From Pedobacter frigidisoli (lineage in GTDB: Bacteria > Bacteroidota > Bacteroidia > Sphingobacteriales > Sphingobacteriaceae), in contig NZ_SJSN01000004.1 of the NCBI RefSeq assembly GCF_004331675.1, forward strand, positions 64,255 to 128,254: a stretch of 64,000 nucleotides of DNA, written 5' to 3'. How positions within the stretch are numbered: position 1 is the first letter of the stretch; the number at the start of each line of letters is the position of its first letter. Positions 1 through 64,000 of this stretch are shown piece after piece. A program made the translations under genes and the position numbers. Under the pieces are notes generated by a model. It searched no databases, was not told the origin of the DNA, and saw nothing but the letters and a program-made list of their open reading frames with translations.

Positions 1-8
1 TGTATCGT

Positions 9-2762
9 TTAATGGATGAAGTCGAAAAGTAAGGTACCGCTAAAGGTTTTGCCATCTGTTTTGTACTTTTGGCTTTGCGGGCCCATCACTAAGGCCGACT
101 GAAACTTGGTACCGATTGCGCTTATGCCTTTTAAGAAACCGATACTTCCATCTGGAAAAGCGGGCTCCACATTGTTATTGCTTAACGCAGCAGCCTCGCG
201 GGCTGATCGGTACATTTGCAGGTAAGTGTCCTGATCAGGAGTGTAAACGGTAAACGTCGCTTCCTTATTTTCGAACACCACCCAGTTTACTTCGCCATGG
301 TAACCTTTAAACTCCGGATAGCCCCAGGATTCACCCGTAATGGTATTGTTGTAATCTTTATGCCAAACACCAAATTGTTGACCTTTCAACCTGTTTTTCC
401 AAACACGGTAAGGTCCGCGGCCGAGGTACTTCATTCCAGTAATTTTCTCCTCCGGATAATTAAAAGTAATGCCCATAAAATCGGCATCGCCCTGCTGGCT
501 AAACTGGTATTCGAGCTTAACCAATTTTCCGGGTTCGAATGTCCATTTTGCATTTAAATGTCCAGCACCCTCGTAATCTGATTCTACGGTATATTTTTGT
601 CCAACGGCCTTGAAGGTGAAATTTTTCAATGTCATCTTTACGCCTGCCAATAAAGGACCTTTTGATAAGGAAATGGCGGCATTGGGTTTAAGCACTTTTT
701 CGATATAACCAGTTGTTTTATCGAAATAATAGGTAATACCATCCTGTTTAACCAAAAGCGACTGATCCTTTTCTTCAGCTGTCACAGCCGAACTGGAAGC
801 GGTCGTTTCTTGCTTTCGGGCAATGAATTGAGCGGCCTTAATCGGCCAGCTCCAGGTAAATATTTCCTTTTGATCGGGACCATAGGCTGTTAGATACAGG
901 GCATCGCTCTGCGCCCATGATTTGGGTAATGATAGATCAAGGATCCCCTTTATACCTGGCTTTAGGTTTGATATGGCAGATCCGCTTGCATTCACAGTTG
1001 CTTTTGTTGCTACATCCTTAGCGGAAGGGAAATTGACAAGCTTCCATTTAAAAGTACATTGATTAAAACTGGTAAAATCGAACCTGTTGGCGATGGAGAT
1101 TTTACCATTAAATTTTTCATCAATTTTTGGCAGATCGACAAAAACCGGGGACCATATTTCCTTTATCGCGTAAAAACTTCCCTCCTTTTCCCGGTGGGGA
1201 CCAACAATCCCATCTGGGGCATGGTTTCCATCGCCATCATAAATACCGTTTTTGTCGGTTCTGATTACATTTTCATCAACCAGGGCCCAGATAAAACCAC
1301 CTGCACCATGTGGGTGGAGCATCATCTGGTTCCAGAAATCATCTAAGGCAGCGCCGGCCCCACCATCATAAAGGGCATGCATAAACTCGGTCGGGAAGAA
1401 AACCTCCTTACCTGAGGTAGCCGCCTTTACCATATAATTATAATCTGGATAATGTTTGGTATCAGTTCCGTTAAATTTCTCCCAGGGATGGATTACAGTA
1501 CGTTTTTGCGGATCGTACATGGCATAATCGTTATCGAGATCAGTATTAAAACCGCCCTCGTTGCCGTTGGCCCAAAAAATAATCGAAGGGTGGTTCACAT
1601 CTCTAATGACAAGTTCCTTCACCAACTTATGCCCTACGCTATTATCGTATTTGGCCTGCCAACCCGTAAGTTCATTGATTACGTACAAGCCAAGTGAATC
1701 GCAAACATCCAAAAATTCGGCATCGGGAGGGTAATGCGACATTCGGACGGCGTTCATATTCATTTCTTTCATCAGCCTTACATCCATCAAATGCACGGCT
1801 TTACTTAATGTGCGACCAGTTTCGGGCCAAAAACTATGTCGGTTAACCCCTTTTAAAAGTATTTTAACACCATTCACATAAAAGCCATCATTGCGACGTA
1901 CCTCGAGCGTACGGAAACCGAATTTCTGCTTTACCTGATGAATAGTCTGCCGTTTATTTTTTACACGCACCACCACTTGATACAGATTTGGAAATTCTGA
2001 ACTCCACAAGGATGGATGCGGGATACTGGATTTCAAGGTTTGCATGCTATCCGTTAGATTTGCTTTCACGGAAAACGCCTTGCCTACATTTTCGCCATTT
2101 AATTTCTTCACCTGGGCTTCGATCACATCGTTTGCTCCTAGGTTCTGTCCATACACATCGAGCTGAAACGAACCATCTGCCTTGGCGTTAACCGCAACCC
2201 TTTCGATAAACTTATCGGGAACGGTTTCGAGATAAACAGGCCTGAAAATACCGCCGAAAACCCAAAAATCACTTTTCCTCTCGGCGCTATTGATTGAAGC
2301 ATTGGCCGACATTTTATCTACCGTAACTTCCAGCTTATTCTTGCCTTCGGCTTTTAACAATGTTGTGATATCATATCTAAAACGATAAAAACCGCCCTGG
2401 TGCACCTCTCCCGCAAGTTTCCCGTTCACCGTAACCTTGGTATCGGTCATGGATCCCTCAAAAACAATGAATATTTTTTTTCCGGTAATCTTACCTGTTG
2501 TAAATTCGCAACGGTATAGCCCCTGCTCTTTTGCCTTATCCTTATCATGCCCGTAATTGTAGCTTCCAAAACCCTGCAACTCCCAATTGGAAGGTACCGG
2601 GATCTTACTCCATACCCCACTCTTGCGGCCACCAGTACAATAAAAGTCCCATTGTCTGGTATGGTCTTTATCTGTCCCGGAAAGGTAGGTTCTTATGGTT
2701 TCCTGCGAAAAAGCGGGATATGAAACCAATAATAAAAACAGGAAAAGTAATCGTTTAATCAT
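9..2762 (-). CDS. exported glycoside hydrolase family 2 protein (beta-galactosidase type)
   Basis: Secreted GH2 enzyme that should hydrolyse beta-linked galactosides or related sugars in the periplasm or on the surface. The chosen start gives a clean signal peptide (MIKRLLFLFLLLVSYPAFSQ); an in-frame ATG six codons upstream adds nothing family-like. Order seen: GH2 sugar-binding domain (about residues 30-190), immunoglobulin-like domain (200-300), TIM barrel (305-580), C-terminal domains. The acid/base Glu is E402 in the motif GNEGG and the probable nucleophile is E459 in PTEF. The C-terminal region has a YLGRGPYRVW motif like the LacZ small-chain domain. At 918 aa it is a usual length. It lies 166 bp downstream of a second GH2 gene on the same strand, so the two may be co-transcribed. 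The substrate cannot be read from sequence. Confidence 0.9.
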   Translation of the reverse strand: MIKRLLFLFLLLVSYPAFSQETIRTYLSGTDKDHTRQWDFYCTGGRKSGVWSKIPVPSNWELQGFGSYNYGHDKDKAKEQGLYRCEFTTGKITGKKIFIVFEGSMTDTKVTVNGKLAGEVHQGGFYRFRYDITTLLKAEGKNKLEVTVDKMSANASINSAERKSDFWVFGGIFRPVYLETVPDKFIERVAVNAKADGSFQLDVYGQNLGANDVIEAQVKKLNGENVGKAFSVKANLTDSMQTLKSSIPHPSLWSSEFPNLYQVVVRVKNKRQTIHQVKQKFGFRTLEVRRNDGFYVNGVKILLKGVNRHSFWPETGRTLSKAVHLMDVRLMKEMNMNAVRMSHYPPDAEFLDVCDSLGLYVINELTGWQAKYDNSVGHKLVKELVIRDVNHPSIIFWANGNEGGFNTDLDNDYAMYDPQKRTVIHPWEKFNGTDTKHYPDYNYMVKAATSGKEVFFPTEFMHALYDGGAGAALDDFWNQMMLHPHGAGGFIWALVDENVIRTDKNGIYDGDGNHAPDGIVGPHREKEGSFYAIKEIWSPVFVDLPKIDEKFNGKISIANRFDFTSFNQCTFKWKLVNFPSAKDVATKATVNASGSAISNLKPGIKGILDLSLPKSWAQSDALYLTAYGPDQKEIFTWSWPIKAAQFIARKQETTASSSAVTAEEKDQSLLVKQDGITYYFDKTTGYIEKVLKPNAAISLSKGPLLAGVKMTLKNFTFKAVGQKYTVESDYEGAGHLNAKWTFEPGKLVKLEYQFSQQGDADFMGITFNYPEEKITGMKYLGRGPYRVWKNRLKGQQFGVWHKDYNNTITGESWGYPEFKGYHGEVNWVVFENKEATFTVYTPDQDTYLQMYRSAREAAALSNNNVEPAFPDGSIGFLKGISAIGTKFQSALVMGPQSQKYKTDGKTFSGTLLFDFIH

Positions 2763-2928
2763 GATGTCTAAAATTAGCAATAGTAGCCGCCTCAGAATTA
2801 GTTGCCTTCTACAGCCCTAAAATCCGGCGCTTACAAGATAAAAGAATTTGCACGGAGGTAAGACTTAGCTATCTATTTTATTACAATTACAGGTCTATAG
2901 CTAGCTATGGACCTGTATAAATTGTTCT

Positions 2929-6524
<3,596 letters not shown>

Positions 6525-9500
6525 ATGAGCTTAAAAAACCGGTCAACCCTGATTGCAGCCAAGCTATCTAAATTGGCCCTTTTTATATTTTTGGTTCTCC
6601 TTGTCGGGAGTTCCGTAACTTCAGCACAGCCATATTCGTTTAATTTTAAGCATCTAACTGTAGATGAAGGACTCTCGCACACTGATGCCAACGATATCGC
6701 ACAGGACAACAAAGGATATATCTGGATCGCTACCTATTTTGGCCTTGACAGATTTGACGGCTATTCGGTCAAAAAGTATTACAACAGCAACCACCCCATA
6801 AAAAATGCCTACAAGAACAGGATACGCTTCGTTTATCCCGATAGTGAGGGAAATATCTGGCTTGGTACCGAGGATGGCCTTCAGTATTTTGATCCGCGAA
6901 AAGAGCGTTATCACGATTTAATGGAAATTACGGGCGGGATGTCTCCTTACATCGGAAAAATGGTCAAGCCATCAGGTAACAGGATTTATGGCCTGATTGA
7001 CGGTTGTCTTAAGACATATATCGTTAGGGACAGCTTGTTAATTCCTTTAAAGGTAGAGCAACCTAAGGAAACCAGTTTTTCTGACATATTTCTAGACAGC
7101 AGGGGAATAATCTATCTATCAAGCAATAAAGGGATCTGGAAGGTTGATAAAACTAACCATCTGAAGCCTGTCAAGATAAGTGGGCTGAACGGACAGGGGC
7201 TCTCATTGGTCTATATCGATAAGAATAAAAACCTGATAACAGCAGACCTGAACAAAATCTATCTGGTTTCCGAACACACAGATAAGGAGTTAAAAGTCAC
7301 AGGACAATTTGCCCATCCTGCAATCAAAAGGCTAAAAAATATATCTCAGGATCAAAAGCGGGGTTACTGGTTAAATACGGGAACGGAATTGATCAGACTG
7401 GACGCCAATATGGATCTCATTCAGGTAGTAAATAACAAAAATACCCAAAGCTTAATCTCAGATTCTTTTACCAAACTGATGATTGACAGGTCAGGGTGCC
7501 TATGGCTTGGTACCTTTGGAAAAGGGGTAAGTTATTGTGATCTCAACGAGAAGCTTTTTTATACCTTAAAAAACGAGTCCAGATCACGGAATTCGCTATC
7601 CGGGAATTTTGTGAGGTCAATTTTCTCCGAGGGGGATTATCTTTGGATCGGAACTGGGGGAAATGGGTTAAACCGATATAATTTTAAGTCCAAAAGCTTT
7701 ACTTTTTATAACACATACAGTTCTGCCATCCAGATAAAAAATGATGTGGTAACCGCCTTAACCAAAGATAATGTGGGCAACTTATGGATAGGCACAAATT
7801 CGGGAATAGAGATACTCGCACCGAACCGCACTAGCTTTTATAAGCCCAAGGGCTATGATAAGTTCCCATCCTATGTGATCGAAACGCTGGTCAAGGATTA
7901 CTATGGGAATATATGGTTTGGTAATCATACCCAAAAATTCGGTGTAATATACAGGGACGGTGAGGACAGTTTCAAAGTCAGATATTACGGTGAGGGTTAT
8001 TTCTTTTTTGCAGATCAAAATAAGCCGCAGCTTTTCGTATCGAGTACCAATGGCTTGAAAAGAATGTATATTGACAGTCAGGGCAATATCATTAAAACCT
8101 TTGAATACCGGGGATCAGAGAAAAAAAATTCCTTAAGTTCGGATTACACCTATCCCATCGGTAAACAGAACGACAATACCTACTGGATAGGTACCATCGG
8201 CGGCGGATTAAACCGGCTTGACCTGAATAGGGACAAATCCTATTCTATAAAGATATATAACGATAAATCCGGAGTATTCAATGATGTTGAAAGTCTGGAA
8301 ATCGATGATGACGGAAATATATGGATGGGTGGAAACGGACTGGAATGCTTGGACCCAAAAACGGGAAAATTAACGCGATATGACAAAAATGACGGATTGC
8401 AGGGCAATAGCTTTAAGGTCGGATCATCCTTTAAGGGCGAAGATGGAAAGTTATACTTCGGAGGGATCAACGGCCTGAACTATTTCTATCCAAGGGAGAT
8501 CAAACCCAATACCATAATGGCAAGCCCCATTCTGACAGATGTCCTGATCAACAATCTTAAACCTGACTATAACGACCCCAATTCTGCTGCTCACCTGAGC
8601 AGCGATGCGATCGGATATGGAAAGCAAATCAGGATTGACTATAAACAGAACAATTTCATTATTTTCTTTTCGGCTATGCATTTTGCAAACCCGCTCAAAT
8701 GCAGTTATAGGTACAAACTTATCGGCTTTGACAGCGGCTGGAAGTATACTGACGGGAAGAACCCGAGCGCTGCCTACAGCAACCTGGATTTCAAGGCGTA
8801 TAAGTTTATCCTTCAGGCAACGAACAACGATGGGGCATGGAGTGATATTACTGCAGAAACGTCAATATTGATATCACCACCATGGTGGAAATCGACTGCA
8901 GCCAAATCATTCTATATTATCATTATCCTTACCGGACTGGCAGCTGTTTATATTTCCCAGGCAAGGTGGTACAGGCTCAAGAGAGAAATCGCGATCAGGG
9001 AAGTAAATGAAAAGAGAAGAGCGGAGATGCACCGGCATAAGGAAGAGCTTTCGGAGCAGCAGTTGATGTTTTTCACCAATATTTCACATGAGTTTAGAAC
9101 ACCACTGACTTTGATACTGGGACCACTGGAGACCTTGATGAAGCAGAACCTAAATGAGATGCTCGAACATCCATATCAGCTGATGTACAGGAATGCAAAA
9201 AGGCTGTTAAATCTGATCAGTGAAATCATGAACTTCAGAAAGGTAGCCGACCAGATTATCAAGCTTCAGGTCCAAGAGGTTGCAATCAATGATTTTGTTA
9301 ATGGCCTGGCACAAGAGTTTAACGAACTGGCGGGCAAAAAGAATATCTCATTTGCCACCAGACATTCTTCAGCCAAAACCGGTCCAGGGGTCTTAAGAGG
9401 ATTTCTGGACATCCAGATAGTGGAAAAAATTCTTTTCAACCTGCTCAACAACTCTTTTAAATATACCCCGGAAAATGGGGAAATCCTGTTTGAAACATTC

Positions 9501-10700
9501 ACGGAACTAAACACGTTCGAGCCTTCCTACAAGACAGGATTTAAGCTGATCAATGAGAGCTATGCCGGAAAAGAACATATCTATTTCCGTATCAATGATT
9601 CTGGAATAGGAATATCCAAAGAGTCCATCCATAAAATTTTTGACCGATATTACCGCATCAGTACAGAGCATCTGGGGTCCGGCATAGGTTTGGCATTGGT
9701 AAAAAGCCTGACTGAACTTCATAAGGGTGATATTTATGTTTACAGCGAAAGGAACCAGGGAACCGAAATCCTGATCGGCATTCCGATCAGCAAGGTGAAT
9801 TACTCCGAAAACGAAATTTTATCAAGCCATAATATAACGGAGCTCAAGCTTGAGCCTATAGATCATTCAATATTTGTTCCGCCAGCAAAAAAGGGAAACG
9901 ATGTTTTTTCTTCCAATGAAAAATCAGGAAAACGGGTCCTAATTGTGGAGGATAACGATGAGCTGTTAGATTACTTAAAATCAACACTGGAGCATAGCTA
10001 TCAGATTTATCAGGCCGGAAACGGTAACGATGGCCTAAGACTTGCCATTGAACATATTCCTGATCTGATTATCAGTGACGTGATGATGCCGGGAATGAAC
10101 GGAATTGAATTTTGCAGGCTGATAAAGGAGAAGTTTGAGACCAGCCATATTCCCTTTATCATTTTGTCGGCGAGGGATGCTATAGATGCCAAAATTGCCG
10201 GCATGGAATCCGGTGCCGATTTTTATTTTGCAAAACCTCTAAGTGCAGAACTTTTGCTTCTTACGATATATAATCTGTTTGAGCAATCAGAGAGACTAAA
10301 AGACAAGTATGCCAAAAATTATTTGAGCGAAGCAACTGAACTTGTAAAGTCGGATAAAGATAAAGAATTTGTCAGCAGGCTCTTAGATGTAATAGAAAAT
10401 AATATCAAAGATCCGGATTTAGATGTTGATTTCCTTTGTAACAGCCTTTTCATCAGCAGAACAAAGCTGTATCAAAAGATCAAAAGCATATTTAATCAAT
10501 CTGTCGGCGACTTTATCAGAACCACAAGATTGAAAAAAGCCATTAAGATCATGACACATGAGGATGTTCCGTTATATGAGGTAGCTGAACGGACAGGGCT
10601 TCAAAGCAGTTCTACCTTTTCAAGGGCATTTAAAAAAGAGTTCGGAAAATCACCCCTACATTATATTCAGGCCCTTAAGAAAAACGATTTGTCAAGATAA
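6525..10700 (+). CDS. hybrid two-component system sensor/regulator (HTCS)
   Basis: One-polypeptide signalling protein: a periplasmic sensor, a histidine kinase, a receiver and an AraC-type DNA-binding domain. The chosen start (MSLKNRSTL) gives a signal/anchor ending near TSAQ. Residues about 20-690 hold Reg_prop beta-propeller repeats (recurrent NIWLGT, GNLWIGTNSG, NIWMGG motifs) and are followed by a Y_Y_Y domain. A transmembrane helix lies near 795-812. The kinase has H855 in SHEFRTPLT and a HATPase with NSFKYT and GSGIGLAL. The receiver phospho-acceptor is D1185 (ISDVMMPG). The AraC domain fills the last 100 residues (motif STFSRAFKKEFGKSP). All key residues are intact. The family controls carbohydrate-use genes in Bacteroidota; here the divergent GH2 pair is the obvious target. 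No susC/susD pair is in view. Confidence 0.95.
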   Translation: MSLKNRSTLIAAKLSKLALFIFLVLLVGSSVTSAQPYSFNFKHLTVDEGLSHTDANDIAQDNKGYIWIATYFGLDRFDGYSVKKYYNSNHPIKNAYKNRIRFVYPDSEGNIWLGTEDGLQYFDPRKERYHDLMEITGGMSPYIGKMVKPSGNRIYGLIDGCLKTYIVRDSLLIPLKVEQPKETSFSDIFLDSRGIIYLSSNKGIWKVDKTNHLKPVKISGLNGQGLSLVYIDKNKNLITADLNKIYLVSEHTDKELKVTGQFAHPAIKRLKNISQDQKRGYWLNTGTELIRLDANMDLIQVVNNKNTQSLISDSFTKLMIDRSGCLWLGTFGKGVSYCDLNEKLFYTLKNESRSRNSLSGNFVRSIFSEGDYLWIGTGGNGLNRYNFKSKSFTFYNTYSSAIQIKNDVVTALTKDNVGNLWIGTNSGIEILAPNRTSFYKPKGYDKFPSYVIETLVKDYYGNIWFGNHTQKFGVIYRDGEDSFKVRYYGEGYFFFADQNKPQLFVSSTNGLKRMYIDSQGNIIKTFEYRGSEKKNSLSSDYTYPIGKQNDNTYWIGTIGGGLNRLDLNRDKSYSIKIYNDKSGVFNDVESLEIDDDGNIWMGGNGLECLDPKTGKLTRYDKNDGLQGNSFKVGSSFKGEDGKLYFGGINGLNYFYPREIKPNTIMASPILTDVLINNLKPDYNDPNSAAHLSSDAIGYGKQIRIDYKQNNFIIFFSAMHFANPLKCSYRYKLIGFDSGWKYTDGKNPSAAYSNLDFKAYKFILQATNNDGAWSDITAETSILISPPWWKSTAAKSFYIIIILTGLAAVYISQARWYRLKREIAIREVNEKRRAEMHRHKEELSEQQLMFFTNISHEFRTPLTLILGPLETLMKQNLNEMLEHPYQLMYRNAKRLLNLISEIMNFRKVADQIIKLQVQEVAINDFVNGLAQEFNELAGKKNISFATRHSSAKTGPGVLRGFLDIQIVEKILFNLLNNSFKYTPENGEILFETFTELNTFEPSYKTGFKLINESYAGKEHIYFRINDSGIGISKESIHKIFDRYYRISTEHLGSGIGLALVKSLTELHKGDIYVYSERNQGTEILIGIPISKVNYSENEILSSHNITELKLEPIDHSIFVPPAKKGNDVFSSNEKSGKRVLIVEDNDELLDYLKSTLEHSYQIYQAGNGNDGLRLAIEHIPDLIISDVMMPGMNGIEFCRLIKEKFETSHIPFIILSARDAIDAKIAGMESGADFYFAKPLSAELLLLTIYNLFEQSERLKDKYAKNYLSEATELVKSDKDKEFVSRLLDVIENNIKDPDLDVDFLCNSLFISRTKLYQKIKSIFNQSVGDFIRTTRLKKAIKIMTHEDVPLYEVAERTGLQSSSTFSRAFKKEFGKSPLHYIQALKKNDLSR

Positions 10701-11464
10701 ATAACCTGATTTCAAAAGGGAGGCGCAACATATTGGCGAATAAGAGAAAGCCCAGGGCTGGAAACCTCCACAAAGGAATATCTGGGGCTCGGCGCGAATG
10801 AGCAGGCAATTCCGTAGCAGATTGACCAGCTTAAGAAAACCTTAGACACTTCGCAAACACACCAACTATCAACATATTGAGATGGTCAATCTCGAACGAA
10901 ACACACGGACTCGAAAGTCCGAAATGATAGGATCATGGCTTGCGAAGTCTCCAGATCACTAACCATATACATAGAGAAGATAATCAAGAAAGCGCAGGTC
11001 CCAAGCGAGTCAGATGAGTTCAAATTTGCAATACCTGAAGCATTTACCGACTGCAATTTTAGGAAGAAAGGGATAAGAGCCCAAATAAAAGATCCATTAC
11101 TCTTGGAAATGAAAAATATGAGCGGGATTATTTTTTCAACGACGGCTTATTCATCAGTCAGCGTTTTTTGGAGGGCATGGTTTTGCTAAGTTAGGTAAAC
11201 CATATAATGGGGAATCCGATCATGGAATGTGTTACTATGAGTTAGTGATGAAAACGGATAGCCAGTTAATTGACCGGCAATGGCCTTGCTGAACTGACAA
11301 TAAACCTTGCCATAAACAACCTAGACTTTCCTGCCAGGGCGGATAAAATAAATAACCCTTCACAAAGTTATCAAAAACAAATTCAACGTCGAAAAACTGA
11401 AATTTTGCTCAAATCAGCTGTTGCATTTCTGGAGAAAACTTCCCACATAACGAGTTGTGGGTTC
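10701..11464. other. gene-poor stretch with probable eroded coding remnants
   Basis: No intact gene could be supported. Between about 10935 and 11280 short peptide-like stretches appear in successive frames: KDPLLLEMKNMSG, then EKYERDYFFNDGLFISQRF in another frame near 11108-11170, then GKPYNGESDHGMCYYEL near 11190-11250. That frame-hopping is what an old gene with several frameshifts looks like. The family is not recognised. A small hairpin, CGGACT-cgaa-AGTCCG, lies at 10906-10921. Confidence 0.3.
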
Positions 11465-11829
11465 TTATACTTCCAACAAAAGATTTCCAACAGTCAGGAG
11501 TAAATTTGCGGATTCAAGGGATTTTCCGATAATGGCATCAGCCTCACATTCCATTTTGCTGATTTCCCTATGAGACAATGCAGTGAGCATTACAATGGGA
11601 ATGTGCCGGGTTGCCATAGTATGCTTCAACTTGTTACAGATTTCCCTGCCGTCAATATTTCCCAGCCGTATGGCCAAAATAATCAGATCAGGCACAAAAT
11701 TATCAATCTCCGAAGAAACCAGTTCGGGCGACTCAATACACCTTACCTTATAGCCGGCATCGCTAAGAACCGCCCCGAAACTACAAAGCGCCACTGGATC
11801 GTCATCCAGAACAAAATTTTCTTATTCAT
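11465..11829 (-). pseudogene. decayed response-regulator receiver domain
   Basis: A stand-alone CheY-like receiver that no longer reads through. From the ATG at 11829 the protein starts MNKKI and then shifts frame at an AAAATTTT tract (11813-11820). Adding one base there restores MNKKIFVLDDDP and joins the rest of the domain, so one base appears to be missing. The downstream part can only be entered at a GTG (11794), which would lose the acidic pocket. Separately, the phospho-acceptor Asp is replaced: LIILAIRLG stands where LIILDIRLP-like sequence is expected. The Lys of the active site is kept (IIGKSLE). Two independent defects favour true decay over a sequencing error. It closely resembles the intact receiver at 60250-60615. 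Confidence 0.7.
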
Positions 11830-12011
11830 GTAAAATTTCTTTAGAAGGTAACGGCAATTTAACTGGGCTTATATATTGCTTTTACAATCAATTTCTGTAA
11901 TCTTCCTACTGGTAAATATGGATGGTCTCTATATAAAACACTATCTTCAATCAAAGCTATCGGTACGTTCCGGTAGACTAATTTAGTTAAACGCACTCAA
12001 ATTACAACGGT

Positions 12012-12272
12012 ATGACAAATACTGAACAAATTGCACAGCTTAAAGTTCTGGTTTTATCAAAAATGAACTTGGAGCATCCTACGCTTAAAGACTGTAAGAA
12101 TATATCTGAGCAGATATTTAATAAAACAAAAAACTACCTGTCCGAGCGGACAATCCAGAGTATTTTCATTTCGAACAGATGGGTCTTAGCACCTTTTATC
12201 ATAAATAGTCTTGCGCAGTTTTCCGGGTTCGATGATTGGGAGGACTTAGTCAAAAAGACTTGGAAGAGTTAA
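12012..12272 (+). CDS. small HTH-like protein of unknown function
   Basis: An 86-aa protein not assigned to a named family. It has a central LSERTIQSIF segment followed by LAPFIINSLAQFSGFDDWEDLVKK. As I recall, a similar arrangement (LSE-T---F...-P---N-L--F-G---W--F) recurs in small Bacteroidota regulators and at the N-terminus of some DNA-binding proteins, so a DNA-binding role is possible but unproven. There is no signal peptide or membrane segment. It sits between a decayed receiver gene and a PAS histidine kinase, 51 bp from the convergent kinase gene. The coding-like composition and single good ATG support a real gene. Confidence 0.6.
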   Translation: MTNTEQIAQLKVLVLSKMNLEHPTLKDCKNISEQIFNKTKNYLSERTIQSIFISNRWVLAPFIINSLAQFSGFDDWEDLVKKTWKS

Positions 12273-12323
12273 ATAGCCGCTTAATATGGAATCCAGTCTT
12301 CCCGCAATCAATTGCTCCTAAAA

Positions 12324-14318
12324 TTATAGCGGAAAGGTAAAACTAAAAACAGACCCTTTTCCGATCTCACTCTCCGCCCAGATTTCCCCATGATGCAACT
12401 TCACAATTTCTGAGGAGACATAAAGCCCGATTCCAAAACCGGCAATCAGGCTATTGGTATCTACCCGATAAAAGCGGGCAAAAATTTTATCAAGTTCATC
12501 CCGCTTCATACCAAGTCCTTCATCCTTAACACTTACTTTCACTTCTTCGTTACATGCTACACAGGAAATCTGTACTGTGGATTCAGGCCTTGAATACTTG
12601 ACAGCATTTCCAACCAGGTTTGCGATTACCTGTCCGAGCTTTACCCGGTCCGCATTGACGATCTGGCTATCGACCGGTTCAAAGATAAATTTATGTGTAC
12701 CGTAAAGCATTAGGGCTTCTTCCTTGGCTTCATAAATCAAATCAGCAATATCAAAAGGCGCATGCTTTAAAATGATTTTTGCTGCTTCCAGTCTTGAGAA
12801 CTCCAGAAAGCCGTTTATCATATCCGACATCCGTTTAGTCTGTTTTATAGCCTGCGAAATGGCCCGCAGGCTCGTTTCATCCTGAATATTTTTGGACCGC
12901 ATGCCCAATAACTGAAGATAGGCTGAGAGTGAGGTCAATGGGGTTTTCAGCTCATGGCTGACCATTCCCATAAAATCGTTTTTCCTGATCTCGTCCATCT
13001 TTTGTTCAGTGATATCCATCACGACCCCTGTAAAAGAGGAGAATGCGCCGGATGCATCGGCAATAAGATTGCCAATTGCCCTCAACCATCTTAAGCGGTT
13101 ATCGTGCAGGCCTATTACCGGATAGCTCACATCATAATCTCCGTTGTTGTAAATTGCATTTTCGAGCTTGTTCGATACGAATTCCCGGTATTCCTCAGTT
13201 ATCTGCGCAATTGCCTGCTCAATGGAAAGCGGCTCATTGGGGTAATATCCAAAAAGTTCTTTCAGCCGGGCATCGGTTATAAACTCCCTGGTCTGTGAAT
13301 GAATGTACCAGGTACCAAAGTTTGCGGCCTCAATCGCCTGACTTAAGGCCAGCTTTCCCTCCTGAATGGTCTGCTGGGCAGAAAGGATGTCTTCATTTGC
13401 CTCCGAAAGACTCTGGTTTACAGCCAGAATTTGTTCATTGGATGCGCTGAGCTCCTCATTAACTGCCGCAAATTCTTCGTTTATTGCCTGAAGCCTTTCC
13501 GCACTTTCCTTTAACTGCCGTTCCCATTGGTCTCGATCAGTGACATCCCTTGTTGTCCCTGAGACGGCAACCACCTCTCCGTGCTCATCAAAGACCGGAT
13601 TAAGAATATAATCATAAAGCCTTATTCCCAGAGTTGCGTGTGGGAAAGAGACCTCGCCGCGTACTGGCTTTCCGGTTGCTTTTATACTATTGATTTCTCG
13701 CTCGTGCATCTCTGCGTGCCAGGGCTCATAACCATTCTCAAGAAGCCCCTTTCCAACAGCCTCATCCCAGGTTTTCCCCCACATTTCAAGTAGGGCCCGG
13801 TTCGCATAGGTGAACCTGTACCCAAGATCGAAAACATACATCAGGTCGGGCGTGCCGGCCGTTATCGTTTCATATGTACGTTTTTGCTGTTCAAGTATCT
13901 CCCTGGATTCTTTTAATGATTCCTCCGCTAATTTCCGTTCGGTGATATCCGAGGCCAAACCAAACCATTCTCTTATCTGGCCATCTTCTGCTAGAATTGG
14001 CACAGCACGAGAAGATGTCCAACCGATAGTGCCATCAGTCCGTTTGACCCGGTGCTCCAAATGAAAAACTGTCTTGGTCGCGATGGCGCGTGCTATAGCG
14101 GCATCGAGGATGTCATGATCTTCCAAATACACATTTCTTAATTTCCAGTCCTTGGTGGCTTCCCTGTCATCCTGGAGAAATCCGTGTCCATCCAGTTCAT
14201 AAATAAGGCCCCAGTCCGGACTTACACTATAAACTACATCAGATGTCGCGGTCAATAGGGCTTTAAAACGATCTTCGAATGAGGATTGCAGATTCCGATT
14301 GGATGTAGATTCGTTCAT
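12324..14318 (-). CDS. multi-PAS sensor histidine kinase
   Basis: Cytoplasmic sensor kinase of 664 aa without a signal peptide or membrane helix. Residues about 15-130 form a first PAS/PAC domain, 140-265 a second, and 330-445 a third; PAC ends such as GLASDITERK and SGTTRDVTDRD are visible. A Gln/Glu/Asn-rich coiled coil (about 270-320, EEFAAVNEELSASNEQI) separates the second and third. The HisKA histidine is H455 (MVSHELKTPLTSL) and the HATPase has NLVGNAVKYS and GFGIGLYVS. There is no receiver on the protein. Its natural partner could have been the neighbouring receiver at 11465-11829, which is broken. Input signals are unknown. Confidence 0.93.
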   Translation of the reverse strand: MNESTSNRNLQSSFEDRFKALLTATSDVVYSVSPDWGLIYELDGHGFLQDDREATKDWKLRNVYLEDHDILDAAIARAIATKTVFHLEHRVKRTDGTIGWTSSRAVPILAEDGQIREWFGLASDITERKLAEESLKESREILEQQKRTYETITAGTPDLMYVFDLGYRFTYANRALLEMWGKTWDEAVGKGLLENGYEPWHAEMHEREINSIKATGKPVRGEVSFPHATLGIRLYDYILNPVFDEHGEVVAVSGTTRDVTDRDQWERQLKESAERLQAINEEFAAVNEELSASNEQILAVNQSLSEANEDILSAQQTIQEGKLALSQAIEAANFGTWYIHSQTREFITDARLKELFGYYPNEPLSIEQAIAQITEEYREFVSNKLENAIYNNGDYDVSYPVIGLHDNRLRWLRAIGNLIADASGAFSSFTGVVMDITEQKMDEIRKNDFMGMVSHELKTPLTSLSAYLQLLGMRSKNIQDETSLRAISQAIKQTKRMSDMINGFLEFSRLEAAKIILKHAPFDIADLIYEAKEEALMLYGTHKFIFEPVDSQIVNADRVKLGQVIANLVGNAVKYSRPESTVQISCVACNEEVKVSVKDEGLGMKRDELDKIFARFYRVDTNSLIAGFGIGLYVSSEIVKLHHGEIWAESEIGKGSVFSFTFPL

Positions 14319-15115
14319 AACGCGGTGAATAATATATTTGAGGTTGGAAATTTAGCATTTAGTTTAGATTTCTACTCCAAATCTTTTACTAATATCAGTT
14401 TTTATCCCCAAGTTGGCACGCGTGGTCGATATAATCCTTCCTTTGCATCTAGTGGAGATTTCGCAAGCGGGCGATCACCATATCTCGGGATTTTGGGGAA
14501 TGGCTTTCCATCAAAATCGACCGCGCAACATATTGGCAGCTAAGAACGGAAGTGTGCAGTAAAATTTCCGGAATTTGGGAATTTGGTACCGAATCGCTTG
14601 ATCATTGGCGCCGATATCACCAACCGATTCAAAAGTCGCCATTGTCTTCCAGCTGGTCTATCGTATTTGGTAGCGGGACTGCTGGTGAAAGCCCATCAGC
14701 ATTGACCGCTAGAGGGATTAGTATCAAAAGCTCGGGATCTGGACTGAGAAAGGTCAACAGTTAGTTTATTGGGAAGGCGAAGACTACCGCCTGCCATCGT
14801 TGCCCCTAACAAGGCCATTCAGCACCAAGAGAACTTTACTGTTACCCCATAAGGGTCACAGGTGAAGTCAATGGGTTTGTAGCTTGAATCCCGAATCCAT
14901 AGGTTCCCTTGCGACTCACCTCGATCAATATTGGCCGCTGGGAAAATGGTTTTGGAAAGTTAACATTAAGTTAAAGCCGCACCATTATTTTCACGCTTAT
15001 GATTTATTTCGAAATAAGGGGAAAGTTACCAATATTAAATGGCAGGCGTAAAGATGGATTTTTGGAAACAGGTGATCGCCTTTTTAAGCAGCTTAAACGT
15101 AAACCGATAATCAAT
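14319..15115. other. gene-poor stretch, no recognised gene
   Basis: About 800 bp with no coding frame I can support. It holds a copy of GCGCAACATATTGGC (14523-14537), which is also present at 10723-10737 just after the hybrid regulator. Short open frames here lack any recognisable motif. The start of the following lipoprotein is set at its lipoprotein signal, so the open codons from 14999 are treated as untranslated leader. Confidence 0.4.
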
Positions 15116-16414
15116 ATGAAAAAACCCACCTTAATTACTGTAATCGCGACTGCCTTGCTTTTCGGATGTTCAAAAAAAGATATACCCCAACCGGACGCTT
15201 CAGGTTTAGGGAAAACGGAACTGGCCTTCGCCGGTACATCCCTGGCTCAGGCCGCAGCCTCTTCCACCTATACCGATGAGAGTGCCTTTGTCGCATCGCT
15301 ATCTTCCTATGGCTTTAAAAACCCTACCCAGCTCAGCTATAACCGAACGGGGCAGACCAATTACACCTCTGCCCATGGCTTTAACATTCCAGCGGCCAAC
15401 CGTGCGGGGGGGTTCAAATGGAATGCTGGCGATGAGGAGACGGCAGAATGGCGTCCGCAGGGAATTGCTGGTTTTACGATGGGGGGGCGTAGGTTTATCT
15501 TGACGACCTGGTACGGGACGGAGCCTGACGACGTGGCCGGCGTCCATAACGGACATAAGGGCGTTAGGCTTGCACTGGCAGACATCACCGATCTGTCCAA
15601 CGTCACCTACAGACTGATCCTGCTCGTGCAGCAGTATTCAAATACATCGAACAGCCTGCTTTGGGACAACCTTTATGCACAGGACGGGAACGCGGCCCAT
15701 AACTATACCAAGGGATCACTGTTTGCCCCTATAACCATCCATGCGGGCGGGGTTGCCATATATGGCACAAAGGTTTATGTTGCTGACACCGGCAGGGGAC
15801 TGCGGGTATTCGACCTGAACAACTTTATTGCCGTATCCAGTGACAGCGAGTCACAGTGCGGAAAAATGGCGAACAATACCCTGCAGGCATTCAATTATGG
15901 ATATATACTTCCGGAAACGGGATGGTATCAGCTCTCGGGGGCATCGCCCTACTCCTGCGTAGAGTTCGGAGAGGGAAATAATCTCTGGTTCGGTCAGTAT
16001 TATGGTTTTAATAAAAACGGTACCGGCACCCCGCCGTCACAGACTCCTGCGGTCAGCGGGTTTGCCCTAAATACGAGCGGACAGCTTACCGGTGCAGCCC
16101 CAACGGCTATAACCCCGAGAGACGATATTGCGGGCGACACCAAGGTATTCAATATGCAGGGGGCATATAGAAAAGGCACCCAGACATTTATGAGCATCAC
16201 CAACAATTCAGAATATGAGGGGTCCACGGCGAGATTCTTGAGGTATAATGACGGCGCCGCTCTCGGCGTAAGGTATAGGTGGCCACATGGCGCCGAAGAT
16301 CTCTATTATGAAAGCGCAACGGGCCTGCTTTGGTGTCTTACAGAATTTGAAAAAGCCAAGTATGGCAGCGACAACCGTTGTGTATTTGCCGTAAGGTTAA
16401 CGGATTATGATTAG
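15116..16414 (+). CDS. secreted lipoprotein, propeller-like, function unknown
   Basis: A 432-aa exported protein. The start ATG gives a textbook lipoprotein signal (MKKPTLITVIATALLFGC, lipobox LFGC) so Cys18 should be acylated. Frames upstream remain open but give an improbable basic leader. The body has repeated short strands with Gly/Trp/Tyr, for example AIYGTKVYVADTGRGLRVFDLN and LWFGQYYGF, which resembles a beta-propeller; I do not recognise the family. Codon use is rich in GGC, CTG and CCG compared with genes after 18 kb, suggesting a different history. A hairpin 115 bp downstream may end its transcript. No operon partners. Confidence 0.75.
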   Translation: MKKPTLITVIATALLFGCSKKDIPQPDASGLGKTELAFAGTSLAQAAASSTYTDESAFVASLSSYGFKNPTQLSYNRTGQTNYTSAHGFNIPAANRAGGFKWNAGDEETAEWRPQGIAGFTMGGRRFILTTWYGTEPDDVAGVHNGHKGVRLALADITDLSNVTYRLILLVQQYSNTSNSLLWDNLYAQDGNAAHNYTKGSLFAPITIHAGGVAIYGTKVYVADTGRGLRVFDLNNFIAVSSDSESQCGKMANNTLQAFNYGYILPETGWYQLSGASPYSCVEFGEGNNLWFGQYYGFNKNGTGTPPSQTPAVSGFALNTSGQLTGAAPTAITPRDDIAGDTKVFNMQGAYRKGTQTFMSITNNSEYEGSTARFLRYNDGAALGVRYRWPHGAEDLYYESATGLLWCLTEFEKAKYGSDNRCVFAVRLTDYD

Positions 16415-16529
16415 CGGTTAAAGAAGGACAAAGAAAATAGAATATATGAATCTTAGCTCGCGGAACGATATTTTTAGTAGCTGATAGTCCTTGAAAAGAA
16501 TCTGCTTCTCTGGTTAGTTGTCAATTTTA

Positions 16530-16558
16530 AAAAGGTTACCCCCATCGGGTAGCCTTTT
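16530..16558 (+). terminator. rho-independent-type hairpin after lipoprotein gene
   Basis: AAAAGGTTACCC and GGGTAGCCTTTT form a 12-bp stem with one G-U pair around a 5-nt loop. The flanking A and T runs would let it work in both directions. It is 115 bp past the lipoprotein stop. Confidence 0.6.
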
Positions 16559-16679
16559 AAAGTCCCCTCTCGGAGATCTCGCAAGGGACTATGTCATTAC
16601 GGAACTTGGAGTCAGTCAGTTCCGGCCAAAACTGACAACTAGAACACATTATAGGAAGCCCTTAAAAAGAGAAACCTTC

Positions 16680-16936
16680 CCCAAAAAGATATTTGGAAAG
16701 TTGTTTGGCGACGAGGGCTACATATCCAACAGCTGTTTGAAATCCTTTTTACAGAAGGCATATATTTGGTCACTGGGATCCGTAACAAAATGAAAAATTG
16801 CCTGACTAACATGAGCGATAAGATTATGCTCAGGAAAAGATCCGTAATAGTAACCATTAACGACGAACGTAAAAACAACTGTCAGATTGAGCATTCCAGG
16901 CATCGAGCTCTGGTTTGTAATAAACTAAGGAGGTAA
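16680..16936 (+). mobile_element. IS982-family transposase remnant
   Basis: C-terminal piece of a DDE transposase, broken by frameshift. One frame gives KKIFGKLFGDEGYIS (about 16684-16728); a second, starting near 16748, gives TEGIYLVTGIRNKMKN, then MSDKIMLRKRSVI and NNCQIEHSRHR, ending at a stop at 16934-16936. These match what I know of the IS982 family, whose C-terminus has GDKGYI, K-RSVIE and IEHSRHRS. In the remnant the Glu of RSVIE is Val and the final hydrophobic segment is missing, so it is inactive. Intact ends were not found. Confidence 0.75.
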
Positions 16937-17990
16937 ATCCTGTTGGATAAAGGAATTCTAAATCCATATAAAAGGGTGGTTAAAATTAAGAGATCTGAAG
17001 AAAAATATCAAACATGGTCGAATTACAAAAGAGCAATATAATTCCTTAGGTTAATGACATTGGGGAGGAGGGGCTGATTTCCCGATTTGGTGCAATTGAT
17101 GCGAATGAGGGTGGAAAGACCGGTCGCACGAACATTATCTCCAATTCGATAAATCTATCAATGAAACAACCTTAATTAAGTCTCTTGCCTTTTACCCTCT
17201 CGGGGGATTACTTTGAACACTCAAGTGCTTTCTTACAGGCACTAGGGACAATTGTTGATGACCTAAAAATCAAGAGATATATTTAAATATTTCAATTTAT
17301 CAAATATTAAAAAACGTTATAACTAGAATACAAAAATTTGGCAAATGCTAAGGTGATTACTTTCACATTTTTCCTTGAATTTTTAATTGTTGCAATGCTA
17401 TATATAGACGAAATTAAATTGACGCCATCTCACCAAAAACACTATCATAAAACCAAGGCTTACAAATTTGGAGTTATAACATATTTTTATGGATCGCAAA
17501 GGTAACCCGTCAAAATCCCGATTTTGTCAAGATTGTTTTTACTCGGGAAAAGCCTAAAAAAACCAATAAGAAGGTAGACAAATCCGAGGCGGTAAACGAG
17601 TATCTCCTCAAGTACGACAGATCGATGAAATTAAGCTGCCCTGATCAGACGCATCATTTCTATCAACAATCTGTAAACAGCAAAAACACTGACATTCAGA
17701 ATTTTAGACCCTTATCAAAATCAGTAAATATTGGTTTGTCACCTACGAACCTATCAAAAATTCGCATTTTATTGGTTCGGCGTTTTTGAGCCAATCAAAT
17801 TTTGAGAAAAAAACGGTTATTTTCGCCAAAATTTACCTAAAAATCGTTGACAAAATCGTTGACAAAGCTTGCTGGAATCGCACTTTTTTCGTATATTTGA
17901 AATAATTAATAGTGCCCTGAGGTATATTTAAACCCACTTTTATTGGCTTGTACATTAGCTCTTTACTAACCAATAATTCATATTTATATT
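16937..17990. other. gene-free stretch with degraded coding traces
   Basis: About 1.05 kb without a complete gene. Short coding-like runs occur: FTLSGDYFEHSSAFLQAL near 17200-17255, and a longer one near 17400-17650 that switches frame (YIDEIKLTPSHQKHYH, then TRQNPDFVKIVFTREKPKKT). The family of neither is recognised. A 12-bp tandem direct repeat (AAATCGTTGACA twice) lies at 17841-17864 and a TATATTTG -7-like box near 17892-17899. Together with the IS remnant this reads as a graveyard between an accessory block and the housekeeping genes. Confidence 0.35.
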
Positions 17991-18353
17991 TTATTTTAAA
18001 GTAAATTCTGGATTTTCAATCAACCCAATTATGTTTCCAAATGGATCAAAAATACTGCCCACCCAAATCGGACCGCCAACGTTATTTGGCGACTGATGAA
18101 TCTCAACTTCTAATTCCGTAAAACGCTCAAATGTTTTTTTGATATCGTTCACACCCCAATAAGTTATAGCATGATTTCCATTGCTGTAACCCGAATCATC
18201 AGGATCTAAGCCGAGTTCGAAGCCGCCAATATTGTAACCAACATAATATGGCTCATCAAAATAGGGCTCGATTTCGAAAACCTTTTTATACCATTCTTTC
18301 GCAGCGACCAAATCGCCAACGTAATAAACAATTGTTCTTAATCCTTGTAACAT
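17991..18353 (-). CDS. VOC (glyoxalase/bleomycin-resistance) family protein
   Basis: A 120-aa single-module vicinal-oxygen-chelate protein with the usual beta-alpha-beta-beta-beta pattern: TIVYYVGDLVAAKEWYKKVFEIEP at the N-terminus, GGFELGLDP in the middle and FDPFGNIIGLIENP at the end. Members bind a metal and act as lyases, isomerases or antibiotic binders; the substrate is not predictable here. Immediately upstream, the leader consists of seven perfect heptamers, so only about 38 bp of ordinary sequence separates it from holA. It may be read through from holA (same strand) or have an unusual leader of its own. Confidence 0.9.
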   Translation of the reverse strand: MLQGLRTIVYYVGDLVAAKEWYKKVFEIEPYFDEPYYVGYNIGGFELGLDPDDSGYSNGNHAITYWGVNDIKKTFERFTELEVEIHQSPNNVGGPIWVGSIFDPFGNIIGLIENPEFTLK

Positions 18354-18356
18354 AGG

Positions 18357-18405
18357 TTTAGGGTTTAGGGTTTAGGGTTTAGGGTTTAGGGTTTAGGGTT
18401 TAGGG
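18357..18405. repeat. seven perfect TTTAGGG heptamers (CCCTAAA on the coding strand)
   Basis: Seven exact copies of TTTAGGG in tandem (49 bp), starting 3 bp upstream of the VOC gene's ATG. The sequence equals the plant-type telomere unit but lies in ordinary bacterial context between two bacterial genes. It occupies the place of the ribosome-binding site and leader of the VOC gene. Slippage in 7-bp steps could alter expression; that is inference. Confidence 0.97.
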
Positions 18406-18443
18406 GCAACTTTCAATTTTGAAAATTGTTTACTGAAAACTGA

Positions 18444-19466
18444 TTAATGCACTATCTTAAAAACCAATTCCTTTAAAAGCTCTCCATCTTCAACATTCCC
18501 AGTGCTATCCAAGCCTTTGCTTTTCAAATCATATTCTCTAAGTAAACTTATTACCTGAAAAACTTTTCCAGTATTGTAGTTTCTTGCTGCCATTTCGTAA
18601 TCCTTTACAAAAAATGGAGGAACTCCCAGTGCCGATGCAGCATCTGCCTTATTTGGAATGTAGTGATATTTTAAAAGCTTGGTAAAATAACCACCCAAGT
18701 TGGCCAAAACCATCACCGTTGGGTTAGCCTTTGGATTGCTAGCGAAGTAATTGATGATTTTGTTGCACTTTAAAACATCGCGGATAGCCAACGCTTTTTG
18801 CAATTCGAAAACATTGTATTCTTTGCTAATCCCAATATTTTTTTGAACCAGATCTGTATTTATCACTACATCTTTGGCCACATTCAGCATCAACTTTTCG
18901 ATCTCATTGGCAATTTTAGAAAGGTCTGTCCCCAAATATTCTGCCATTAAGGCCGATGCTTGCTGATCAATTTTATAACCTTTAGATTTCACAAAATCTT
19001 CTATCCAAGCAACAATTTTATAATCACGAACAGCATCTGATTGAAAAATCAATCCACTTTTACTGATTGCTTTGTATATTTTTTTACGCTTATCGAAATT
19101 GGCATACTTAAAAGCCAAAACCAAAATAGTGCTCGACAAGGGTTTCTCAAAATAATTAAGCACAAATTCTGCTTCCTTACTGTTCCCCTCCTCTTTTGCC
19201 CACTTTAAATCTTGCGCTTCCTTAACAATCACCACCTGAAAATCAGACATCATTGGATAGCGCTTTGCGGCACCTAAAACGGTTGCCATATCGGTATCCT
19301 TGCCATACAAAACGGTCTGATTGAAGCCCTTTTCGGCATCGCTCAACAATTTTTCCTCAATATAATCTGTTACCTCATCAATGTAGTAAGATTCCTCACC
19401 ATGCAATAAGTACACCGGTTTAAACTTTCGGGCTTTAATATCTTTAATAATTTCGGCAGCAGTCAT
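18444..19466 (-). CDS. holA: DNA polymerase III delta subunit
   Basis: Clamp-loader subunit that opens the sliding clamp during replication, cytoplasmic. The 340-aa length is normal. The N-terminus shows the delta pattern KPVYLLHGEESYYIDEVTDYIEE, and further on are KRYPMMSDFQVVIVKEAQ and the C-terminal collar region (LQKALAIRDVLKCNKIINYF, then GVPPFFVKDYEMAARNY). In the family the N-terminal part is a degenerate AAA+ fold without a Walker A site, as here. It may share a transcript with the VOC gene downstream. Confidence 0.93.
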   Translation of the reverse strand: MTAAEIIKDIKARKFKPVYLLHGEESYYIDEVTDYIEEKLLSDAEKGFNQTVLYGKDTDMATVLGAAKRYPMMSDFQVVIVKEAQDLKWAKEEGNSKEAEFVLNYFEKPLSSTILVLAFKYANFDKRKKIYKAISKSGLIFQSDAVRDYKIVAWIEDFVKSKGYKIDQQASALMAEYLGTDLSKIANEIEKLMLNVAKDVVINTDLVQKNIGISKEYNVFELQKALAIRDVLKCNKIINYFASNPKANPTVMVLANLGGYFTKLLKYHYIPNKADAASALGVPPFFVKDYEMAARNYNTGKVFQVISLLREYDLKSKGLDSTGNVEDGELLKELVFKIVH

Positions 19467-19591
19467 TGCCGTAAAATTACAATTTAGCTTTTAGGATTTA
19501 TGCAAATGTTTATAAACAATATTAACTTTGGCGGTTAATAATTGCTGCAATGTTTTATTGCTAAATTGTTAACTAAAATTGCCTATTTAAG

Positions 19592-20050
19592 ATGTTCAAA
19601 CCAACCCCGTTAAATCTTCCGCCATATCCTTTTAAAATTACCCAAAAAGATGATGTGGTTTTTATTTTCGATGAGTTGAGGAAAAAGCATTTGGTGCTCA
19701 CACCTGAAGAATGGGTTCGGCAGCATTTTATTCAGAATCTAATTTTAGCAAAGAAGTTTCCAAAAACCCTAATTCAAATTGAGGGTGGTTTGATTTTAAA
19801 TCAATTACAAAAACGGAGCGATATCTTGGTATACAATAATGCTGGCGAAAAGCTGATGCTAATTGAATGCAAAGCCCCAAAAGTTAAGATCACTCCGTCT
19901 GTTTTTGAACAGGCATCTCGATATAATTCTATACACCAAGCGAAATGGATTGTGCTTACCAATGGCTTACAACACGTTTACGCTAAAATGGATCTGGAAA
20001 AAGGGAGTTTTGTTTTTAGGGAGGAAATGCCATTGTATTTGGATTTATAA
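19592..20050 (+). CDS. type I restriction HsdR N-terminal-domain-like protein
   Basis: A 152-aa single-domain protein related to the nuclease N-terminus of HsdR. The PD-(D/E)xK-like core is visible: RSDILVYNNAGEKLMLIECKAPK, giving D, E and K in order. Such free-standing copies are widespread in Bacteroidota, usually without HsdM/HsdS, and none is near here; the function is unknown and may be housekeeping rather than defence. The 3' end is duplicated downstream as a decayed fossil (20296-20396), but the gene itself is intact with a stop at 20048-20050. Confidence 0.88.
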   Translation: MFKPTPLNLPPYPFKITQKDDVVFIFDELRKKHLVLTPEEWVRQHFIQNLILAKKFPKTLIQIEGGLILNQLQKRSDILVYNNAGEKLMLIECKAPKVKITPSVFEQASRYNSIHQAKWIVLTNGLQHVYAKMDLEKGSFVFREEMPLYLDL

Positions 20051-20945
20051 ATTTTGGAAAGCAATTACAGTATTTGATAGCTTAGTGTAGTCCCGCTCTT
20101 TGTTCTTTCCGGTGAAAAACCGGAACCACGCCGATCGGGTTTAGGTGGCGCAGCAAGAAATGCTATTTTGGGTTGCAAACTGCAAAACAAGAATATTAAT
20201 TATTTGAGCTTTGACAACTTTAGTAGTGACATAGAAAAAAGTTGTCAAAGCTGTTAAATACTAAACATCATACGGTTTCATCCAATATTGATTATGAACA
20301 GGCATCTTGATACAATTCCATGCACCAAGCGAAATGGATTTGGAAAAAGGCAGTTTTATTTTTAGGGAGGAAATGCCGAATTATTTGGATTTATAAGTTT
20401 TTGGAAAGCAATTGCAGTGGTCGATAGCTCTGTTTAGTCCCGCTCTTTGTTCTTTCCGGTGAAAAACCGGAACCACTCCGATCGGGTTTGGGTGTCGCAG
20501 CAAGCAATGCTATTTGGGGTTGCCAACTGCAGAAAAAATATTGAGATAGAAATAATGCACTGTTTCAGTTCGTGAGGACAAGAACCAAAGTGCAAGCATT
20601 TTTTTTACATTTTTTTATCCATCATGTTTGGAAAACTTCAATAGTTGCACAGTCTTGCCCACCTAAACCTGATTGGAATGGAAATCTTTTTTGGTAGCTG
20701 TTCCGAGGAGCTTAATCTACCATAAACAAAAAAATTGCAGAGTAAAGCAGGAACAAAGTAACCTAAATGTGTTGCCAAATGCTTTCCAAAAAAAAAATGA
20801 GCTTTGACAAATTACTAGTGACATAGAAAAAATTTGTTAAAGCTGTTGAACACTACACATCACCAGCGTTGAAACTAGCGAAATAAAAAATTTGTCAAAA
20901 CTGATGAATACTAAACATCATACGATTTCTTCCAATATTGATTAT
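19907..20945. repeat. decayed tandem duplication of two convergent gene ends plus their spacer
   Basis: Unit 1 (about 19907-20295) runs from the 3' end of the HsdR-N-like gene through the spacer into a fossil of the 3' end of the Gfo/Idh gene (20260-20295, 34 of 36 bases equal to the true end at 20910-20945). Unit 2 starts at 20296 with a second HsdR-N 3' end, followed by its own spacer and the true Gfo/Idh end. In unit 2 a 43-bp piece is missing exactly between two AAATGGAT copies (19943-19950 and 19986-19993 in unit 1). The spacer of both units holds a dispersed repeat (20055-20145 and 20400-20500). Confidence 0.9.
20207..20252. terminator. long perfect hairpin between convergent genes; related copies at 20800-20844 and 20890-20905
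   Basis: AGCTTTGACAACTT (20207-20220) and AAGTTGTCAAAGCT (20239-20252) are exact complements around an 18-nt loop. A second copy at 20800-20844 has arms AGCTTTGACAAATT and AATTTGTTAAAGCT with one G-U pair, and a partial arm lies near 20890. Their place between converging genes suggests a bidirectional terminator; the copies exist because the whole spacer was duplicated. Confidence 0.65.
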
Positions 20946-22104
20946 TACCAGAATAAATGGCCTCGTTGCACATGGCAACACATATTGCAGCTTGGGTACC
21001 CGTATTAATATTTGATGCTGGCTCTTGATTTAACGTTATCGATTTATAAAATTCATCCAAGGCATAATTGGTTCCATCGAGCGTAGCTTTATCCAAAATT
21101 GGGATTCCACCATCTTTATTTACCACGATTTTTGTGGCTCCAGAAACTCCATCAACAATGCCTAAATCCTTTTTAGCGCTTTCTTCCGGATAGAAAAGTC
21201 CGGTGTTGGTTAAAAGCGAAACCGAACCTTTTGTGCCTTTAATTTTAAACAAATAACCATCATGTGCGTTGCCACAAGTTGCACCGAAATTGCCAATCAT
21301 GCCTTTTTCTTTATAACGAAGCACGGCCTGAATGTTATCATAAGTTTCGCGACCATCCTTAAAAATATCAATCCCTCCTGCACCCATAATTTCATCGGGT
21401 TGGGTTTGGAAAGCCCAATTAATGAAGTCGATTTGATGCGATAAAAGTTCGGCAGCTAATCCACCTGAATATTCCTTATACATTCGCCAGTTAATTTTTC
21501 TCTCCAAGGATGGATCTGAAACATTCCTACGCCAGTTTCCATTTCTATCCCAGCGGCAATCGATTTGAGAAACCTTGCCCAAATAACCGCTCTGAATCAT
21601 ATCCTTAACCTTGAAATAAAGTGGCGAATATCGGTATTGATAACCCACCTGAAAAACCTGTTTCGGATAATTTTTAACTAATTTTTTCAGTTCTAAGGCT
21701 TGAGCAATGTTGTATGTCATCGTTTTTTCAACGTAAACATGTTTTCCAGCTAAAACTGCATCTTTAGCGATTTTGAAATGTTCGCTCAAAGGCGTAGCAA
21801 TAAAAACAGCATCAATCAATTTATTATCTAAAATTTGATGATAATCTTTAACCGCTTTTGCATCGACTGGGACGTATTTTTCAGCTTCCTTTAATCGGAA
21901 ATCGAGTAAATCGCAATAGGCTACAGTTTTGTATTTTGCTGGCATGGATTTAATAACCGACAAAACACCTTTGCCTCTATCTCCACAACCAATCATGGCA
22001 ACATTTATAACCTGATCGGAATATAAACTTGCAATAACCTGATTACCAACCAAAAGACCTGAGCTTAACAAAGCTGATTTCTTAACAAAAGACCTACGAT
22101 GCAT
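20911..22104 (-). CDS. exported Gfo/Idh/MocA-family oxidoreductase
   Basis: NAD(P)-linked sugar dehydrogenase family protein, 397 aa. The N-terminus MHRRSFVKKSALLSSGLLVG looks like a twin-arginine export signal, so the enzyme is likely folded with cofactor and moved to the periplasm. The Rossmann fold begins NVAMIGCGDRGKG; EKTMTYN is the place of the family's EKP motif, with Thr-Met instead of Pro. Its ATG overlaps the stop of the upstream DUF1080 gene (TAATG), indicating translational coupling. With the second Gfo/Idh gene it brackets a DUF1080 protein, an arrangement fitting 3-keto-sugar chemistry. The substrate is unknown. Confidence 0.9.
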   Translation of the reverse strand: MHRRSFVKKSALLSSGLLVGNQVIASLYSDQVINVAMIGCGDRGKGVLSVIKSMPAKYKTVAYCDLLDFRLKEAEKYVPVDAKAVKDYHQILDNKLIDAVFIATPLSEHFKIAKDAVLAGKHVYVEKTMTYNIAQALELKKLVKNYPKQVFQVGYQYRYSPLYFKVKDMIQSGYLGKVSQIDCRWDRNGNWRRNVSDPSLERKINWRMYKEYSGGLAAELLSHQIDFINWAFQTQPDEIMGAGGIDIFKDGRETYDNIQAVLRYKEKGMIGNFGATCGNAHDGYLFKIKGTKGSVSLLTNTGLFYPEESAKKDLGIVDGVSGATKIVVNKDGGIPILDKATLDGTNYALDEFYKSITLNQEPASNINTGTQAAICVAMCNEAIYSGNNQYWKKSYDV

Positions 22105-23468
22105 TATAAAGTTTTAAGTTTAATGGTTCTAAAATCCACCTTGTTGCCATGATCCTGAATTAGGATATGGCCTTTGGGTGCTTCACCAAAGTTTTTCCAA
22201 TCCTTATATTTACTGATGGCTACCAATTTTTTAAACTCTTCCGACCCACGAACGTATTCTAAAACTTTTACGCCATTTAAATAATGCTCTACCTTATTAT
22301 TTGGATAAACGATTAATCGGGCATTGTTCCAGCTACTAATTGGACGAAGATAACGAGGCTCTTTTTTAGCTGTCATTAAATCGTACAACGATGCCAAAGT
22401 ACGGTTTCCATCTCTTCCTAATTTCGCATCGGGATGCAAAACATCATCCAAAACCTGGTATTCCAAGCCGATTGCCGAGCCTGTATTTTTTTCTTCGAGT
22501 GTTACAAAATATTTAACGCCACTATTGGCTCCTGGCGTTAATTTAAACTCGAAAGACATATCAAAAGCAGCAAATTCTTCTTTGGTTACAATGTCACCTC
22601 CATTTGTTGATTCGGCACCGCCTGATGGCTCTACGCTAATAATACCATCTTGAATTTTCCAACCTTTGGCAGGGAAAGCAGTTTTATAAGCTCCAATCCA
22701 TCCAGAATTAGTTTTTCCATCGAAAAGCAATTTATAGCCCTCCGATTTTTCGTAAGCTGATAAGGTGTTCGGTGTTAAATTAACCGTATAAATTCCTTTC
22801 GGGAAAGCTTTAGATTTTAATCCATCAGTTTGAATATTGATGTTTTTGAAGTAAACTTTTTTGCCATCATTGCCCAATTCATTTCCAATTCCATGAACCT
22901 GTAAACCGATAAATCCAGATTTATCCAGGGTATCAATCACATAAGCAACTGGTTTTCCATTAACCCAAGTTTTAGTTTCGTTTCCAATACATTCTATTTT
23001 GTAGTGGTTAAATTCGTTCTTTTTATACAGTGATTTTGCAGATTGATTTAGCTCCAATGGATATAACCATAATCTTCTTGCCTCATCGTAAATACCACCC
23101 GTCCATGCTCTTGGCGTTGGGTCAATTTCTACCTGGCGACCGAAAACCAAACCTTTTCCATTATTCCCCTCGGGTTTGATGTGACTACGGGTTTGAATGC
23201 CTGAATTGGTAGTTTCACCCTCAAGCTTAACATCTAGTTCAAGAATAAAATCACCATATTCTTTTTCTGTAATTAAGAATGAATTTGGAGTACCCTTGGT
23301 CATGGTGCCTACAATTGCTCCATCTTCAACTTTATAAGGTGCAGCACCCGCCACTGCTTTCCAGCCGGTTAAGGTTTTACCATCGAAAAGTGGTTTTGAT
23401 TTTTGGCCAGCGGCAGATAAACTGATTAGGGAAAGGGCTAGAATGCTGTATTTTTTGAGTTTTAACAT
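22104..23468 (-). CDS. tandem DUF1080 protein (3-keto-disaccharide hydrolase family)
   Basis: Exported 454-aa protein (signal MLKLKKYSILALSLISLSAAG) with two DUF1080 concanavalin-like domains: about residues 25-215 (LFDGKTLTGWKAV start) and 245-454 (LLFDGKTNSGWIGAY start). Established knowledge links DUF1080 with cleavage of 3-keto-glycosides made by Gfo/Idh-type dehydrogenases. Both neighbours in the same strand are such enzymes, and the downstream one overlaps this stop codon. Most family members have one domain; the double form here may pair two substrate sites. A 25-bp-stem hairpin separates it from the gene upstream-of-operon side at 23489-23554. Confidence 0.9.
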   Translation of the reverse strand: MLKLKKYSILALSLISLSAAGQKSKPLFDGKTLTGWKAVAGAAPYKVEDGAIVGTMTKGTPNSFLITEKEYGDFILELDVKLEGETTNSGIQTRSHIKPEGNNGKGLVFGRQVEIDPTPRAWTGGIYDEARRLWLYPLELNQSAKSLYKKNEFNHYKIECIGNETKTWVNGKPVAYVIDTLDKSGFIGLQVHGIGNELGNDGKKVYFKNINIQTDGLKSKAFPKGIYTVNLTPNTLSAYEKSEGYKLLFDGKTNSGWIGAYKTAFPAKGWKIQDGIISVEPSGGAESTNGGDIVTKEEFAAFDMSFEFKLTPGANSGVKYFVTLEEKNTGSAIGLEYQVLDDVLHPDAKLGRDGNRTLASLYDLMTAKKEPRYLRPISSWNNARLIVYPNNKVEHYLNGVKVLEYVRGSEEFKKLVAISKYKDWKNFGEAPKGHILIQDHGNKVDFRTIKLKTL

Positions 23469-23488
23469 GGTTGATTTATTGGTTCGCT

Positions 23489-23554
23489 GTCATTGCGAGG
23501 CACGAAGCAATCTTAATGCGGTGGAATATAGATTGCTTCGTGCCTCGCAATGAC
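23489..23554. repeat. perfect 25-bp stem hairpin of the GTCATTGCGAGGCACG family
   Basis: Left arm 23489-23513 begins GTCATTGCGAGGCACG; the right arm 23530-23554 is its exact complement; the loop is 16 nt. Related copies are at 43316-43427 and 43521-43611. It sits inside a probable operon, so it may work as a transcript-processing or attenuation hairpin, or simply be a mobile palindrome. Confidence 0.9.
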
Positions 23555-23567
23555 GACGTGTTGAATA

Positions 23568-24923
23568 TTAATATTTAAAAACTTTTCCGTTCGCGATTAC
23601 TTCTTGTCTGCTTTCATCGAAAACTGATTTTGCCCCAGTGCGAACCGCAGCATTTGTCATAATGTTTGCAATTGAATGCGAATAACCAGCTTCAACTGGT
23701 GCATTTGGTGTTTTACGACTTCGAACACATTCCATCCAGTTTCGCATGTGACCAGAAGTTAACGCATCGCCACCCATGTTAGCGCCAGTAGCTGCTTTTA
23801 TTTCAGTTTTACTCAAATCAAATTCGGGTAAAAGATTAGCTTTCAAACCCATTGCTGATGCTTCTTGCTGTCTCAAACCACCTTTCGGCGAAACTTTATT
23901 GGTGATTAAATTTAGTTCCCCACCATTTGAATAATAAACTTCGCCCACATCGCCCACGCTGTTTTGCATTCTTGAGGTAAAAGTAACTTGGAATCCATCT
24001 TCAGAATTCGGCTGACCGTAATCAAAAACGGCAACCATCGAATCCCAGTTTCTACGACCATCTTTCCAAGTATAAATTCCACCGTTTGCAACTACGCTAC
24101 GTGGATGTTTTAAACCTGTAAACCAATGTACGGTATCAATTTGGTGTGACATCCATTGACCTGGCATTCCTGATGAATATGGCCAGAACAACCGATATTC
24201 TAAATATTTTCTTGGGTCAAAAGCTTCATTTGGACGATTTAATAAAAATCTTTTCCAATCGATATCTTCTTCCTTAAGTTTAGCAACTAAATCCGGTCTG
24301 CGCCAACGTCCTGGTTGGTTTACATTCCAAACTAAATCAACTGCTGTAATTGGGCCAAATTTGCCATCTTGAATATATTTTGCGGCATTTGCATAATTCT
24401 CTCCGCTCCTACGCTGTGAACCAATCTGAACAATTCTATCAGATGCTTTAACCGCTTTTAAGGCGGCTTTTGCATCATCCATCGTTTCCGCAAAAGGCTT
24501 TTCTACATAAGCATCGCAATTACCTTTAATCGCCTCCACCAAATGTAAAGCATGTTGAAAATCGGCTGTGCTGATGATTACTGCATCTAAATCTTTTGTA
24601 GCATAAAGTTCATCGTTGTTTCGACAGGCTTTAATATCGTGACCAAACTTTTGCTTTAAATGTGCAATTCCTAAATCTCTTCGGTAACTCCACAAATCAG
24701 AAAGTCCGACGATATCGAAGTTTAATTCTTTGTTATGATTTAGAAAACAAGGCAGTAAAGTATCTTTAAATCGGTCTGAGAATCCAACAACACCAACCCG
24801 TACCCTATCGTTTGCACCGATTATGCGGCCATAACTTTTAGCGCTCATACCCATTGTGCCGGCGTAAGTTGCAGCAGCAAACACTGCAGATTGTTTAATG
24901 AATTTTCTTCTGGAATTTTCCAT
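23568..24923 (-). CDS. exported Gfo/Idh/MocA-family oxidoreductase, second copy
   Basis: A 451-aa sugar dehydrogenase-type protein with a twin-arginine-like leader (MENSRRKFIKQSAVFAAATYAG). The Rossmann fold starts VRVGVVGFSDRFKD; EKPFAETMDDAKAALKA holds the canonical EKP lysine. The C-terminal half has the SSGMPGQWMSHQIDTVHWF region with a conserved His typical of the exported branch. It is 99 bp upstream of the DUF1080 gene on the same strand. It is only distantly similar to the Gfo/Idh gene at 20911-22104, so the two probably do different steps rather than being a recent duplicate. Confidence 0.9.
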   Translation of the reverse strand: MENSRRKFIKQSAVFAAATYAGTMGMSAKSYGRIIGANDRVRVGVVGFSDRFKDTLLPCFLNHNKELNFDIVGLSDLWSYRRDLGIAHLKQKFGHDIKACRNNDELYATKDLDAVIISTADFQHALHLVEAIKGNCDAYVEKPFAETMDDAKAALKAVKASDRIVQIGSQRRSGENYANAAKYIQDGKFGPITAVDLVWNVNQPGRWRRPDLVAKLKEEDIDWKRFLLNRPNEAFDPRKYLEYRLFWPYSSGMPGQWMSHQIDTVHWFTGLKHPRSVVANGGIYTWKDGRRNWDSMVAVFDYGQPNSEDGFQVTFTSRMQNSVGDVGEVYYSNGGELNLITNKVSPKGGLRQQEASAMGLKANLLPEFDLSKTEIKAATGANMGGDALTSGHMRNWMECVRSRKTPNAPVEAGYSHSIANIMTNAAVRTGAKSVFDESRQEVIANGKVFKY

Positions 24924-25510
24924 TGAATAAATAGGTTTAGATTGGGTTAGAAAAGCTCATAACGTTAAACGTTTTATCTGCATTTAACAGCATCCAAAAT
25001 AGGATTTTTAGTTGAAAGATTTAGTAGGCTTTGGTAACAATTTAGAAACCTCATCACATGAAAAGAAGAAGTTATTGTGAATTTTGTGCATTCCCTCCCT
25101 TGAAGAGAGGGAAACAAAGTTTTATGGTTTGAACCGGGTTAAAAGCATTGTCCCATAAATCCCTCTCTTCGAGGAGAGAGAGAGCAATAATTTGCCAAAG
25201 CACAAACATTGATAGGGTGAGGTGAGAATAAAGCCGCTTCTATTTATCAAAAACCTTACCCTATGAAAAGAAGAAGTTATTGTTGATTTAGTGCCATCCC
25301 TCTCCTCGAAGAGAGGGAAACGAAAGATTGTAGTTTGAACTTTGTTTTTATCAGTCATGCTAACACACACTTCATGCTGAATTCATTTCAGCATCTTAAT
25401 AAAAACCTCACCTTATGAATTTTAATTACCGCCCATTATTCCCTCTCTTCAAGGAGAGGGAGAGCAGAATAATTGCTTAACTTCCAAACATTGATAGTGT
25501 GAGGTTAAAA
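24924..25510. repeat. cluster of degenerate GAGAGGGA-type repeats
   Basis: The gap between the Gfo/Idh gene and valS carries several related pieces: AAAAGAAGAAGTTATTGT at 25060-25077 and 25264-25281; inverted CTCTC...GAGAG arms at 25092-25109, 25160-25183, 25291-25318 and 25441-25464; and CAAACATTGATAG(G/T)GTGAGGT at 25203-25222 and 25485-25504. They alternate orientation and look like three or more copies of one element with different decay. No gene is supported here. Confidence 0.75.
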
Positions 25511-25511
25511 C

Positions 25512-25582
25512 AAAAAGCCCCTTAGAAACCTAATTCTAAAGGGCTTTTACAAACCTCGCAGGTTTTAAAAAGCTGCGAGGTT
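25512..25582 (-). terminator. two consecutive hairpins ending valS
   Basis: First read from the gene are CTGCGAGGTT and AACCTCGCAG arms (25552-25582 on the plus strand), then a 15-bp stem AAAAGCCCCTTAGAA / TTCTAAAGGGCTTTT (25513-25548) with a T run on the minus strand. The second is a good rho-independent terminator for valS. Confidence 0.75.
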
Positions 25583-25592
25583 AATAATTAGA

Positions 25593-28283
25593 TTATCCCA
25601 AAACCACTAAACTTTCCTCAATTATCTTGATTTTAGCCTCGGCATCTGCTTTTTTATTGCGCTCGTTTGCGATAATTTCTGGCTTTGCATTTTGAACAAA
25701 GCGTTCGTTACTCAGCTTCGCATCAACAGATTTCAAGAAACCTTGCAAATAAACCAAATCAGCATTTAAGCGAATGCGTTCTGCTTCAACATCAATTGTT
25801 TCAGTTAGTATAATAAAAAATTCATCTTTGCCCGCCATAAAAGCTGTTGCACCAGCAACCTTATCACTTACTATTTCTGCGGCAGAAACATTTGCTATTT
25901 TGTAAACAATGTTTAGCCATTTTTCATAATCGATATCAGAATTTACTTTCAAGCTTAAAGGCAAAGCCTCTTTTGGTGAAATTTGTTTCTGGTTACGAAT
26001 ATTTCTGATTTCAGCTACAACAGTTTTAATTACCTCCACATCTTTCAATAGTTTCTCATCAATCGAACCACCTTTCGGGAATTCGGCAACAATGCAACAA
26101 TCCATTTCTCCACGTTCAGCAAACAAATCATCATGCCACAATTCTTCGGTTAAGAAAGGCATATTTGGGTGCAATAACTTGATGATATTTTCAAAGAACG
26201 CAATGGTTGCGCTATAACTTTCGGCATCAATTGGTTGTTGGTAAGCAGGCTTAACCATCTCCAAATACCAAGCGCAGAAATCATCCCAAACCAATTTATA
26301 GGTCGTCATTAAAGCCTCCGATAAGCGATATTGCTTAAAGTTGGCCTCGATTTCTAATAAAGATTCGTTAAAACGATTCTCAAACCAGGAAATGGCTTGC
26401 TTATTGGGATTTTCTAAATTTTCGTCTACCTCCCATCCTTTTACCAAACGGAAAGCATTCCATATTTTCGAAGCGAAATTACGTCCTTGTTCGCAGTAGC
26501 TTTCGTCGAACATTAAATCGTTACCCGCAGGCGACGACATTAACATCCCAACGCGGACTGCGTCAGCTCCATATTTTTCAATTAATCCAATTGGGTCTGG
26601 TGAATTACCTAAAGATTTAGACATTTTACGGCCTAACTTATCGCGAACTATCCCCGTTAAGTAAACGTTGGTGAATGGTTTTTTGCCCATAAACTCATGC
26701 CCGGCCATTATCATTCTAGCCACCCAGAAGAATAAAATTTCCGGTGCAGTAACCAAATCGTTGGTTGGATAGTAGTAGTTAATATCTTTATTATTCGGGT
26801 CTTTAAATCCATCGAAAACAGAAATCGGCCATAACCATGATGAAAACCAGGTATCCATTACATCTTCATCTTGCCTTAAAAAAGGTTCTAACTGATGTTT
26901 GAATCCTGCTTTTTCAGTATCTGAACAATTTTCATCCAAATGTTTTTTCTTCCAGAATTCTTCTAAAGCTTCTTCCTTGGTTTTGGCAACTACCCAGTTT
27001 CCTTTATCATCATACCAAGCGGGAATTTGTTGTCCCCACCAAAGTTGACGAGAAATATTCCAATCGCGAACATTTTCCATCCAGTGGCGATAGGTGTTCT
27101 CAAATTTATTCGGAATTAAGTTAACTTCTCCGTTCAAAACATCATCCAAAGCTGGCTGAGCCATTTCTTTCATCTTCACAAACCATTGCATAGAAAGTTT
27201 TGGTTCGATAGCCGCATCGGTACGTTCAGAAAAACCAACCTGCGATTTATAATCTTCAACCTTATCTAAATGACCGGCCTCTTCCAACATTTTAGCAATC
27301 TTCTTACGGGCAACAAATCTGTCTTCGCCCACTAAAATGACTGCCAATTCATTTAAAGTTCCGTCATCGTTTAAAATATCAGTTACCGGTAAATTGTGCT
27401 TAACACCCAACTCATAATCGTTCAAATCGTGGGCCGGTGTAACTTTTAAACAACCTGTACCAAATTCAATGTCCACATATTCATCCTCAATAACCGGAAT
27501 TTCATGGTTAACCAAAGGCACAAAAACTTTTTTGCCTTTTAGGTGCGCAAAACGCTCGTCATTCGGGTTAATACAAATGGCGGCATCAGCCATAATAGTT
27601 TCCGGACGAGTAGTAGCAACAACAAGGTAGTCAGGAGTCTGAAGTCCGTAGTCCGAAGTCTTATCGCCAACAATGGTATAGCGGATATAATAAAGCTTTT
27701 GATTTACTTCCTTACGAATTACTTCCTCATCAGAAACCGCTGTTTTGCCTGCAGGATCCCAGTTTACCATTCGGATGCCGCGATAAATCCAGCCTTTTTT
27801 GTACAAATGGATAAATGAATCGATAACGGCCGCAGAAAGGTCTTCTTCCATTGTAAAACGAGTACGGTCCCAATCGCAACTTGCACCCAATTTCTTCAAT
27901 TGCTCTAAAATAATACCACCGTATTTCTCTTTCCACTCCCAGGCATATTTCAGAAACTCTTCACGAGAAAGGTCTTTTTTATTAATGCCTTTTTCCTTCA
28001 ACATAGCCACAACTTTCGCCTCTGTAGCGATAGATGCATGGTCGGTTCCAGGAACCCAACATGCATTTTTTCCCTGCATACGAGCTTTTCGAATCAAAAC
28101 ATCTTGAATCGTATTGTTTAACATATGCCCCATGTGCAGCACTCCAGTCACATTTGGCGGCGGAATTACAATAGTGTAAGGCTCACGCTCATCAGGTTCT
28201 GAATGAAAAAACTTTTTCGATAGCCAATAGCTATACCATTTATCTTCGGTTTCTGCAGGATTATAATGTGTGGAAATGCTCAT
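25593..28283 (-). CDS. valS: valyl-tRNA synthetase
   Basis: Class I aminoacyl-tRNA synthetase charging tRNA-Val. The HIGH motif is HMGH in PNVTGVLHMGHMLN near residue 50 and the KMSKS motif is GRKMSKSLGNS near residue 550. The editing domain begins around VVATTRPETIMADAA, and a C-terminal coiled coil (RLNADLVYLQGFLKSVDAKLS) closes the protein. The 896-aa length is normal. One oddity: just before VVATTRPET, codons 208-219 (KTSDYGLQTPDY) are built from degenerate 7-bp repeats and are not part of the conserved family core. The gene seems monocistronic, followed by a strong terminator. Confidence 0.97.
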   Translation of the reverse strand: MSISTHYNPAETEDKWYSYWLSKKFFHSEPDEREPYTIVIPPPNVTGVLHMGHMLNNTIQDVLIRKARMQGKNACWVPGTDHASIATEAKVVAMLKEKGINKKDLSREEFLKYAWEWKEKYGGIILEQLKKLGASCDWDRTRFTMEEDLSAAVIDSFIHLYKKGWIYRGIRMVNWDPAGKTAVSDEEVIRKEVNQKLYYIRYTIVGDKTSDYGLQTPDYLVVATTRPETIMADAAICINPNDERFAHLKGKKVFVPLVNHEIPVIEDEYVDIEFGTGCLKVTPAHDLNDYELGVKHNLPVTDILNDDGTLNELAVILVGEDRFVARKKIAKMLEEAGHLDKVEDYKSQVGFSERTDAAIEPKLSMQWFVKMKEMAQPALDDVLNGEVNLIPNKFENTYRHWMENVRDWNISRQLWWGQQIPAWYDDKGNWVVAKTKEEALEEFWKKKHLDENCSDTEKAGFKHQLEPFLRQDEDVMDTWFSSWLWPISVFDGFKDPNNKDINYYYPTNDLVTAPEILFFWVARMIMAGHEFMGKKPFTNVYLTGIVRDKLGRKMSKSLGNSPDPIGLIEKYGADAVRVGMLMSSPAGNDLMFDESYCEQGRNFASKIWNAFRLVKGWEVDENLENPNKQAISWFENRFNESLLEIEANFKQYRLSEALMTTYKLVWDDFCAWYLEMVKPAYQQPIDAESYSATIAFFENIIKLLHPNMPFLTEELWHDDLFAERGEMDCCIVAEFPKGGSIDEKLLKDVEVIKTVVAEIRNIRNQKQISPKEALPLSLKVNSDIDYEKWLNIVYKIANVSAAEIVSDKVAGATAFMAGKDEFFIILTETIDVEAERIRLNADLVYLQGFLKSVDAKLSNERFVQNAKPEIIANERNKKADAEAKIKIIEESLVVLG
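27627..27660 (-). repeat. five degenerate GACTnCn heptamers inside valS
   Basis: On the valS strand the sequence reads GACTTCG, GACTACG, GACTTCA, GACTCCT, GACTAC: five heptamers sharing GACTnC. They encode a short Ser/Asp/Tyr/Gln/Thr/Pro loop at the edge of the editing domain and keep the frame. Such a tract looks like an inserted intergenic repeat that was tolerated in a surface loop. Confidence 0.85.
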
Positions 28284-28798
28284 GAAAAATTGTTATAAAA
28301 GCCCAAAAATAGCTAAATAAGCTGAAAGACTAAAGTGCAAAGCTAAAAGTTTGGTGCAATAAAATTCCTCTCTCCCAGAGGAGTGCCTGCTAGGCGAGGT
28401 GTTTCGTTTATTTTTGAAAAGCAAGTTCAGTATTTCATTTTAAAGTCAGTCCTGCTTTTTGTTCCAATCTTTTTGTGAATGGCAGTTGAGGCTGTTGAAT
28501 TGCTGCATCAAAAAGTATTTCCACTTCAATCAGGTTTAAAAAACTTAAGTCTATTGCGCTTTTGATTGTCCTGCTTATTCAGATTGCATATTTTGGCTGA
28601 AGCCAACTAATCCAACCTGCATACAGGCAGCTAAAGCAGCCTTCAATGAAATGCAGTACACAACGCAAGTTGCAATCTTACATGCTTTCAATTTCATTGC
28701 CGTTGGTTTCAACCAACGGATAAAAATGATTAAGAAATGTAATCGGTTAGTTTATAGAAAGTTAGATATAAAACAGCCGTCACTGACGAAGAAATGGC
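28284..28798. repeat. intergenic repeat cluster upstream of valS
   Basis: Three pieces are visible. At 28360-28405 is an AATTCCTCTC...GAGTGCCTGCTAGGCGAGGTG element like those at 39808 and 40220. At 28416-28540 is a plus-oriented copy of the dispersed element (GAAAAGCAAGTTCAGTA, then GTCCTGC, CAATCTTTTTG, AAAAAGTATTTCCAC, ATCAGGTTTA). At 28690-28722 is the hairpin CCGTTGGTTTCAACCAACGG preceded by TTCATTG. No gene is supported. Confidence 0.7.
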
Positions 28799-29251
28799 TT
28801 AATCCAAATCTTCAAAAACATCATCCAATAAAAGCTCAAACCCTGGCAAAACCGATGATGCAATTTTTTCGCTTAAAGTAAATATTTTCGATGGCTGAAA
28901 TTTACCTAACTCATTTAGGGTGTAAATTAAAATACTTTGGTCGCTTTGGCTAACCACCCAGTATTCATTAACACCGAACTCTTCGTAAACCTGATATTTA
29001 TTCAGCAACTCCTTTATATTATTTCCAGGAGATAAAATTTCTACAACAATATCCGGAGCGCCAATACAACCTCTATCATCGAGCTTATTTTTATCGCAGA
29101 TTACACAAATATCGGGTTGGAGAATGGTGATGGCGTCTTTCTTTTCAAAATAAACATCGAACGGCCCAACAATTACTTTTGCCGTCTTACCTTTTAGATA
29201 ATTAGCAATTTGAATGAAAATATTACCGAGCACTTCTTGGTGTGATAGCAA
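28799..29251 (-). CDS. Uma2-family endonuclease-like protein, start codon lost or atypical
   Basis: PD-(D/E)xK-type Uma2 (DUF820) protein. Visible core: QPDICVICDKNKL, then APDIVVEILSPGN and the ELLNKYQVYEEFGVNEYWVV segment. The first usable start is a TTG at 29251, which gives 150 aa and leaves out the conserved N-terminus. The frame stays open to 29392 and codes the expected family start (KSLKYSYEDYYSWKF, RVELINGQIF), but contains no ATG, GTG or TTG there. An ATT at 29375-29377, followed by LELKDLD, sits where the family's Met would be. So the gene is either started at ATT or recently disabled. A second Uma2 gene is at 45932. The biological role of the family is unknown. Confidence 0.7.
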   Translation of the reverse strand: MLSHQEVLGNIFIQIANYLKGKTAKVIVGPFDVYFEKKDAITILQPDICVICDKNKLDDRGCIGAPDIVVEILSPGNNIKELLNKYQVYEEFGVNEYWVVSQSDQSILIYTLNELGKFQPSKIFTLSEKIASSVLPGFELLLDDVFEDLD

Positions 29252-29460
29252 AATTGTTTCGCCACTACTACTAAAAATTTGGCCATTTATTAATTCTACT
29301 CTGTCAGAAAATTTCCAAGAATAATAATCTTCATAACTATATTTTAAAGACTTATCTAAATCTTTTAATTCTAAAATCGAAATATCCTTTAACTAGAAGA
29401 TTGATAATTATTCATATTGTTGAAGCTATCATTAAATATAACAAATTGCAGAATTAAAGC

Positions 29461-29525
29461 TGTCGCAATGCTGAATTATTTTAGCATCCATTATATACAA
29501 TTAAGACCCTGAAATGAATTTAGTG
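29461..29525. repeat. degenerate GTCGCAATGCTGAA hairpin
   Basis: GTCGCAATGCTGAATTATTT and, inverted, AAATGAATTTAGTGTGACGA form an imperfect stem. It resembles the element at 57483-57568, which also joins GTCnC arms with TGAAtTnATTCAG cores. It lies between the P-type ATPase and the Uma2 gene. Confidence 0.5.
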
Positions 29526-29589
29526 TGACGACTTCCCCAAGATTAGCGCATTAGGGTTACTTCGTTCCTTGCAATAACAAATTTCTTTG

Positions 29590-31572
29590 TTAAAACTTCA
29601 TCTTTTGAATCCTAGCCGCATTTAAAATAGCCAAAAACGCAACACCAACATCAGCAAAAACGGCCTCCCACATGGTTGCAATGCCGCCTGCACCTAAAAT
29701 TAAAACCAATGCTTTTACTGCAAAAGCCAACACAATATTTTGAATCACTACATTTCTAGTGGCCCTACCGATTTTAATGGCTGTTGCGATTTTCGAGGGT
29801 TGGTCGGTTTGAATAACAACATCAGCAGTTTCGATGGCGGCATCGCTGCCCATTGCGCCCATCGCTATGCCAATATCGCTGATGGCTAAAACAGGTGTAT
29901 CATTTATGCCATCACCAACAAAAGCCACGATTTTCGTTTTATCCTTTTTAATTTCTTCGAGTTTGGCAACTTTATCTTCTGGCAATAAATCGCCGAAATA
30001 AGAATCGATGCCTAAAACACCCGCAACTTTTTTAACTATTGAAGTTTTGTCGCCACTCAACATTACCACTTGTTTAACACCATTGGCATGTAATTGCTTT
30101 ATCGCCTCGCTAGCGTCTTCTTTAATTTCATCGGCTATTAAAACATAACCGACATATTTTCCATCGACTGAAACAACTACGATGCTTTCTTCAATATCTT
30201 TAATCGTTGAATCGAAATCAATTTTAAATTTCTCTAGTAGCTTTACATTTCCAGCAAGAATTTCCTTGCCATTAACAATTCCTTTTAAGCCCATTCCCGC
30301 AATTTCTTCGATATTTTCTGCAGGATGAATTTCCTTTTCGCCGGCATATTCTACTATCGCTTTTGCAATCGGATGTGTAGATTTTGCTTCAACAGCAGTC
30401 AGTAAAGCAAGGAAATCCTTTTCATCGATGTTACTTTCCACTTTCTGAACCTTGAAAACACCTTTTGTAAGTGTTCCGGTTTTATCCATTACCACCACGT
30501 TCAGCTTGGTAATTAAATCTAAAAAGTTTGAGCCTTTAAACAGAATTCCATTAGAAGATGCAGCACCAATGCCCCCAAAATAACCTAGTGGAATAGAAAT
30601 AACTAAAGCACAGGGGCAGGAAATTACCAGAAAAACCAAGGAACGATACAACCAGGTTTGAAAATGATAATCGTTACCCAAAACTAAAATCGGGATGGTA
30701 ACCAAGGCCAAAGCCAAAAAGAACACAATTGGCGTATAAATTTTTGCAAATTTTCGAATAAACAATTCCGTTTTAGCTTTACGAGTGGTGGCATTCTGAA
30801 CCATCTCCAAAATGCGGGATAAAGCACTATCTGCAAAAGCTTTGGTTACTTTTATTTCAATAACTTTATCCAAATTCAGCATTCCTGCCAATATATTTTC
30901 GCCTTTGTTAATGGTTTTTGGTTTACTCTCGCCCGTTAATGCAGCCGTATTGAAACTGCTTTTTTCTGATAACATTTCGCCATCCAAAGGAATTTTCTCG
31001 CCCGCCTTAATTTGGATGGTTTCGCCTATTTCTACTTTTTCGGGGTTTACACTTTCATATTTCCCATTCCTTAAAACGTTGGCCACATCGGCCCTTACAT
31101 CAAGCAAGGCAGAAATATTTCTTTTTGCTCTGTTTACAGCAGCCATTTGAAAAAGCTCGCCAATGGTATAAAAAAGCATTACCGTTACCCCCTCAGGATA
31201 TTCGCCTATTGCAAAAGCGCCGATTGTAGCGATAGACATTAGCGAAAACTCGGTAAAGAAATCTTTCGCCATAAAGGTTTCCCAAACTTCTTTTAAAACC
31301 GGAATTCCAACTGGCAAATAAGCTACTATATACCAGTAAGGGCGAATAATTTTAAAAGCTTCAACCTTGAATATATTATCGAAAGCAATACCAATTAGAA
31401 GCATTGCTAAAGTAACTATGGCTGGTAAATAGGTTTTAAATGATGATGGGTCGCCGCCATGGTCGTGGTCGTGTTCATCACCATCTTCATGTAGGTGGCT
31501 ATGTTCGTGTTTGTGTTCTGAATGCGCTTTACTGCTGCAGCAGCTATCTTCTTTATCGTGTGGGTGGCTCAT
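29590..31572 (-). CDS. zinc/cadmium-type P1B ATPase
   Basis: Inner-membrane heavy-metal exporter, 660 aa. It has the CPC transport motif (ISCPCALVIS, near residue 320), phosphorylated D363 in DKTGTLTKG, the HP motif (STHPIAKAIVE) and the hinge GDGINDTPVLAISDIGIAMG. MGSDAAIETADVV and the C-terminal Lys (AVKALVLI) and Asp (FADVGVAFLAI) point to the Zn/Cd/Pb class (ZntA/CadA). The start at MSHPHDK is preferred; upstream codons lie in a repeat. There is no HMA domain: the N-terminus is instead about 45 residues rich in His/Asp/Glu with a Cys pair (SCCSSKAHSEHKHEHSHLH), a likely metal-binding tail. No regulator is adjacent. Confidence 0.93.
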   Translation of the reverse strand: MSHPHDKEDSCCSSKAHSEHKHEHSHLHEDGDEHDHDHGGDPSSFKTYLPAIVTLAMLLIGIAFDNIFKVEAFKIIRPYWYIVAYLPVGIPVLKEVWETFMAKDFFTEFSLMSIATIGAFAIGEYPEGVTVMLFYTIGELFQMAAVNRAKRNISALLDVRADVANVLRNGKYESVNPEKVEIGETIQIKAGEKIPLDGEMLSEKSSFNTAALTGESKPKTINKGENILAGMLNLDKVIEIKVTKAFADSALSRILEMVQNATTRKAKTELFIRKFAKIYTPIVFFLALALVTIPILVLGNDYHFQTWLYRSLVFLVISCPCALVISIPLGYFGGIGAASSNGILFKGSNFLDLITKLNVVVMDKTGTLTKGVFKVQKVESNIDEKDFLALLTAVEAKSTHPIAKAIVEYAGEKEIHPAENIEEIAGMGLKGIVNGKEILAGNVKLLEKFKIDFDSTIKDIEESIVVVSVDGKYVGYVLIADEIKEDASEAIKQLHANGVKQVVMLSGDKTSIVKKVAGVLGIDSYFGDLLPEDKVAKLEEIKKDKTKIVAFVGDGINDTPVLAISDIGIAMGAMGSDAAIETADVVIQTDQPSKIATAIKIGRATRNVVIQNIVLAFAVKALVLILGAGGIATMWEAVFADVGVAFLAILNAARIQKMKF

Positions 31573-31576
31573 TATT

Positions 31577-31860
31577 TTTTTTATTTGAAAAGCAATTTCA
31601 GATACTTTTCGGTTTCTTTCTTCCCGCCATCGCTGCAAATCCTCAGCCAAAGAAAAATTGGCTTCCGGGTTTTACGCTTTGTCGGGTTTAGGTGGCAAAA
31701 ATAGTAGTACTATCAAACGTAAATAAACCCGACAGTAGCGAAAATACTTTTTGGTTTCGTACTTCGACGGGCTCAGCATGGCAATCACAAAAAAGATTGC
31801 AGCGTATGGCGGGACTACAAAATCCGATGAAATACCGAACGCCCTTTTCCAAATCCTGTA
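31577..31860. repeat. inverted pair of the dispersed element (imperfect palindrome)
   Basis: Plus copy: about 31577-31692 (GAAAAGCAATTTCAG, TTCCCGCCATCGCTGCAA, TTGTCGGGTTTAGGTGG). Minus copy: about 31722-31857 (AAACCCGACAGTAGCGAAAATAC, then AAGATTGCAGCG, ATGGCGGGACTAC, CCTTTTCCAAATC). The CGGGTTTA ends face each other over 30 bp. It lies in the divergent gap between the P-type ATPase and the M13 peptidase, so it may carry or separate their promoters. Confidence 0.85.
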
Positions 31861-31985
31861 AACCTAAACATGCATTTCTCCAAAAATAATGCTTTATTAT
31901 GAATCATTCTTGATAATCAATTTTTTTCTAACCACACAATAAATTATGTTAAAAAATGTTAATAGTGTATAAAGATTAAAAAATC

Positions 31986-32072
31986 ATGAAATCTCTAAAG
32001 TTCCATTTTTCTCCTGCTGAATTTATCAGACGTTTGGGTTTAGCAAAAATCTACTATTGGTTTAACAAGTAA
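31986..32072 (+). CDS. possible 28-aa cationic small protein
   Basis: A short frame starting ATGAAATCTC and ending YYWFNK before a TAA. The peptide is basic (Lys/Arg/His about one quarter) with an amphipathic centre (FIRRLGLAKIYYW). It stands free between the repeat pair and the M13 gene, 73 bp upstream of the latter, so it could also be a leader peptide. No family is recognised. Evidence is limited to composition and spacing. Confidence 0.35.
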   Translation: MKSLKFHFSPAEFIRRLGLAKIYYWFNK

Positions 32073-32144
32073 TATTCTTAATATATTGTTTTACTATTGA
32101 TTTGTATTTCATAAATTTCGCTGTTAAAACTAACTATTAAGCGA

Positions 32145-34181
32145 ATGAAATACCAAAATTTGAAAAGATATTTTGCGGCATTGGGTATAGTCGCTGCTGG
32201 CTTTTCTGCAAATGCACAAACCACCAAAAAATTTATCGACCCTGCAAACATGGATTTATCCGTTAAGCCAGGCGACGATTTCTACACTTATGCTAGTGGT
32301 AATTGGATAAAAAACAATCCTGTTCCGGCCAAAGAAACACGTTGGGGCTCATTTAACGAACTTCGCGATTTCAATATCAATGCCGTAAAAACGTTGGTTG
32401 AAGATGCTGCTGCTAATAAATCTGCACCTGCTGGTTCAGTTAAACGCCGTGTTGGCGATTTCTTTGCCGCCGCAATGGATACAGTTGCCATTGAAAAATT
32501 AGGCTACACGCCAATCAAAGCTGATTTAGAAAAAATTAAACAGATTAAAGATATTCAAGGCGTTTTAGACCAAGTTGCTTACATGCGAGTGAATGGCTTA
32601 GGTGCGCCAATGTTGGGCGTTGGTGTTGGCCAAGACCGTAAAAACGTTAACAAATACATGGTTAATATTGGTCAGGGTGGTACAACCTTGCCAGACCGTG
32701 ATTATTATTTGAAAGATGATACGCGGAGTGTAAAAATTCGTGAGGCTTATAATACTTACATGACTACGCTTTTTTCGTTAACCGGAAGTACGCCTGAAGT
32801 TGCTAAGCAAAAAGCAGAAACAGTTTTCAAAATAGAAAAGCAATTTGCCGAGGCACAAATGAGCCGTTTGGAAATGCGTGACCCTTACGCTACTTATAAT
32901 AAACTTACCGTTGCCGAATTAAACAAAAAGACACCTGATATTAACTGGGCAACTTTTTTACCAAAATTCAAAATTAAAGGACAGGATACTTTATTGGTTT
33001 CTTCACCTAAATTTTTGGCAAGTGTAGATGGGATGTTGAAATCTGTTTCGGTAGCCGATTGGAAAACTTATTTGGAATGGAACATTTTAAAAGGTTCTGC
33101 CGGAAGTTTAAGTTCTCCGTTTGTTAAAGCAAGTTTTGCTTTCACGCAGGCACAAACTGGTCAGAAAATTCAAACTCCACGTTGGCAACGGATGTCATCA
33201 TTAACTGATGGCACGATTGGCGAATTATTAGGTCAATTATATGTTGCTAAATATTTCAAGCCTGAGGCGAAAGCCCGTATGGATGCCATGATTGTAAATT
33301 TGCGTAAAGCTTTTGAAATCAGAATTAATGGTTTGGAATGGATGAGCGCTGAAACAAAGAAAAAAGCATTAGAAAAATTAGCAGCTTTTAAATCTAAAGT
33401 TGGTTATACCACCAAATGGGAAACTTACACAGGATTGGAAATTAACAGAAATACCTATTTCCAAAACTTACGTAATGCTAGTGTTTGGGGATACAATGAA
33501 AACGTAAACAGACTGGGTAAACCGGTTGACCGTAATCGTTTCGGCATGACACCTCCTACGGTAAATGCATCTTACAGCCCTACAATGAACGATATTACTT
33601 TCCCTGCCGGAATTTTGCAGTTCCCTTTCTTCGACCCAAATGCAGATGATGCCGTAAATTATGGTGGAATTGGCGCTGTTATTGGCCACGAAATGAGTCA
33701 TGGTTTTGATGATAGTGGTAGCCAATATGATGCAGCCGGTAACTTAAAAAACTGGTGGACTGCAGAGGATAAAGCTAAGTTTGATGCAAAAACAAAAGCT
33801 TTGGGCGAACAATTTGATGCTTACACCGTTTTAGATACAGTACATGTTATCGGTAAATTAACAATGGGTGAAAACATTGGCGATTTAGGTGGTTTAAATG
33901 CTGCTTATACTGCTTTTAAAATGACAAAACAAGGTCAAAGCAACGAGAAAATTGATGGTTATACGCCAGACCAACGTTTTTTCTTATCTTGGGCACAAGT
34001 TTGGCGAGGTAACATTTTGCCAGAAAGTGCTGCTCAGTTAATTAAAACCGACCCACATTCTCCGGGTCCGTACCGTACAATTGGTGCTCCGGTAAATATG
34101 GATGCCTGGTACACAGCTTTTGACGTAAAACCTGGTGATAAATTATACAAAAAACCAGAAGATAGAATAAGAATGTGGTAG
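32145..34181 (+). CDS. M13-family (neprilysin-type) zinc metallopeptidase
   Basis: Exported oligopeptidase, 678 aa, with signal peptide MKYQNLKRYFAALGIVAAGFSANAQ. The M13 N-terminal lobe begins at PGDDFYTYASGNWIKNNPVP. The zinc site is H515-E516-x-x-H519 (GHEMSHGFDD), the third ligand is E576 in GENIGDLGGL, and NASYSPTMNDITFPAG is the family's substrate-binding stretch. The C-terminus ends close to the usual CxxW site but as RIRMW, without the Cys found in many animal members. Function: digestion of small peptides in the periplasm. Monocistronic, with a terminator downstream. Confidence 0.96.
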   Translation: MKYQNLKRYFAALGIVAAGFSANAQTTKKFIDPANMDLSVKPGDDFYTYASGNWIKNNPVPAKETRWGSFNELRDFNINAVKTLVEDAAANKSAPAGSVKRRVGDFFAAAMDTVAIEKLGYTPIKADLEKIKQIKDIQGVLDQVAYMRVNGLGAPMLGVGVGQDRKNVNKYMVNIGQGGTTLPDRDYYLKDDTRSVKIREAYNTYMTTLFSLTGSTPEVAKQKAETVFKIEKQFAEAQMSRLEMRDPYATYNKLTVAELNKKTPDINWATFLPKFKIKGQDTLLVSSPKFLASVDGMLKSVSVADWKTYLEWNILKGSAGSLSSPFVKASFAFTQAQTGQKIQTPRWQRMSSLTDGTIGELLGQLYVAKYFKPEAKARMDAMIVNLRKAFEIRINGLEWMSAETKKKALEKLAAFKSKVGYTTKWETYTGLEINRNTYFQNLRNASVWGYNENVNRLGKPVDRNRFGMTPPTVNASYSPTMNDITFPAGILQFPFFDPNADDAVNYGGIGAVIGHEMSHGFDDSGSQYDAAGNLKNWWTAEDKAKFDAKTKALGEQFDAYTVLDTVHVIGKLTMGENIGDLGGLNAAYTAFKMTKQGQSNEKIDGYTPDQRFFLSWAQVWRGNILPESAAQLIKTDPHSPGPYRTIGAPVNMDAWYTAFDVKPGDKLYKKPEDRIRMW

Positions 34182-34263
34182 ATTTAAGGTAAAGGGCTTA
34201 GGTCTTTTCTTTCAAATCTACAAAGAACTTCATCCCAGAGAGGAATATCAAACCTATAATGCA

Positions 34264-34291
34264 AACGTCCCGATTTATTCGGGACGTTTTG
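34264..34291 (+). terminator. terminator after the M13 gene (GTCCCGA stem)
   Basis: AACGTCCCGA and TCGGGACGTT form a 10-bp perfect stem with a 5-nt loop, followed by T's. It is 80 bp past the peptidase stop. Two weaker hairpins follow before the next gene: CCGAAATTTCGG at 34330-34341 and GAACCC...GGGTTC at 34397-34426. Confidence 0.85.
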
Positions 34292-34477
34292 TTTAAAGAA
34301 GTTTTTAATTTATTTGGTCATTTTAATTCCGAAATTTCGGGACTTTATCTTTTTGGTGAAAAATCCAGAAAAGGATGTCACTCGAATCATTAACGAACCC
34401 ATCGCTTTAAAAATAAACGGGTTCCTTTTAGTAATTCTTAATTATCATCATATCTTTGAAAAACATAAGCATTATAC

Positions 34478-35254
34478 ATGAAAAGCCTCATCAAAATACT
34501 TTTTATTCTTAGCCTGACTTTATCTTCTTCAGTTGTTTCTGCACAAGATAATTTAATAAGTCTTGAAGCCTTGGTAAACAAAACTGACCCTGCCTGGCCT
34601 TTGGTTAAAAAATGGATTGATTCTGCAAAGAATAAGGTTGAGGTTTTGCCTGTCGATTCTGCAAAAGCGAAAGAGACACTTCATAACGCACAGGTTTCTA
34701 CCTACGCTACGTTGGGTTCAGTAATTTACAATACTGGCGGCATCATGGTTGATAATGGTTGGATTAGAATCTTAGGTTCTGGTAGCGAACGATTAAATCG
34801 CAATGTTGCCGAATGGAACAAAGGAAAAACCATTAAAGAATACGGCGATAAAATTCCTTACCTATTAATTGCTGATGATGCAATTGGTGGGTTTTTTGCA
34901 ATTAACTATGGAGGTTTAGGACCTGATATTAAAAATGTATATTATTTAGAACCAAATACGCTTACTTGGCAACCGTTAGGTGCAGGCTACGGAGAGTTTC
35001 TTGTATTTTGTTTTGATAGCGACCTTTCTAAATTTTACAAAGGCTTGCGCTGGACCAATTGGAGCCAATTTATTGGCAGTTTAGACGGCACCAAAACTTA
35101 TAGTTTCCGCCCTTATTTATGGATGGAGGGAACAGATATAGATAAGTGCACAAGAAAATTTGTTGGAATAGAGGAAATGTATAGGTTCAACATTATGAAA
35201 TCGAAAGAGATTAATGCCGATAAAGGGATAAAGAAAGATGAGACTAAACAATAA
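34478..35254 (+). CDS. exported DUF2625 protein
   Basis: A 258-aa protein of the DUF2625 family with a signal peptide (MKSLIKILFILSLTLSSSVVSAQ). Family-typical features seen: NKTDPAWPLVKKWIDSAKN near the start, then IMVDNGWIRILGSGS and DDAIGGFFAINYGG, and a Trp-rich C-terminal part (YKGLRWTNWSQF). No catalytic function is known for the family, and no residues suggest one. It stands alone between the M13 gene and convergent cydB. Confidence 0.85.
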   Translation: MKSLIKILFILSLTLSSSVVSAQDNLISLEALVNKTDPAWPLVKKWIDSAKNKVEVLPVDSAKAKETLHNAQVSTYATLGSVIYNTGGIMVDNGWIRILGSGSERLNRNVAEWNKGKTIKEYGDKIPYLLIADDAIGGFFAINYGGLGPDIKNVYYLEPNTLTWQPLGAGYGEFLVFCFDSDLSKFYKGLRWTNWSQFIGSLDGTKTYSFRPYLWMEGTDIDKCTRKFVGIEEMYRFNIMKSKEINADKGIKKDETKQ

Positions 35255-35328
35255 GATTATTTGCTGATATTTTTATCATATAAATTTTATGTCGTTTCGA
35301 ACAGATTATTTAGGTAGAGTAAGAATAC

Positions 35329-36333
35329 CTACTCCTCCTTTTTCTGAAATTTATAAAACAAATAACCAAGAAAAGGCAAAATCAAAATACTACCTAATAA
35401 CAAGGCCAATCCCAAACTATAAATTGTTTTCGGCGGACCAACGGTTTCGAAAAGTGAAATGGCATCACCGTTTTTTAAGCGAATGAAGTTTGGAAAATGC
35501 GCATAACTAATCGCCAACAAAATCATCGTAACCTGAAAACCAGCTAAAATCCTCAATACTTTCGTTTTGCCTTTTATCAGCAAATACCAAAGCAATATCA
35601 AGGATAAACTTGCCAAAATAATAGCAGATAAACCTACAGTGTTTTTGAATACCCAATCGATTAAAGGAATGTTATCAAACTGTGCGACAAGGAAAACCAA
35701 GGCACCAAAAATTACTGCCGCAATATTCATAAACTCTGCCTTTCTAATAAAGCGGCGTTTATCATATTCATCTTTAGTTTCGCCAATTAGATAAACTGCC
35801 GCAAGGAAGCCACAAAGTGCAACAGTAAAAAAACCTACAGCAATCGAAAACCAATTGAGCCAGCTGTAGATATAAGCAGACACAAAATCTTTTGCTTCGG
35901 AATCAATATGACCTGAAATTAAACTGCCAGCGATAATTCCGAGAAAAAGCGCTGTAATAAAACTAGAATATCGGAAAATTCTATTGTACAGCCATTGCAT
36001 ATCATCTTTCACGGCATCGTAATGGCGAAACACAAAAGCTGTTCCACGGGCGATAATGCCGATGAGCATAATGAGCAAAGGAATATGCAGATAAACCGAC
36101 ATGGTGGTGTAAATGTGCGGGAAACCAACAAATAGAATAACAATTGCAATAATGAGCCACATGTGGTTCGCCTCCCAAACCGGTCCGATTGCCTGATACA
36201 TGGTTTTTCGAGTTCGGCTTCTGTTTTTTGTAGACGTAAAAAGCTCAATGATTCCTGCACCAAAATCTGCTCCACCCAAAAGGAAGTAAAGCAAAATGCC
36301 CAAACATAAAAAAGCGATTACAACGTATTCCAT
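35329..36333 (-). CDS. cydB: cytochrome bd ubiquinol oxidase subunit II
   Basis: Membrane subunit of the bd-type terminal oxidase, which reduces oxygen to water with quinol at low oxygen. The start MEYVVIAFLCLGILLYFLLGGADFGAGIIELF is the hallmark of CydB, and W-E-ANHMWLI follows. Eight to nine hydrophobic segments cover the 334 aa. It is 87 bp downstream of cydA on the same strand, so the pair should form one operon. No cydX-like small frame was evident after it. Confidence 0.95.
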   Translation of the reverse strand: MEYVVIAFLCLGILLYFLLGGADFGAGIIELFTSTKNRSRTRKTMYQAIGPVWEANHMWLIIAIVILFVGFPHIYTTMSVYLHIPLLIMLIGIIARGTAFVFRHYDAVKDDMQWLYNRIFRYSSFITALFLGIIAGSLISGHIDSEAKDFVSAYIYSWLNWFSIAVGFFTVALCGFLAAVYLIGETKDEYDKRRFIRKAEFMNIAAVIFGALVFLVAQFDNIPLIDWVFKNTVGLSAIILASLSLILLWYLLIKGKTKVLRILAGFQVTMILLAISYAHFPNFIRLKNGDAISLFETVGPPKTIYSLGLALLLGSILILPFLGYLFYKFQKKEE

Positions 36334-36420
36334 ATTATGAAAATGATTACTCAGATTATTAGGCGATTACACCAATTAATAGATGATAACACCGATTGGT
36401 TATTTTATTTTGATTATTGG

Positions 36421-37746
36421 TTATTTCGATTTGATTACTGTCTTATCATAAAGCACAGGAACCATTTTTATTTGTCGGTAAAGTAAAAATGTAACGATAC
36501 AGCTAAGCGATAAATAAATCGCCGAGAAAATGTAAAATGAATAGGCAATTCCAGGCATAGGTGTTACGGCATCTTTAGTGCGCATAATGCCGTAAATTAT
36601 CCAGGGCTGACGACCAACTTCTGTTACCACCCAACCAGCTTCCAAGGCGAGATATCCAAGCGGAATAGCCAATACAAATAGCTTTAGCAACCAACGTTTC
36701 TCTAAAAGCGGTTTCTTTCTAAATAAATTGATAAAGTAAATTAGTGAAATTAAGGCCAACAGAGTTCCTATTCCAACCATAATTTGAAAAGCATAATGCG
36801 TTATCGCCACCGGCGGATGTTCGTTCTCTGGAATTTGGTCGAGCCCTTTTACTTCAGCTTTGAAATTACCATGAGCTAAAAAACTAAGTGCACCAGGAAT
36901 CTTGATTGCTCCTTTTACGGTTTTATCTTTTTCGTTTACGATACCTCCAATTAAAAGAGCTGCGGGTTTTTCCGTTTGATACAGCGCTTCCATTGCAGCA
37001 AGCTTTGCAGGTTGCCTTTTAGCGACATCCTTTGCAGAAATATCGCCACTTAAAGGTTGCAATAATGCGCTGATGCATGCGAAAACAGCTGCAATTTTAA
37101 AGGCTTTTAAATGGAATTCCTTATTCTGATTTCGCAATATCATAAGCGCATGAACGCCTGCAACGGCAAAGCCCGTAGCTGTAAATGCGGCCAGGCACAT
37201 GTGCAAGGCCTGTGAAAACCACGCTTTATTAAACATCGCCTGAATTGGGTCGATGTTTAAGTATTGTCCATTTACAAAATCAAAGCCTGCAGGGCTATTC
37301 ATCCATGCATTTGCTGCAACCACTAAAATTCCAGAAGCTAATCCGCTTACGCCAACAACCATCCCCGTAAACCAGTGGAACCATTTATTCAGCTTATTCC
37401 AGCCGTAAAGGAAAAATCCTAATGCGATTGCCTCGATGAAAAATGCGGTTCCCTCTAACGAAAATGGCATCCCGAAAATCGGTCCGGCATGTTCCATAAA
37501 TTTTGGCCACAATAAGCCCAATTCAAATGATAACATGGTACCTGAAACAGCCCCCGTAGCGAAAAAAATAGCAACACCTTTACTCCATGCTTTAGTTAAA
37601 TTTTTATAAACTTCATCGTTGGTTTTTAACCATTTATAATGTGAAACGGCCATAAAAAATGGCATCACCATACCGATGCAAGAAAAGATAATATGAAAGC
37701 CTAATGATAAGGCCATTTGGGAGCGGGCTGCTAAAAAATCATCCAT
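36421..37746 (-). CDS. cydA: cytochrome bd ubiquinol oxidase subunit I
   Basis: Haem-bearing subunit of the bd oxidase. N-terminal FLAARSQMALSLGFHIIFSCIG contains the conserved haem-ligand His, ALHMCLAAFTATGFAVAGVHAL follows, and the GRQPWIIYG motif of the family is present near residue 385. The 441-aa length and the short loop between helices indicate the short Q-loop form common outside gamma-proteobacteria. It is upstream of cydB. No regulator is adjacent. Confidence 0.95.
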   Translation of the reverse strand: MDDFLAARSQMALSLGFHIIFSCIGMVMPFFMAVSHYKWLKTNDEVYKNLTKAWSKGVAIFFATGAVSGTMLSFELGLLWPKFMEHAGPIFGMPFSLEGTAFFIEAIALGFFLYGWNKLNKWFHWFTGMVVGVSGLASGILVVAANAWMNSPAGFDFVNGQYLNIDPIQAMFNKAWFSQALHMCLAAFTATGFAVAGVHALMILRNQNKEFHLKAFKIAAVFACISALLQPLSGDISAKDVAKRQPAKLAAMEALYQTEKPAALLIGGIVNEKDKTVKGAIKIPGALSFLAHGNFKAEVKGLDQIPENEHPPVAITHYAFQIMVGIGTLLALISLIYFINLFRKKPLLEKRWLLKLFVLAIPLGYLALEAGWVVTEVGRQPWIIYGIMRTKDAVTPMPGIAYSFYIFSAIYLSLSCIVTFLLYRQIKMVPVLYDKTVIKSK

Positions 37747-37878
37747 ATCTGATATTGGATTTTGTGTAACACAAATATAGCAGATAAGGGTTAGGATATA
37801 GTGGTTTTGGGTTGGTTGTTTAGATTTATTTTAAATATAGAATGTTTATAAATTGAAGAAAGATTTGGAAAATATTGG

Positions 37879-37923
37879 CCACAGATTCGCAGATTATTTT
37901 TAAATTAATCTGCGAATCTGCGG
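37879..37923. repeat. CGCAGATTCGCAGATTA hairpin
   Basis: Arms 37879-37896 and 37906-37923 are complementary over 18 bp except one position, around a 9-nt loop, with T/A runs at the centre. It lies directly after the MBL gene's stop on the minus strand and may terminate it. A half copy (AAATCTGCGAATTAGCGGC) overlaps the end of coaE at 47851. Confidence 0.7.
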
Positions 37924-37930
37924 CTAAAAC

Positions 37931-38830
37931 CTAAACCCCTTTCAATTCATCGTAAGCTGCAGTTAAGCTTCTTTGAATCCCGTCGCCTTGCCATTCGGGA
38001 GCATTTGGAATTGTGGTTGCTTTCAAGATATCTTCTTTAGATTTTCCAGCCTTAATCTCGCTGCCAACATAAGACATCAAGTTTTTTAAATAATCCTGAT
38101 AAGCTTTTACGTCCGCTTTTGTTCCCGTTACTTTTTCTGGGTCTAAGCTATGTCCCCAAATGAACATGGTATCTTTATCAAATTGATTTTGAATTTTATC
38201 TAATGCGGTAATCCAATTGCCGATATGTGCGCCGTTTTCTCTGTCGATATAAGGAAATCTTCGGTTGAAAACTAAATCTCCAACATGTACGATATTTGCA
38301 TTTTCGAAGTGATAAACCGCATCGCCGTTGGTATGGCCTGAACCGTAATAGTAAGCACTGATTTTCTCATCGCCAACAGGTGCTTTCCAACCTATACCGA
38401 AAGTAGTATCTGGCAGTAATTGTTTATCTAAATTATTGGCTTTCTCTGCACCTCTCTTTTGATTTACCAATGAGTTTTGATGCGCCACCACTTTTTCGGC
38501 TAAACCTTTAAAGGCAATATTTCCTGCGGTATGGTCGCCGTGATGATGCGTGTTAATTAAATACTTGAATGGTTTTTCGCCAAGTTTCTTCAATTCTTCG
38601 ATTACATGAGGTGCCGATGTTGGAAACTGTGCATCAACTACAACAAATCCATTTGATGAATTTAACCAACCGATGGTTCCACCCTGTTCGGTAAAAACTC
38701 CGACGTTATTTCTTAATGGTTTGAAATTATAAGCCCGTAATATTTCTTGTTGAGCGAAAACGTCTGATTTATAAATCGATAACAAGGCCATTGCCAATGC
38801 TGAATTTTTGATAAAATTTCTTCTTTCCAT
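37931..38830 (-). CDS. exported MBL-fold metallo-hydrolase
   Basis: Metallo-beta-lactamase-fold protein of 299 aa. The leader MERRNFIKNSALAMALLSIYKSDVFAQ resembles a twin-arginine signal. The metal site is THHHGDHTAGN near residue 95, followed by SGHTNGDAVYHF, VHVGDLVFNR (Asp bridge) and WGHSLDPE. The set of ligands is complete. The general family covers lactamases, thioesterases and lactonases; nothing points to a beta-lactamase resistance role in particular. It is followed by two tiny genes upstream on the same strand. Confidence 0.9.
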   Translation of the reverse strand: MERRNFIKNSALAMALLSIYKSDVFAQQEILRAYNFKPLRNNVGVFTEQGGTIGWLNSSNGFVVVDAQFPTSAPHVIEELKKLGEKPFKYLINTHHHGDHTAGNIAFKGLAEKVVAHQNSLVNQKRGAEKANNLDKQLLPDTTFGIGWKAPVGDEKISAYYYGSGHTNGDAVYHFENANIVHVGDLVFNRRFPYIDRENGAHIGNWITALDKIQNQFDKDTMFIWGHSLDPEKVTGTKADVKAYQDYLKNLMSYVGSEIKAGKSKEDILKATTIPNAPEWQGDGIQRSLTAAYDELKGV

Positions 38831-38907
38831 TTTGAGATTAACTTAAAAAGCCACAACAAATGCTGTGGCTTAAATTTAATAATTTTTACTTGTAAATTAA
38901 GGTGTTC

Positions 38908-39111
38908 CTAAATACTAGAACCTGGCGTCGTACCTGGCTCATGTCCTGGACCAAATGAATTGTTTTTACGGCCTTTATCTTTGTTAAATAAGTTAGTCCC
39001 GACTTTAGATGATTTGTTTTCATCAAGCGTTCTATCTTCTTTGATATCTTCAGCGGTTTTATCCAGCAAATCGTTCTCAACGACTTTACCTTTTTCTTTA
39101 TTATTTTCCAT
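38908..39111 (-). CDS. small hydrophilic protein, unknown
   Basis: A 67-aa highly charged protein starting MENNKEKGKVVEN and ending GPGHEPGTTPGSSI. The ATG at 39111 is preferred; the frame is open for another 27 codons, but that part is hydrophobic and unlike the rest. It is probably disordered, with no membrane segment and no Cys. The tail NNSFGPGHEPG recalls the tail of the next small gene (KFNSFGCIHEL), and both begin MEN, so they may be diverged paralogues. Confidence 0.55.
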   Translation of the reverse strand: MENNKEKGKVVENDLLDKTAEDIKEDRTLDENKSSKVGTNLFNKDKGRKNNSFGPGHEPGTTPGSSI

Positions 39112-39245
39112 TGTTTTCAATTTGATGTAATAAAAGAACAAGCGAGAAATAATATTGTTTTTAATAGCTGTTTTAGGAATGAGTTTAAGCATAACATATC
39201 CTATCCTTTCGTTTAAAAAGGTTTCTATTTAACTTAGATTTGCAA

Positions 39246-39446
39246 TTACATCATTGAACCAGATAACTTTCTCAACTCATGTATGCAGCCAAAGGAGTTA
39301 AACTTCCTTTTATGAATCTTGTTAAAATGATGTGATGATTCAAATGAAAATGGCGACAAAATGAACTTGTAGATGTGTTTTCTTTCCTCTAGCGATTTTC
39401 CAGTCTCAAGATTTGTTGATTGTGGATTGGTTTCCTGATTTTCCAT
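39246..39446 (-). CDS. small protein, unknown, possible paralogue of its neighbour
   Basis: A 66-aa protein, MENQETNPQSTNLETGKS at the start and KRKFNSFGCIHELRKLSGSMM at the end. The hydrophilic N-terminal third and the NSFG near the C-terminus resemble the neighbouring 67-aa gene. It has no signal or membrane helix. Family unknown; coding likelihood rests on the paired arrangement and the composition. Confidence 0.45.
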   Translation of the reverse strand: MENQETNPQSTNLETGKSLEERKHIYKFILSPFSFESSHHFNKIHKRKFNSFGCIHELRKLSGSMM

Positions 39447-40533
39447 AACGATAAATTTTATAAAAGCTTGGTTGCTTTTGTGGGTTGATTAAATTTTCAA
39501 ACAAATGTGTATTTACTCTCCTAATGAGAATTCAAAAAAATATGTTCTAAAATTTTGCTTAACCTTATACCAAAGGGATTTTTGATAAGGTTTCGTTGAG
39601 GAACTAAATCTTATTGGCAGTTTTGGATTGCCTTTATCTTACATAAATATAAGTTTTTGTTTTGAGATATGCAAGGGGTCTTGCATCCGTTGACTGAAGT
39701 CAACGGCAATGAAATGCAACTAAGCTAAATCTATCGCTATCAAATTCATTGCCGTCCTGCATCAGCAGACGGATTCGAAAATTTGTTTCCCTCTTATCTT
39801 TCTAGGCGGTAGAATTCCTCTTTTGAGGGCTGTCTGAAAGACGGGGTGGTTTGTCTTTGCCAGACAGGCTTTCCACTTTTTCTTGATAAAAAGTGGAGCA
39901 AAAATCAAGGCTTGCACCTGATTTTGGAAAAATTCGTCAAACCGTGTTTGAAAATAATTTGAGGTCTCTGCCTTTGCGCTATAAACCTAATACACAGACT
40001 GCAAATTCTTTTGTGCAGTGGATTTTGAAAGGATTTGCAAACGGTTTCAACGCTTTTTCCTAAAATCATTTGCTATGCCGTATCCGTTGTTCGGAAAATT
40101 TGTGGTGTTGTGAAAGTTTGCTTAAAGCATCCGCCATAAAAACACATCTCATTTTTCAGTGACTTCTGTATTTCCGTGGCAAATCTTTTGAAATTTTGCT
40201 TTCCCTCATTGTTTTTTAAGGCGGTAGAATTCCCCTCTTGAGGGGTGCCTGAAAGGCGGGGTGGTTTATTTGCAATTAATATCAAACTGACGTAACCAAG
40301 CACCACAAACCTTTGTAATCCAAACCTGATTGACGTGGAAACCAAAAGCTTTTTCTGCTTTTGTTGCAACAGAAAGCAGGACTAACATTAATAAAGGAAC
40401 TGCTATTGCTTTCCAAAATACTAAAATCTTTTAATAACGTTTCGACAAGCTCAACGTGACAGTATCGATAAAATAACAAGGAAAAAAAAGTCCCGAATTG
40501 CTTCGAGACTGTTCCTATTTGGTTAATGATATT
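39447..40533. repeat. 1.1-kb gene-free stretch filled with repeats
   Basis: Contents from left: the hairpin CCGTTGACTGAAGTCAACGG with CAATGAA beside it (39688-39715); GCGGTAGAATTCCTCTTTTG...CTGAAAGACGGGGTGG at 39806-39852 and again at 40222-40266; a minus-oriented copy of the dispersed element at 40318-40428 (CAAACCTGATTGACG, CAGGACTAAC, TTGCTTTCCAAAA); and CGTTTCGACAAGCTCAACGTGACA near 40438-40461. No reading frame here is supported as a gene. Confidence 0.75.
40482..40510 (-). terminator. terminator of the desulfurase gene (GTCCCGA stem)
   Basis: On the minus strand AGTCTCGAA and TTCGGGACT form a 9-bp stem with one G-U pair and a 4-nt loop, followed by eight T's. It lies 24 bp past the stop codon, a strong rho-independent terminator for the glmM-desulfurase transcript. 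Confidence 0.9.
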
Positions 40534-41682
40534 TTAGGCTAAAGCGTTTTGCTTAACCACCATTTTAACTTTTTCAATTACGTAATCCAGTTCTTCTTTC
40601 GTAGTGTATTTGCTAAAAGAAAAACGAACAGACGGACGATTCGGGTCGGCATTTATACCGTTTAAAACGTGAGAACCAATGTTTGAGCCTGAAGAACAAG
40701 CGCTACCGCCAGATGCACAAATTCCGTTGATGTCTAAATTAAACAGCAACATATCGGCCATATCCATTTCTGGGAAAGACACGTTTAACACTGTATAAAG
40801 GCTTTTATCTGCATCGGTTTCGCCATTAAAAGCAATACCAGGAATTTCTGCAATTAAAGCTTCTTTTAAATAATCTTTTAGTCCTTGAATATGATTTTGG
40901 TGTTGTTCCATTTCAGCATAAGCAATTTCTAAAGCTTTCGCCAAACCTACAATTCCGTAAACATTTTCCGTTCCGCCACGCATGTTACGCTCTTGTGCGC
41001 CACCATAAATCATCGGCGGAATTTTAATATTGCTATTTACATACAAGAAACCCACACCTTTCGGACCATGAAGTTTATGCGCTGCGCAAACAATAAAATG
41101 GGCTTTTAGTTCGCGTACATTGTGCGTGTAATGGCCCATCGTTTGAACGGTATCGGCATGATAGATGGCGTTGTATTTTTCGCAGATATCGCCAACCTTA
41201 ATCATATCGGTTAAGGTACCCAATTCGTTATTTGCATGCATTAATGATACAAAAGTGCGTTCGTTATTTTGCAATAATTCTTCCAAATGGGCATAATCAA
41301 CATTACCTTTTTCATCGATATTAACGAAACTCAACTTATCGATTTCGCCATTTTTAAGCATAATGTTTAAAGTTTGTTCAACAGCATGGTGCTCAATTTT
41401 TGATGTGATGGCATGTTTAATTCCGTAAGCAGAAATACCGCAACGGATGGCCGTGTTATCGGCTTCGGTACCTCCCGAAGTAAAAAATATTTCGGATGGT
41501 GAGGCACCTAAAAGGCCAGAAACCGTTTTACGGGCTTTCTCAACCAATGTTCTCACCTCGCGACCAAGCGCATGAATAGCAGACGGATTACCAAAATAGT
41601 TCTCCATTACATTCGTCATTTCGGCGATTACATCTTTATCTAAAGGCGTTGTAGCCGCATTATCTAAATAAACCCTTTTCAT
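40534..41682 (-). CDS. cysteine desulfurase (NifS/IscS family)
   Basis: PLP enzyme that takes sulfur from cysteine for Fe-S clusters and thio-modified RNA. The 382-aa protein starts MKRVYLDNAATTPLDKDV. PLP-binding Lys is in CAAHKLHGPKGVGFLYV near residue 205, and the active Cys in ASGGSACSSGSNIGSH near 328. Both are intact. It begins 3 bp after the glmM stop, so the two are translationally close. No iscU, sufU or thiI neighbour tells which pathway it serves. Confidence 0.93.
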   Translation of the reverse strand: MKRVYLDNAATTPLDKDVIAEMTNVMENYFGNPSAIHALGREVRTLVEKARKTVSGLLGASPSEIFFTSGGTEADNTAIRCGISAYGIKHAITSKIEHHAVEQTLNIMLKNGEIDKLSFVNIDEKGNVDYAHLEELLQNNERTFVSLMHANNELGTLTDMIKVGDICEKYNAIYHADTVQTMGHYTHNVRELKAHFIVCAAHKLHGPKGVGFLYVNSNIKIPPMIYGGAQERNMRGGTENVYGIVGLAKALEIAYAEMEQHQNHIQGLKDYLKEALIAEIPGIAFNGETDADKSLYTVLNVSFPEMDMADMLLFNLDINGICASGGSACSSGSNIGSHVLNGINADPNRPSVRFSFSKYTTKEELDYVIEKVKMVVKQNALA

Positions 41683-41685
41683 TTA

Positions 41686-43074
41686 CTAGTTTAATTTAAG
41701 TATTTCTTTAATGTCGGAGATGATTTTATTAGCTAAATTTTCTGCAATGGTTTCGTTTTCCGCCTCACTATAAATACGGATAATCGGTTCTGTATTAGAA
41801 CGACGTAAATGTACCCAAGTTTTATCGAACTCGATTTTTAATCCATCAATGGTACTGTAAGGCTGGTTTTTATATTTTTCTTCTACCTGTTTCAATAAAT
41901 TATCTATATCCATTTCAGGCGTAAGGGTAATCTTATTTTTCGAAATGTGGTATTGCGGATAACTGCTTCTTAACAAGGAAATAGACTTACCAAATTTTGC
42001 CAGATGCGTTAAAAATAGCGCAATTCCAACTAAAGCATCTCTGCCGTAATGCGATTCAGGATAGATAATTCCACCGTTACCCTCGCCGCCGATAATGGCA
42101 TTGGTTTCTTTCATTTTGTTAACCACGTTAACCTCGCCAACTGCCGATGCATTGTATTCTGAACCTGCTTTCTCGGTAACATCACGTAAAGCACGTGTTG
42201 ATGAAAGGTTGGAAACCGTATTTCCAGGTGTATTTTTCAACACGTAATCTGCAACTGCAACCAAAGTATATTCTTCGCCAAACATGCTTCCATCTTCATT
42301 TACGAAGCACAAACGGTCAACATCTGGGTCAACTACAATACCTAAATCGGCATTTTGCTTTTGTACTTCTTTCGAAATTTCAGTTAAATTTTCAGGAAGT
42401 GGCTCAGGGTTATGCGGGAATTGGCCGTTCGGTTCGCAATACAATTCGGTTACTCGGGTTACGCCCAAAGCCTTTAATAATGCAGGAATAAAAATGCCAC
42501 CAGTTGAATTCACACAATCAATTACGACTTTAAAATCGGCCTTTTTAATGGCGTCAACATCAACCAAAGGCAGTGCTAAAACTTTATCGATATGTTTTTG
42601 CAGGTAAGTGTCGTTTTTAATTACCTTACCCAATTTATCTACTTCAGCAAATTCGAAACTTGCACTTTCTGCCAAATCCAAAACTTCCTTACCATCTAAA
42701 TCGCTGATAAACTCGCCGTCATGATTTAATAATTTCAAGGCGTTCCATTGTTTTGGATTGTGACTGGCCGTTAAAATAATACCTCCGCCAGCTTGCTCAT
42801 CAGGCACGGCGACTTCTACAGTTGGTGTTGTCGATAAGCCTAAATCGATAACTTCGATACCCAAACCTTGCAAGGTTCCGATAACCAAATTGTTAACCAT
42901 TTCGCCAGAAATGCGTGCATCACGACCTAAAACAATTCTTTTATTTCCTGTTTTTTGAACTACCCAGCTACCGAAAGCAGCCGTAAATTTCACAATATCT
43001 ATCGGTGTTAGGCCGTTTCCAGCTTGTCCGCCAATGGTTCCTCGTATTCCTGAAATCGATTTTATTAAAGTCAC
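41686..43074 (-). CDS. glmM: phosphoglucosamine mutase (phosphohexomutase family)
   Basis: Converts glucosamine-6-P to glucosamine-1-P for cell-wall precursors; the family also includes phosphomannomutases. The 462-aa protein starts ISGIRGTIGG. The phosphoserine loop is TASHNPKQWNALKLL near residue 100, the Mg site is DPDVDRLCF near 245, the sugar-binding GEGNGG near 328 and the phosphate-binding RRSNTEPIIRIYSEA at the end. Naming as GlmM follows the usual Bacteroidota annotation; PMM/PGM activity is possible. First gene of a two-gene unit with the desulfurase. Confidence 0.85.
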   Translation of the reverse strand: MTLIKSISGIRGTIGGQAGNGLTPIDIVKFTAAFGSWVVQKTGNKRIVLGRDARISGEMVNNLVIGTLQGLGIEVIDLGLSTTPTVEVAVPDEQAGGGIILTASHNPKQWNALKLLNHDGEFISDLDGKEVLDLAESASFEFAEVDKLGKVIKNDTYLQKHIDKVLALPLVDVDAIKKADFKVVIDCVNSTGGIFIPALLKALGVTRVTELYCEPNGQFPHNPEPLPENLTEISKEVQKQNADLGIVVDPDVDRLCFVNEDGSMFGEEYTLVAVADYVLKNTPGNTVSNLSSTRALRDVTEKAGSEYNASAVGEVNVVNKMKETNAIIGGEGNGGIIYPESHYGRDALVGIALFLTHLAKFGKSISLLRSSYPQYHISKNKITLTPEMDIDNLLKQVEEKYKNQPYSTIDGLKIEFDKTWVHLRRSNTEPIIRIYSEAENETIAENLANKIISDIKEILKLN

Positions 43075-43239
43075 TTCGTGTATTTTATTTGAAGCTCAAA
43101 AATAAGAAAAAAAACAAGATAGCAGCTATTTTAGACAGGTTTGGATTGTTAATTTACATTGTTTTTATATCTATTTATACGATATATTTAATAGATATTC
43201 GGTTGCTGGTTTCAATCAAACGTGTGACTGATTTTTTCT

Positions 43240-43750
43240 TTTTTTTGAAAAGCAATTGTTGTGATGCTTCGGTTAAAGCAGTCCCGCCATTCATTACAAT
43301 CTTTTTCAAACCTCTGTCATTCTGAGGCACGAAGACCTGCGAGGCAAGCATGAATTCCTATAAAAAAAATAAGCTAAAATGAATAATCTGTTTCATCGTT
43401 TGCAGATGCTTCGTGCCTCAGCATGACAGTATATTCAGGGTTGCTGCAATAAAAAAGTATTTCCATTACTGTCGGGTTTGGAGGAATCAAGATTGTGAGT
43501 GAAAACTAATAACTGCTGCCGTCATTGCGAGGCACGAAGCAATCTTACTACTTGAACTTTATCTTTCCGTTTAACCCATAGCTTTAAGATTGCTTCGTGC
43601 CCCGCAACGACGATTGGTCCAATACAAACCTTTGTTTCTAAACCTGACAACAGCGGCAGCCCCGAGTTTTTCCACGAGGGCTACAGCGAATGGCAGGGCT
43701 GTACTCCCCAATGAAAAACTGAACGTTGATTTCCAAAACAAAATCATTTT
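43240..43750. repeat. repeat cluster: inverted pair of the dispersed element interrupted by GTCATTGCGAGGCACG hairpins
   Basis: A plus copy of the dispersed element starts at 43246 (GAAAAGCAATTG, GTCCCGCCATTCATTACAAT) and resumes at 43440 (GGTTGCTGCAATAAAAAAG, ACTGTCGGGTTTGG, 43478). Between the halves is a hairpin with arms at 43316-43335 and 43409-43427. A second hairpin (arms 43521-43547 and 43585-43611) follows, then the minus copy at about 43640-43738 (CTAAACCTGACAAC to TGATTTCCAAAAC). The first hairpin appears inserted into the element. Confidence 0.8.
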
Positions 43751-43788
43751 AGCGATTATAAAATTGCTTAGCCATGAAATTAATGTAC

Positions 43789-43817
43789 TTTGTTTAACCC
43801 AATTTTATCTAAGTTTG
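43789..43817 (+). promoter_or_regulatory. Bacteroidota-type promoter for the methyltransferase operon
   Basis: TTTG at 43789-43792 and TAAGTTTG at 43810-43817, 17 bp apart, fit the TTTG / TAnnTTTG pattern. The start of transcription would be near 43824, about 22 nt before the ATG. Confidence 0.6.
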
Positions 43818-43845
43818 CAAATTCCAAAACAATAAAGGCTTTTTT

Positions 43846-44577
43846 ATGCAGCGCAAGTGGTTTCAGTATTGGTTTAATTCGCCCTATTATCATATTCTTT
43901 ACCAACAACGAAACGATGCAGAAGCCGAATTTTTTATTGATAATTTAACGAAATACCTCAATCCAGAAGCTGATTCGAAAATGCTCGATATTGCTTGCGG
44001 CAAAGGCAGACACTCCATTTACCTGAACAAAAAGGGCTTCGATGTTACAGGAATCGACTTATCTGAGCAAAGTATAAAATACGCCAAGCAATTTGAGAAC
44101 AATAAACTGCATTTTTTGGTGCACGATATGCGCAGGCTGTTTTACATTAATTATTTCGATGTTGCATTAAATCTGTTTACCAGTTTTGGTTATTTCGATA
44201 CCGAAAAAGAACATGTAAATGCCTTAAAAACATTTAGAAAGTGTTTAAAAGCTGATGGCACTTTGGTGGTCGATTATTTCAACACTGAAAAAATTATCAG
44301 GAATTTAAATCATTGCGAAGCTAAATCACTCGATGGAATTACTTTTAACATCACAAAAAATGTGGTTGACGGTAAAATTATCAAGAAGATAAATTTCGAC
44401 GATAAGGGCAAGATATACAATTTTGAGGAACGTGTTCAGGCTTTTAGTTTCGCAGATTTTGAGAGAATGTTAATCAAGGCAGGAATGGTTGTCCAAAAAG
44501 CATTTGGCAGTTATCTACTCGATGATTTTGACGAATCAAATTCAGACCGTTTAATTTTAATCTGCAAAAAAGCATGA
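43846..44577 (+). CDS. class I SAM-dependent methyltransferase
   Basis: A 243-aa soluble methyltransferase. The SAM-binding motif I is MLDIACGKGRHSIYL (about residues 46-60), followed by the acidic end of strand 2 in VTGIDLSEQSIKYA and motif IV FDVALNLFTSFGYF. The acceptor is unknown. Its stop overlaps the ATG of the PAP2 gene by four bases (ATGA), and the ZIP gene follows with another overlap, so the three form one operon. Confidence 0.9.
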   Translation: MQRKWFQYWFNSPYYHILYQQRNDAEAEFFIDNLTKYLNPEADSKMLDIACGKGRHSIYLNKKGFDVTGIDLSEQSIKYAKQFENNKLHFLVHDMRRLFYINYFDVALNLFTSFGYFDTEKEHVNALKTFRKCLKADGTLVVDYFNTEKIIRNLNHCEAKSLDGITFNITKNVVDGKIIKKINFDDKGKIYNFEERVQAFSFADFERMLIKAGMVVQKAFGSYLLDDFDESNSDRLILICKKA

Positions 44578-45137
44578 TAGAAAGCATACAGCAATTTGAT
44601 GTTGAGTTGTTTTTGAAAATCCACCGCGGTCTTTCAAATGGCTTATTCGATTGGCTGATGCCTTTAATGCGCAACCGTTTTTTCTGGTCGCCACTTTACC
44701 TTTTTATTGTAGTTTTCTTTATTAAACAATACAAAAAACAAGGTTACTACATTGTCGGGATGACGCTTTTTACTTTCGCAATGGGCGATTTAATTGCATC
44801 TCGCTTAATAAAACCTTTTGTGGCTCGTGTAAGGCCTTGTAATGATTTTAGTTTGGCTAACGATATTATTCATCGTGTGCCTTGCGGCAGCGGTTTGAGT
44901 TTTCCATCGGCGCATGCAACCAATCATTTTGCCATTGCCGTGTTTTTAATTTGTGTACTTTACAGTCGATGGAAACCAATTTTACCAATCGGGATATTTT
45001 GGGCGGCAATTATTAGCTTTGCACAAGTTTATGTTGGCGTACATTACCCTGGTGATGTAACTAGTGGTGCAATACTGGGAACGATAATCGGTTTTATATG
45101 TTCGAGAATTTTTAAAAAAATACAACCTGAATTTTAA
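44574..45137 (+). CDS. PAP2-family membrane phosphatase
   Basis: Integral membrane phosphatase of 187 aa, acting on lipid phosphates or undecaprenyl pyrophosphate. The three family signatures are intact: KPFVARVRP (motif 1), FPSAHATNHF (motif 2, PSxH) and VYVGVHYPGDVTSG (motif 3, with catalytic His). Five or six hydrophobic helices. Coupled by overlap to the methyltransferase before it and to the ZIP transporter after it (TAATG). Confidence 0.92.
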   Translation: MIESIQQFDVELFLKIHRGLSNGLFDWLMPLMRNRFFWSPLYLFIVVFFIKQYKKQGYYIVGMTLFTFAMGDLIASRLIKPFVARVRPCNDFSLANDIIHRVPCGSGLSFPSAHATNHFAIAVFLICVLYSRWKPILPIGIFWAAIISFAQVYVGVHYPGDVTSGAILGTIIGFICSRIFKKIQPEF

Positions 45138-45859
45138 TGGAAGCTTGGAAGTTTGCCGTACTTTTTTTCTGCGCATTTTTAGGAGGCGCTGCCATATTTT
45201 TGGTAAAAAGCGATAAATCTAAATTGCTGAAACTAATATTATCTTTTAGCGGGGCTTACCTTTTTGCCATTACGGTTTTACACCTCATTCCTGATGCGTA
45301 CAGCGGGCCAGATAAAGGACAAATCGGAATATTCATCTTAATTGGATTCTTACTGCAGATATTTCTTGAACAATTTTCGGAGGGTGTAGAACACGGTCAT
45401 ATCCACAAACATCATGATGGAAATGTTTTCCCTTTTGGCATTATGATTAGCCTTTGCTTACATGCTTTTTTGGAGGGCATGCCGCTTGCCAAAGACCAGC
45501 ATAACGAACTGATTTTCGGGATTTCATTACACCATATTCCTGCGGCATTTGCGTTGGCGAGTATTTTAATGCAAAACCATTTCAAAAAAGGAAGCATCAT
45601 TATATATCTGCTCATTTTTGCGGTAATGGCTCCTTTGGGTTTCTATGTAAGTATTGGTTTAAGTAATGGTACAATCGGGGGAATTGATGCATATTTCAAT
45701 AAAATAATGGGTATCGTGATTGGTATTTTCTTGCACATTTCTACCACAATTTTATTCGAATCAAGCGCTGACCATAAAATCAACACCCGCAAAATGATTG
45801 CTGTTTTGTTGGGAATCGGTGTAGCGTTGATTGGGTTCTTTGCAGGTCATTCGCATTAG
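45137..45859 (+). CDS. ZIP-family metal transporter
   Basis: Membrane protein of 240 aa, likely taking up zinc or another divalent metal. It has eight helices; a His-rich loop (VEHGHIHKHHDGN), helix IV with LHAFLEGMPLA and helix V with LHHIPAAFALASIL, the metal-binding pair of the family. HLIPDAY lies in the second helix. Third gene of the overlapping operon; the link between metal uptake and the PAP2 or methyltransferase function is not evident. Confidence 0.9.
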   Translation: MEAWKFAVLFFCAFLGGAAIFLVKSDKSKLLKLILSFSGAYLFAITVLHLIPDAYSGPDKGQIGIFILIGFLLQIFLEQFSEGVEHGHIHKHHDGNVFPFGIMISLCLHAFLEGMPLAKDQHNELIFGISLHHIPAAFALASILMQNHFKKGSIIIYLLIFAVMAPLGFYVSIGLSNGTIGGIDAYFNKIMGIVIGIFLHISTTILFESSADHKINTRKMIAVLLGIGVALIGFFAGHSH

Positions 45860-45931
45860 TTCAGTTTCACAGTTGGCAATTTATAGTTATCAGTTTTCAG
45901 TACAATTTATAAAATTTATGTAAATTAGAAC

Positions 45932-46567
45932 ATGGAAGAGATTGTAAATGAGCCAAATGTAGAATACAAAAAAAGGCTTTTCTCTGTGGCAGAATACCTG
46001 GAGATGGAAAAAGCATCGCAAGAAAAGCATGAGTATTTTCAGGGCGAAATATTTCCTTTAAACCGAGATGAAAGTAATGGAGTAAAATCAATGTCTGGTG
46101 CTGGTTTTAATCATAATCTTATTTTCTCCAGTCTGTTTGGATTTCTCTCGACTAAGCTTGCAGGTTCAAAGTGTATTCCTTTTGGAAGTGATGTGAGAAT
46201 GAATATACCAGAAAACACGCTCTTCACCTATCCTGATATTTCTGTGTATTGCAATGGAATTAAGCACTCTACTGATGATAATGATACCATTTTAGAACCA
46301 ACAGTTATCATCGAAATCCTCTCGCCCTCTACTAAAAATTACGATAGAGGTGGAAAATTTAAGTTGTATCGCGATATCCCAACGCTTAAAGAATATATTC
46401 TTATTGATTCTGAAGCTATATCAGTTGAGGCTTTTTACTTAAATGGAAACCAAAATTGGGAACTGATTGAATACAAACAAATTGGAGACGCAGTTAAGTT
46501 TGTTTCAATGGATTTTGAGGTGGCATTAAGCGATATTTACAAGCATGTGCGTCTCTCTAAAAGTTAG
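45932..46567 (+). CDS. Uma2-family endonuclease-like protein
   Basis: Full-length (211 aa) Uma2/DUF820 protein with the PD-(D/E)xK-like layout: [30 protein letters not shown] and [26 protein letters not shown]. It complements the truncated paralogue at 28799. Uma2 genes multiply in many bacteria and have no proven role. It follows the ZIP gene by 72 bp and may be its own unit. Confidence 0.9.
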
Positions 46568-46587
46568 AATTGAAACTGCCAGCTGAA

Positions 46588-46731
46588 TTACTTCTTCTCT
46601 TTCTTTTTCCCATAACCCCAAGGGCAATGTTTACACTTGTTTTTGCAACAATAGCCTCTCTTTAAATGATAAGCTTCTGTAAAAACCATCAATCCATCTT
46701 CGTTAAAATAAAAGTCTTCTCCCTCTTTCAT
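46588..46731 (-). CDS. DUF5522 small cysteine-rich protein
   Basis: A 47-aa protein starting MKEGEDFYFNEDGLMVFTEA and containing YHLKRGYCCKNKCKHCPWGYG, then a Lys-rich tail. Four Cys and a His in CC-x3-C-x2-HC spacing suggest a metal site. This matches the DUF5522 family found next to many Bacteroidota genes; function unknown. It is convergent with the Uma2 gene, 20 bp between stops, and is followed by a palindrome. Confidence 0.88.
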   Translation of the reverse strand: MKEGEDFYFNEDGLMVFTEAYHLKRGYCCKNKCKHCPWGYGKKKEKK

Positions 46732-46741
46732 AATTAATTAG

Positions 46742-46828
46742 TGAATGAATGATTTTTGAATGAGTGAATTAATCAATTCGTTTGCTTTACAACATTCAAT
46801 CACGCACTCATTCTATCATTCATTCATT
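46742..46828. repeat. GAATGA/TCATTC palindrome
   Basis: GAATGAATGATTTTTGAATG (46744-46763) and, inverted, CATTCTATCATTCATTC (46808-46824) surround a 44-bp loop. It covers the 3' end of the exonuclease gene, whose last codons read through the right arm, and could end transcription from that side. Confidence 0.55.
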
Positions 46829-47760
46829 ATCTTTATTTCAAGCCTACCCTCAAAGTGTTCCTTTAATTGCTTACCATCCCCGTGTAAAGTCCAAACCTGT
46901 TTTGGTTGCACTTTTTCTATTGTTTCTAGAATCGCATCCCAATCGGCATGGTCGGAAATGTAAAGTGAAATTCCATTCTGTTGCTGCAGATTCTTCCAAC
47001 CTGATGCAAATGCCCGTACAACATTAATTGCCTTATGATAACTATGAAAAACCATTGGCGGAACAATATAAACCTGATGTTCTTGATTATTCTTCATCAC
47101 CTTTCTATCGTACATTTTGTAATTGCCGATTTTCATTCCGTAATCTTCATAGATTTTTACGAAAGGCATAATACTATGATGAACCATCACATTTTTTGTT
47201 GGGCAATGTTCGTTTAAAAGCTGAATAATCCGCTGACTTTTCCCTAAGGCATAAGAACCAAGCATGATATTCGAATTCGTTTCATTCAGTTTTTTAATCT
47301 CATCAATTGGCGATGGATGTTTGGTTTCAGGATTGGCAAACGTACTTTCTGTAATCAAAACATCGGCCTTAACAAACTCAAAAGGCTCACAAGTTGCATC
47401 GGGTTCAATTTTGTAATCGCCTGTGTAAAGATATTTGATTCCTTGATATTCCATTAAGACCTGTGCAGAGCCTAAAATATGTCCAGCAGAATAAAAAGTG
47501 ATGGCTACATCTTTAATCTTAAAAGTTTCGTGGTATTTCTTTACATGAAAATCAACCGCGGCAAACTTACGGTAACGATGTTTCATAAAACTTTCGGTAG
47601 CAGCTGTACAATATACATTCTGACTTCCGCCTATGGCGTGGTCGCCGTGAGCGTGAGAAACCACAGCTTCTTGCACGGGCTGTTGCGGGTCTAGATAAAA
47701 ATCGCCATAAACGCAGTATAAACCTGTTGGGGTAATGGTAATAAAATCGTCTAAAATCAT
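46816..47760 (-). CDS. MBL-fold exonuclease (Ysh1/SNM1-like, ligase-associated type)
   Basis: A 314-aa nuclease of the metallo-beta-lactamase/beta-CASP type. The metal motif is VVSHAHGDHAIGG near residue 35; HILGSAQVLMEYQGIKYLYTGDYK supplies further ligands, and DVLITESTFANPETKHP and SDHADWDAIL are typical of the ligase-associated DNA exonuclease group. In many bacteria the gene sits beside an ATP-dependent DNA ligase; none is here. Cytoplasmic, probably DNA repair. The last few codons lie in a palindromic repeat. Confidence 0.87.
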   Translation of the reverse strand: MILDDFITITPTGLYCVYGDFYLDPQQPVQEAVVSHAHGDHAIGGSQNVYCTAATESFMKHRYRKFAAVDFHVKKYHETFKIKDVAITFYSAGHILGSAQVLMEYQGIKYLYTGDYKIEPDATCEPFEFVKADVLITESTFANPETKHPSPIDEIKKLNETNSNIMLGSYALGKSQRIIQLLNEHCPTKNVMVHHSIMPFVKIYEDYGMKIGNYKMYDRKVMKNNQEHQVYIVPPMVFHSYHKAINVVRAFASGWKNLQQQNGISLYISDHADWDAILETIEKVQPKQVWTLHGDGKQLKEHFEGRLEIKIMNE

Positions 47761-47850
47761 GACCAGGATTTGTGGGATTTAAGGATAAGGCAGGATTTTA
47801 TTCGATTAGGCATATTGTTAAAAAATTATCTGACAAAAAATTAGAAAATA

Positions 47851-48459
47851 TTAAATCTGCGAATTAGCGGCTACTTCCAAAAACTGTTTATGTAAAGCTA
47901 AAACTTGCTCAATAATGGAATGTGTTTCATCATTAATGATAAAATGATTGGCCATTTTAGCTTTTTCGCCATCGCTCATTTGTTTATCCATCCTGGCCTT
48001 AACTTGCGCTGCAGTAACATTATCGCGTTGCATCACACGATTTATTTTGATATCTGCTGGAGCTGTAACCAGGATATTGGTATCACACATTTTATAAGAA
48101 CCACTTTCAAAAAGCAAAGCGGCTTCTTTTAGTGTGTATGGAACGTTCGTACTAAACTGTTCCTCCCAAGTATCAAAAGCTCTGAAAACCGCTGGATGAA
48201 CCAAGGCATTTAGTTTAGCAAGTTCAGCTTCGCTATTAAATACTATGCTTGCGATGTGTTTATTATTTAGTTTTCCATTCTCCAAATAACTTTCCTTACC
48301 AAAGGTTGATTTTATCCCCTCAATAAGTTCAGCATCTTTAATCATGATTTCTTTAGCTTCGGTATCTGCATAAAATACAGGTATTCCTAAAACTTCAAAA
48401 ACTTTGCAAACAGTAGTTTTACCACTGCCAATCCCACCTGTTATGCCAACTTTATACAT
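47851..48459 (-). CDS. coaE: dephospho-CoA kinase
   Basis: Last step of coenzyme A synthesis: phosphorylates dephospho-CoA. The P-loop is GITGGIGSGKTT (residues 5-16); FYADTEAKEIM and LVHPAVFRAFD follow, then LLFESGSYKMCD and RVMQRDNVTAAQVKARMDKQM of the lid. The 202-aa length is usual. Its ATG overlaps the ybbR stop. The final residues (AANSQI) are coded by a CGCTAATTCGCAGATTT piece similar to an intergenic hairpin. Confidence 0.95.
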   Translation of the reverse strand: MYKVGITGGIGSGKTTVCKVFEVLGIPVFYADTEAKEIMIKDAELIEGIKSTFGKESYLENGKLNNKHIASIVFNSEAELAKLNALVHPAVFRAFDTWEEQFSTNVPYTLKEAALLFESGSYKMCDTNILVTAPADIKINRVMQRDNVTAAQVKARMDKQMSDGEKAKMANHFIINDETHSIIEQVLALHKQFLEVAANSQI

Positions 48460-49406
48460 TATTTTTCAACTACAAAATCTACTTTCGATGGACTTATATT
48501 TATCAATTTACAATAATCTGGAAACTCGGTCAGCTTTACCGTAAATTGATTATGGTGCAGAACAGACCATTCATCGGTATTCACTGTTGCAGTAATAAAA
48601 CTTTCGTTAACCTGATCAAAATTACTTAAAGCGACCAGAAAAGTTACTTTTACTTTTTTGGGATAAAGTTTTATGCTGTTATAATTCCTATTGTTGGTGA
48701 TTTTTAGGGGAATTTCGAGGGTTTTCTCAGTGAACTCATCCACAGGTAGTTTCACCTCGATTGACGATGGATAAATACTTATGTTTTTATGAATACTATG
48801 TTGCAGGGCAATCCTTAAAGTACTACTGCTCTGAACATTGTTCAATTTCAAAGTATCTGTTGGCCAAAATTCAATTTTACTCAATTCTTCTATCGGACCT
48901 GCAACTTTTACAGATTTTGGATTTAGAAGTATCTCGCTTGCGATTCCATATTGCTTTGTAAAACTTAGTTTTTGAATTAATTTAACGTCAACAGTTTTAA
49001 CCACTCGTTTTGTAAAGTCGAAGTATAAAGTATCTGGCTTGATGGAAATTACTTTTTGTGTACTTTCTACCTGTTTATTAATATTAAAAAGTTGGTCAGA
49101 GCAAACAATAAAATCTTTCGTATTTAACTGACTGAGATATATATTAATAGACGGCGGGCTAATTCGCAAGCGATCAAACAAGAGTTGCCAACCGGTACCT
49201 TCTACCTGCAAATCAACAGTATCTGATTGTAATGGATAAAATGCTCGTTTTGTGGGCGAATTTTTAAAAACTAAAACCGTTTTTGCGCTATAAATATATT
49301 TATTTTTCAATGCCATAAAAAGCCATGCAGCTATAGCGAGCAATAAGCAAGCTAAAAGGCTGAAAACACGTCTTCTCTCAATTTTAGTTAATCTAATAAT
49401 GGGCAT
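48459..49406 (-). CDS. YbbR-like (CdaR-type) membrane-anchored protein
   Basis: A 315-aa protein with one N-terminal membrane helix (VFSLLACLLLAIAAWLFMALK) and an outside part made of YbbR-type beta repeats (VKVAGPIEELSKIEFWPTDTL is the clearest). In Firmicutes such proteins regulate a diadenylate cyclase; in Bacteroidota they lie between yajC and coaE as here, and their role is not settled. One-base overlap with coaE suggests coupled expression. Confidence 0.85.
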   Translation of the reverse strand: MPIIRLTKIERRRVFSLLACLLLAIAAWLFMALKNKYIYSAKTVLVFKNSPTKRAFYPLQSDTVDLQVEGTGWQLLFDRLRISPPSINIYLSQLNTKDFIVCSDQLFNINKQVESTQKVISIKPDTLYFDFTKRVVKTVDVKLIQKLSFTKQYGIASEILLNPKSVKVAGPIEELSKIEFWPTDTLKLNNVQSSSTLRIALQHSIHKNISIYPSSIEVKLPVDEFTEKTLEIPLKITNNRNYNSIKLYPKKVKVTFLVALSNFDQVNESFITATVNTDEWSVLHHNQFTVKLTEFPDYCKLINISPSKVDFVVEK

Positions 49407-49470
49407 AAAACAATTTTAGCGAATAATTAAAAATTAATCTATTGCAACAATATAGCCAAATGTAATGAAA

Positions 49471-49501
49471 CAAAAACAGTCCCGAAAACATTCGAGACTG
49501 T
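49471..49501 (-). terminator. terminator of yajC (GTCCCGA stem)
   Basis: On the minus strand ACAGTCTCGAA and TTCGGGACTGT form an 11-bp stem with one G-U pair, loop of 4, followed by TTTTTG. It is 22 bp after yajC and would separate the ldh-nusB-yajC part from ybbR-coaE. Confidence 0.85.
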
Positions 49502-49523
49502 CAGTTATTCATTTAAGAAAATA

Positions 49524-49847
49524 CTATGCTTTTGCCTTAGGCTCAACCGCTTTGGTCGCATCCAAAGAAACTGCAGATTTATCGAAACGGATTTTTACAC
49601 CACCTTCAACCTCAATTAAGAAAGTTGTATCGTTTAAATCAGCAATACGACCGTGGATTCCTGCAGTGGTGATAATTTTATCGCCTTTTTTTAAGCCTTC
49701 AATTAATTTTTTATGGTCTTTAGCTTTTTTAATTTGAGGACGAATCATGAAAAAGTAGAATACTACCGCGATAGCACCCAACATGATTAATTGACCGTAT
49801 TGACCAAAACCACCTGCTGCTGCCTGTAAAATTACTGTTGATGTCAT
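49524..49847 (-). CDS. yajC: preprotein translocase subunit YajC
   Basis: Small membrane partner of SecDF in protein export, 107 aa. A single helix lies at about residues 18-37 (LIMLGAIAVVFYFFMIRPQ), followed by the family stretch KKAKDHKKLIEGLKKGDKIITTAGIHGRI. The MIRPQ end of the helix is diagnostic. Flanked by a DUF1573 gene upstream and a terminator downstream. Confidence 0.95.
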   Translation of the reverse strand: MTSTVILQAAAGGFGQYGQLIMLGAIAVVFYFFMIRPQIKKAKDHKKLIEGLKKGDKIITTAGIHGRIADLNDTTFLIEVEGGVKIRFDKSAVSLDATKAVEPKAKA

Positions 49848-49931
49848 TTCTTATTTATTTGTTTATTTATGAATAGTTTATAGCTAATAGTTTACAGTTA
49901 AAAAACCGTCTGCCATTAGTTATCAATCAAA

Positions 49932-50390
49932 TTATTTTTTAGTAAGCACTTCGCCTACTAAATGAACTGTTGTAATTGTTGGGTTAGCATTCGAAGTAAC
50001 CGTAACCACTTTATCTTGCATACCCATTTTTCCTTCACTATTAAAAACTACATTAATTTTCCCCACTTGGCCAGGTAAAATTGGCTCCCCTGGTATTTGA
50101 GGAACCGTACATCCACAAGTTGCTGTCGCATTGGAGATAATTAAAGGGCTTTTTCCAGTGTTTTTCAACTTAAACTCATGAATCACTTTTTCTCCTTGTT
50201 CAATTTTTCCGAAATCGAATATATCTCTTTCGAAAACAATTACTGGAGCATCGGCGGGTGCAATTGCCGATTTCTTAGAAGTATCATTTCCTACAGAAAC
50301 ATTTGAGCTTGTTTCTCCATTTGAAGTATTCGCATTGCGACAAGCCGAAAAAGATAATGCTGCAATTGCAAGGATGAATATTTTTTTCAT
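49932..50390 (-). CDS. DUF1573 lipoprotein
   Basis: A 152-aa lipoprotein (signal MKKIFILAIAALSFSAC, lipobox SFSAC) with one DUF1573 Ig-like domain: FDFGKIEQGEKVIHEFKLKNTGKSPLII, then ATCGCTVPQIP with the paired Cys, and GKINVVFNSEGKMG. Found in this position between nusB and yajC in many Bacteroidota. Role unknown; probably facing the periplasm. Confidence 0.9.
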   Translation of the reverse strand: MKKIFILAIAALSFSACRNANTSNGETSSNVSVGNDTSKKSAIAPADAPVIVFERDIFDFGKIEQGEKVIHEFKLKNTGKSPLIISNATATCGCTVPQIPGEPILPGQVGKINVVFNSEGKMGMQDKVVTVTSNANPTITTVHLVGEVLTKK

Positions 50391-50475
50391 CAGTATAATG
50401 TTTTTTAAATGTTAACCAAAGCATATAAGCATGACCATTACAATTAAGAAAGGTACTTACACAATGGCTTTTTTT

Positions 50476-51426
50476 TTAATCTTCTATTAATCCTCTACCG
50501 ATCTTTTTGATCGTATTAGTTTTCTTAAGATCACCCAAAATTTTGTCTAAAATACCGTTTATAAACGAATTACTTTTCGGAGTACTGTAATCTTTTGATA
50601 GCTCCAAATACTCGTTGATGGTTACTTTAACTGGGATTGATGGAAAATTTAACAATTCACAAATTGCCATCTTCATTAAAATCGTATCCATTAAGGCAAT
50701 ACGCTCAGATTCCCAATTTTTGGTTCTCTCGGCAATCAATTCCTGGTATTTTGCATCGTTTTGTAAAGTATGCACAAATAAATCCTGAACGAATTTACTG
50801 TCCTCAATCCAATCTGCACTAATTTCAGTTAGTTTATTTTTGAAAGGATCATCAAAGGTAAAGTTCTTTAATGTTTTGGCAACCATGCCTTTCATCACTT
50901 CGTGATCTACTTGCCAATTGATAAATTTTTCTTCAAAAACTTGAATAATTCCCTGATTTTTAAGAATAATTTTCCTGAAAATATACTTGATAATATCTTT
51001 TGATGATTCTAAGCTTTCATTAGGATCTGCAAGATATTCTGCATACTCGGTTGAAGCTTTTAGAGAGTTGTAAACTGTTTTACGGATTTCTGGATCGAAG
51101 CCCCAATCTACCTTATACTTTTTAACCGCTGAAACATACTCAGGGTTTTGCTGCATTAAAACGCTAAACTTATTGTTAAGCAATTTCATGTTTGGATTTA
51201 AATCCTCTGCAGTTTTTAAATGTTTATTTGCCCGCTCGGCAGCATCATTTGCCGTAAATTCGGTAACTTCTACCATTAGCGATAACATCCAAATGTACAT
51301 TTCGTACACACTATCGATGCTCTGCATTAAAGTTTTCAAATCACCTTTAATGTCTTTTTTGTCTGCCATGTGCCAAGCAAAAATATTTTGCAAAGCTTTG
51401 ATCCTTAAGTGCCTTCTATTTAACAT
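50476..51426 (-). CDS. nusB: transcription antitermination factor NusB (long form)
   Basis: RNA-binding protein that helps rRNA antitermination. The 316-aa length is about twice the E. coli form and typical of Bacteroidota. The N-terminus MLNRRHLRIKALQNIFAWH carries the RNA-contact motif, and the C-terminal half holds the canonical fold ending AICELLNFPSIPVKVTINEYLELSKDYSTPKSNSFINGILDKI. In the same strand 85 bp upstream of the DUF1573 gene. Confidence 0.95.
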   Translation of the reverse strand: MLNRRHLRIKALQNIFAWHMADKKDIKGDLKTLMQSIDSVYEMYIWMLSLMVEVTEFTANDAAERANKHLKTAEDLNPNMKLLNNKFSVLMQQNPEYVSAVKKYKVDWGFDPEIRKTVYNSLKASTEYAEYLADPNESLESSKDIIKYIFRKIILKNQGIIQVFEEKFINWQVDHEVMKGMVAKTLKNFTFDDPFKNKLTEISADWIEDSKFVQDLFVHTLQNDAKYQELIAERTKNWESERIALMDTILMKMAICELLNFPSIPVKVTINEYLELSKDYSTPKSNSFINGILDKILGDLKKTNTIKKIGRGLIED

Positions 51427-51472
51427 GAATGTAAGAACGAGTGCGGTTTATAAAACCTATTTTAATAATTAT

Positions 51473-52561
51473 TTAATATGACGATTTAATTTTTTTAACA
51501 TCTGCTATTCGCTTTTCAGCTATGCGATTGGCAGCAATATTTGTTGATATATCTTCGGCCTTACTTAACTTTATAACGCTACGTGTAGCATCATAAATAT
51601 TCTCTGTAAGCTGAACAGTACGCTTTTTACCGAAACCAGTCCATTCAGAATAGCAAGATATTAAACCACCAGCATTAATTAGGTAATCTGGCGCAAAAAG
51701 AATTCCCTTTTTTAATAGCAATTCGCTATCTAAAACCTCATCTTTTAACTGGTTATTTGCCGAGCCTGCAATAATTGCAAACTTCATTTTTTGTATTGTT
51801 TTATTATTAACGGTCGCTCCCATCGCACATGGCGCATAAACATCAGCATCTATGCCAAAAATCTTATCAGCCTCAATCGGTTTGGCCTTGTACTTTCGGG
51901 CAACATAAGTCAACTGCTCTTGGTTAATATCGCTAATTAAAACTTCGGCGTTTTCCTTTCTTAGCAAAGCCACTAAATGTTCTCCAACATTACCAATTCC
52001 TTGCACAACTATTGTTCTTCCGGCAAGCATATCAGTTCCAAAAACTTCTTTCACACTTGCTTTAATACCTAAATATACGCCTTGGGCTGTAAACGGAGCC
52101 GGATTACCAGCGCCACCAATTGATTCGGGTACACCGGTAACGTAATTGGTTTCCATGCGGATATATTCCATATCGCGGGTGTTGGTCCCCATTTCCTCTG
52201 CCGTAATAAATTCGCCATTAAGGTTTTTAATAAACCTGCCATAGCTACGCATTAAGGTTTCAGTTTTATCTTTTCTAGAGTCGCCGATGATGACGCCTTT
52301 TCCGCCACCAAGATTTAATCCCGTAATGGCTGCTTTGTAGGTCATTCCTCGTGATAAACGTAAGGCATCTTCTAAAGCTTCGCCCTCTGTAGCGTAACTC
52401 CACATGCGAGTTCCGCCCAATGCCGGGCCTAAAGTGGTATCGTGTATTGCAATAATCGCTTTTAAACCTGTATCGGGATCATTACAGAAAACCAATTTTT
52501 TATGCCCGTAAGCACTCAATTGCTCTAAAATGGATGAATCTGACGAAGAATTTGATGGCAT
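51473..52561 (-). CDS. Glu/Leu/Phe/Val dehydrogenase (leucine dehydrogenase type)
   Basis: NAD-dependent oxidative deamination of a branched-chain or related amino acid. The 362-aa length fits leucine dehydrogenase. The catalytic Lys is in LNLGGGKGVIIGD near residue 90, after GPALGGTRMW; the Rossmann fold is GRTIVVQGIGNVGEHLV near 175-190. It is the first gene of the block running to coaE, with 46 bp to nusB. Substrate choice between Leu, Val and Phe cannot be read with certainty. Confidence 0.9.
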   Translation of the reverse strand: MPSNSSSDSSILEQLSAYGHKKLVFCNDPDTGLKAIIAIHDTTLGPALGGTRMWSYATEGEALEDALRLSRGMTYKAAITGLNLGGGKGVIIGDSRKDKTETLMRSYGRFIKNLNGEFITAEEMGTNTRDMEYIRMETNYVTGVPESIGGAGNPAPFTAQGVYLGIKASVKEVFGTDMLAGRTIVVQGIGNVGEHLVALLRKENAEVLISDINQEQLTYVARKYKAKPIEADKIFGIDADVYAPCAMGATVNNKTIQKMKFAIIAGSANNQLKDEVLDSELLLKKGILFAPDYLINAGGLISCYSEWTGFGKKRTVQLTENIYDATRSVIKLSKAEDISTNIAANRIAEKRIADVKKIKSSY

Positions 52562-53126
52562 ATGAACGTTCGGCTAACCTGCTGCAAAATTAAAATAAAA
52601 AACCGTTATTACACCTATTTAACTAAACTATAACAAAAATTAAATGTAGCAGTGAATATTAAAGGAATTGGCTTTAATAATTTGAAAATCAGTTGCAGCT
52701 CATTTCGGTTAGGGCAGTCCCGCCATTTACTACAATCTTTTTGTTAACTTTTTTGGTTTTTGGGCATTTTTTCCACAAAAAGTATTTTCGTTATTGTCGG
52801 GTTTATTTAACTTAGGCTTATGGTGCTTGGCAACACCAGGCGAGGGTGAAATTAGCAAATTACCTTGCAAAGGTTTGCTTTGCATTTAAATTTAGGCTAT
52901 TCTAAAACCCAACTAAAAATTACAATTTTTGGTTAAATAAACCCGATGGTACGGAAAGCTCCCGATATTTCATCGGGATTTGGAGGTACAGCGGGACTAT
53001 GGCAATCGATGAAAAACCGGAGCCTGTTTTTCGAAATAGCTTAAAAGTGTCATTATCTATTAAACCTTAATAACTTGGTTTCCATTTTGCCAAATGAAAT
53101 AACAAATTTGACTAAATTTGCAAGGC
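52562..53126. repeat. inverted pair of the dispersed element in a divergent gap
   Basis: Plus copy about 52688-52815 (CAGTTGCAGCTCATTTCGG, GTCCCGCCATTTACTACAA, AAAAAGTATTTTCG, TTGTCGGGTTTATTTAA). Minus copy about 52933-53010 (TTAAATAAACCCGATGG, then CAGCGGGACTATGG). Between them is a different AT-rich spacer. CTCCCGATATTTCATCGGGA makes an inner hairpin at 52951-52970. A TAAATTTG -7-like box (53113-53120) lies just before the ABC transporter ATG, which would give a very short or no leader. Confidence 0.8.
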
Positions 53127-54917
53127 ATGAAACATCTGAGCAGGTTAAACAAGTACTTTCTTAAATACAAATGGTGGATAATTCCTGGGAGTATTTTTGT
53201 AGTAATCTCGAATATTTTCGGTGTTGTACCCGCTCAGGTTATTGGTTATGCGGTAGATTTAATTACCGAAAACGTACAAGTTTACAATCTATTTAACGGT
53301 TTCAATCGCCAAGAAATTATCTACGATATCTTTAGCAGCAACCTATTATATTTCGGCCTGTTGGTTATTGCGTTATATGTTTTAAGGGGATTATTCTTGT
53401 TCTTTATGCGTCAAACCATCATCCTCATGTCGAGGCACATTGAGTTTGATATGAAGAACGACATTTACCAGCATTATCAAAAGCTCAGCCTGGGCTTTTA
53501 TCGCAGAAATAATACGGGCGACTTGATGAATCGAGCTACGGAAGATGTAAATCGAGTAAGGATGTATGTTGGTCCGGCGATTATGTACACGATTAATACT
53601 TTCGTTTTATCGATATTGATTATTTGGTCGATGTTTGATGTGAATTCCAAATTGGCCATTTATTGTCTTTTACCGCTACCTTTTTTAGTGATTATTATAT
53701 ATTATGTAAATACTTTAATCTTTAAGAAAAGCGGAAAAATTCAAGAGCGATTGTCAGATCTTTCGAGTTTTGTTCAAGAGCGCTTCTCTGGAATCAGGAT
53801 TATTAAATCTTACGTACGCGAGGATTATACCCGTAATATGTTCGAAATCCAAAGCAATGAATACAAAAAGGATTCGATGAGTTTGGTAAAGGTTTCTGCA
53901 CTATTTTACCCAACCATGCTTTTATTAATTGGCTTAAGTACCATTTTAACCATATATATAGGTGGGATACAAGTGATGAATGGTAGCATTACAGCCGGAA
54001 ATATTGCAGAGTTTATCATTTACATTAATCAATTAACTTTTCCGGTAACGATGTTAGGCTGGGTAACTTCGCTCATCCAAAGGGCGGCGGCATCACAGAA
54101 AAGAATTAACGAGTTTTTGGATATTCCATCTGATATTCAATCGACAGAAACTGAAGAGAGGATTTTGACTGGAAATATTAAATTCAAGAATGTAAGTTTC
54201 ACGTACCCAGATACAGGAATTGAGGCGTTGAAAAACGTAAGTTTTGAAATAAAAAGTGGAGAGTTTGTCGCAATTATTGGCAAAACCGGATCGGGGAAAT
54301 CTACTTTGGCGAATTTAATTATGCGTATGTACGATGTAGAAAACGGCGCCATAAATATTGATGGGCAAAATTTAAAATCTTTGAATCTAAAAGATTACCG
54401 CAGCCAAATTGGTTTTGTGCCGCAAGAGGTTTTTCTATTTTCTGATACCATTAAAAACAATATTGCCTTTGGTTTGGATAGGGTTACTGATGATGAAGTT
54501 TACGATGCTGCAAAAAACGCATCGGTTTATAACAACATTATCGATTTTGAGGAAAAGTTCGAAACGATGCTTGGGGAAAGAGGAATTACACTTTCTGGAG
54601 GGCAAAAACAACGCGTATCTATTGCCAGGGCATTAATAAAATCTCCTAAAATTTTAATCTTTGATGATTGTCTTTCTGCTGTTGACACCAAAACAGAGGA
54701 AGAAATTTTACAAAATTTGGGTAAATTAATGAATGGAAAAACCAGTATTTTAATTGCCCACCGCATTTCTACAATAAAAAATGCCGATAAGATTTTGGTT
54801 TTGGATGATGGAAAAATCATTGAGCAAGGCACACACAATGAATTACTTAGCCTAAATGGCAGTTATACCGAACTCTACAACAACCAACTTTTAGAAGAAG
54901 AAACACGGACTGTTTAA
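53127..54917 (+). CDS. ABC transporter, fused permease and ATPase
   Basis: Half-transporter exporter of 596 aa acting as a dimer in the inner membrane. Six helices occupy about residues 15-305, and the ATPase follows: Walker A GKTGSGKS near 385, Q-loop FVPQEVFLF near 432, signature LSGGQKQR near 489, Walker B ILIFDDCLSAVD near 510 and AHRIS near 547. The start is the ATG, not the TTG three codons before. It resembles the MsbA/YheH-type multidrug group; the substrate is unknown. DUF3276 follows 79 bp later in the same direction. Confidence 0.93.
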   Translation: MKHLSRLNKYFLKYKWWIIPGSIFVVISNIFGVVPAQVIGYAVDLITENVQVYNLFNGFNRQEIIYDIFSSNLLYFGLLVIALYVLRGLFLFFMRQTIILMSRHIEFDMKNDIYQHYQKLSLGFYRRNNTGDLMNRATEDVNRVRMYVGPAIMYTINTFVLSILIIWSMFDVNSKLAIYCLLPLPFLVIIIYYVNTLIFKKSGKIQERLSDLSSFVQERFSGIRIIKSYVREDYTRNMFEIQSNEYKKDSMSLVKVSALFYPTMLLLIGLSTILTIYIGGIQVMNGSITAGNIAEFIIYINQLTFPVTMLGWVTSLIQRAAASQKRINEFLDIPSDIQSTETEERILTGNIKFKNVSFTYPDTGIEALKNVSFEIKSGEFVAIIGKTGSGKSTLANLIMRMYDVENGAINIDGQNLKSLNLKDYRSQIGFVPQEVFLFSDTIKNNIAFGLDRVTDDEVYDAAKNASVYNNIIDFEEKFETMLGERGITLSGGQKQRVSIARALIKSPKILIFDDCLSAVDTKTEEEILQNLGKLMNGKTSILIAHRISTIKNADKILVLDDGKIIEQGTHNELLSLNGSYTELYNNQLLEEETRTV

Positions 54918-54996
54918 ATTGTATTAAAATTGTATTTTGAACTTTAAATATTTGCTTTATATTTACCGAAACCAAAAACCAACATCAATACCAACC

Positions 54997-55320
54997 ATGG
55001 GAGAATTCGACAACAAGGAAAGAGAAGAAGTTTTTTCAAAGAAAGTAAGAGCAGGCAAGAGAACTTATTTCTTCGACGTGAAAGCTACTCGCTCTGGTGA
55101 TTATTATTTAACAGTTACCGAGAGCAAGAAAAGATTAGAAGACGGTGTATTCGTAAAGCATAAAATCTTTTTATATAAAGAAGATTTCGAAAAATTTACT
55201 GAAGGATTAACAGAAACAGTAGAATATATTAAAACTCACCAAGATGTTGTAGAAAAACGCTACGAATACTCAGAAAATGGAGAGCATAGCAATAAAGCAA
55301 ACGACGATTTTTCTTTTTAA
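54997..55320 (+). CDS. DUF3276 (PUR-alpha-like) protein
   Basis: A 107-aa protein of the PUR-domain family common in Bacteroidota: EEVFSKKVRAGKRTYFFDVKATRSGDYYLTVTESKK and the HKIFLYKEDFEKFTEGL half. Related eukaryotic and Borrelia proteins bind single-stranded purine-rich nucleic acid, so a nucleic-acid role is expected. The ATG at 54997 is chosen (preceding codons lack family similarity). A GTCCCGA-type terminator follows directly. Confidence 0.9.
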   Translation: MGEFDNKEREEVFSKKVRAGKRTYFFDVKATRSGDYYLTVTESKKRLEDGVFVKHKIFLYKEDFEKFTEGLTETVEYIKTHQDVVEKRYEYSENGEHSNKANDDFSF

Positions 55321-55339
55321 GTAATTATAATTTCAATAT

Positions 55340-55370
55340 AAAGTCTCGATGAAAATCGGGACTTTTTTTT
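55340..55370 (+). terminator. terminator after DUF3276 (GTCCCGA-type stem)
   Basis: AAAGTCTCGAT and ATCGGGACTTT form an 11-bp stem with one G-U pair and a GAAA tetraloop, followed by a run of T's. Located 20 bp after the stop. Confidence 0.92.
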
Positions 55371-55424
55371 GTAAACAGAAATTTTGCGCACTGCTAGGTT
55401 TAGGAAAGCACCTAATTTATTTCT

Positions 55425-55556
55425 TAAACCCGATAGCAATGTAAAGCCCGGATTCCGTTGCAGCACCAATCGGCCTACAAAAAAACACTGACGGATACGG
55501 CTTGGAATGCATAGCGGGACTAACGTTAAGATGAGTACTGCATCTGCTTTCCAAAT
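55425..55556 (-). repeat. minus-oriented copy of the dispersed element
   Basis: Starts AAACCCGATAGC, continues AGCGGGACTAACG and ends GCTTTCCAAAT, the reverse complement of the element's conserved ends and middle. It lies between convergent DUF3276 and DUF5362 genes. The core differs from all other copies. Confidence 0.8.
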
Positions 55557-55572
55557 AAATTAATTGGTTTCT

Positions 55573-56034
55573 TTAAGCTACAGCCATTCCAGCACCAACC
55601 AAAAACACCAATAGAAAATAGCCCACAATAACAACGATTGTTATAATTCCCCAAAATTTAAATAAGGATTTTACGTTCGAGAATGCCGAATCTAAACTTT
55701 CTTGATCGCCAAATAAAACGCCTTGTTTTCCTTTATTAGAAATTCGGAAAAGCAGTAGGCTTGGGTAAAAGTAAAATAAACCTAAGGCTAAGTATATAAT
55801 GGTAACGAGGGTAGAACCACCCTGACCTAGTGAACTCATTTTTGCGGCAAGCGCTGGATTACTAGAAATCATTGCGGGAATACTAAAGGCACCCAAGATT
55901 AATAAGGCAGCAAATACAAAACCCACAATTGATAGAAATTTTGCCCATTTTGTTACATCGTAGATATAACTGCGCATTTCTTCGCTCACTACCAATTTCA
56001 CTTCTTCGGGTTTCTGCTGATCCAATTCTTCCAT
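55573..56034 (-). CDS. DUF5362 membrane protein
   Basis: A 153-aa protein with a hydrophilic N-terminus (MEELDQQKPEEVKLVV) and four hydrophobic segments (FLSIVGFVFAALLILGAFS, TLVTIIYLALGLFYFYPSLLL, and a C-terminal IITIVVIVGYFLLVFLVGAG). It matches the DUF5362 family of Bacteroidota, for which no function is known. Stands alone. Confidence 0.85.
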   Translation of the reverse strand: MEELDQQKPEEVKLVVSEEMRSYIYDVTKWAKFLSIVGFVFAALLILGAFSIPAMISSNPALAAKMSSLGQGGSTLVTIIYLALGLFYFYPSLLLFRISNKGKQGVLFGDQESLDSAFSNVKSLFKFWGIITIVVIVGYFLLVFLVGAGMAVA

Positions 56035-56114
56035 AATCTATTAATTTTCGATAAACTTAGATAAAATATCTATCTACCACAAATGGTAGCCTTTAATTAA
56101 AGGTTTTAAAAGCT

Positions 56115-56122
56115 TATCTTTG
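56115..56122 (+). promoter_or_regulatory. -7 element of the ychF promoter
   Basis: TATCTTTG fits TAnnTTTG. A TTTA at 56092-56095, 19 bp upstream, could be the weaker -33 element. The leader to the ATG would be about 80 nt. Confidence 0.5.
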
Positions 56123-56206
56123 CCCGATTTTAAGGCTAAAGCGTAGATTAGAAACCGCTAAACGCGAATCGCAAAACTAGAATATATACTAAAGAATATA
56201 ACATAA

Positions 56207-57301
56207 ATGGCATTACAATGTGGTATTGTAGGTTTACCAAATGTTGGCAAATCGACTCTTTTTAACTGTTTATCGAATGCAAAAGCGCAAGCTGCAAACT
56301 TTCCTTTTTGTACAATTGAGCCAAATGTTGGTGTAATTACTGTACCAGATGATAGATTAACCAAACTTGCTGAATTGGTTAAACCAAATAAGGTTCAACC
56401 GAATACGATCGAGATTGTTGATATTGCTGGGTTAGTAAAAGGTGCATCGAAGGGTGAAGGTTTGGGTAATCAGTTTTTAGGAAATATCCGTGCTACAAAT
56501 GCCATTATACACGTTTTGCGTTGTTTCGATGATGGAAATGTGATCCACGTTGACGGTTCTGTTGATCCAATTCGCGATAGAGAAATCATTGATACAGAGT
56601 TACAATTGAAAGATTTGGACACCGTTGATAAACGTATTCAGAAAGTAGAAAAAATGGCTAAAACTGATAAAGATGCCAAACGAACTTTCGATATTTTAAC
56701 GGTTGTGAAGGCACATTTAGAAAGTGGTAAATCTATTCGTACAGCTACTCTTCCTCAAGATGATTTTGATTTTATTGAGGATTTGGGTTTATTAACCCAA
56801 AAACCTGTCATGTATGTTTGTAATGTTGATGAGGCATCGGTAATTACTGGAAACAAATACGTTGATTTGGTTAAGGCAAATGTTGCTGATGAGAAAGCTG
56901 AAGTTTTGGTAATCTCTGCAAAAATCGAATCGGAAATAGCTGAACTGGATAGCTACGAGGAACGTGAGGAATTTTTAGCCGATCTAGGCTTAACGGAATC
57001 TGGTGTAAACAAATTGATAAGAACAGCTTACAAATTATTAAACCTTTACACTTATTTTACTGCTGGTGTAACTGAGGTTAGGGCTTGGACCATTACCAAA
57101 GGGTTTACAGCACCACAAGCTGCTGGTGTAATCCATACGGATTTTGAAAAAGGTTTTATTCGTGCTGAGGTAATTAAATATGTAGATTTTGTAACGCTTG
57201 GATCTGAAAATGCTTGTAAGGAAGCTGGTAAATTAGGCGTAGAAGGCAAAACCTATATCGTAGAAGATGGAGACATTATGCATTTTAGGTTTAATGTTTA
57301 A
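56207..57301 (+). CDS. ychF: redox-regulated ATPase/GTPase YchF
   Basis: Universal Obg-like P-loop protein that binds ATP and ribosomes. The G1 motif is [12 protein letters not shown] (residues 8-19), G3 [10 protein letters not shown] near 69, and the C-terminal TGS domain ends [18 protein letters not shown]...[15 protein letters not shown]. The 364-aa length is standard. A clear terminator follows at 57326-57353. Monocistronic. Confidence 0.97.
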
Positions 57302-57325
57302 CCACTACGGGACTTTTAAAAGCAT

Positions 57326-57353
57326 AAAGCCATTCGAGAGAGTGGCTTTTTTT
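57326..57353 (+). terminator. terminator after ychF
   Basis: AAAGCCATTC and GAGTGGCTTT form a 10-bp stem with one G-U pair and a GAGA loop, followed by seven T's. Confidence 0.92.
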
Positions 57354-57482
57354 GTGTTGATTTTACCATGGAAACGTAGAAATATTATTCTGCTACCACT
57401 ATCATTCCTCAATCGTGAGCAACAAAGCAATCTAACCATTATTAGTTTCAGATAACCGCACTATTGTCGCCATATATAAACG

Positions 57483-57568
57483 GTCGTCACCCTGAACTTG
57501 ATTCAGGGGCTTAAAAGCAAGGTGCTCATAGCATGAAAGATGCTGAATTAAATTCAGCATGACGGCCG
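57483..57568. repeat. GTCACCCTGAACTTGATTCAGG hairpin element
   Basis: Arms near 57483-57509 (begin GTCGTCACCCTGAACTTG) and 57540-57567 (TGCTGAATTAAATTCAGCATGACGG) pair imperfectly; each arm also contains its own small palindrome (TGAACTTGATTCA, GCTGAATTAAATTCAGC). It lies between the ychF terminator and the HAD gene end. Confidence 0.7.
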
Positions 57569-57609
57569 CAAAACTAATTGTTGATCTTTTTTTAGTTACT
57601 GAATAGTAA

Positions 57610-58224
57610 CTAAACCACTAATCCAAAAGCTGCTAACTGTGCCTTTGTATCTTCGTAATCTGTATGATGAATGCCCTTTAAACCCAACCCTTCGGCAACT
57701 TGAACGAAAAGCATTCTATCATCTATGTACAAACTTGTCGCTACATCACTTTGAGAAATATCTATGGCAACCTTAAAAATATCGGCATCGGGCTTACGAA
57801 AATGCACAAAGCTAGAGGAAACAAAAAAATCTACAAACTCATTAAGTTTAAAAGTATTGATTCGATATTGATTGAGTTCTCTGCCTTCATTGCTAATTAC
57901 AGCCACTTTAAGGTTGTATTTCTTTTTTAAACTGCAAATCAATTCGATCATCTCTGGATAAGGCAACGATTTCTCGAACATAAATTCCTTAAAATCATCG
58001 TAAGAAAAAGAACGTTCCTCGTAAAAGACCAATCTTTCCAAATATTCATCTAGGGTAATTTTACCAACCTCATAAGTATCGAAAGTTAAATGGTGGCGTT
58101 CCTCTATTTCCACCGAATCGAGGTTAAAAAGTACCGCAGCTTCGCCCCTTGCTCTTCTATCCCATCCATTGGTTAATAATACGCCACCGATATCGGTAAA
58201 AAGTGTTGTAATTTTATTTTCCAT
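57610..58224 (-). CDS. HAD-superfamily hydrolase (HAD-IA type)
   Basis: Soluble 204-aa phosphatase-like protein. Motif I is FTDIGGVLL, in which the first Asp is present and the second position is Gly, a form common in HAD-IA phosphatases. Motif II is ISNEG, motif III Lys in HFRKPDADIF, and motif IV YIDDR. The cap domain contains LFNLDSVEIEERHHL. Substrate unknown. It is 9 bp downstream of mgtE on the same strand. Confidence 0.9.
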   Translation of the reverse strand: MENKITTLFTDIGGVLLTNGWDRRARGEAAVLFNLDSVEIEERHHLTFDTYEVGKITLDEYLERLVFYEERSFSYDDFKEFMFEKSLPYPEMIELICSLKKKYNLKVAVISNEGRELNQYRINTFKLNEFVDFFVSSSFVHFRKPDADIFKVAIDISQSDVATSLYIDDRMLFVQVAEGLGLKGIHHTDYEDTKAQLAAFGLVV

Positions 58225-58233
58225 ATTTTAAAA

Positions 58234-59610
58234 TTAAAGTAGAACGCCATTTAAAAACAGTACCGCGAAACTGAAGTATATAATTAGGCCAGTAACATCT
58301 ACAAGCGTTGCCACAAAAGGTGCAGAAGAAGTAGCTGGATCGGCGCCCAGTTTCTTAAGTAAAATAGGTAGCATAGAGCCACTTAACGAACCCCATAAAA
58401 CCACAAATACAAGCGATACACTGATGGTTGCGGCGATTAAAATCCAATGTTCGCCGTAGATATTTGGTGCAATAATATGCCAGACGAAAATTCGGAGAAA
58501 GCCTACCAAACCCAAACATAGGCCAAGTAAAAAACCAGAAGTGATTTCTCTCCGCATCACTAGCCACCAGTCTTTAATGGTTACTTCGCCTAAAGCCATG
58601 GCTTGTATAATTAGTGTTGATGCCTGCGAACCACTATTACCACCGCATGAGATAATCAGCGGAATAAAAAGGGCGAGCACCGTTGCTTTGTGTATTTGTC
58701 CTTCGAAAAAACCCATTGCCGTAGCGGTAAGCATTTCGCCAATCATTAATACGGCAAGCCAACCAACCCTTTTCCTTACTAAATTAAAAATGGAAGTATC
58801 CAGATAAGGTTCATCCAAAGCCTCGGTACCCCCAATTTTATGCATATCCTCGGTATATTCCTCGTTGGCAATCCACAAAATATCATCAACAGTTACAATA
58901 CCTAAAAGAATGTTATTTTCGTCAACCACGGGAAGTGCAACTCGATTATTCATTCTAAAGATGTTAATCGCATATTCCTGTGGATCGTTCGCGTTCAAGG
59001 CAATAAAACGCCTATCGGTTAATTCACCAATAATAGCATCAGGACTAGCCAATAAAACCTCACGGATTCTGATGTCATCAAGCAAAACGCCATCATTATC
59101 AATTACATACACAACATCAATGGTTTCAGAATTTTTTCCATAACGGCGAATATGGGCCAATACATGCGTTATAGACCATTCTGGCTTCACGGCAATATAA
59201 TCCGGCGTCATTAAACGCCCAATACTATCTTCCTTGTAACCCAATAAAGCAAGCGATTCTTTACGTTCTTCTGGCGGAAGAAGCGTTATCATTTTCTTTA
59301 CTACATCGCCCTTTAGTTCGCTGAAAAGTGCTGTACGATCATCAGGAGGCAAATCCTTAATAATTTGATTGAGCTTATTGCCAGATAGTTTTTTAATGAT
59401 ACGTTCTTGCGTAGGAAAATCGAGAATACGAAAAACGTTAACGGCCCGGTTTAAGGAAATGGTCTCAATAAATTTGGCTGCATGTTGTGGAAGCTCATCA
59501 ATTAATTCTTCAACATCAGAGATATTCAGTTTATCAAGATATTGCTTTAACGCCTTATCATTCTCTTTTTCAAGCAGTTCCTGAATCTCCTCTACAACCA
59601 AATCTTCCAT
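58234..59610 (-). CDS. mgtE: magnesium transporter MgtE
   Basis: Magnesium channel/transporter, 458 aa. N-domain helical repeats span about residues 1-125 (LIDELPQHAAKFIETISL), two CBS domains 130-250 (MTPDYIAVKPEWSITHVLAHI is the first), then a plug helix and five transmembrane segments with GGNSGSQASTLIIQAMALGEV, the pore-forming signature, near residue 325. The ATG at 59610 is used; the TTG two codons earlier is not needed. The HAD gene follows 9 bp on. Confidence 0.95.
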   Translation of the reverse strand: MEDLVVEEIQELLEKENDKALKQYLDKLNISDVEELIDELPQHAAKFIETISLNRAVNVFRILDFPTQERIIKKLSGNKLNQIIKDLPPDDRTALFSELKGDVVKKMITLLPPEERKESLALLGYKEDSIGRLMTPDYIAVKPEWSITHVLAHIRRYGKNSETIDVVYVIDNDGVLLDDIRIREVLLASPDAIIGELTDRRFIALNANDPQEYAINIFRMNNRVALPVVDENNILLGIVTVDDILWIANEEYTEDMHKIGGTEALDEPYLDTSIFNLVRKRVGWLAVLMIGEMLTATAMGFFEGQIHKATVLALFIPLIISCGGNSGSQASTLIIQAMALGEVTIKDWWLVMRREITSGFLLGLCLGLVGFLRIFVWHIIAPNIYGEHWILIAATISVSLVFVVLWGSLSGSMLPILLKKLGADPATSSAPFVATLVDVTGLIIYFSFAVLFLNGVLL

Positions 59611-60249
59611 AAACAATTTAATTAATTTATTACATGCCTAAACCTCTATTAACGGTTCGCAAAGGTGCATTTTTATTTTTTAAAAAGCCAATTATAGCGT
59701 TAACAGCACGTTAATTTTAGGTAAAGCAAGTGCAGCAATCCTTCGGTTTTCTCAGCCCCTCTTTCCGCTATATCTTTTTCGTTGAAAAACTCAAAAGTAT
59801 GTCGCTACAATAGGGTTTATTTAACTTAGGCTTTTCTCCCTTTTAATACTCCAGCTAGCAAAATGGTTAAGCTATTTTGTAACAGATTTTTCAGTTAAAA
59901 TCCCACAAACATTCATACGCAATTACTCATTGTAACTCAGCAGGTTTTTATATTTATTCATCGCATTCTTTTTACGCAGAATATTAGGTCTAACTATATA
60001 GATCAGCATTGTTAACTTTTGCGATTTTCAGCGCTTATGGCGCTTCATTGCCCATTATATTAAGGCTATACACGAATGTATTAGCACGTAACTCATTTAA
60101 TACATCGCTAATAGAAAGACAATAATATATAAATAATTATTTTCGAAGAGCCGATATAAATCCTTTACGATTTATCTGGCATGGCATACAATACCATTTT
60201 TCTCAAACTAAATAACTGGTTACATGTTGTATTATCTAGAATTTAGTTT
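59611..60249. repeat. divergent gap with a copy of the dispersed element
   Basis: A plus-oriented, decayed copy lies at about 59720-59835 (GTAAAGCAAGTGCAGCAA, CTTCGGTTTTCTCAGCCCC, CTATATCTTTTTCG, CAATAGGGTTTATTTAACTT). Its last part, GGGTTTATTTAACTTAGGCTT, equals the end of the copy at 52800. The remainder, 59840-60249, has no recognised gene; it must carry the promoters of mgtE and of the receiver gene. Confidence 0.65.
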
Positions 60250-60615
60250 ATGGCGAAAATATTTGTTCTGGAAGATGACAAGGATATCAGAGAAGTTGTG
60301 GAATGGCTATTAGTGGCCGAAGATTACAAGGTAGCTTCTTTTGGAAGTATATTAGATTTTATGAGTAGAGATCAAAATGAATTGCCTGATCTGTTTTTAC
60401 TCGATATTATGTTACCAGATGGATCTGGTCTTAACGTTTGCAATAAGCTTAAGCATAATAGTGTTTACGATCATATCCCTATCATCATTATGAGCGCACA
60501 TGCAAGTACCGAGCAGGTGAAAATGGGATGCAAGGCTGACGCTTTCATACAAAAGCCATTTGAGCTCAGCCTATTTTTACATACCATTCACAGCTTAATA
60601 AATGTTCATCCTTAG
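60250..60615 (+). CDS. stand-alone response-regulator receiver
   Basis: A 121-aa CheY-like protein without an output domain. Acidic pocket in VLEDDKD (residues 7-13), phospho-acceptor D52 in LFLLDIMLPDG, S82 in the place of the usual Thr/Ser, and K102 in FIQKPFEL. All functional residues are kept. It is the intact relative of the decayed receiver at 11465-11829 (both contain CNKLKH, HIP and AD-I). The kinase gene 83 bp downstream is the likely partner. Confidence 0.93.
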   Translation: MAKIFVLEDDKDIREVVEWLLVAEDYKVASFGSILDFMSRDQNELPDLFLLDIMLPDGSGLNVCNKLKHNSVYDHIPIIIMSAHASTEQVKMGCKADAFIQKPFELSLFLHTIHSLINVHP

Positions 60616-60698
60616 TTTCTTGACTTATAAACAGGCTCAGGATTCTCCCATTTAACTAATAGAATAAAACGATTCTCAATTTAAAAAGTTACAAGACA

Positions 60699-61772
60699 AT
60701 GCAAAATAAAGATCAGAAGATTAACGAATTGATAGAGCTCAATGACGAACTTGAAAATTATTTTCGCAACACCATTATTCCCCAGCTATTTGTAGATGCA
60801 AATCTTGTGCTGCGCAAGTTTACACCTCCTGCAATGAAGCAGTTTAAACTTCATATTAATGATGTTGGCAAATCTATAGGTGATATTAAGGATAACTTTC
60901 GTTTCCCAAGTATCATTGATAATATTGACCAGGTAATCAAATCTGGGGAGCTTTTGGAAAAGGAGATCCAAACCACCGATATGCGTTGGTATCAGATGAA
61001 TATTTTACCCTATATTGTACAGAGTAATAAAAAAACGAATGGCGTAATTATTACTTTCATTGATATAACGTTAAGAATTCGGGATCTTAAGGAACAGGAG
61101 AAACTGATTATGGAACACGAATTGCTTTTGGACACTATTTCTCATGATATCAAAACACCATTAACAAGTTTGGGCCTCACCATCGAGATGCTTAAAAAAA
61201 TACCTGAGAAAGGAATGGAAAAATTTCCCATTTTACTCGAAAAAATTGAGAATGGTCTCTTTAAAATAAAAGGCATAGTAATAGATTTAACCGATTCCAG
61301 AAAATCTGATCATCATTACAAAACAGTAGATGAACTATTGGACATTGAACAAATCTTAGAAGATGTTCGATTGACCTTGGCATCACAGATCTTGGAATCG
61401 AAAGCTAAGATCAAGCTGGAAATAAACTACTCAGAGATATTCTTTGTGCGCCGAAAGTTAAGAAGCATTATTTACAATCTGGTTAACAACAGCATTAAAT
61501 ATAGGGATTCGGAGCGTGTACCAGAGATCGTTATCAAAACAACTTTAGAAGATGATTATTTCATTATTTCGGTTGGCGATAATGGTCGGGGAATAGCTCA
61601 GGAAGATCTTGAGAAAATTTTCAGCAAATATGTGCGAATAGCAAACGATGTGGAAGGCACGGGAGTTGGGCTCCATTTGGTAAGGGAAATAGTTAATTTA
61701 TCTGGCGGCAAAATCGTTGTGGAAAGTGAGATCGGTAAAGGCTCAACATTTAAAGTCTACCTAAAAAACTAA
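60699..61772 (+). CDS. soluble PAS-type sensor histidine kinase
   Basis: A 357-aa kinase without membrane helices. N-terminal coiled segment, a PAS-like domain (about residues 20-130, LFVDANLVLRKFTPPAMKQF and TFIDITLRIRD), HisKA with H149 (TISHDIKTPLTSLG), and a HATPase domain with IYNLVNNSIKYRD, GDNGRGIAQ and GTGVGLHLVREI. The start sequence PPAMKQFKLHINDVGK and the ITLRIRD end of the PAS region resemble CheR/PAS-linked sensors of Bacteroidota. It probably phosphorylates the adjacent receiver. Confidence 0.92.
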   Translation: MQNKDQKINELIELNDELENYFRNTIIPQLFVDANLVLRKFTPPAMKQFKLHINDVGKSIGDIKDNFRFPSIIDNIDQVIKSGELLEKEIQTTDMRWYQMNILPYIVQSNKKTNGVIITFIDITLRIRDLKEQEKLIMEHELLLDTISHDIKTPLTSLGLTIEMLKKIPEKGMEKFPILLEKIENGLFKIKGIVIDLTDSRKSDHHYKTVDELLDIEQILEDVRLTLASQILESKAKIKLEINYSEIFFVRRKLRSIIYNLVNNSIKYRDSERVPEIVIKTTLEDDYFIISVGDNGRGIAQEDLEKIFSKYVRIANDVEGTGVGLHLVREIVNLSGGKIVVESEIGKGSTFKVYLKN

Positions 61773-61910
61773 ACATCAAAAGAATAGAAAAATATTTCAC
61801 TTCGATATCGAATTACAACAACTAGGCCTAATATCATCTGAGTTTAAATTATGTAAACAGTTAAGGTTTTGCTATCAATTAACTTAGATCAGCCAACCTG
61901 AGCTTTACAT

Positions 61911-62114
61911 CTACCCTAGCAAAAGAATGTTTCCGTCAACTTTCACTGAATCTATCGGATCGATAACAATTACACCTGCCGAGGTAAGCAAAAATGCAGC
62001 GTAAACTCGATTTCCTACTAAATAGAAATCGTTTTTGGCTTTGTAAGTTTTAATTTCCTCTTCACTGAAAACATTAACACTTATTAATAGGAAGAAATAG
62101 TGGAAAGGATAATT
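61911..62114 (-). pseudogene. fragment of an exported protein, possibly MBL-fold N-terminus
   Basis: An open frame without a start codon: NYPFHYFFLLISV at the front looks like the core of a signal peptide, followed by SEEEIKTYKAKNDFYLVGN, then RVYAAFLLTSAGVIVIDP and a stop after NILLLG. The AAFLLTSAGVIVIDP run is like the first strands of metallo-beta-lactamase-fold proteins, but the metal motif that should follow is absent. It reads as an N-terminal remnant whose 3' part was deleted. The rest of the gap (61773-62268) shows nothing else. Confidence 0.4.
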
Positions 62115-62251
62115 TTATACTTTAACACAACTAAAAATGAGGTTCAACGTTATTTGAAAAATCGACAGATAAGCTAACTCGTTGTTTTAACATGCCCTAA
62201 ATAATCTCAATTTTAGCTCATATATTACAAGAAACTAACATTTTCATTTTC

Positions 62252-62259
62252 TATATTTG
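62252..62259 (+). promoter_or_regulatory. -7 element of the tRNA promoter
   Basis: TATATTTG, an exact fit to TAnnTTTG, ends 9 bp before the tRNA's first base. No convincing -33 TTTG was seen at the right distance. Confidence 0.55.
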
Positions 62260-62268
62260 CAGCCTTAT

Positions 62269-62340
62269 GCTCCCGTAGTTCAATGGATAGAATTATGGTT
62301 TCCGGTACCATCGATATGAGTTCGAATCTCGTCGGGAGCA
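62269..62340 (+). tRNA. tRNA-Arg (anticodon CCG)
   Basis: Acceptor arms GCTCCCG (62269-62275) and CGGGAGC (62333-62339) pair fully, with A as the discriminator base; CCA is not encoded. The anticodon stem is ATGGT/ACCAT with loop TTCCGGT, giving anticodon CCG, which reads the Arg codon CGG. The T arm ATGAG-TTCGAAT-CTCGT has a normal loop. A terminator follows at 62352. Confidence 0.95.
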
Positions 62341-62351
62341 CTAAAAAAAAG

Positions 62352-62387
62352 AACTGCATTCTAAAAATTAGGATGCAGTTTTTTTGT
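62352..62387 (+). terminator. terminator after tRNA-Arg
   Basis: AACTGCATTCTAA and TTAGGATGCAGTT form a 13-bp stem with one G-U pair and a 3-nt loop, followed by seven T's. Confidence 0.92.
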
Positions 62388-62616
62388 TATTTAGAAGCAA
62401 CCTAAAACTTCTTCAATCCTCGATAAGAAATTCCAAAATAAAAAACTGTAATATTCCAATTTAGTTTAACAACTGATCTTTAACAGCTTATGCGATTGGC
62501 AAAACGAAGCCACTCACTACAAATTACCTTTCGCTCAATCAAACTACTATTTCACTCATTAGGATAAATCTGCGCTATCAATTTGTGCTTATTTACATTT
62601 TAATTGAAAATAGATC

Positions 62617-64000
62617 ATGAATATAGCACAGCGATCCCTCTCAATCTTATGTTGCCTGCTCATGGCTTTACTATTTGCCGAATCTGTAAATGCACAAGAT
62701 TTCTCGAATATAAAGGATGCAAAACCATTTTCATATTCTGGAAGCATTGAAGCAAGGGGAATGTTTTATAATGCCACTGGTATTCAAAATCGTAGGCGGC
62801 CTACAGCGTTTTTGCTAAGTGGCAGTCCTACTTTCGATATTTATGGTCTGCAAATCCCGGTAAACTTTAGCATCAGCGAATCAGATAAATCTTTTACGCA
62901 ACCATTTAATCAATATGGATTAAGCCCGACTTACAAATGGATTACGCTTCATGCGGGTTATCGAAATGTTTCTTTTTCTCCTTACACTTTGGGCGGCCAT
63001 ACTATGCTCGGTGCAGGTTTTGAACTTAACCCAGGCAAACTAAGAGTTGGTTTTATGTATGGACGGTTAAACAGAGCAACAACCATTGATACCACAAGCC
63101 AAGCTTTAGTTCCATTTTCATTCTCAAGAAAGGGATACGCTGCTAAACTAGGGTATGGTTCTGCAGATAATTTTTTCGAACTAAGTTATTTAAGCGCCAA
63201 AGACGACGACAATACTAAACCATCTAATTTACCTAATGCATTTGATTTAGTTTCGCCGGCTAAGAATAATGTTTTAGGGTATTCTTTAAAGTTTACCTTC
63301 TTTAAAAAACTGTTTATAGAGAGTACGGGTGCGGTTAGTTTGTATACGAATGATATCAATTCTCCAATTAGTATCGATTCGATAAAGAATGATTTTTTAC
63401 AAAAGGTCAATAACATTTTCACGCTAAACGCAACAAGCGAATACTACACTGCATTTTCTGGTGGAATTGGATATCGAGAAAAGAATTATGGAGTTAAGAT
63501 AAATTATAAAAGGATTGAGCCAGATTTCAAGACAATGGGCGCTTACTTTTTTAATTCAGATTTAGAGAATTGGACAATTAGCCCTAACGCTAATTTATTT
63601 AAGGGAAAAGTTCGAATTAATGGCAGCATAGGTTTTCAGCACGATAACTTAAAAAAACAAAAACGGGCAGAAAACAAAAGGCTTATTGCTTCAGCAAATG
63701 CTGGGGTCGAAATTACAAAAGAACTTGGGTTAGATTTAATTTACACCAACTTCTCTGATAACCAAACGCCACAAACAGCTTTGTTTGCAGATTCGTTGCG
63801 AATTGTTCAAACCACGCAAACTATTGGCATAATGCCAAGGTACTTTTTGGTTAGACCTGAGGCAACGCATGTAATATCAGCCTCTGCGAGTTTTAATAGT
63901 TTAAAAGACTTTAACAATTTTTTTAGTGCACAATCTACCTCAAGAAATATTAGCACCAATCAATACTTTATTAATTACAACATTACCTTCCCTAAAAAGA
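62617..64000 (+). CDS. outer-membrane beta-barrel-like protein, cut by the window end
   Basis: A frame starting at 62617 stays open to the last base, so at least 461 residues are coded and the 3' end is missing. It starts with a signal peptide (MNIAQRSLSILCCLLMALLFAESVNAQ). The body alternates polar and hydrophobic residues in short stretches ending in aromatic ones (GSIEARGMFYNAT, LRVGFMYGRLN, GVKINYKRIEP), as in outer-membrane barrels. No named family is recognised; the later NLFKGKVRINGSIGFQHDN fits repeated strands. No partner gene is in view. Confidence 0.75.
   Translation, partial: MNIAQRSLSILCCLLMALLFAESVNAQDFSNIKDAKPFSYSGSIEARGMFYNATGIQNRRRPTAFLLSGSPTFDIYGLQIPVNFSISESDKSFTQPFNQYGLSPTYKWITLHAGYRNVSFSPYTLGGHTMLGAGFELNPGKLRVGFMYGRLNRATTIDTTSQALVPFSFSRKGYAAKLGYGSADNFFELSYLSAKDDDNTKPSNLPNAFDLVSPAKNNVLGYSLKFTFFKKLFIESTGAVSLYTNDINSPISIDSIKNDFLQKVNNIFTLNATSEYYTAFSGGIGYREKNYGVKINYKRIEPDFKTMGAYFFNSDLENWTISPNANLFKGKVRINGSIGFQHDNLKKQKRAENKRLIASANAGVEITKELGLDLIYTNFSDNQTPQTALFADSLRIVQTTQTIGIMPRYFLVRPEATHVISASASFNSLKDFNNFFSAQSTSRNISTNQYFINYNITFPKK

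Follow-up and report, generated by a model that had tools for sequence, protein, structure and literature searches.

The window, the whole 64,000-nucleotide stretch of Pedobacter frigidisoli DNA analysed here, carries a tandem duplication in which the facing 3′ ends of two convergent genes were copied together with the spacer between them. The second copy lacks 43 bp lying exactly between two short direct repeats, and both duplication and deletion are also present in Pedobacter fastidiosus, in a spacer that has diverged little. For the whole account, comprising duplication, deletion and homologous recombination of a ~1-kb tract between species, we estimate a probability of roughly 0.6 over plain descent. 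Events of this kind are ordinary and known; the little-diverged scar common to a second species is the part deserving follow-up.

Tandem duplication of two convergent gene ends

The left-hand gene of the pair is intact and encodes a 152 aa protein with an HsdR_N_2 domain (19592–20050, + strand; Pfam PF13588, E = 3.8e-34); a search of 41 genomes gave a match in every one. Convergent to it lies an intact Gfo/Idh/MocA-family gene (20911–22104, − strand; Pfam PF01408, PF22725 and PF02894). Sequence and repeat comparison delimits two units between and within these genes, both read on the + strand. Unit 1 (19907–20295, 389 bp) opens with the last 144 bp of the HsdR_N gene (19907–20050, + strand) and closes with a fossil 3′ end of the Gfo/Idh gene (20256–20295, − strand). 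Unit 2 (20296–20945, 650 bp) opens with a fossil 3′ end of the HsdR_N gene (20296–20396, + strand), a broken second HsdR_N match that is 43 bp shorter, and its right edge is formed by the last 35 bp of the intact Gfo/Idh gene (20911–20945, − strand). Both units start in the HsdR_N coding end and finish in the Gfo/Idh coding end, the outer gene ends being the true ends and the inner ones fossils. No function is indicated for the duplicated copy, whose fossils either have a broken reading frame (in the HsdR_N fossil, the first stop, TGA, is the fifth codon of the copied stretch) or have no start codon.

Units 1 and 2 are direct, head-to-tail copies of one local segment, 88–90% identical in cleanly aligned blocks. 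Their local alignment score is 298, whereas the highest of 200 dinucleotide shuffles scored 33, so the similarity is not due to chance. The junction at 20295/20296 reads ...CCAATATTGATTAT|GAACAGG..., and its parental sequences are TTTTT|GAACAGG on the left and ATTAT|TACCAG on the right. Because these share only one T, the breakpoint is fixed to within 1 bp. The preliminary description, which had proposed a tandem duplication of the two gene ends, with a fossil Gfo/Idh end joined to a fossil HsdR-N end at this position, is borne out in both respects.

It had also suggested looking for the single-copy ancestor in related genomes. The homologue search covered 146 genomes of the genus, and loci were fetched from part of them. 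Among the fetched loci, 31 other congeners have the gene pair in convergent, single-copy form with both ends present, separated by spacers of 10–1004 bp, and none of the relatives examined has unit 2 only. A repeat of the gene ends was sought in the 31 congener spacers and not found, though several contain internal repeats.

Differences between the units and the elements they carry

The net length difference between the units is 261 bp. One component is the 43-bp deletion. Unit 1 holds two direct repeats of AAATGGAT, 43 bp apart (19943–19950 and 19986–19993, + strand), which bound the segment absent from unit 2; there, a single AAATGGAT remains (20332–20339, + strand), so that exactly one repeat and the intervening DNA have gone, as the preliminary description had it. 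In P. fastidiosus the second repeat reads AAATGGATT, and the direct repeat was therefore probably 9 bp long when the deletion occurred. Another difference is a block of approximately 200–250 bp that is present in unit 2 of both species and lacks a counterpart in unit 1 (20538–20797, + strand, edges approximate). Finally, unit 2 contains a 58-bp insertion (20830–20887, edges ambiguous) with a second, diverged right palindrome arm, absent both from unit 1 and from P. fastidiosus. By eye it is only ~80% alike to the adjacent palindrome arm; its source was looked for and not found.

A Flavo-1-like element lies on the − strand in both units, at 20085–20146 in unit 1 (Rfam RF01705, 29.2 bits, E = 0.0017) and at 20432–20493 in unit 2 (32.1 bits, E = 0.00027). 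Both score below the gathering threshold of the RF01705 covariance model, 42 bits, and are termed Flavo-1-like here, whereas the element at 20661–20758 (+ strand, 51.3 bits), included in full in the unit-2-only block, exceeds it. Each unit also has a palindrome, AGCTTTGACAACTTT-N16-AAAGTTGTCAAAGCT, spanning 46 bp in unit 1 (20207–20252) and found with a few changes in unit 2; this is a dispersed element with ~12 copies in the genome. One congener (G007) has a 185-bp spacer with one such palindrome in the same place, beside the Gfo/Idh stop codon, and the palindrome therefore probably predates the duplication. The paired elements, the full Flavo-1 and the 58-bp insertion are additions to the preliminary description. 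Its wider claim, that the locus shows how extra spacer and repeats accumulate in this genome, holds at the locus itself, where the Flavo-1-like element and the palindrome were doubled, and for the genome rests on one case. The locus provides an ordered example of convergent spacer growth in which both elements were multiplied by the copying of their surroundings.

Flavo-1 is a high-copy dispersed element, with at least 81 matches across this genome. Further examples in the window lie at 28444–28541, 31721–31820, 40318–40387, 43276–43483, 52712–52808, 52935–53002, 55422–55525 and 59750–59822. Among the congeners searched, nine have 15–83 matches and six others none or two. The family is listed in PMC2864571, and in the Flavobacterium psychrophilum transcriptome Flavo-1 hits occur in both orientations, often outside the studied transcribed regions (PMC9723704). 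Flavo-1 has no established function.

Several separate observations concern repeats. A copy of the TTTGACAA palindrome lies within a Flavo-1 loop elsewhere in the genome (L003 1501–1547, in the Flavo-1 match G000:C59:196654–196778). The corresponding convergent spacer of another congener (G011) has a 218-bp direct repeat of 92% identity with two Flavo-1 elements on the + strand (L012 2060–2149 and 2568–2658), a separate internal duplication that spared the gene ends. The window also contains a perfect 7-bp tandem repeat, GGTTTAG x 7.3 (18355–18405), which lies in the spacer before a DNA polymerase III delta-like gene and may vary in length. We considered whether the two opposite-orientation Flavo-1 elements form one composite mobile element with common ends TTTTGGAAAGCAATT and AAATGCTTTCCAAAA. 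This idea has little support, since the motifs at the ends are scattered and most of them occur singly: four contigs yielded three left–right pairs within 600 bp, two of which are the present locus, once in each of two species.

Comparison with P. fastidiosus and the order of events

One genome, P. fastidiosus CCM 8938 (G058, locus L042), matches nearly the whole region. Both units are present there, as are the 43-bp deletion and the 200–250-bp unit difference with its unit-2 block, whereas the 58 bp are absent. Unit 1 is 90.8% identical between the species and unit 2 92.5%, compared with 85–86% between units within a genome, all these figures including a misaligned stretch; in cleanly aligned columns about four sites favour the split between units against one for a split between species. 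When genome contigs were scanned for the deletion-junction pattern, it was found in P. fastidiosus and in two metagenome bins of other phyla, the latter probably by chance. We found no report of this locus in the literature. Elsewhere in P. fastidiosus, the ORF at 28799–29251 of the window has two adjacent matches (G058:C5:85979–86304 and 86757–87081), and their proximity suggests a gene duplication in that species.

Because P. fastidiosus shares the duplication, the deletion and the unit difference and lacks the 58 bp, the order of events can be read from the alignments. Duplication came first, the 43-bp deletion and the 200–250-bp difference (in either order relative to each other) preceded the separation of the two loci, and the 58-bp insertion followed. 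The preliminary description had seen two events in a readable order; duplication followed by deletion stands, within a longer history in which at least four events can be read with the help of P. fastidiosus.

Mechanistically, a segment comprising the HsdR_N gene end, the convergent spacer and the Gfo/Idh gene end was copied in tandem in an ancestor. With only 1 bp of homology at the join, template switching or illegitimate joining appears likelier than RecA recombination. Copying in tandem left both outer ends intact and made the two inner ends fossils from birth. Unit 2 then lost 43 bp by slippage between the 8–9-bp direct repeats, and the units came to differ by the Flavo-1 block, either lost from unit 1 or gained by unit 2. 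In some congeners this spacer has two Flavo-1-related pieces, the first on the minus and the second on the plus strand, a weak hint that the unit 2 arrangement may be the older and the block lost from unit 1. The locus was afterwards present in two lineages, this Pedobacter and P. fastidiosus, with the 58 bp gained by unit 2 last and in this genome alone.

Interspecies exchange or slow descent

Between the two species, the spacer is 91.7–92.5% identical over 799 bp, fossils included, compared with ~48% identity at 3654 fourfold sites in flanking genes of the window. Ranked by matches over length, the locus is seventh of 56 spacers of at least 100 bp, all controls being drawn from contig C34. 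Only one spacer of similar length exceeds 92%, and it contains a tRNA cluster; the others that are longer than 300 bp and free of tRNA genes reach 75–92%, mostly with much unaligned sequence. The low divergence extends beyond both stop codons into the gene ends. In the last 21 codons of the Gfo/Idh gene, 2 of 19 informative codons differ synonymously, compared with 42% elsewhere in the gene (P = 0.004), and in the last 36 codons of the HsdR_N gene 5 of 32 do so, compared with 36% elsewhere (P = 0.011). In the intact unit 1 copy of P. fastidiosus, which spans 346 columns, 3 of ~8 private changes fall within the first 15 (P = 0.004), the pattern that a tract beginning there would give. These statistics involve few sites, and the tests were chosen after inspection of the data. 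We favour as the simplest account an exchanged tract of about 1 kb, at ~19.93–20.97 kb, possibly passed from this lineage to that of P. fastidiosus.

Vertical inheritance of the duplication and deletion in both species is the main alternative, to which we assign a substantial though smaller chance. The spacer would then have evolved slowly through selected sequence, namely Flavo-1, hairpins and terminators for the two convergent genes. Flavo-1 is indeed a structured-RNA family, and where the intergenic DNA of the two genomes can be aligned, its conservation generally exceeds that of fourfold sites. A 221-bp convergent spacer on the same contig (G000:C34:196372–196592; L109 16372–16592) is moreover equally conserved (94.5%), yet the gene ends beside it show no sign of a tract; some Pedobacter spacers thus evolve slowly, which weighs against transfer. 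Rfam and tRNA searches of that spacer returned no match, and it is perhaps an undescribed RNA or small gene. A further difficulty for the exchange account is that the 58-bp insertion, at ~80% by eye, is more diverged than would be expected of a duplication that arose after the two loci had separated. Against slow descent, conservation is fairly even across the locus and extends to both fossils, the frame-broken HsdR_N end at 90% and the Gfo/Idh end at 85%, and the spacer of congeners varies freely in length and content, which does not suggest constraint.

On the exchange reading, we propose tentatively, at somewhat less than even odds, that a duplicated non-coding spacer with its fossil ends moved between two Pedobacter species as a ~1-kb recombination tract whose boundaries lie inside the two conserved convergent genes, with conserved gene ends thus serving as landing sites for the exchange of repeat-rich spacers. 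If the tract was transferred, spacer scars could not be relied on as simple markers of vertical descent across species of the genus.

We rejected the possibility that the units were inserted separately or came from different donors. Dispersed repeats with further copies elsewhere in the genome are abundant in the spacer, but both units run from the local HsdR_N end to the local Gfo/Idh end, which dispersed repeats cannot carry together; elsewhere in the genome matches are no wider than the repeat parts, and each unit is matched by the other and by its counterpart in the sister species rather than by other donors, making this origin very improbable. Least credible is an assembly artefact, since although repeats can mislead short-read assembly, the copies differ by 10–15% and the same structure recurs in a separately assembled species.

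The region resembles known systems in three respects. It contains three matches to Flavo-1 RNA, a family dispersed through this genome, one of them above the gathering score; it differs in that two of the three fall below that score and that one became multiplied here when the DNA around it was duplicated in tandem. Deletions between short direct repeats by replication slippage are a known type of event, and the removal of 43 bp with one of two 8–9-bp repeats shows no notable difference from them. Known bacterial genome rearrangements likewise include short tandem duplications whose junctions have little or no homology. The present one shares with them its direct copies, 1-bp breakpoint homology and intact flanking genes, which remained so because only their ends were copied; it differs in that both edges lie in the 3′ ends of convergent genes and that the copy persists in two species.
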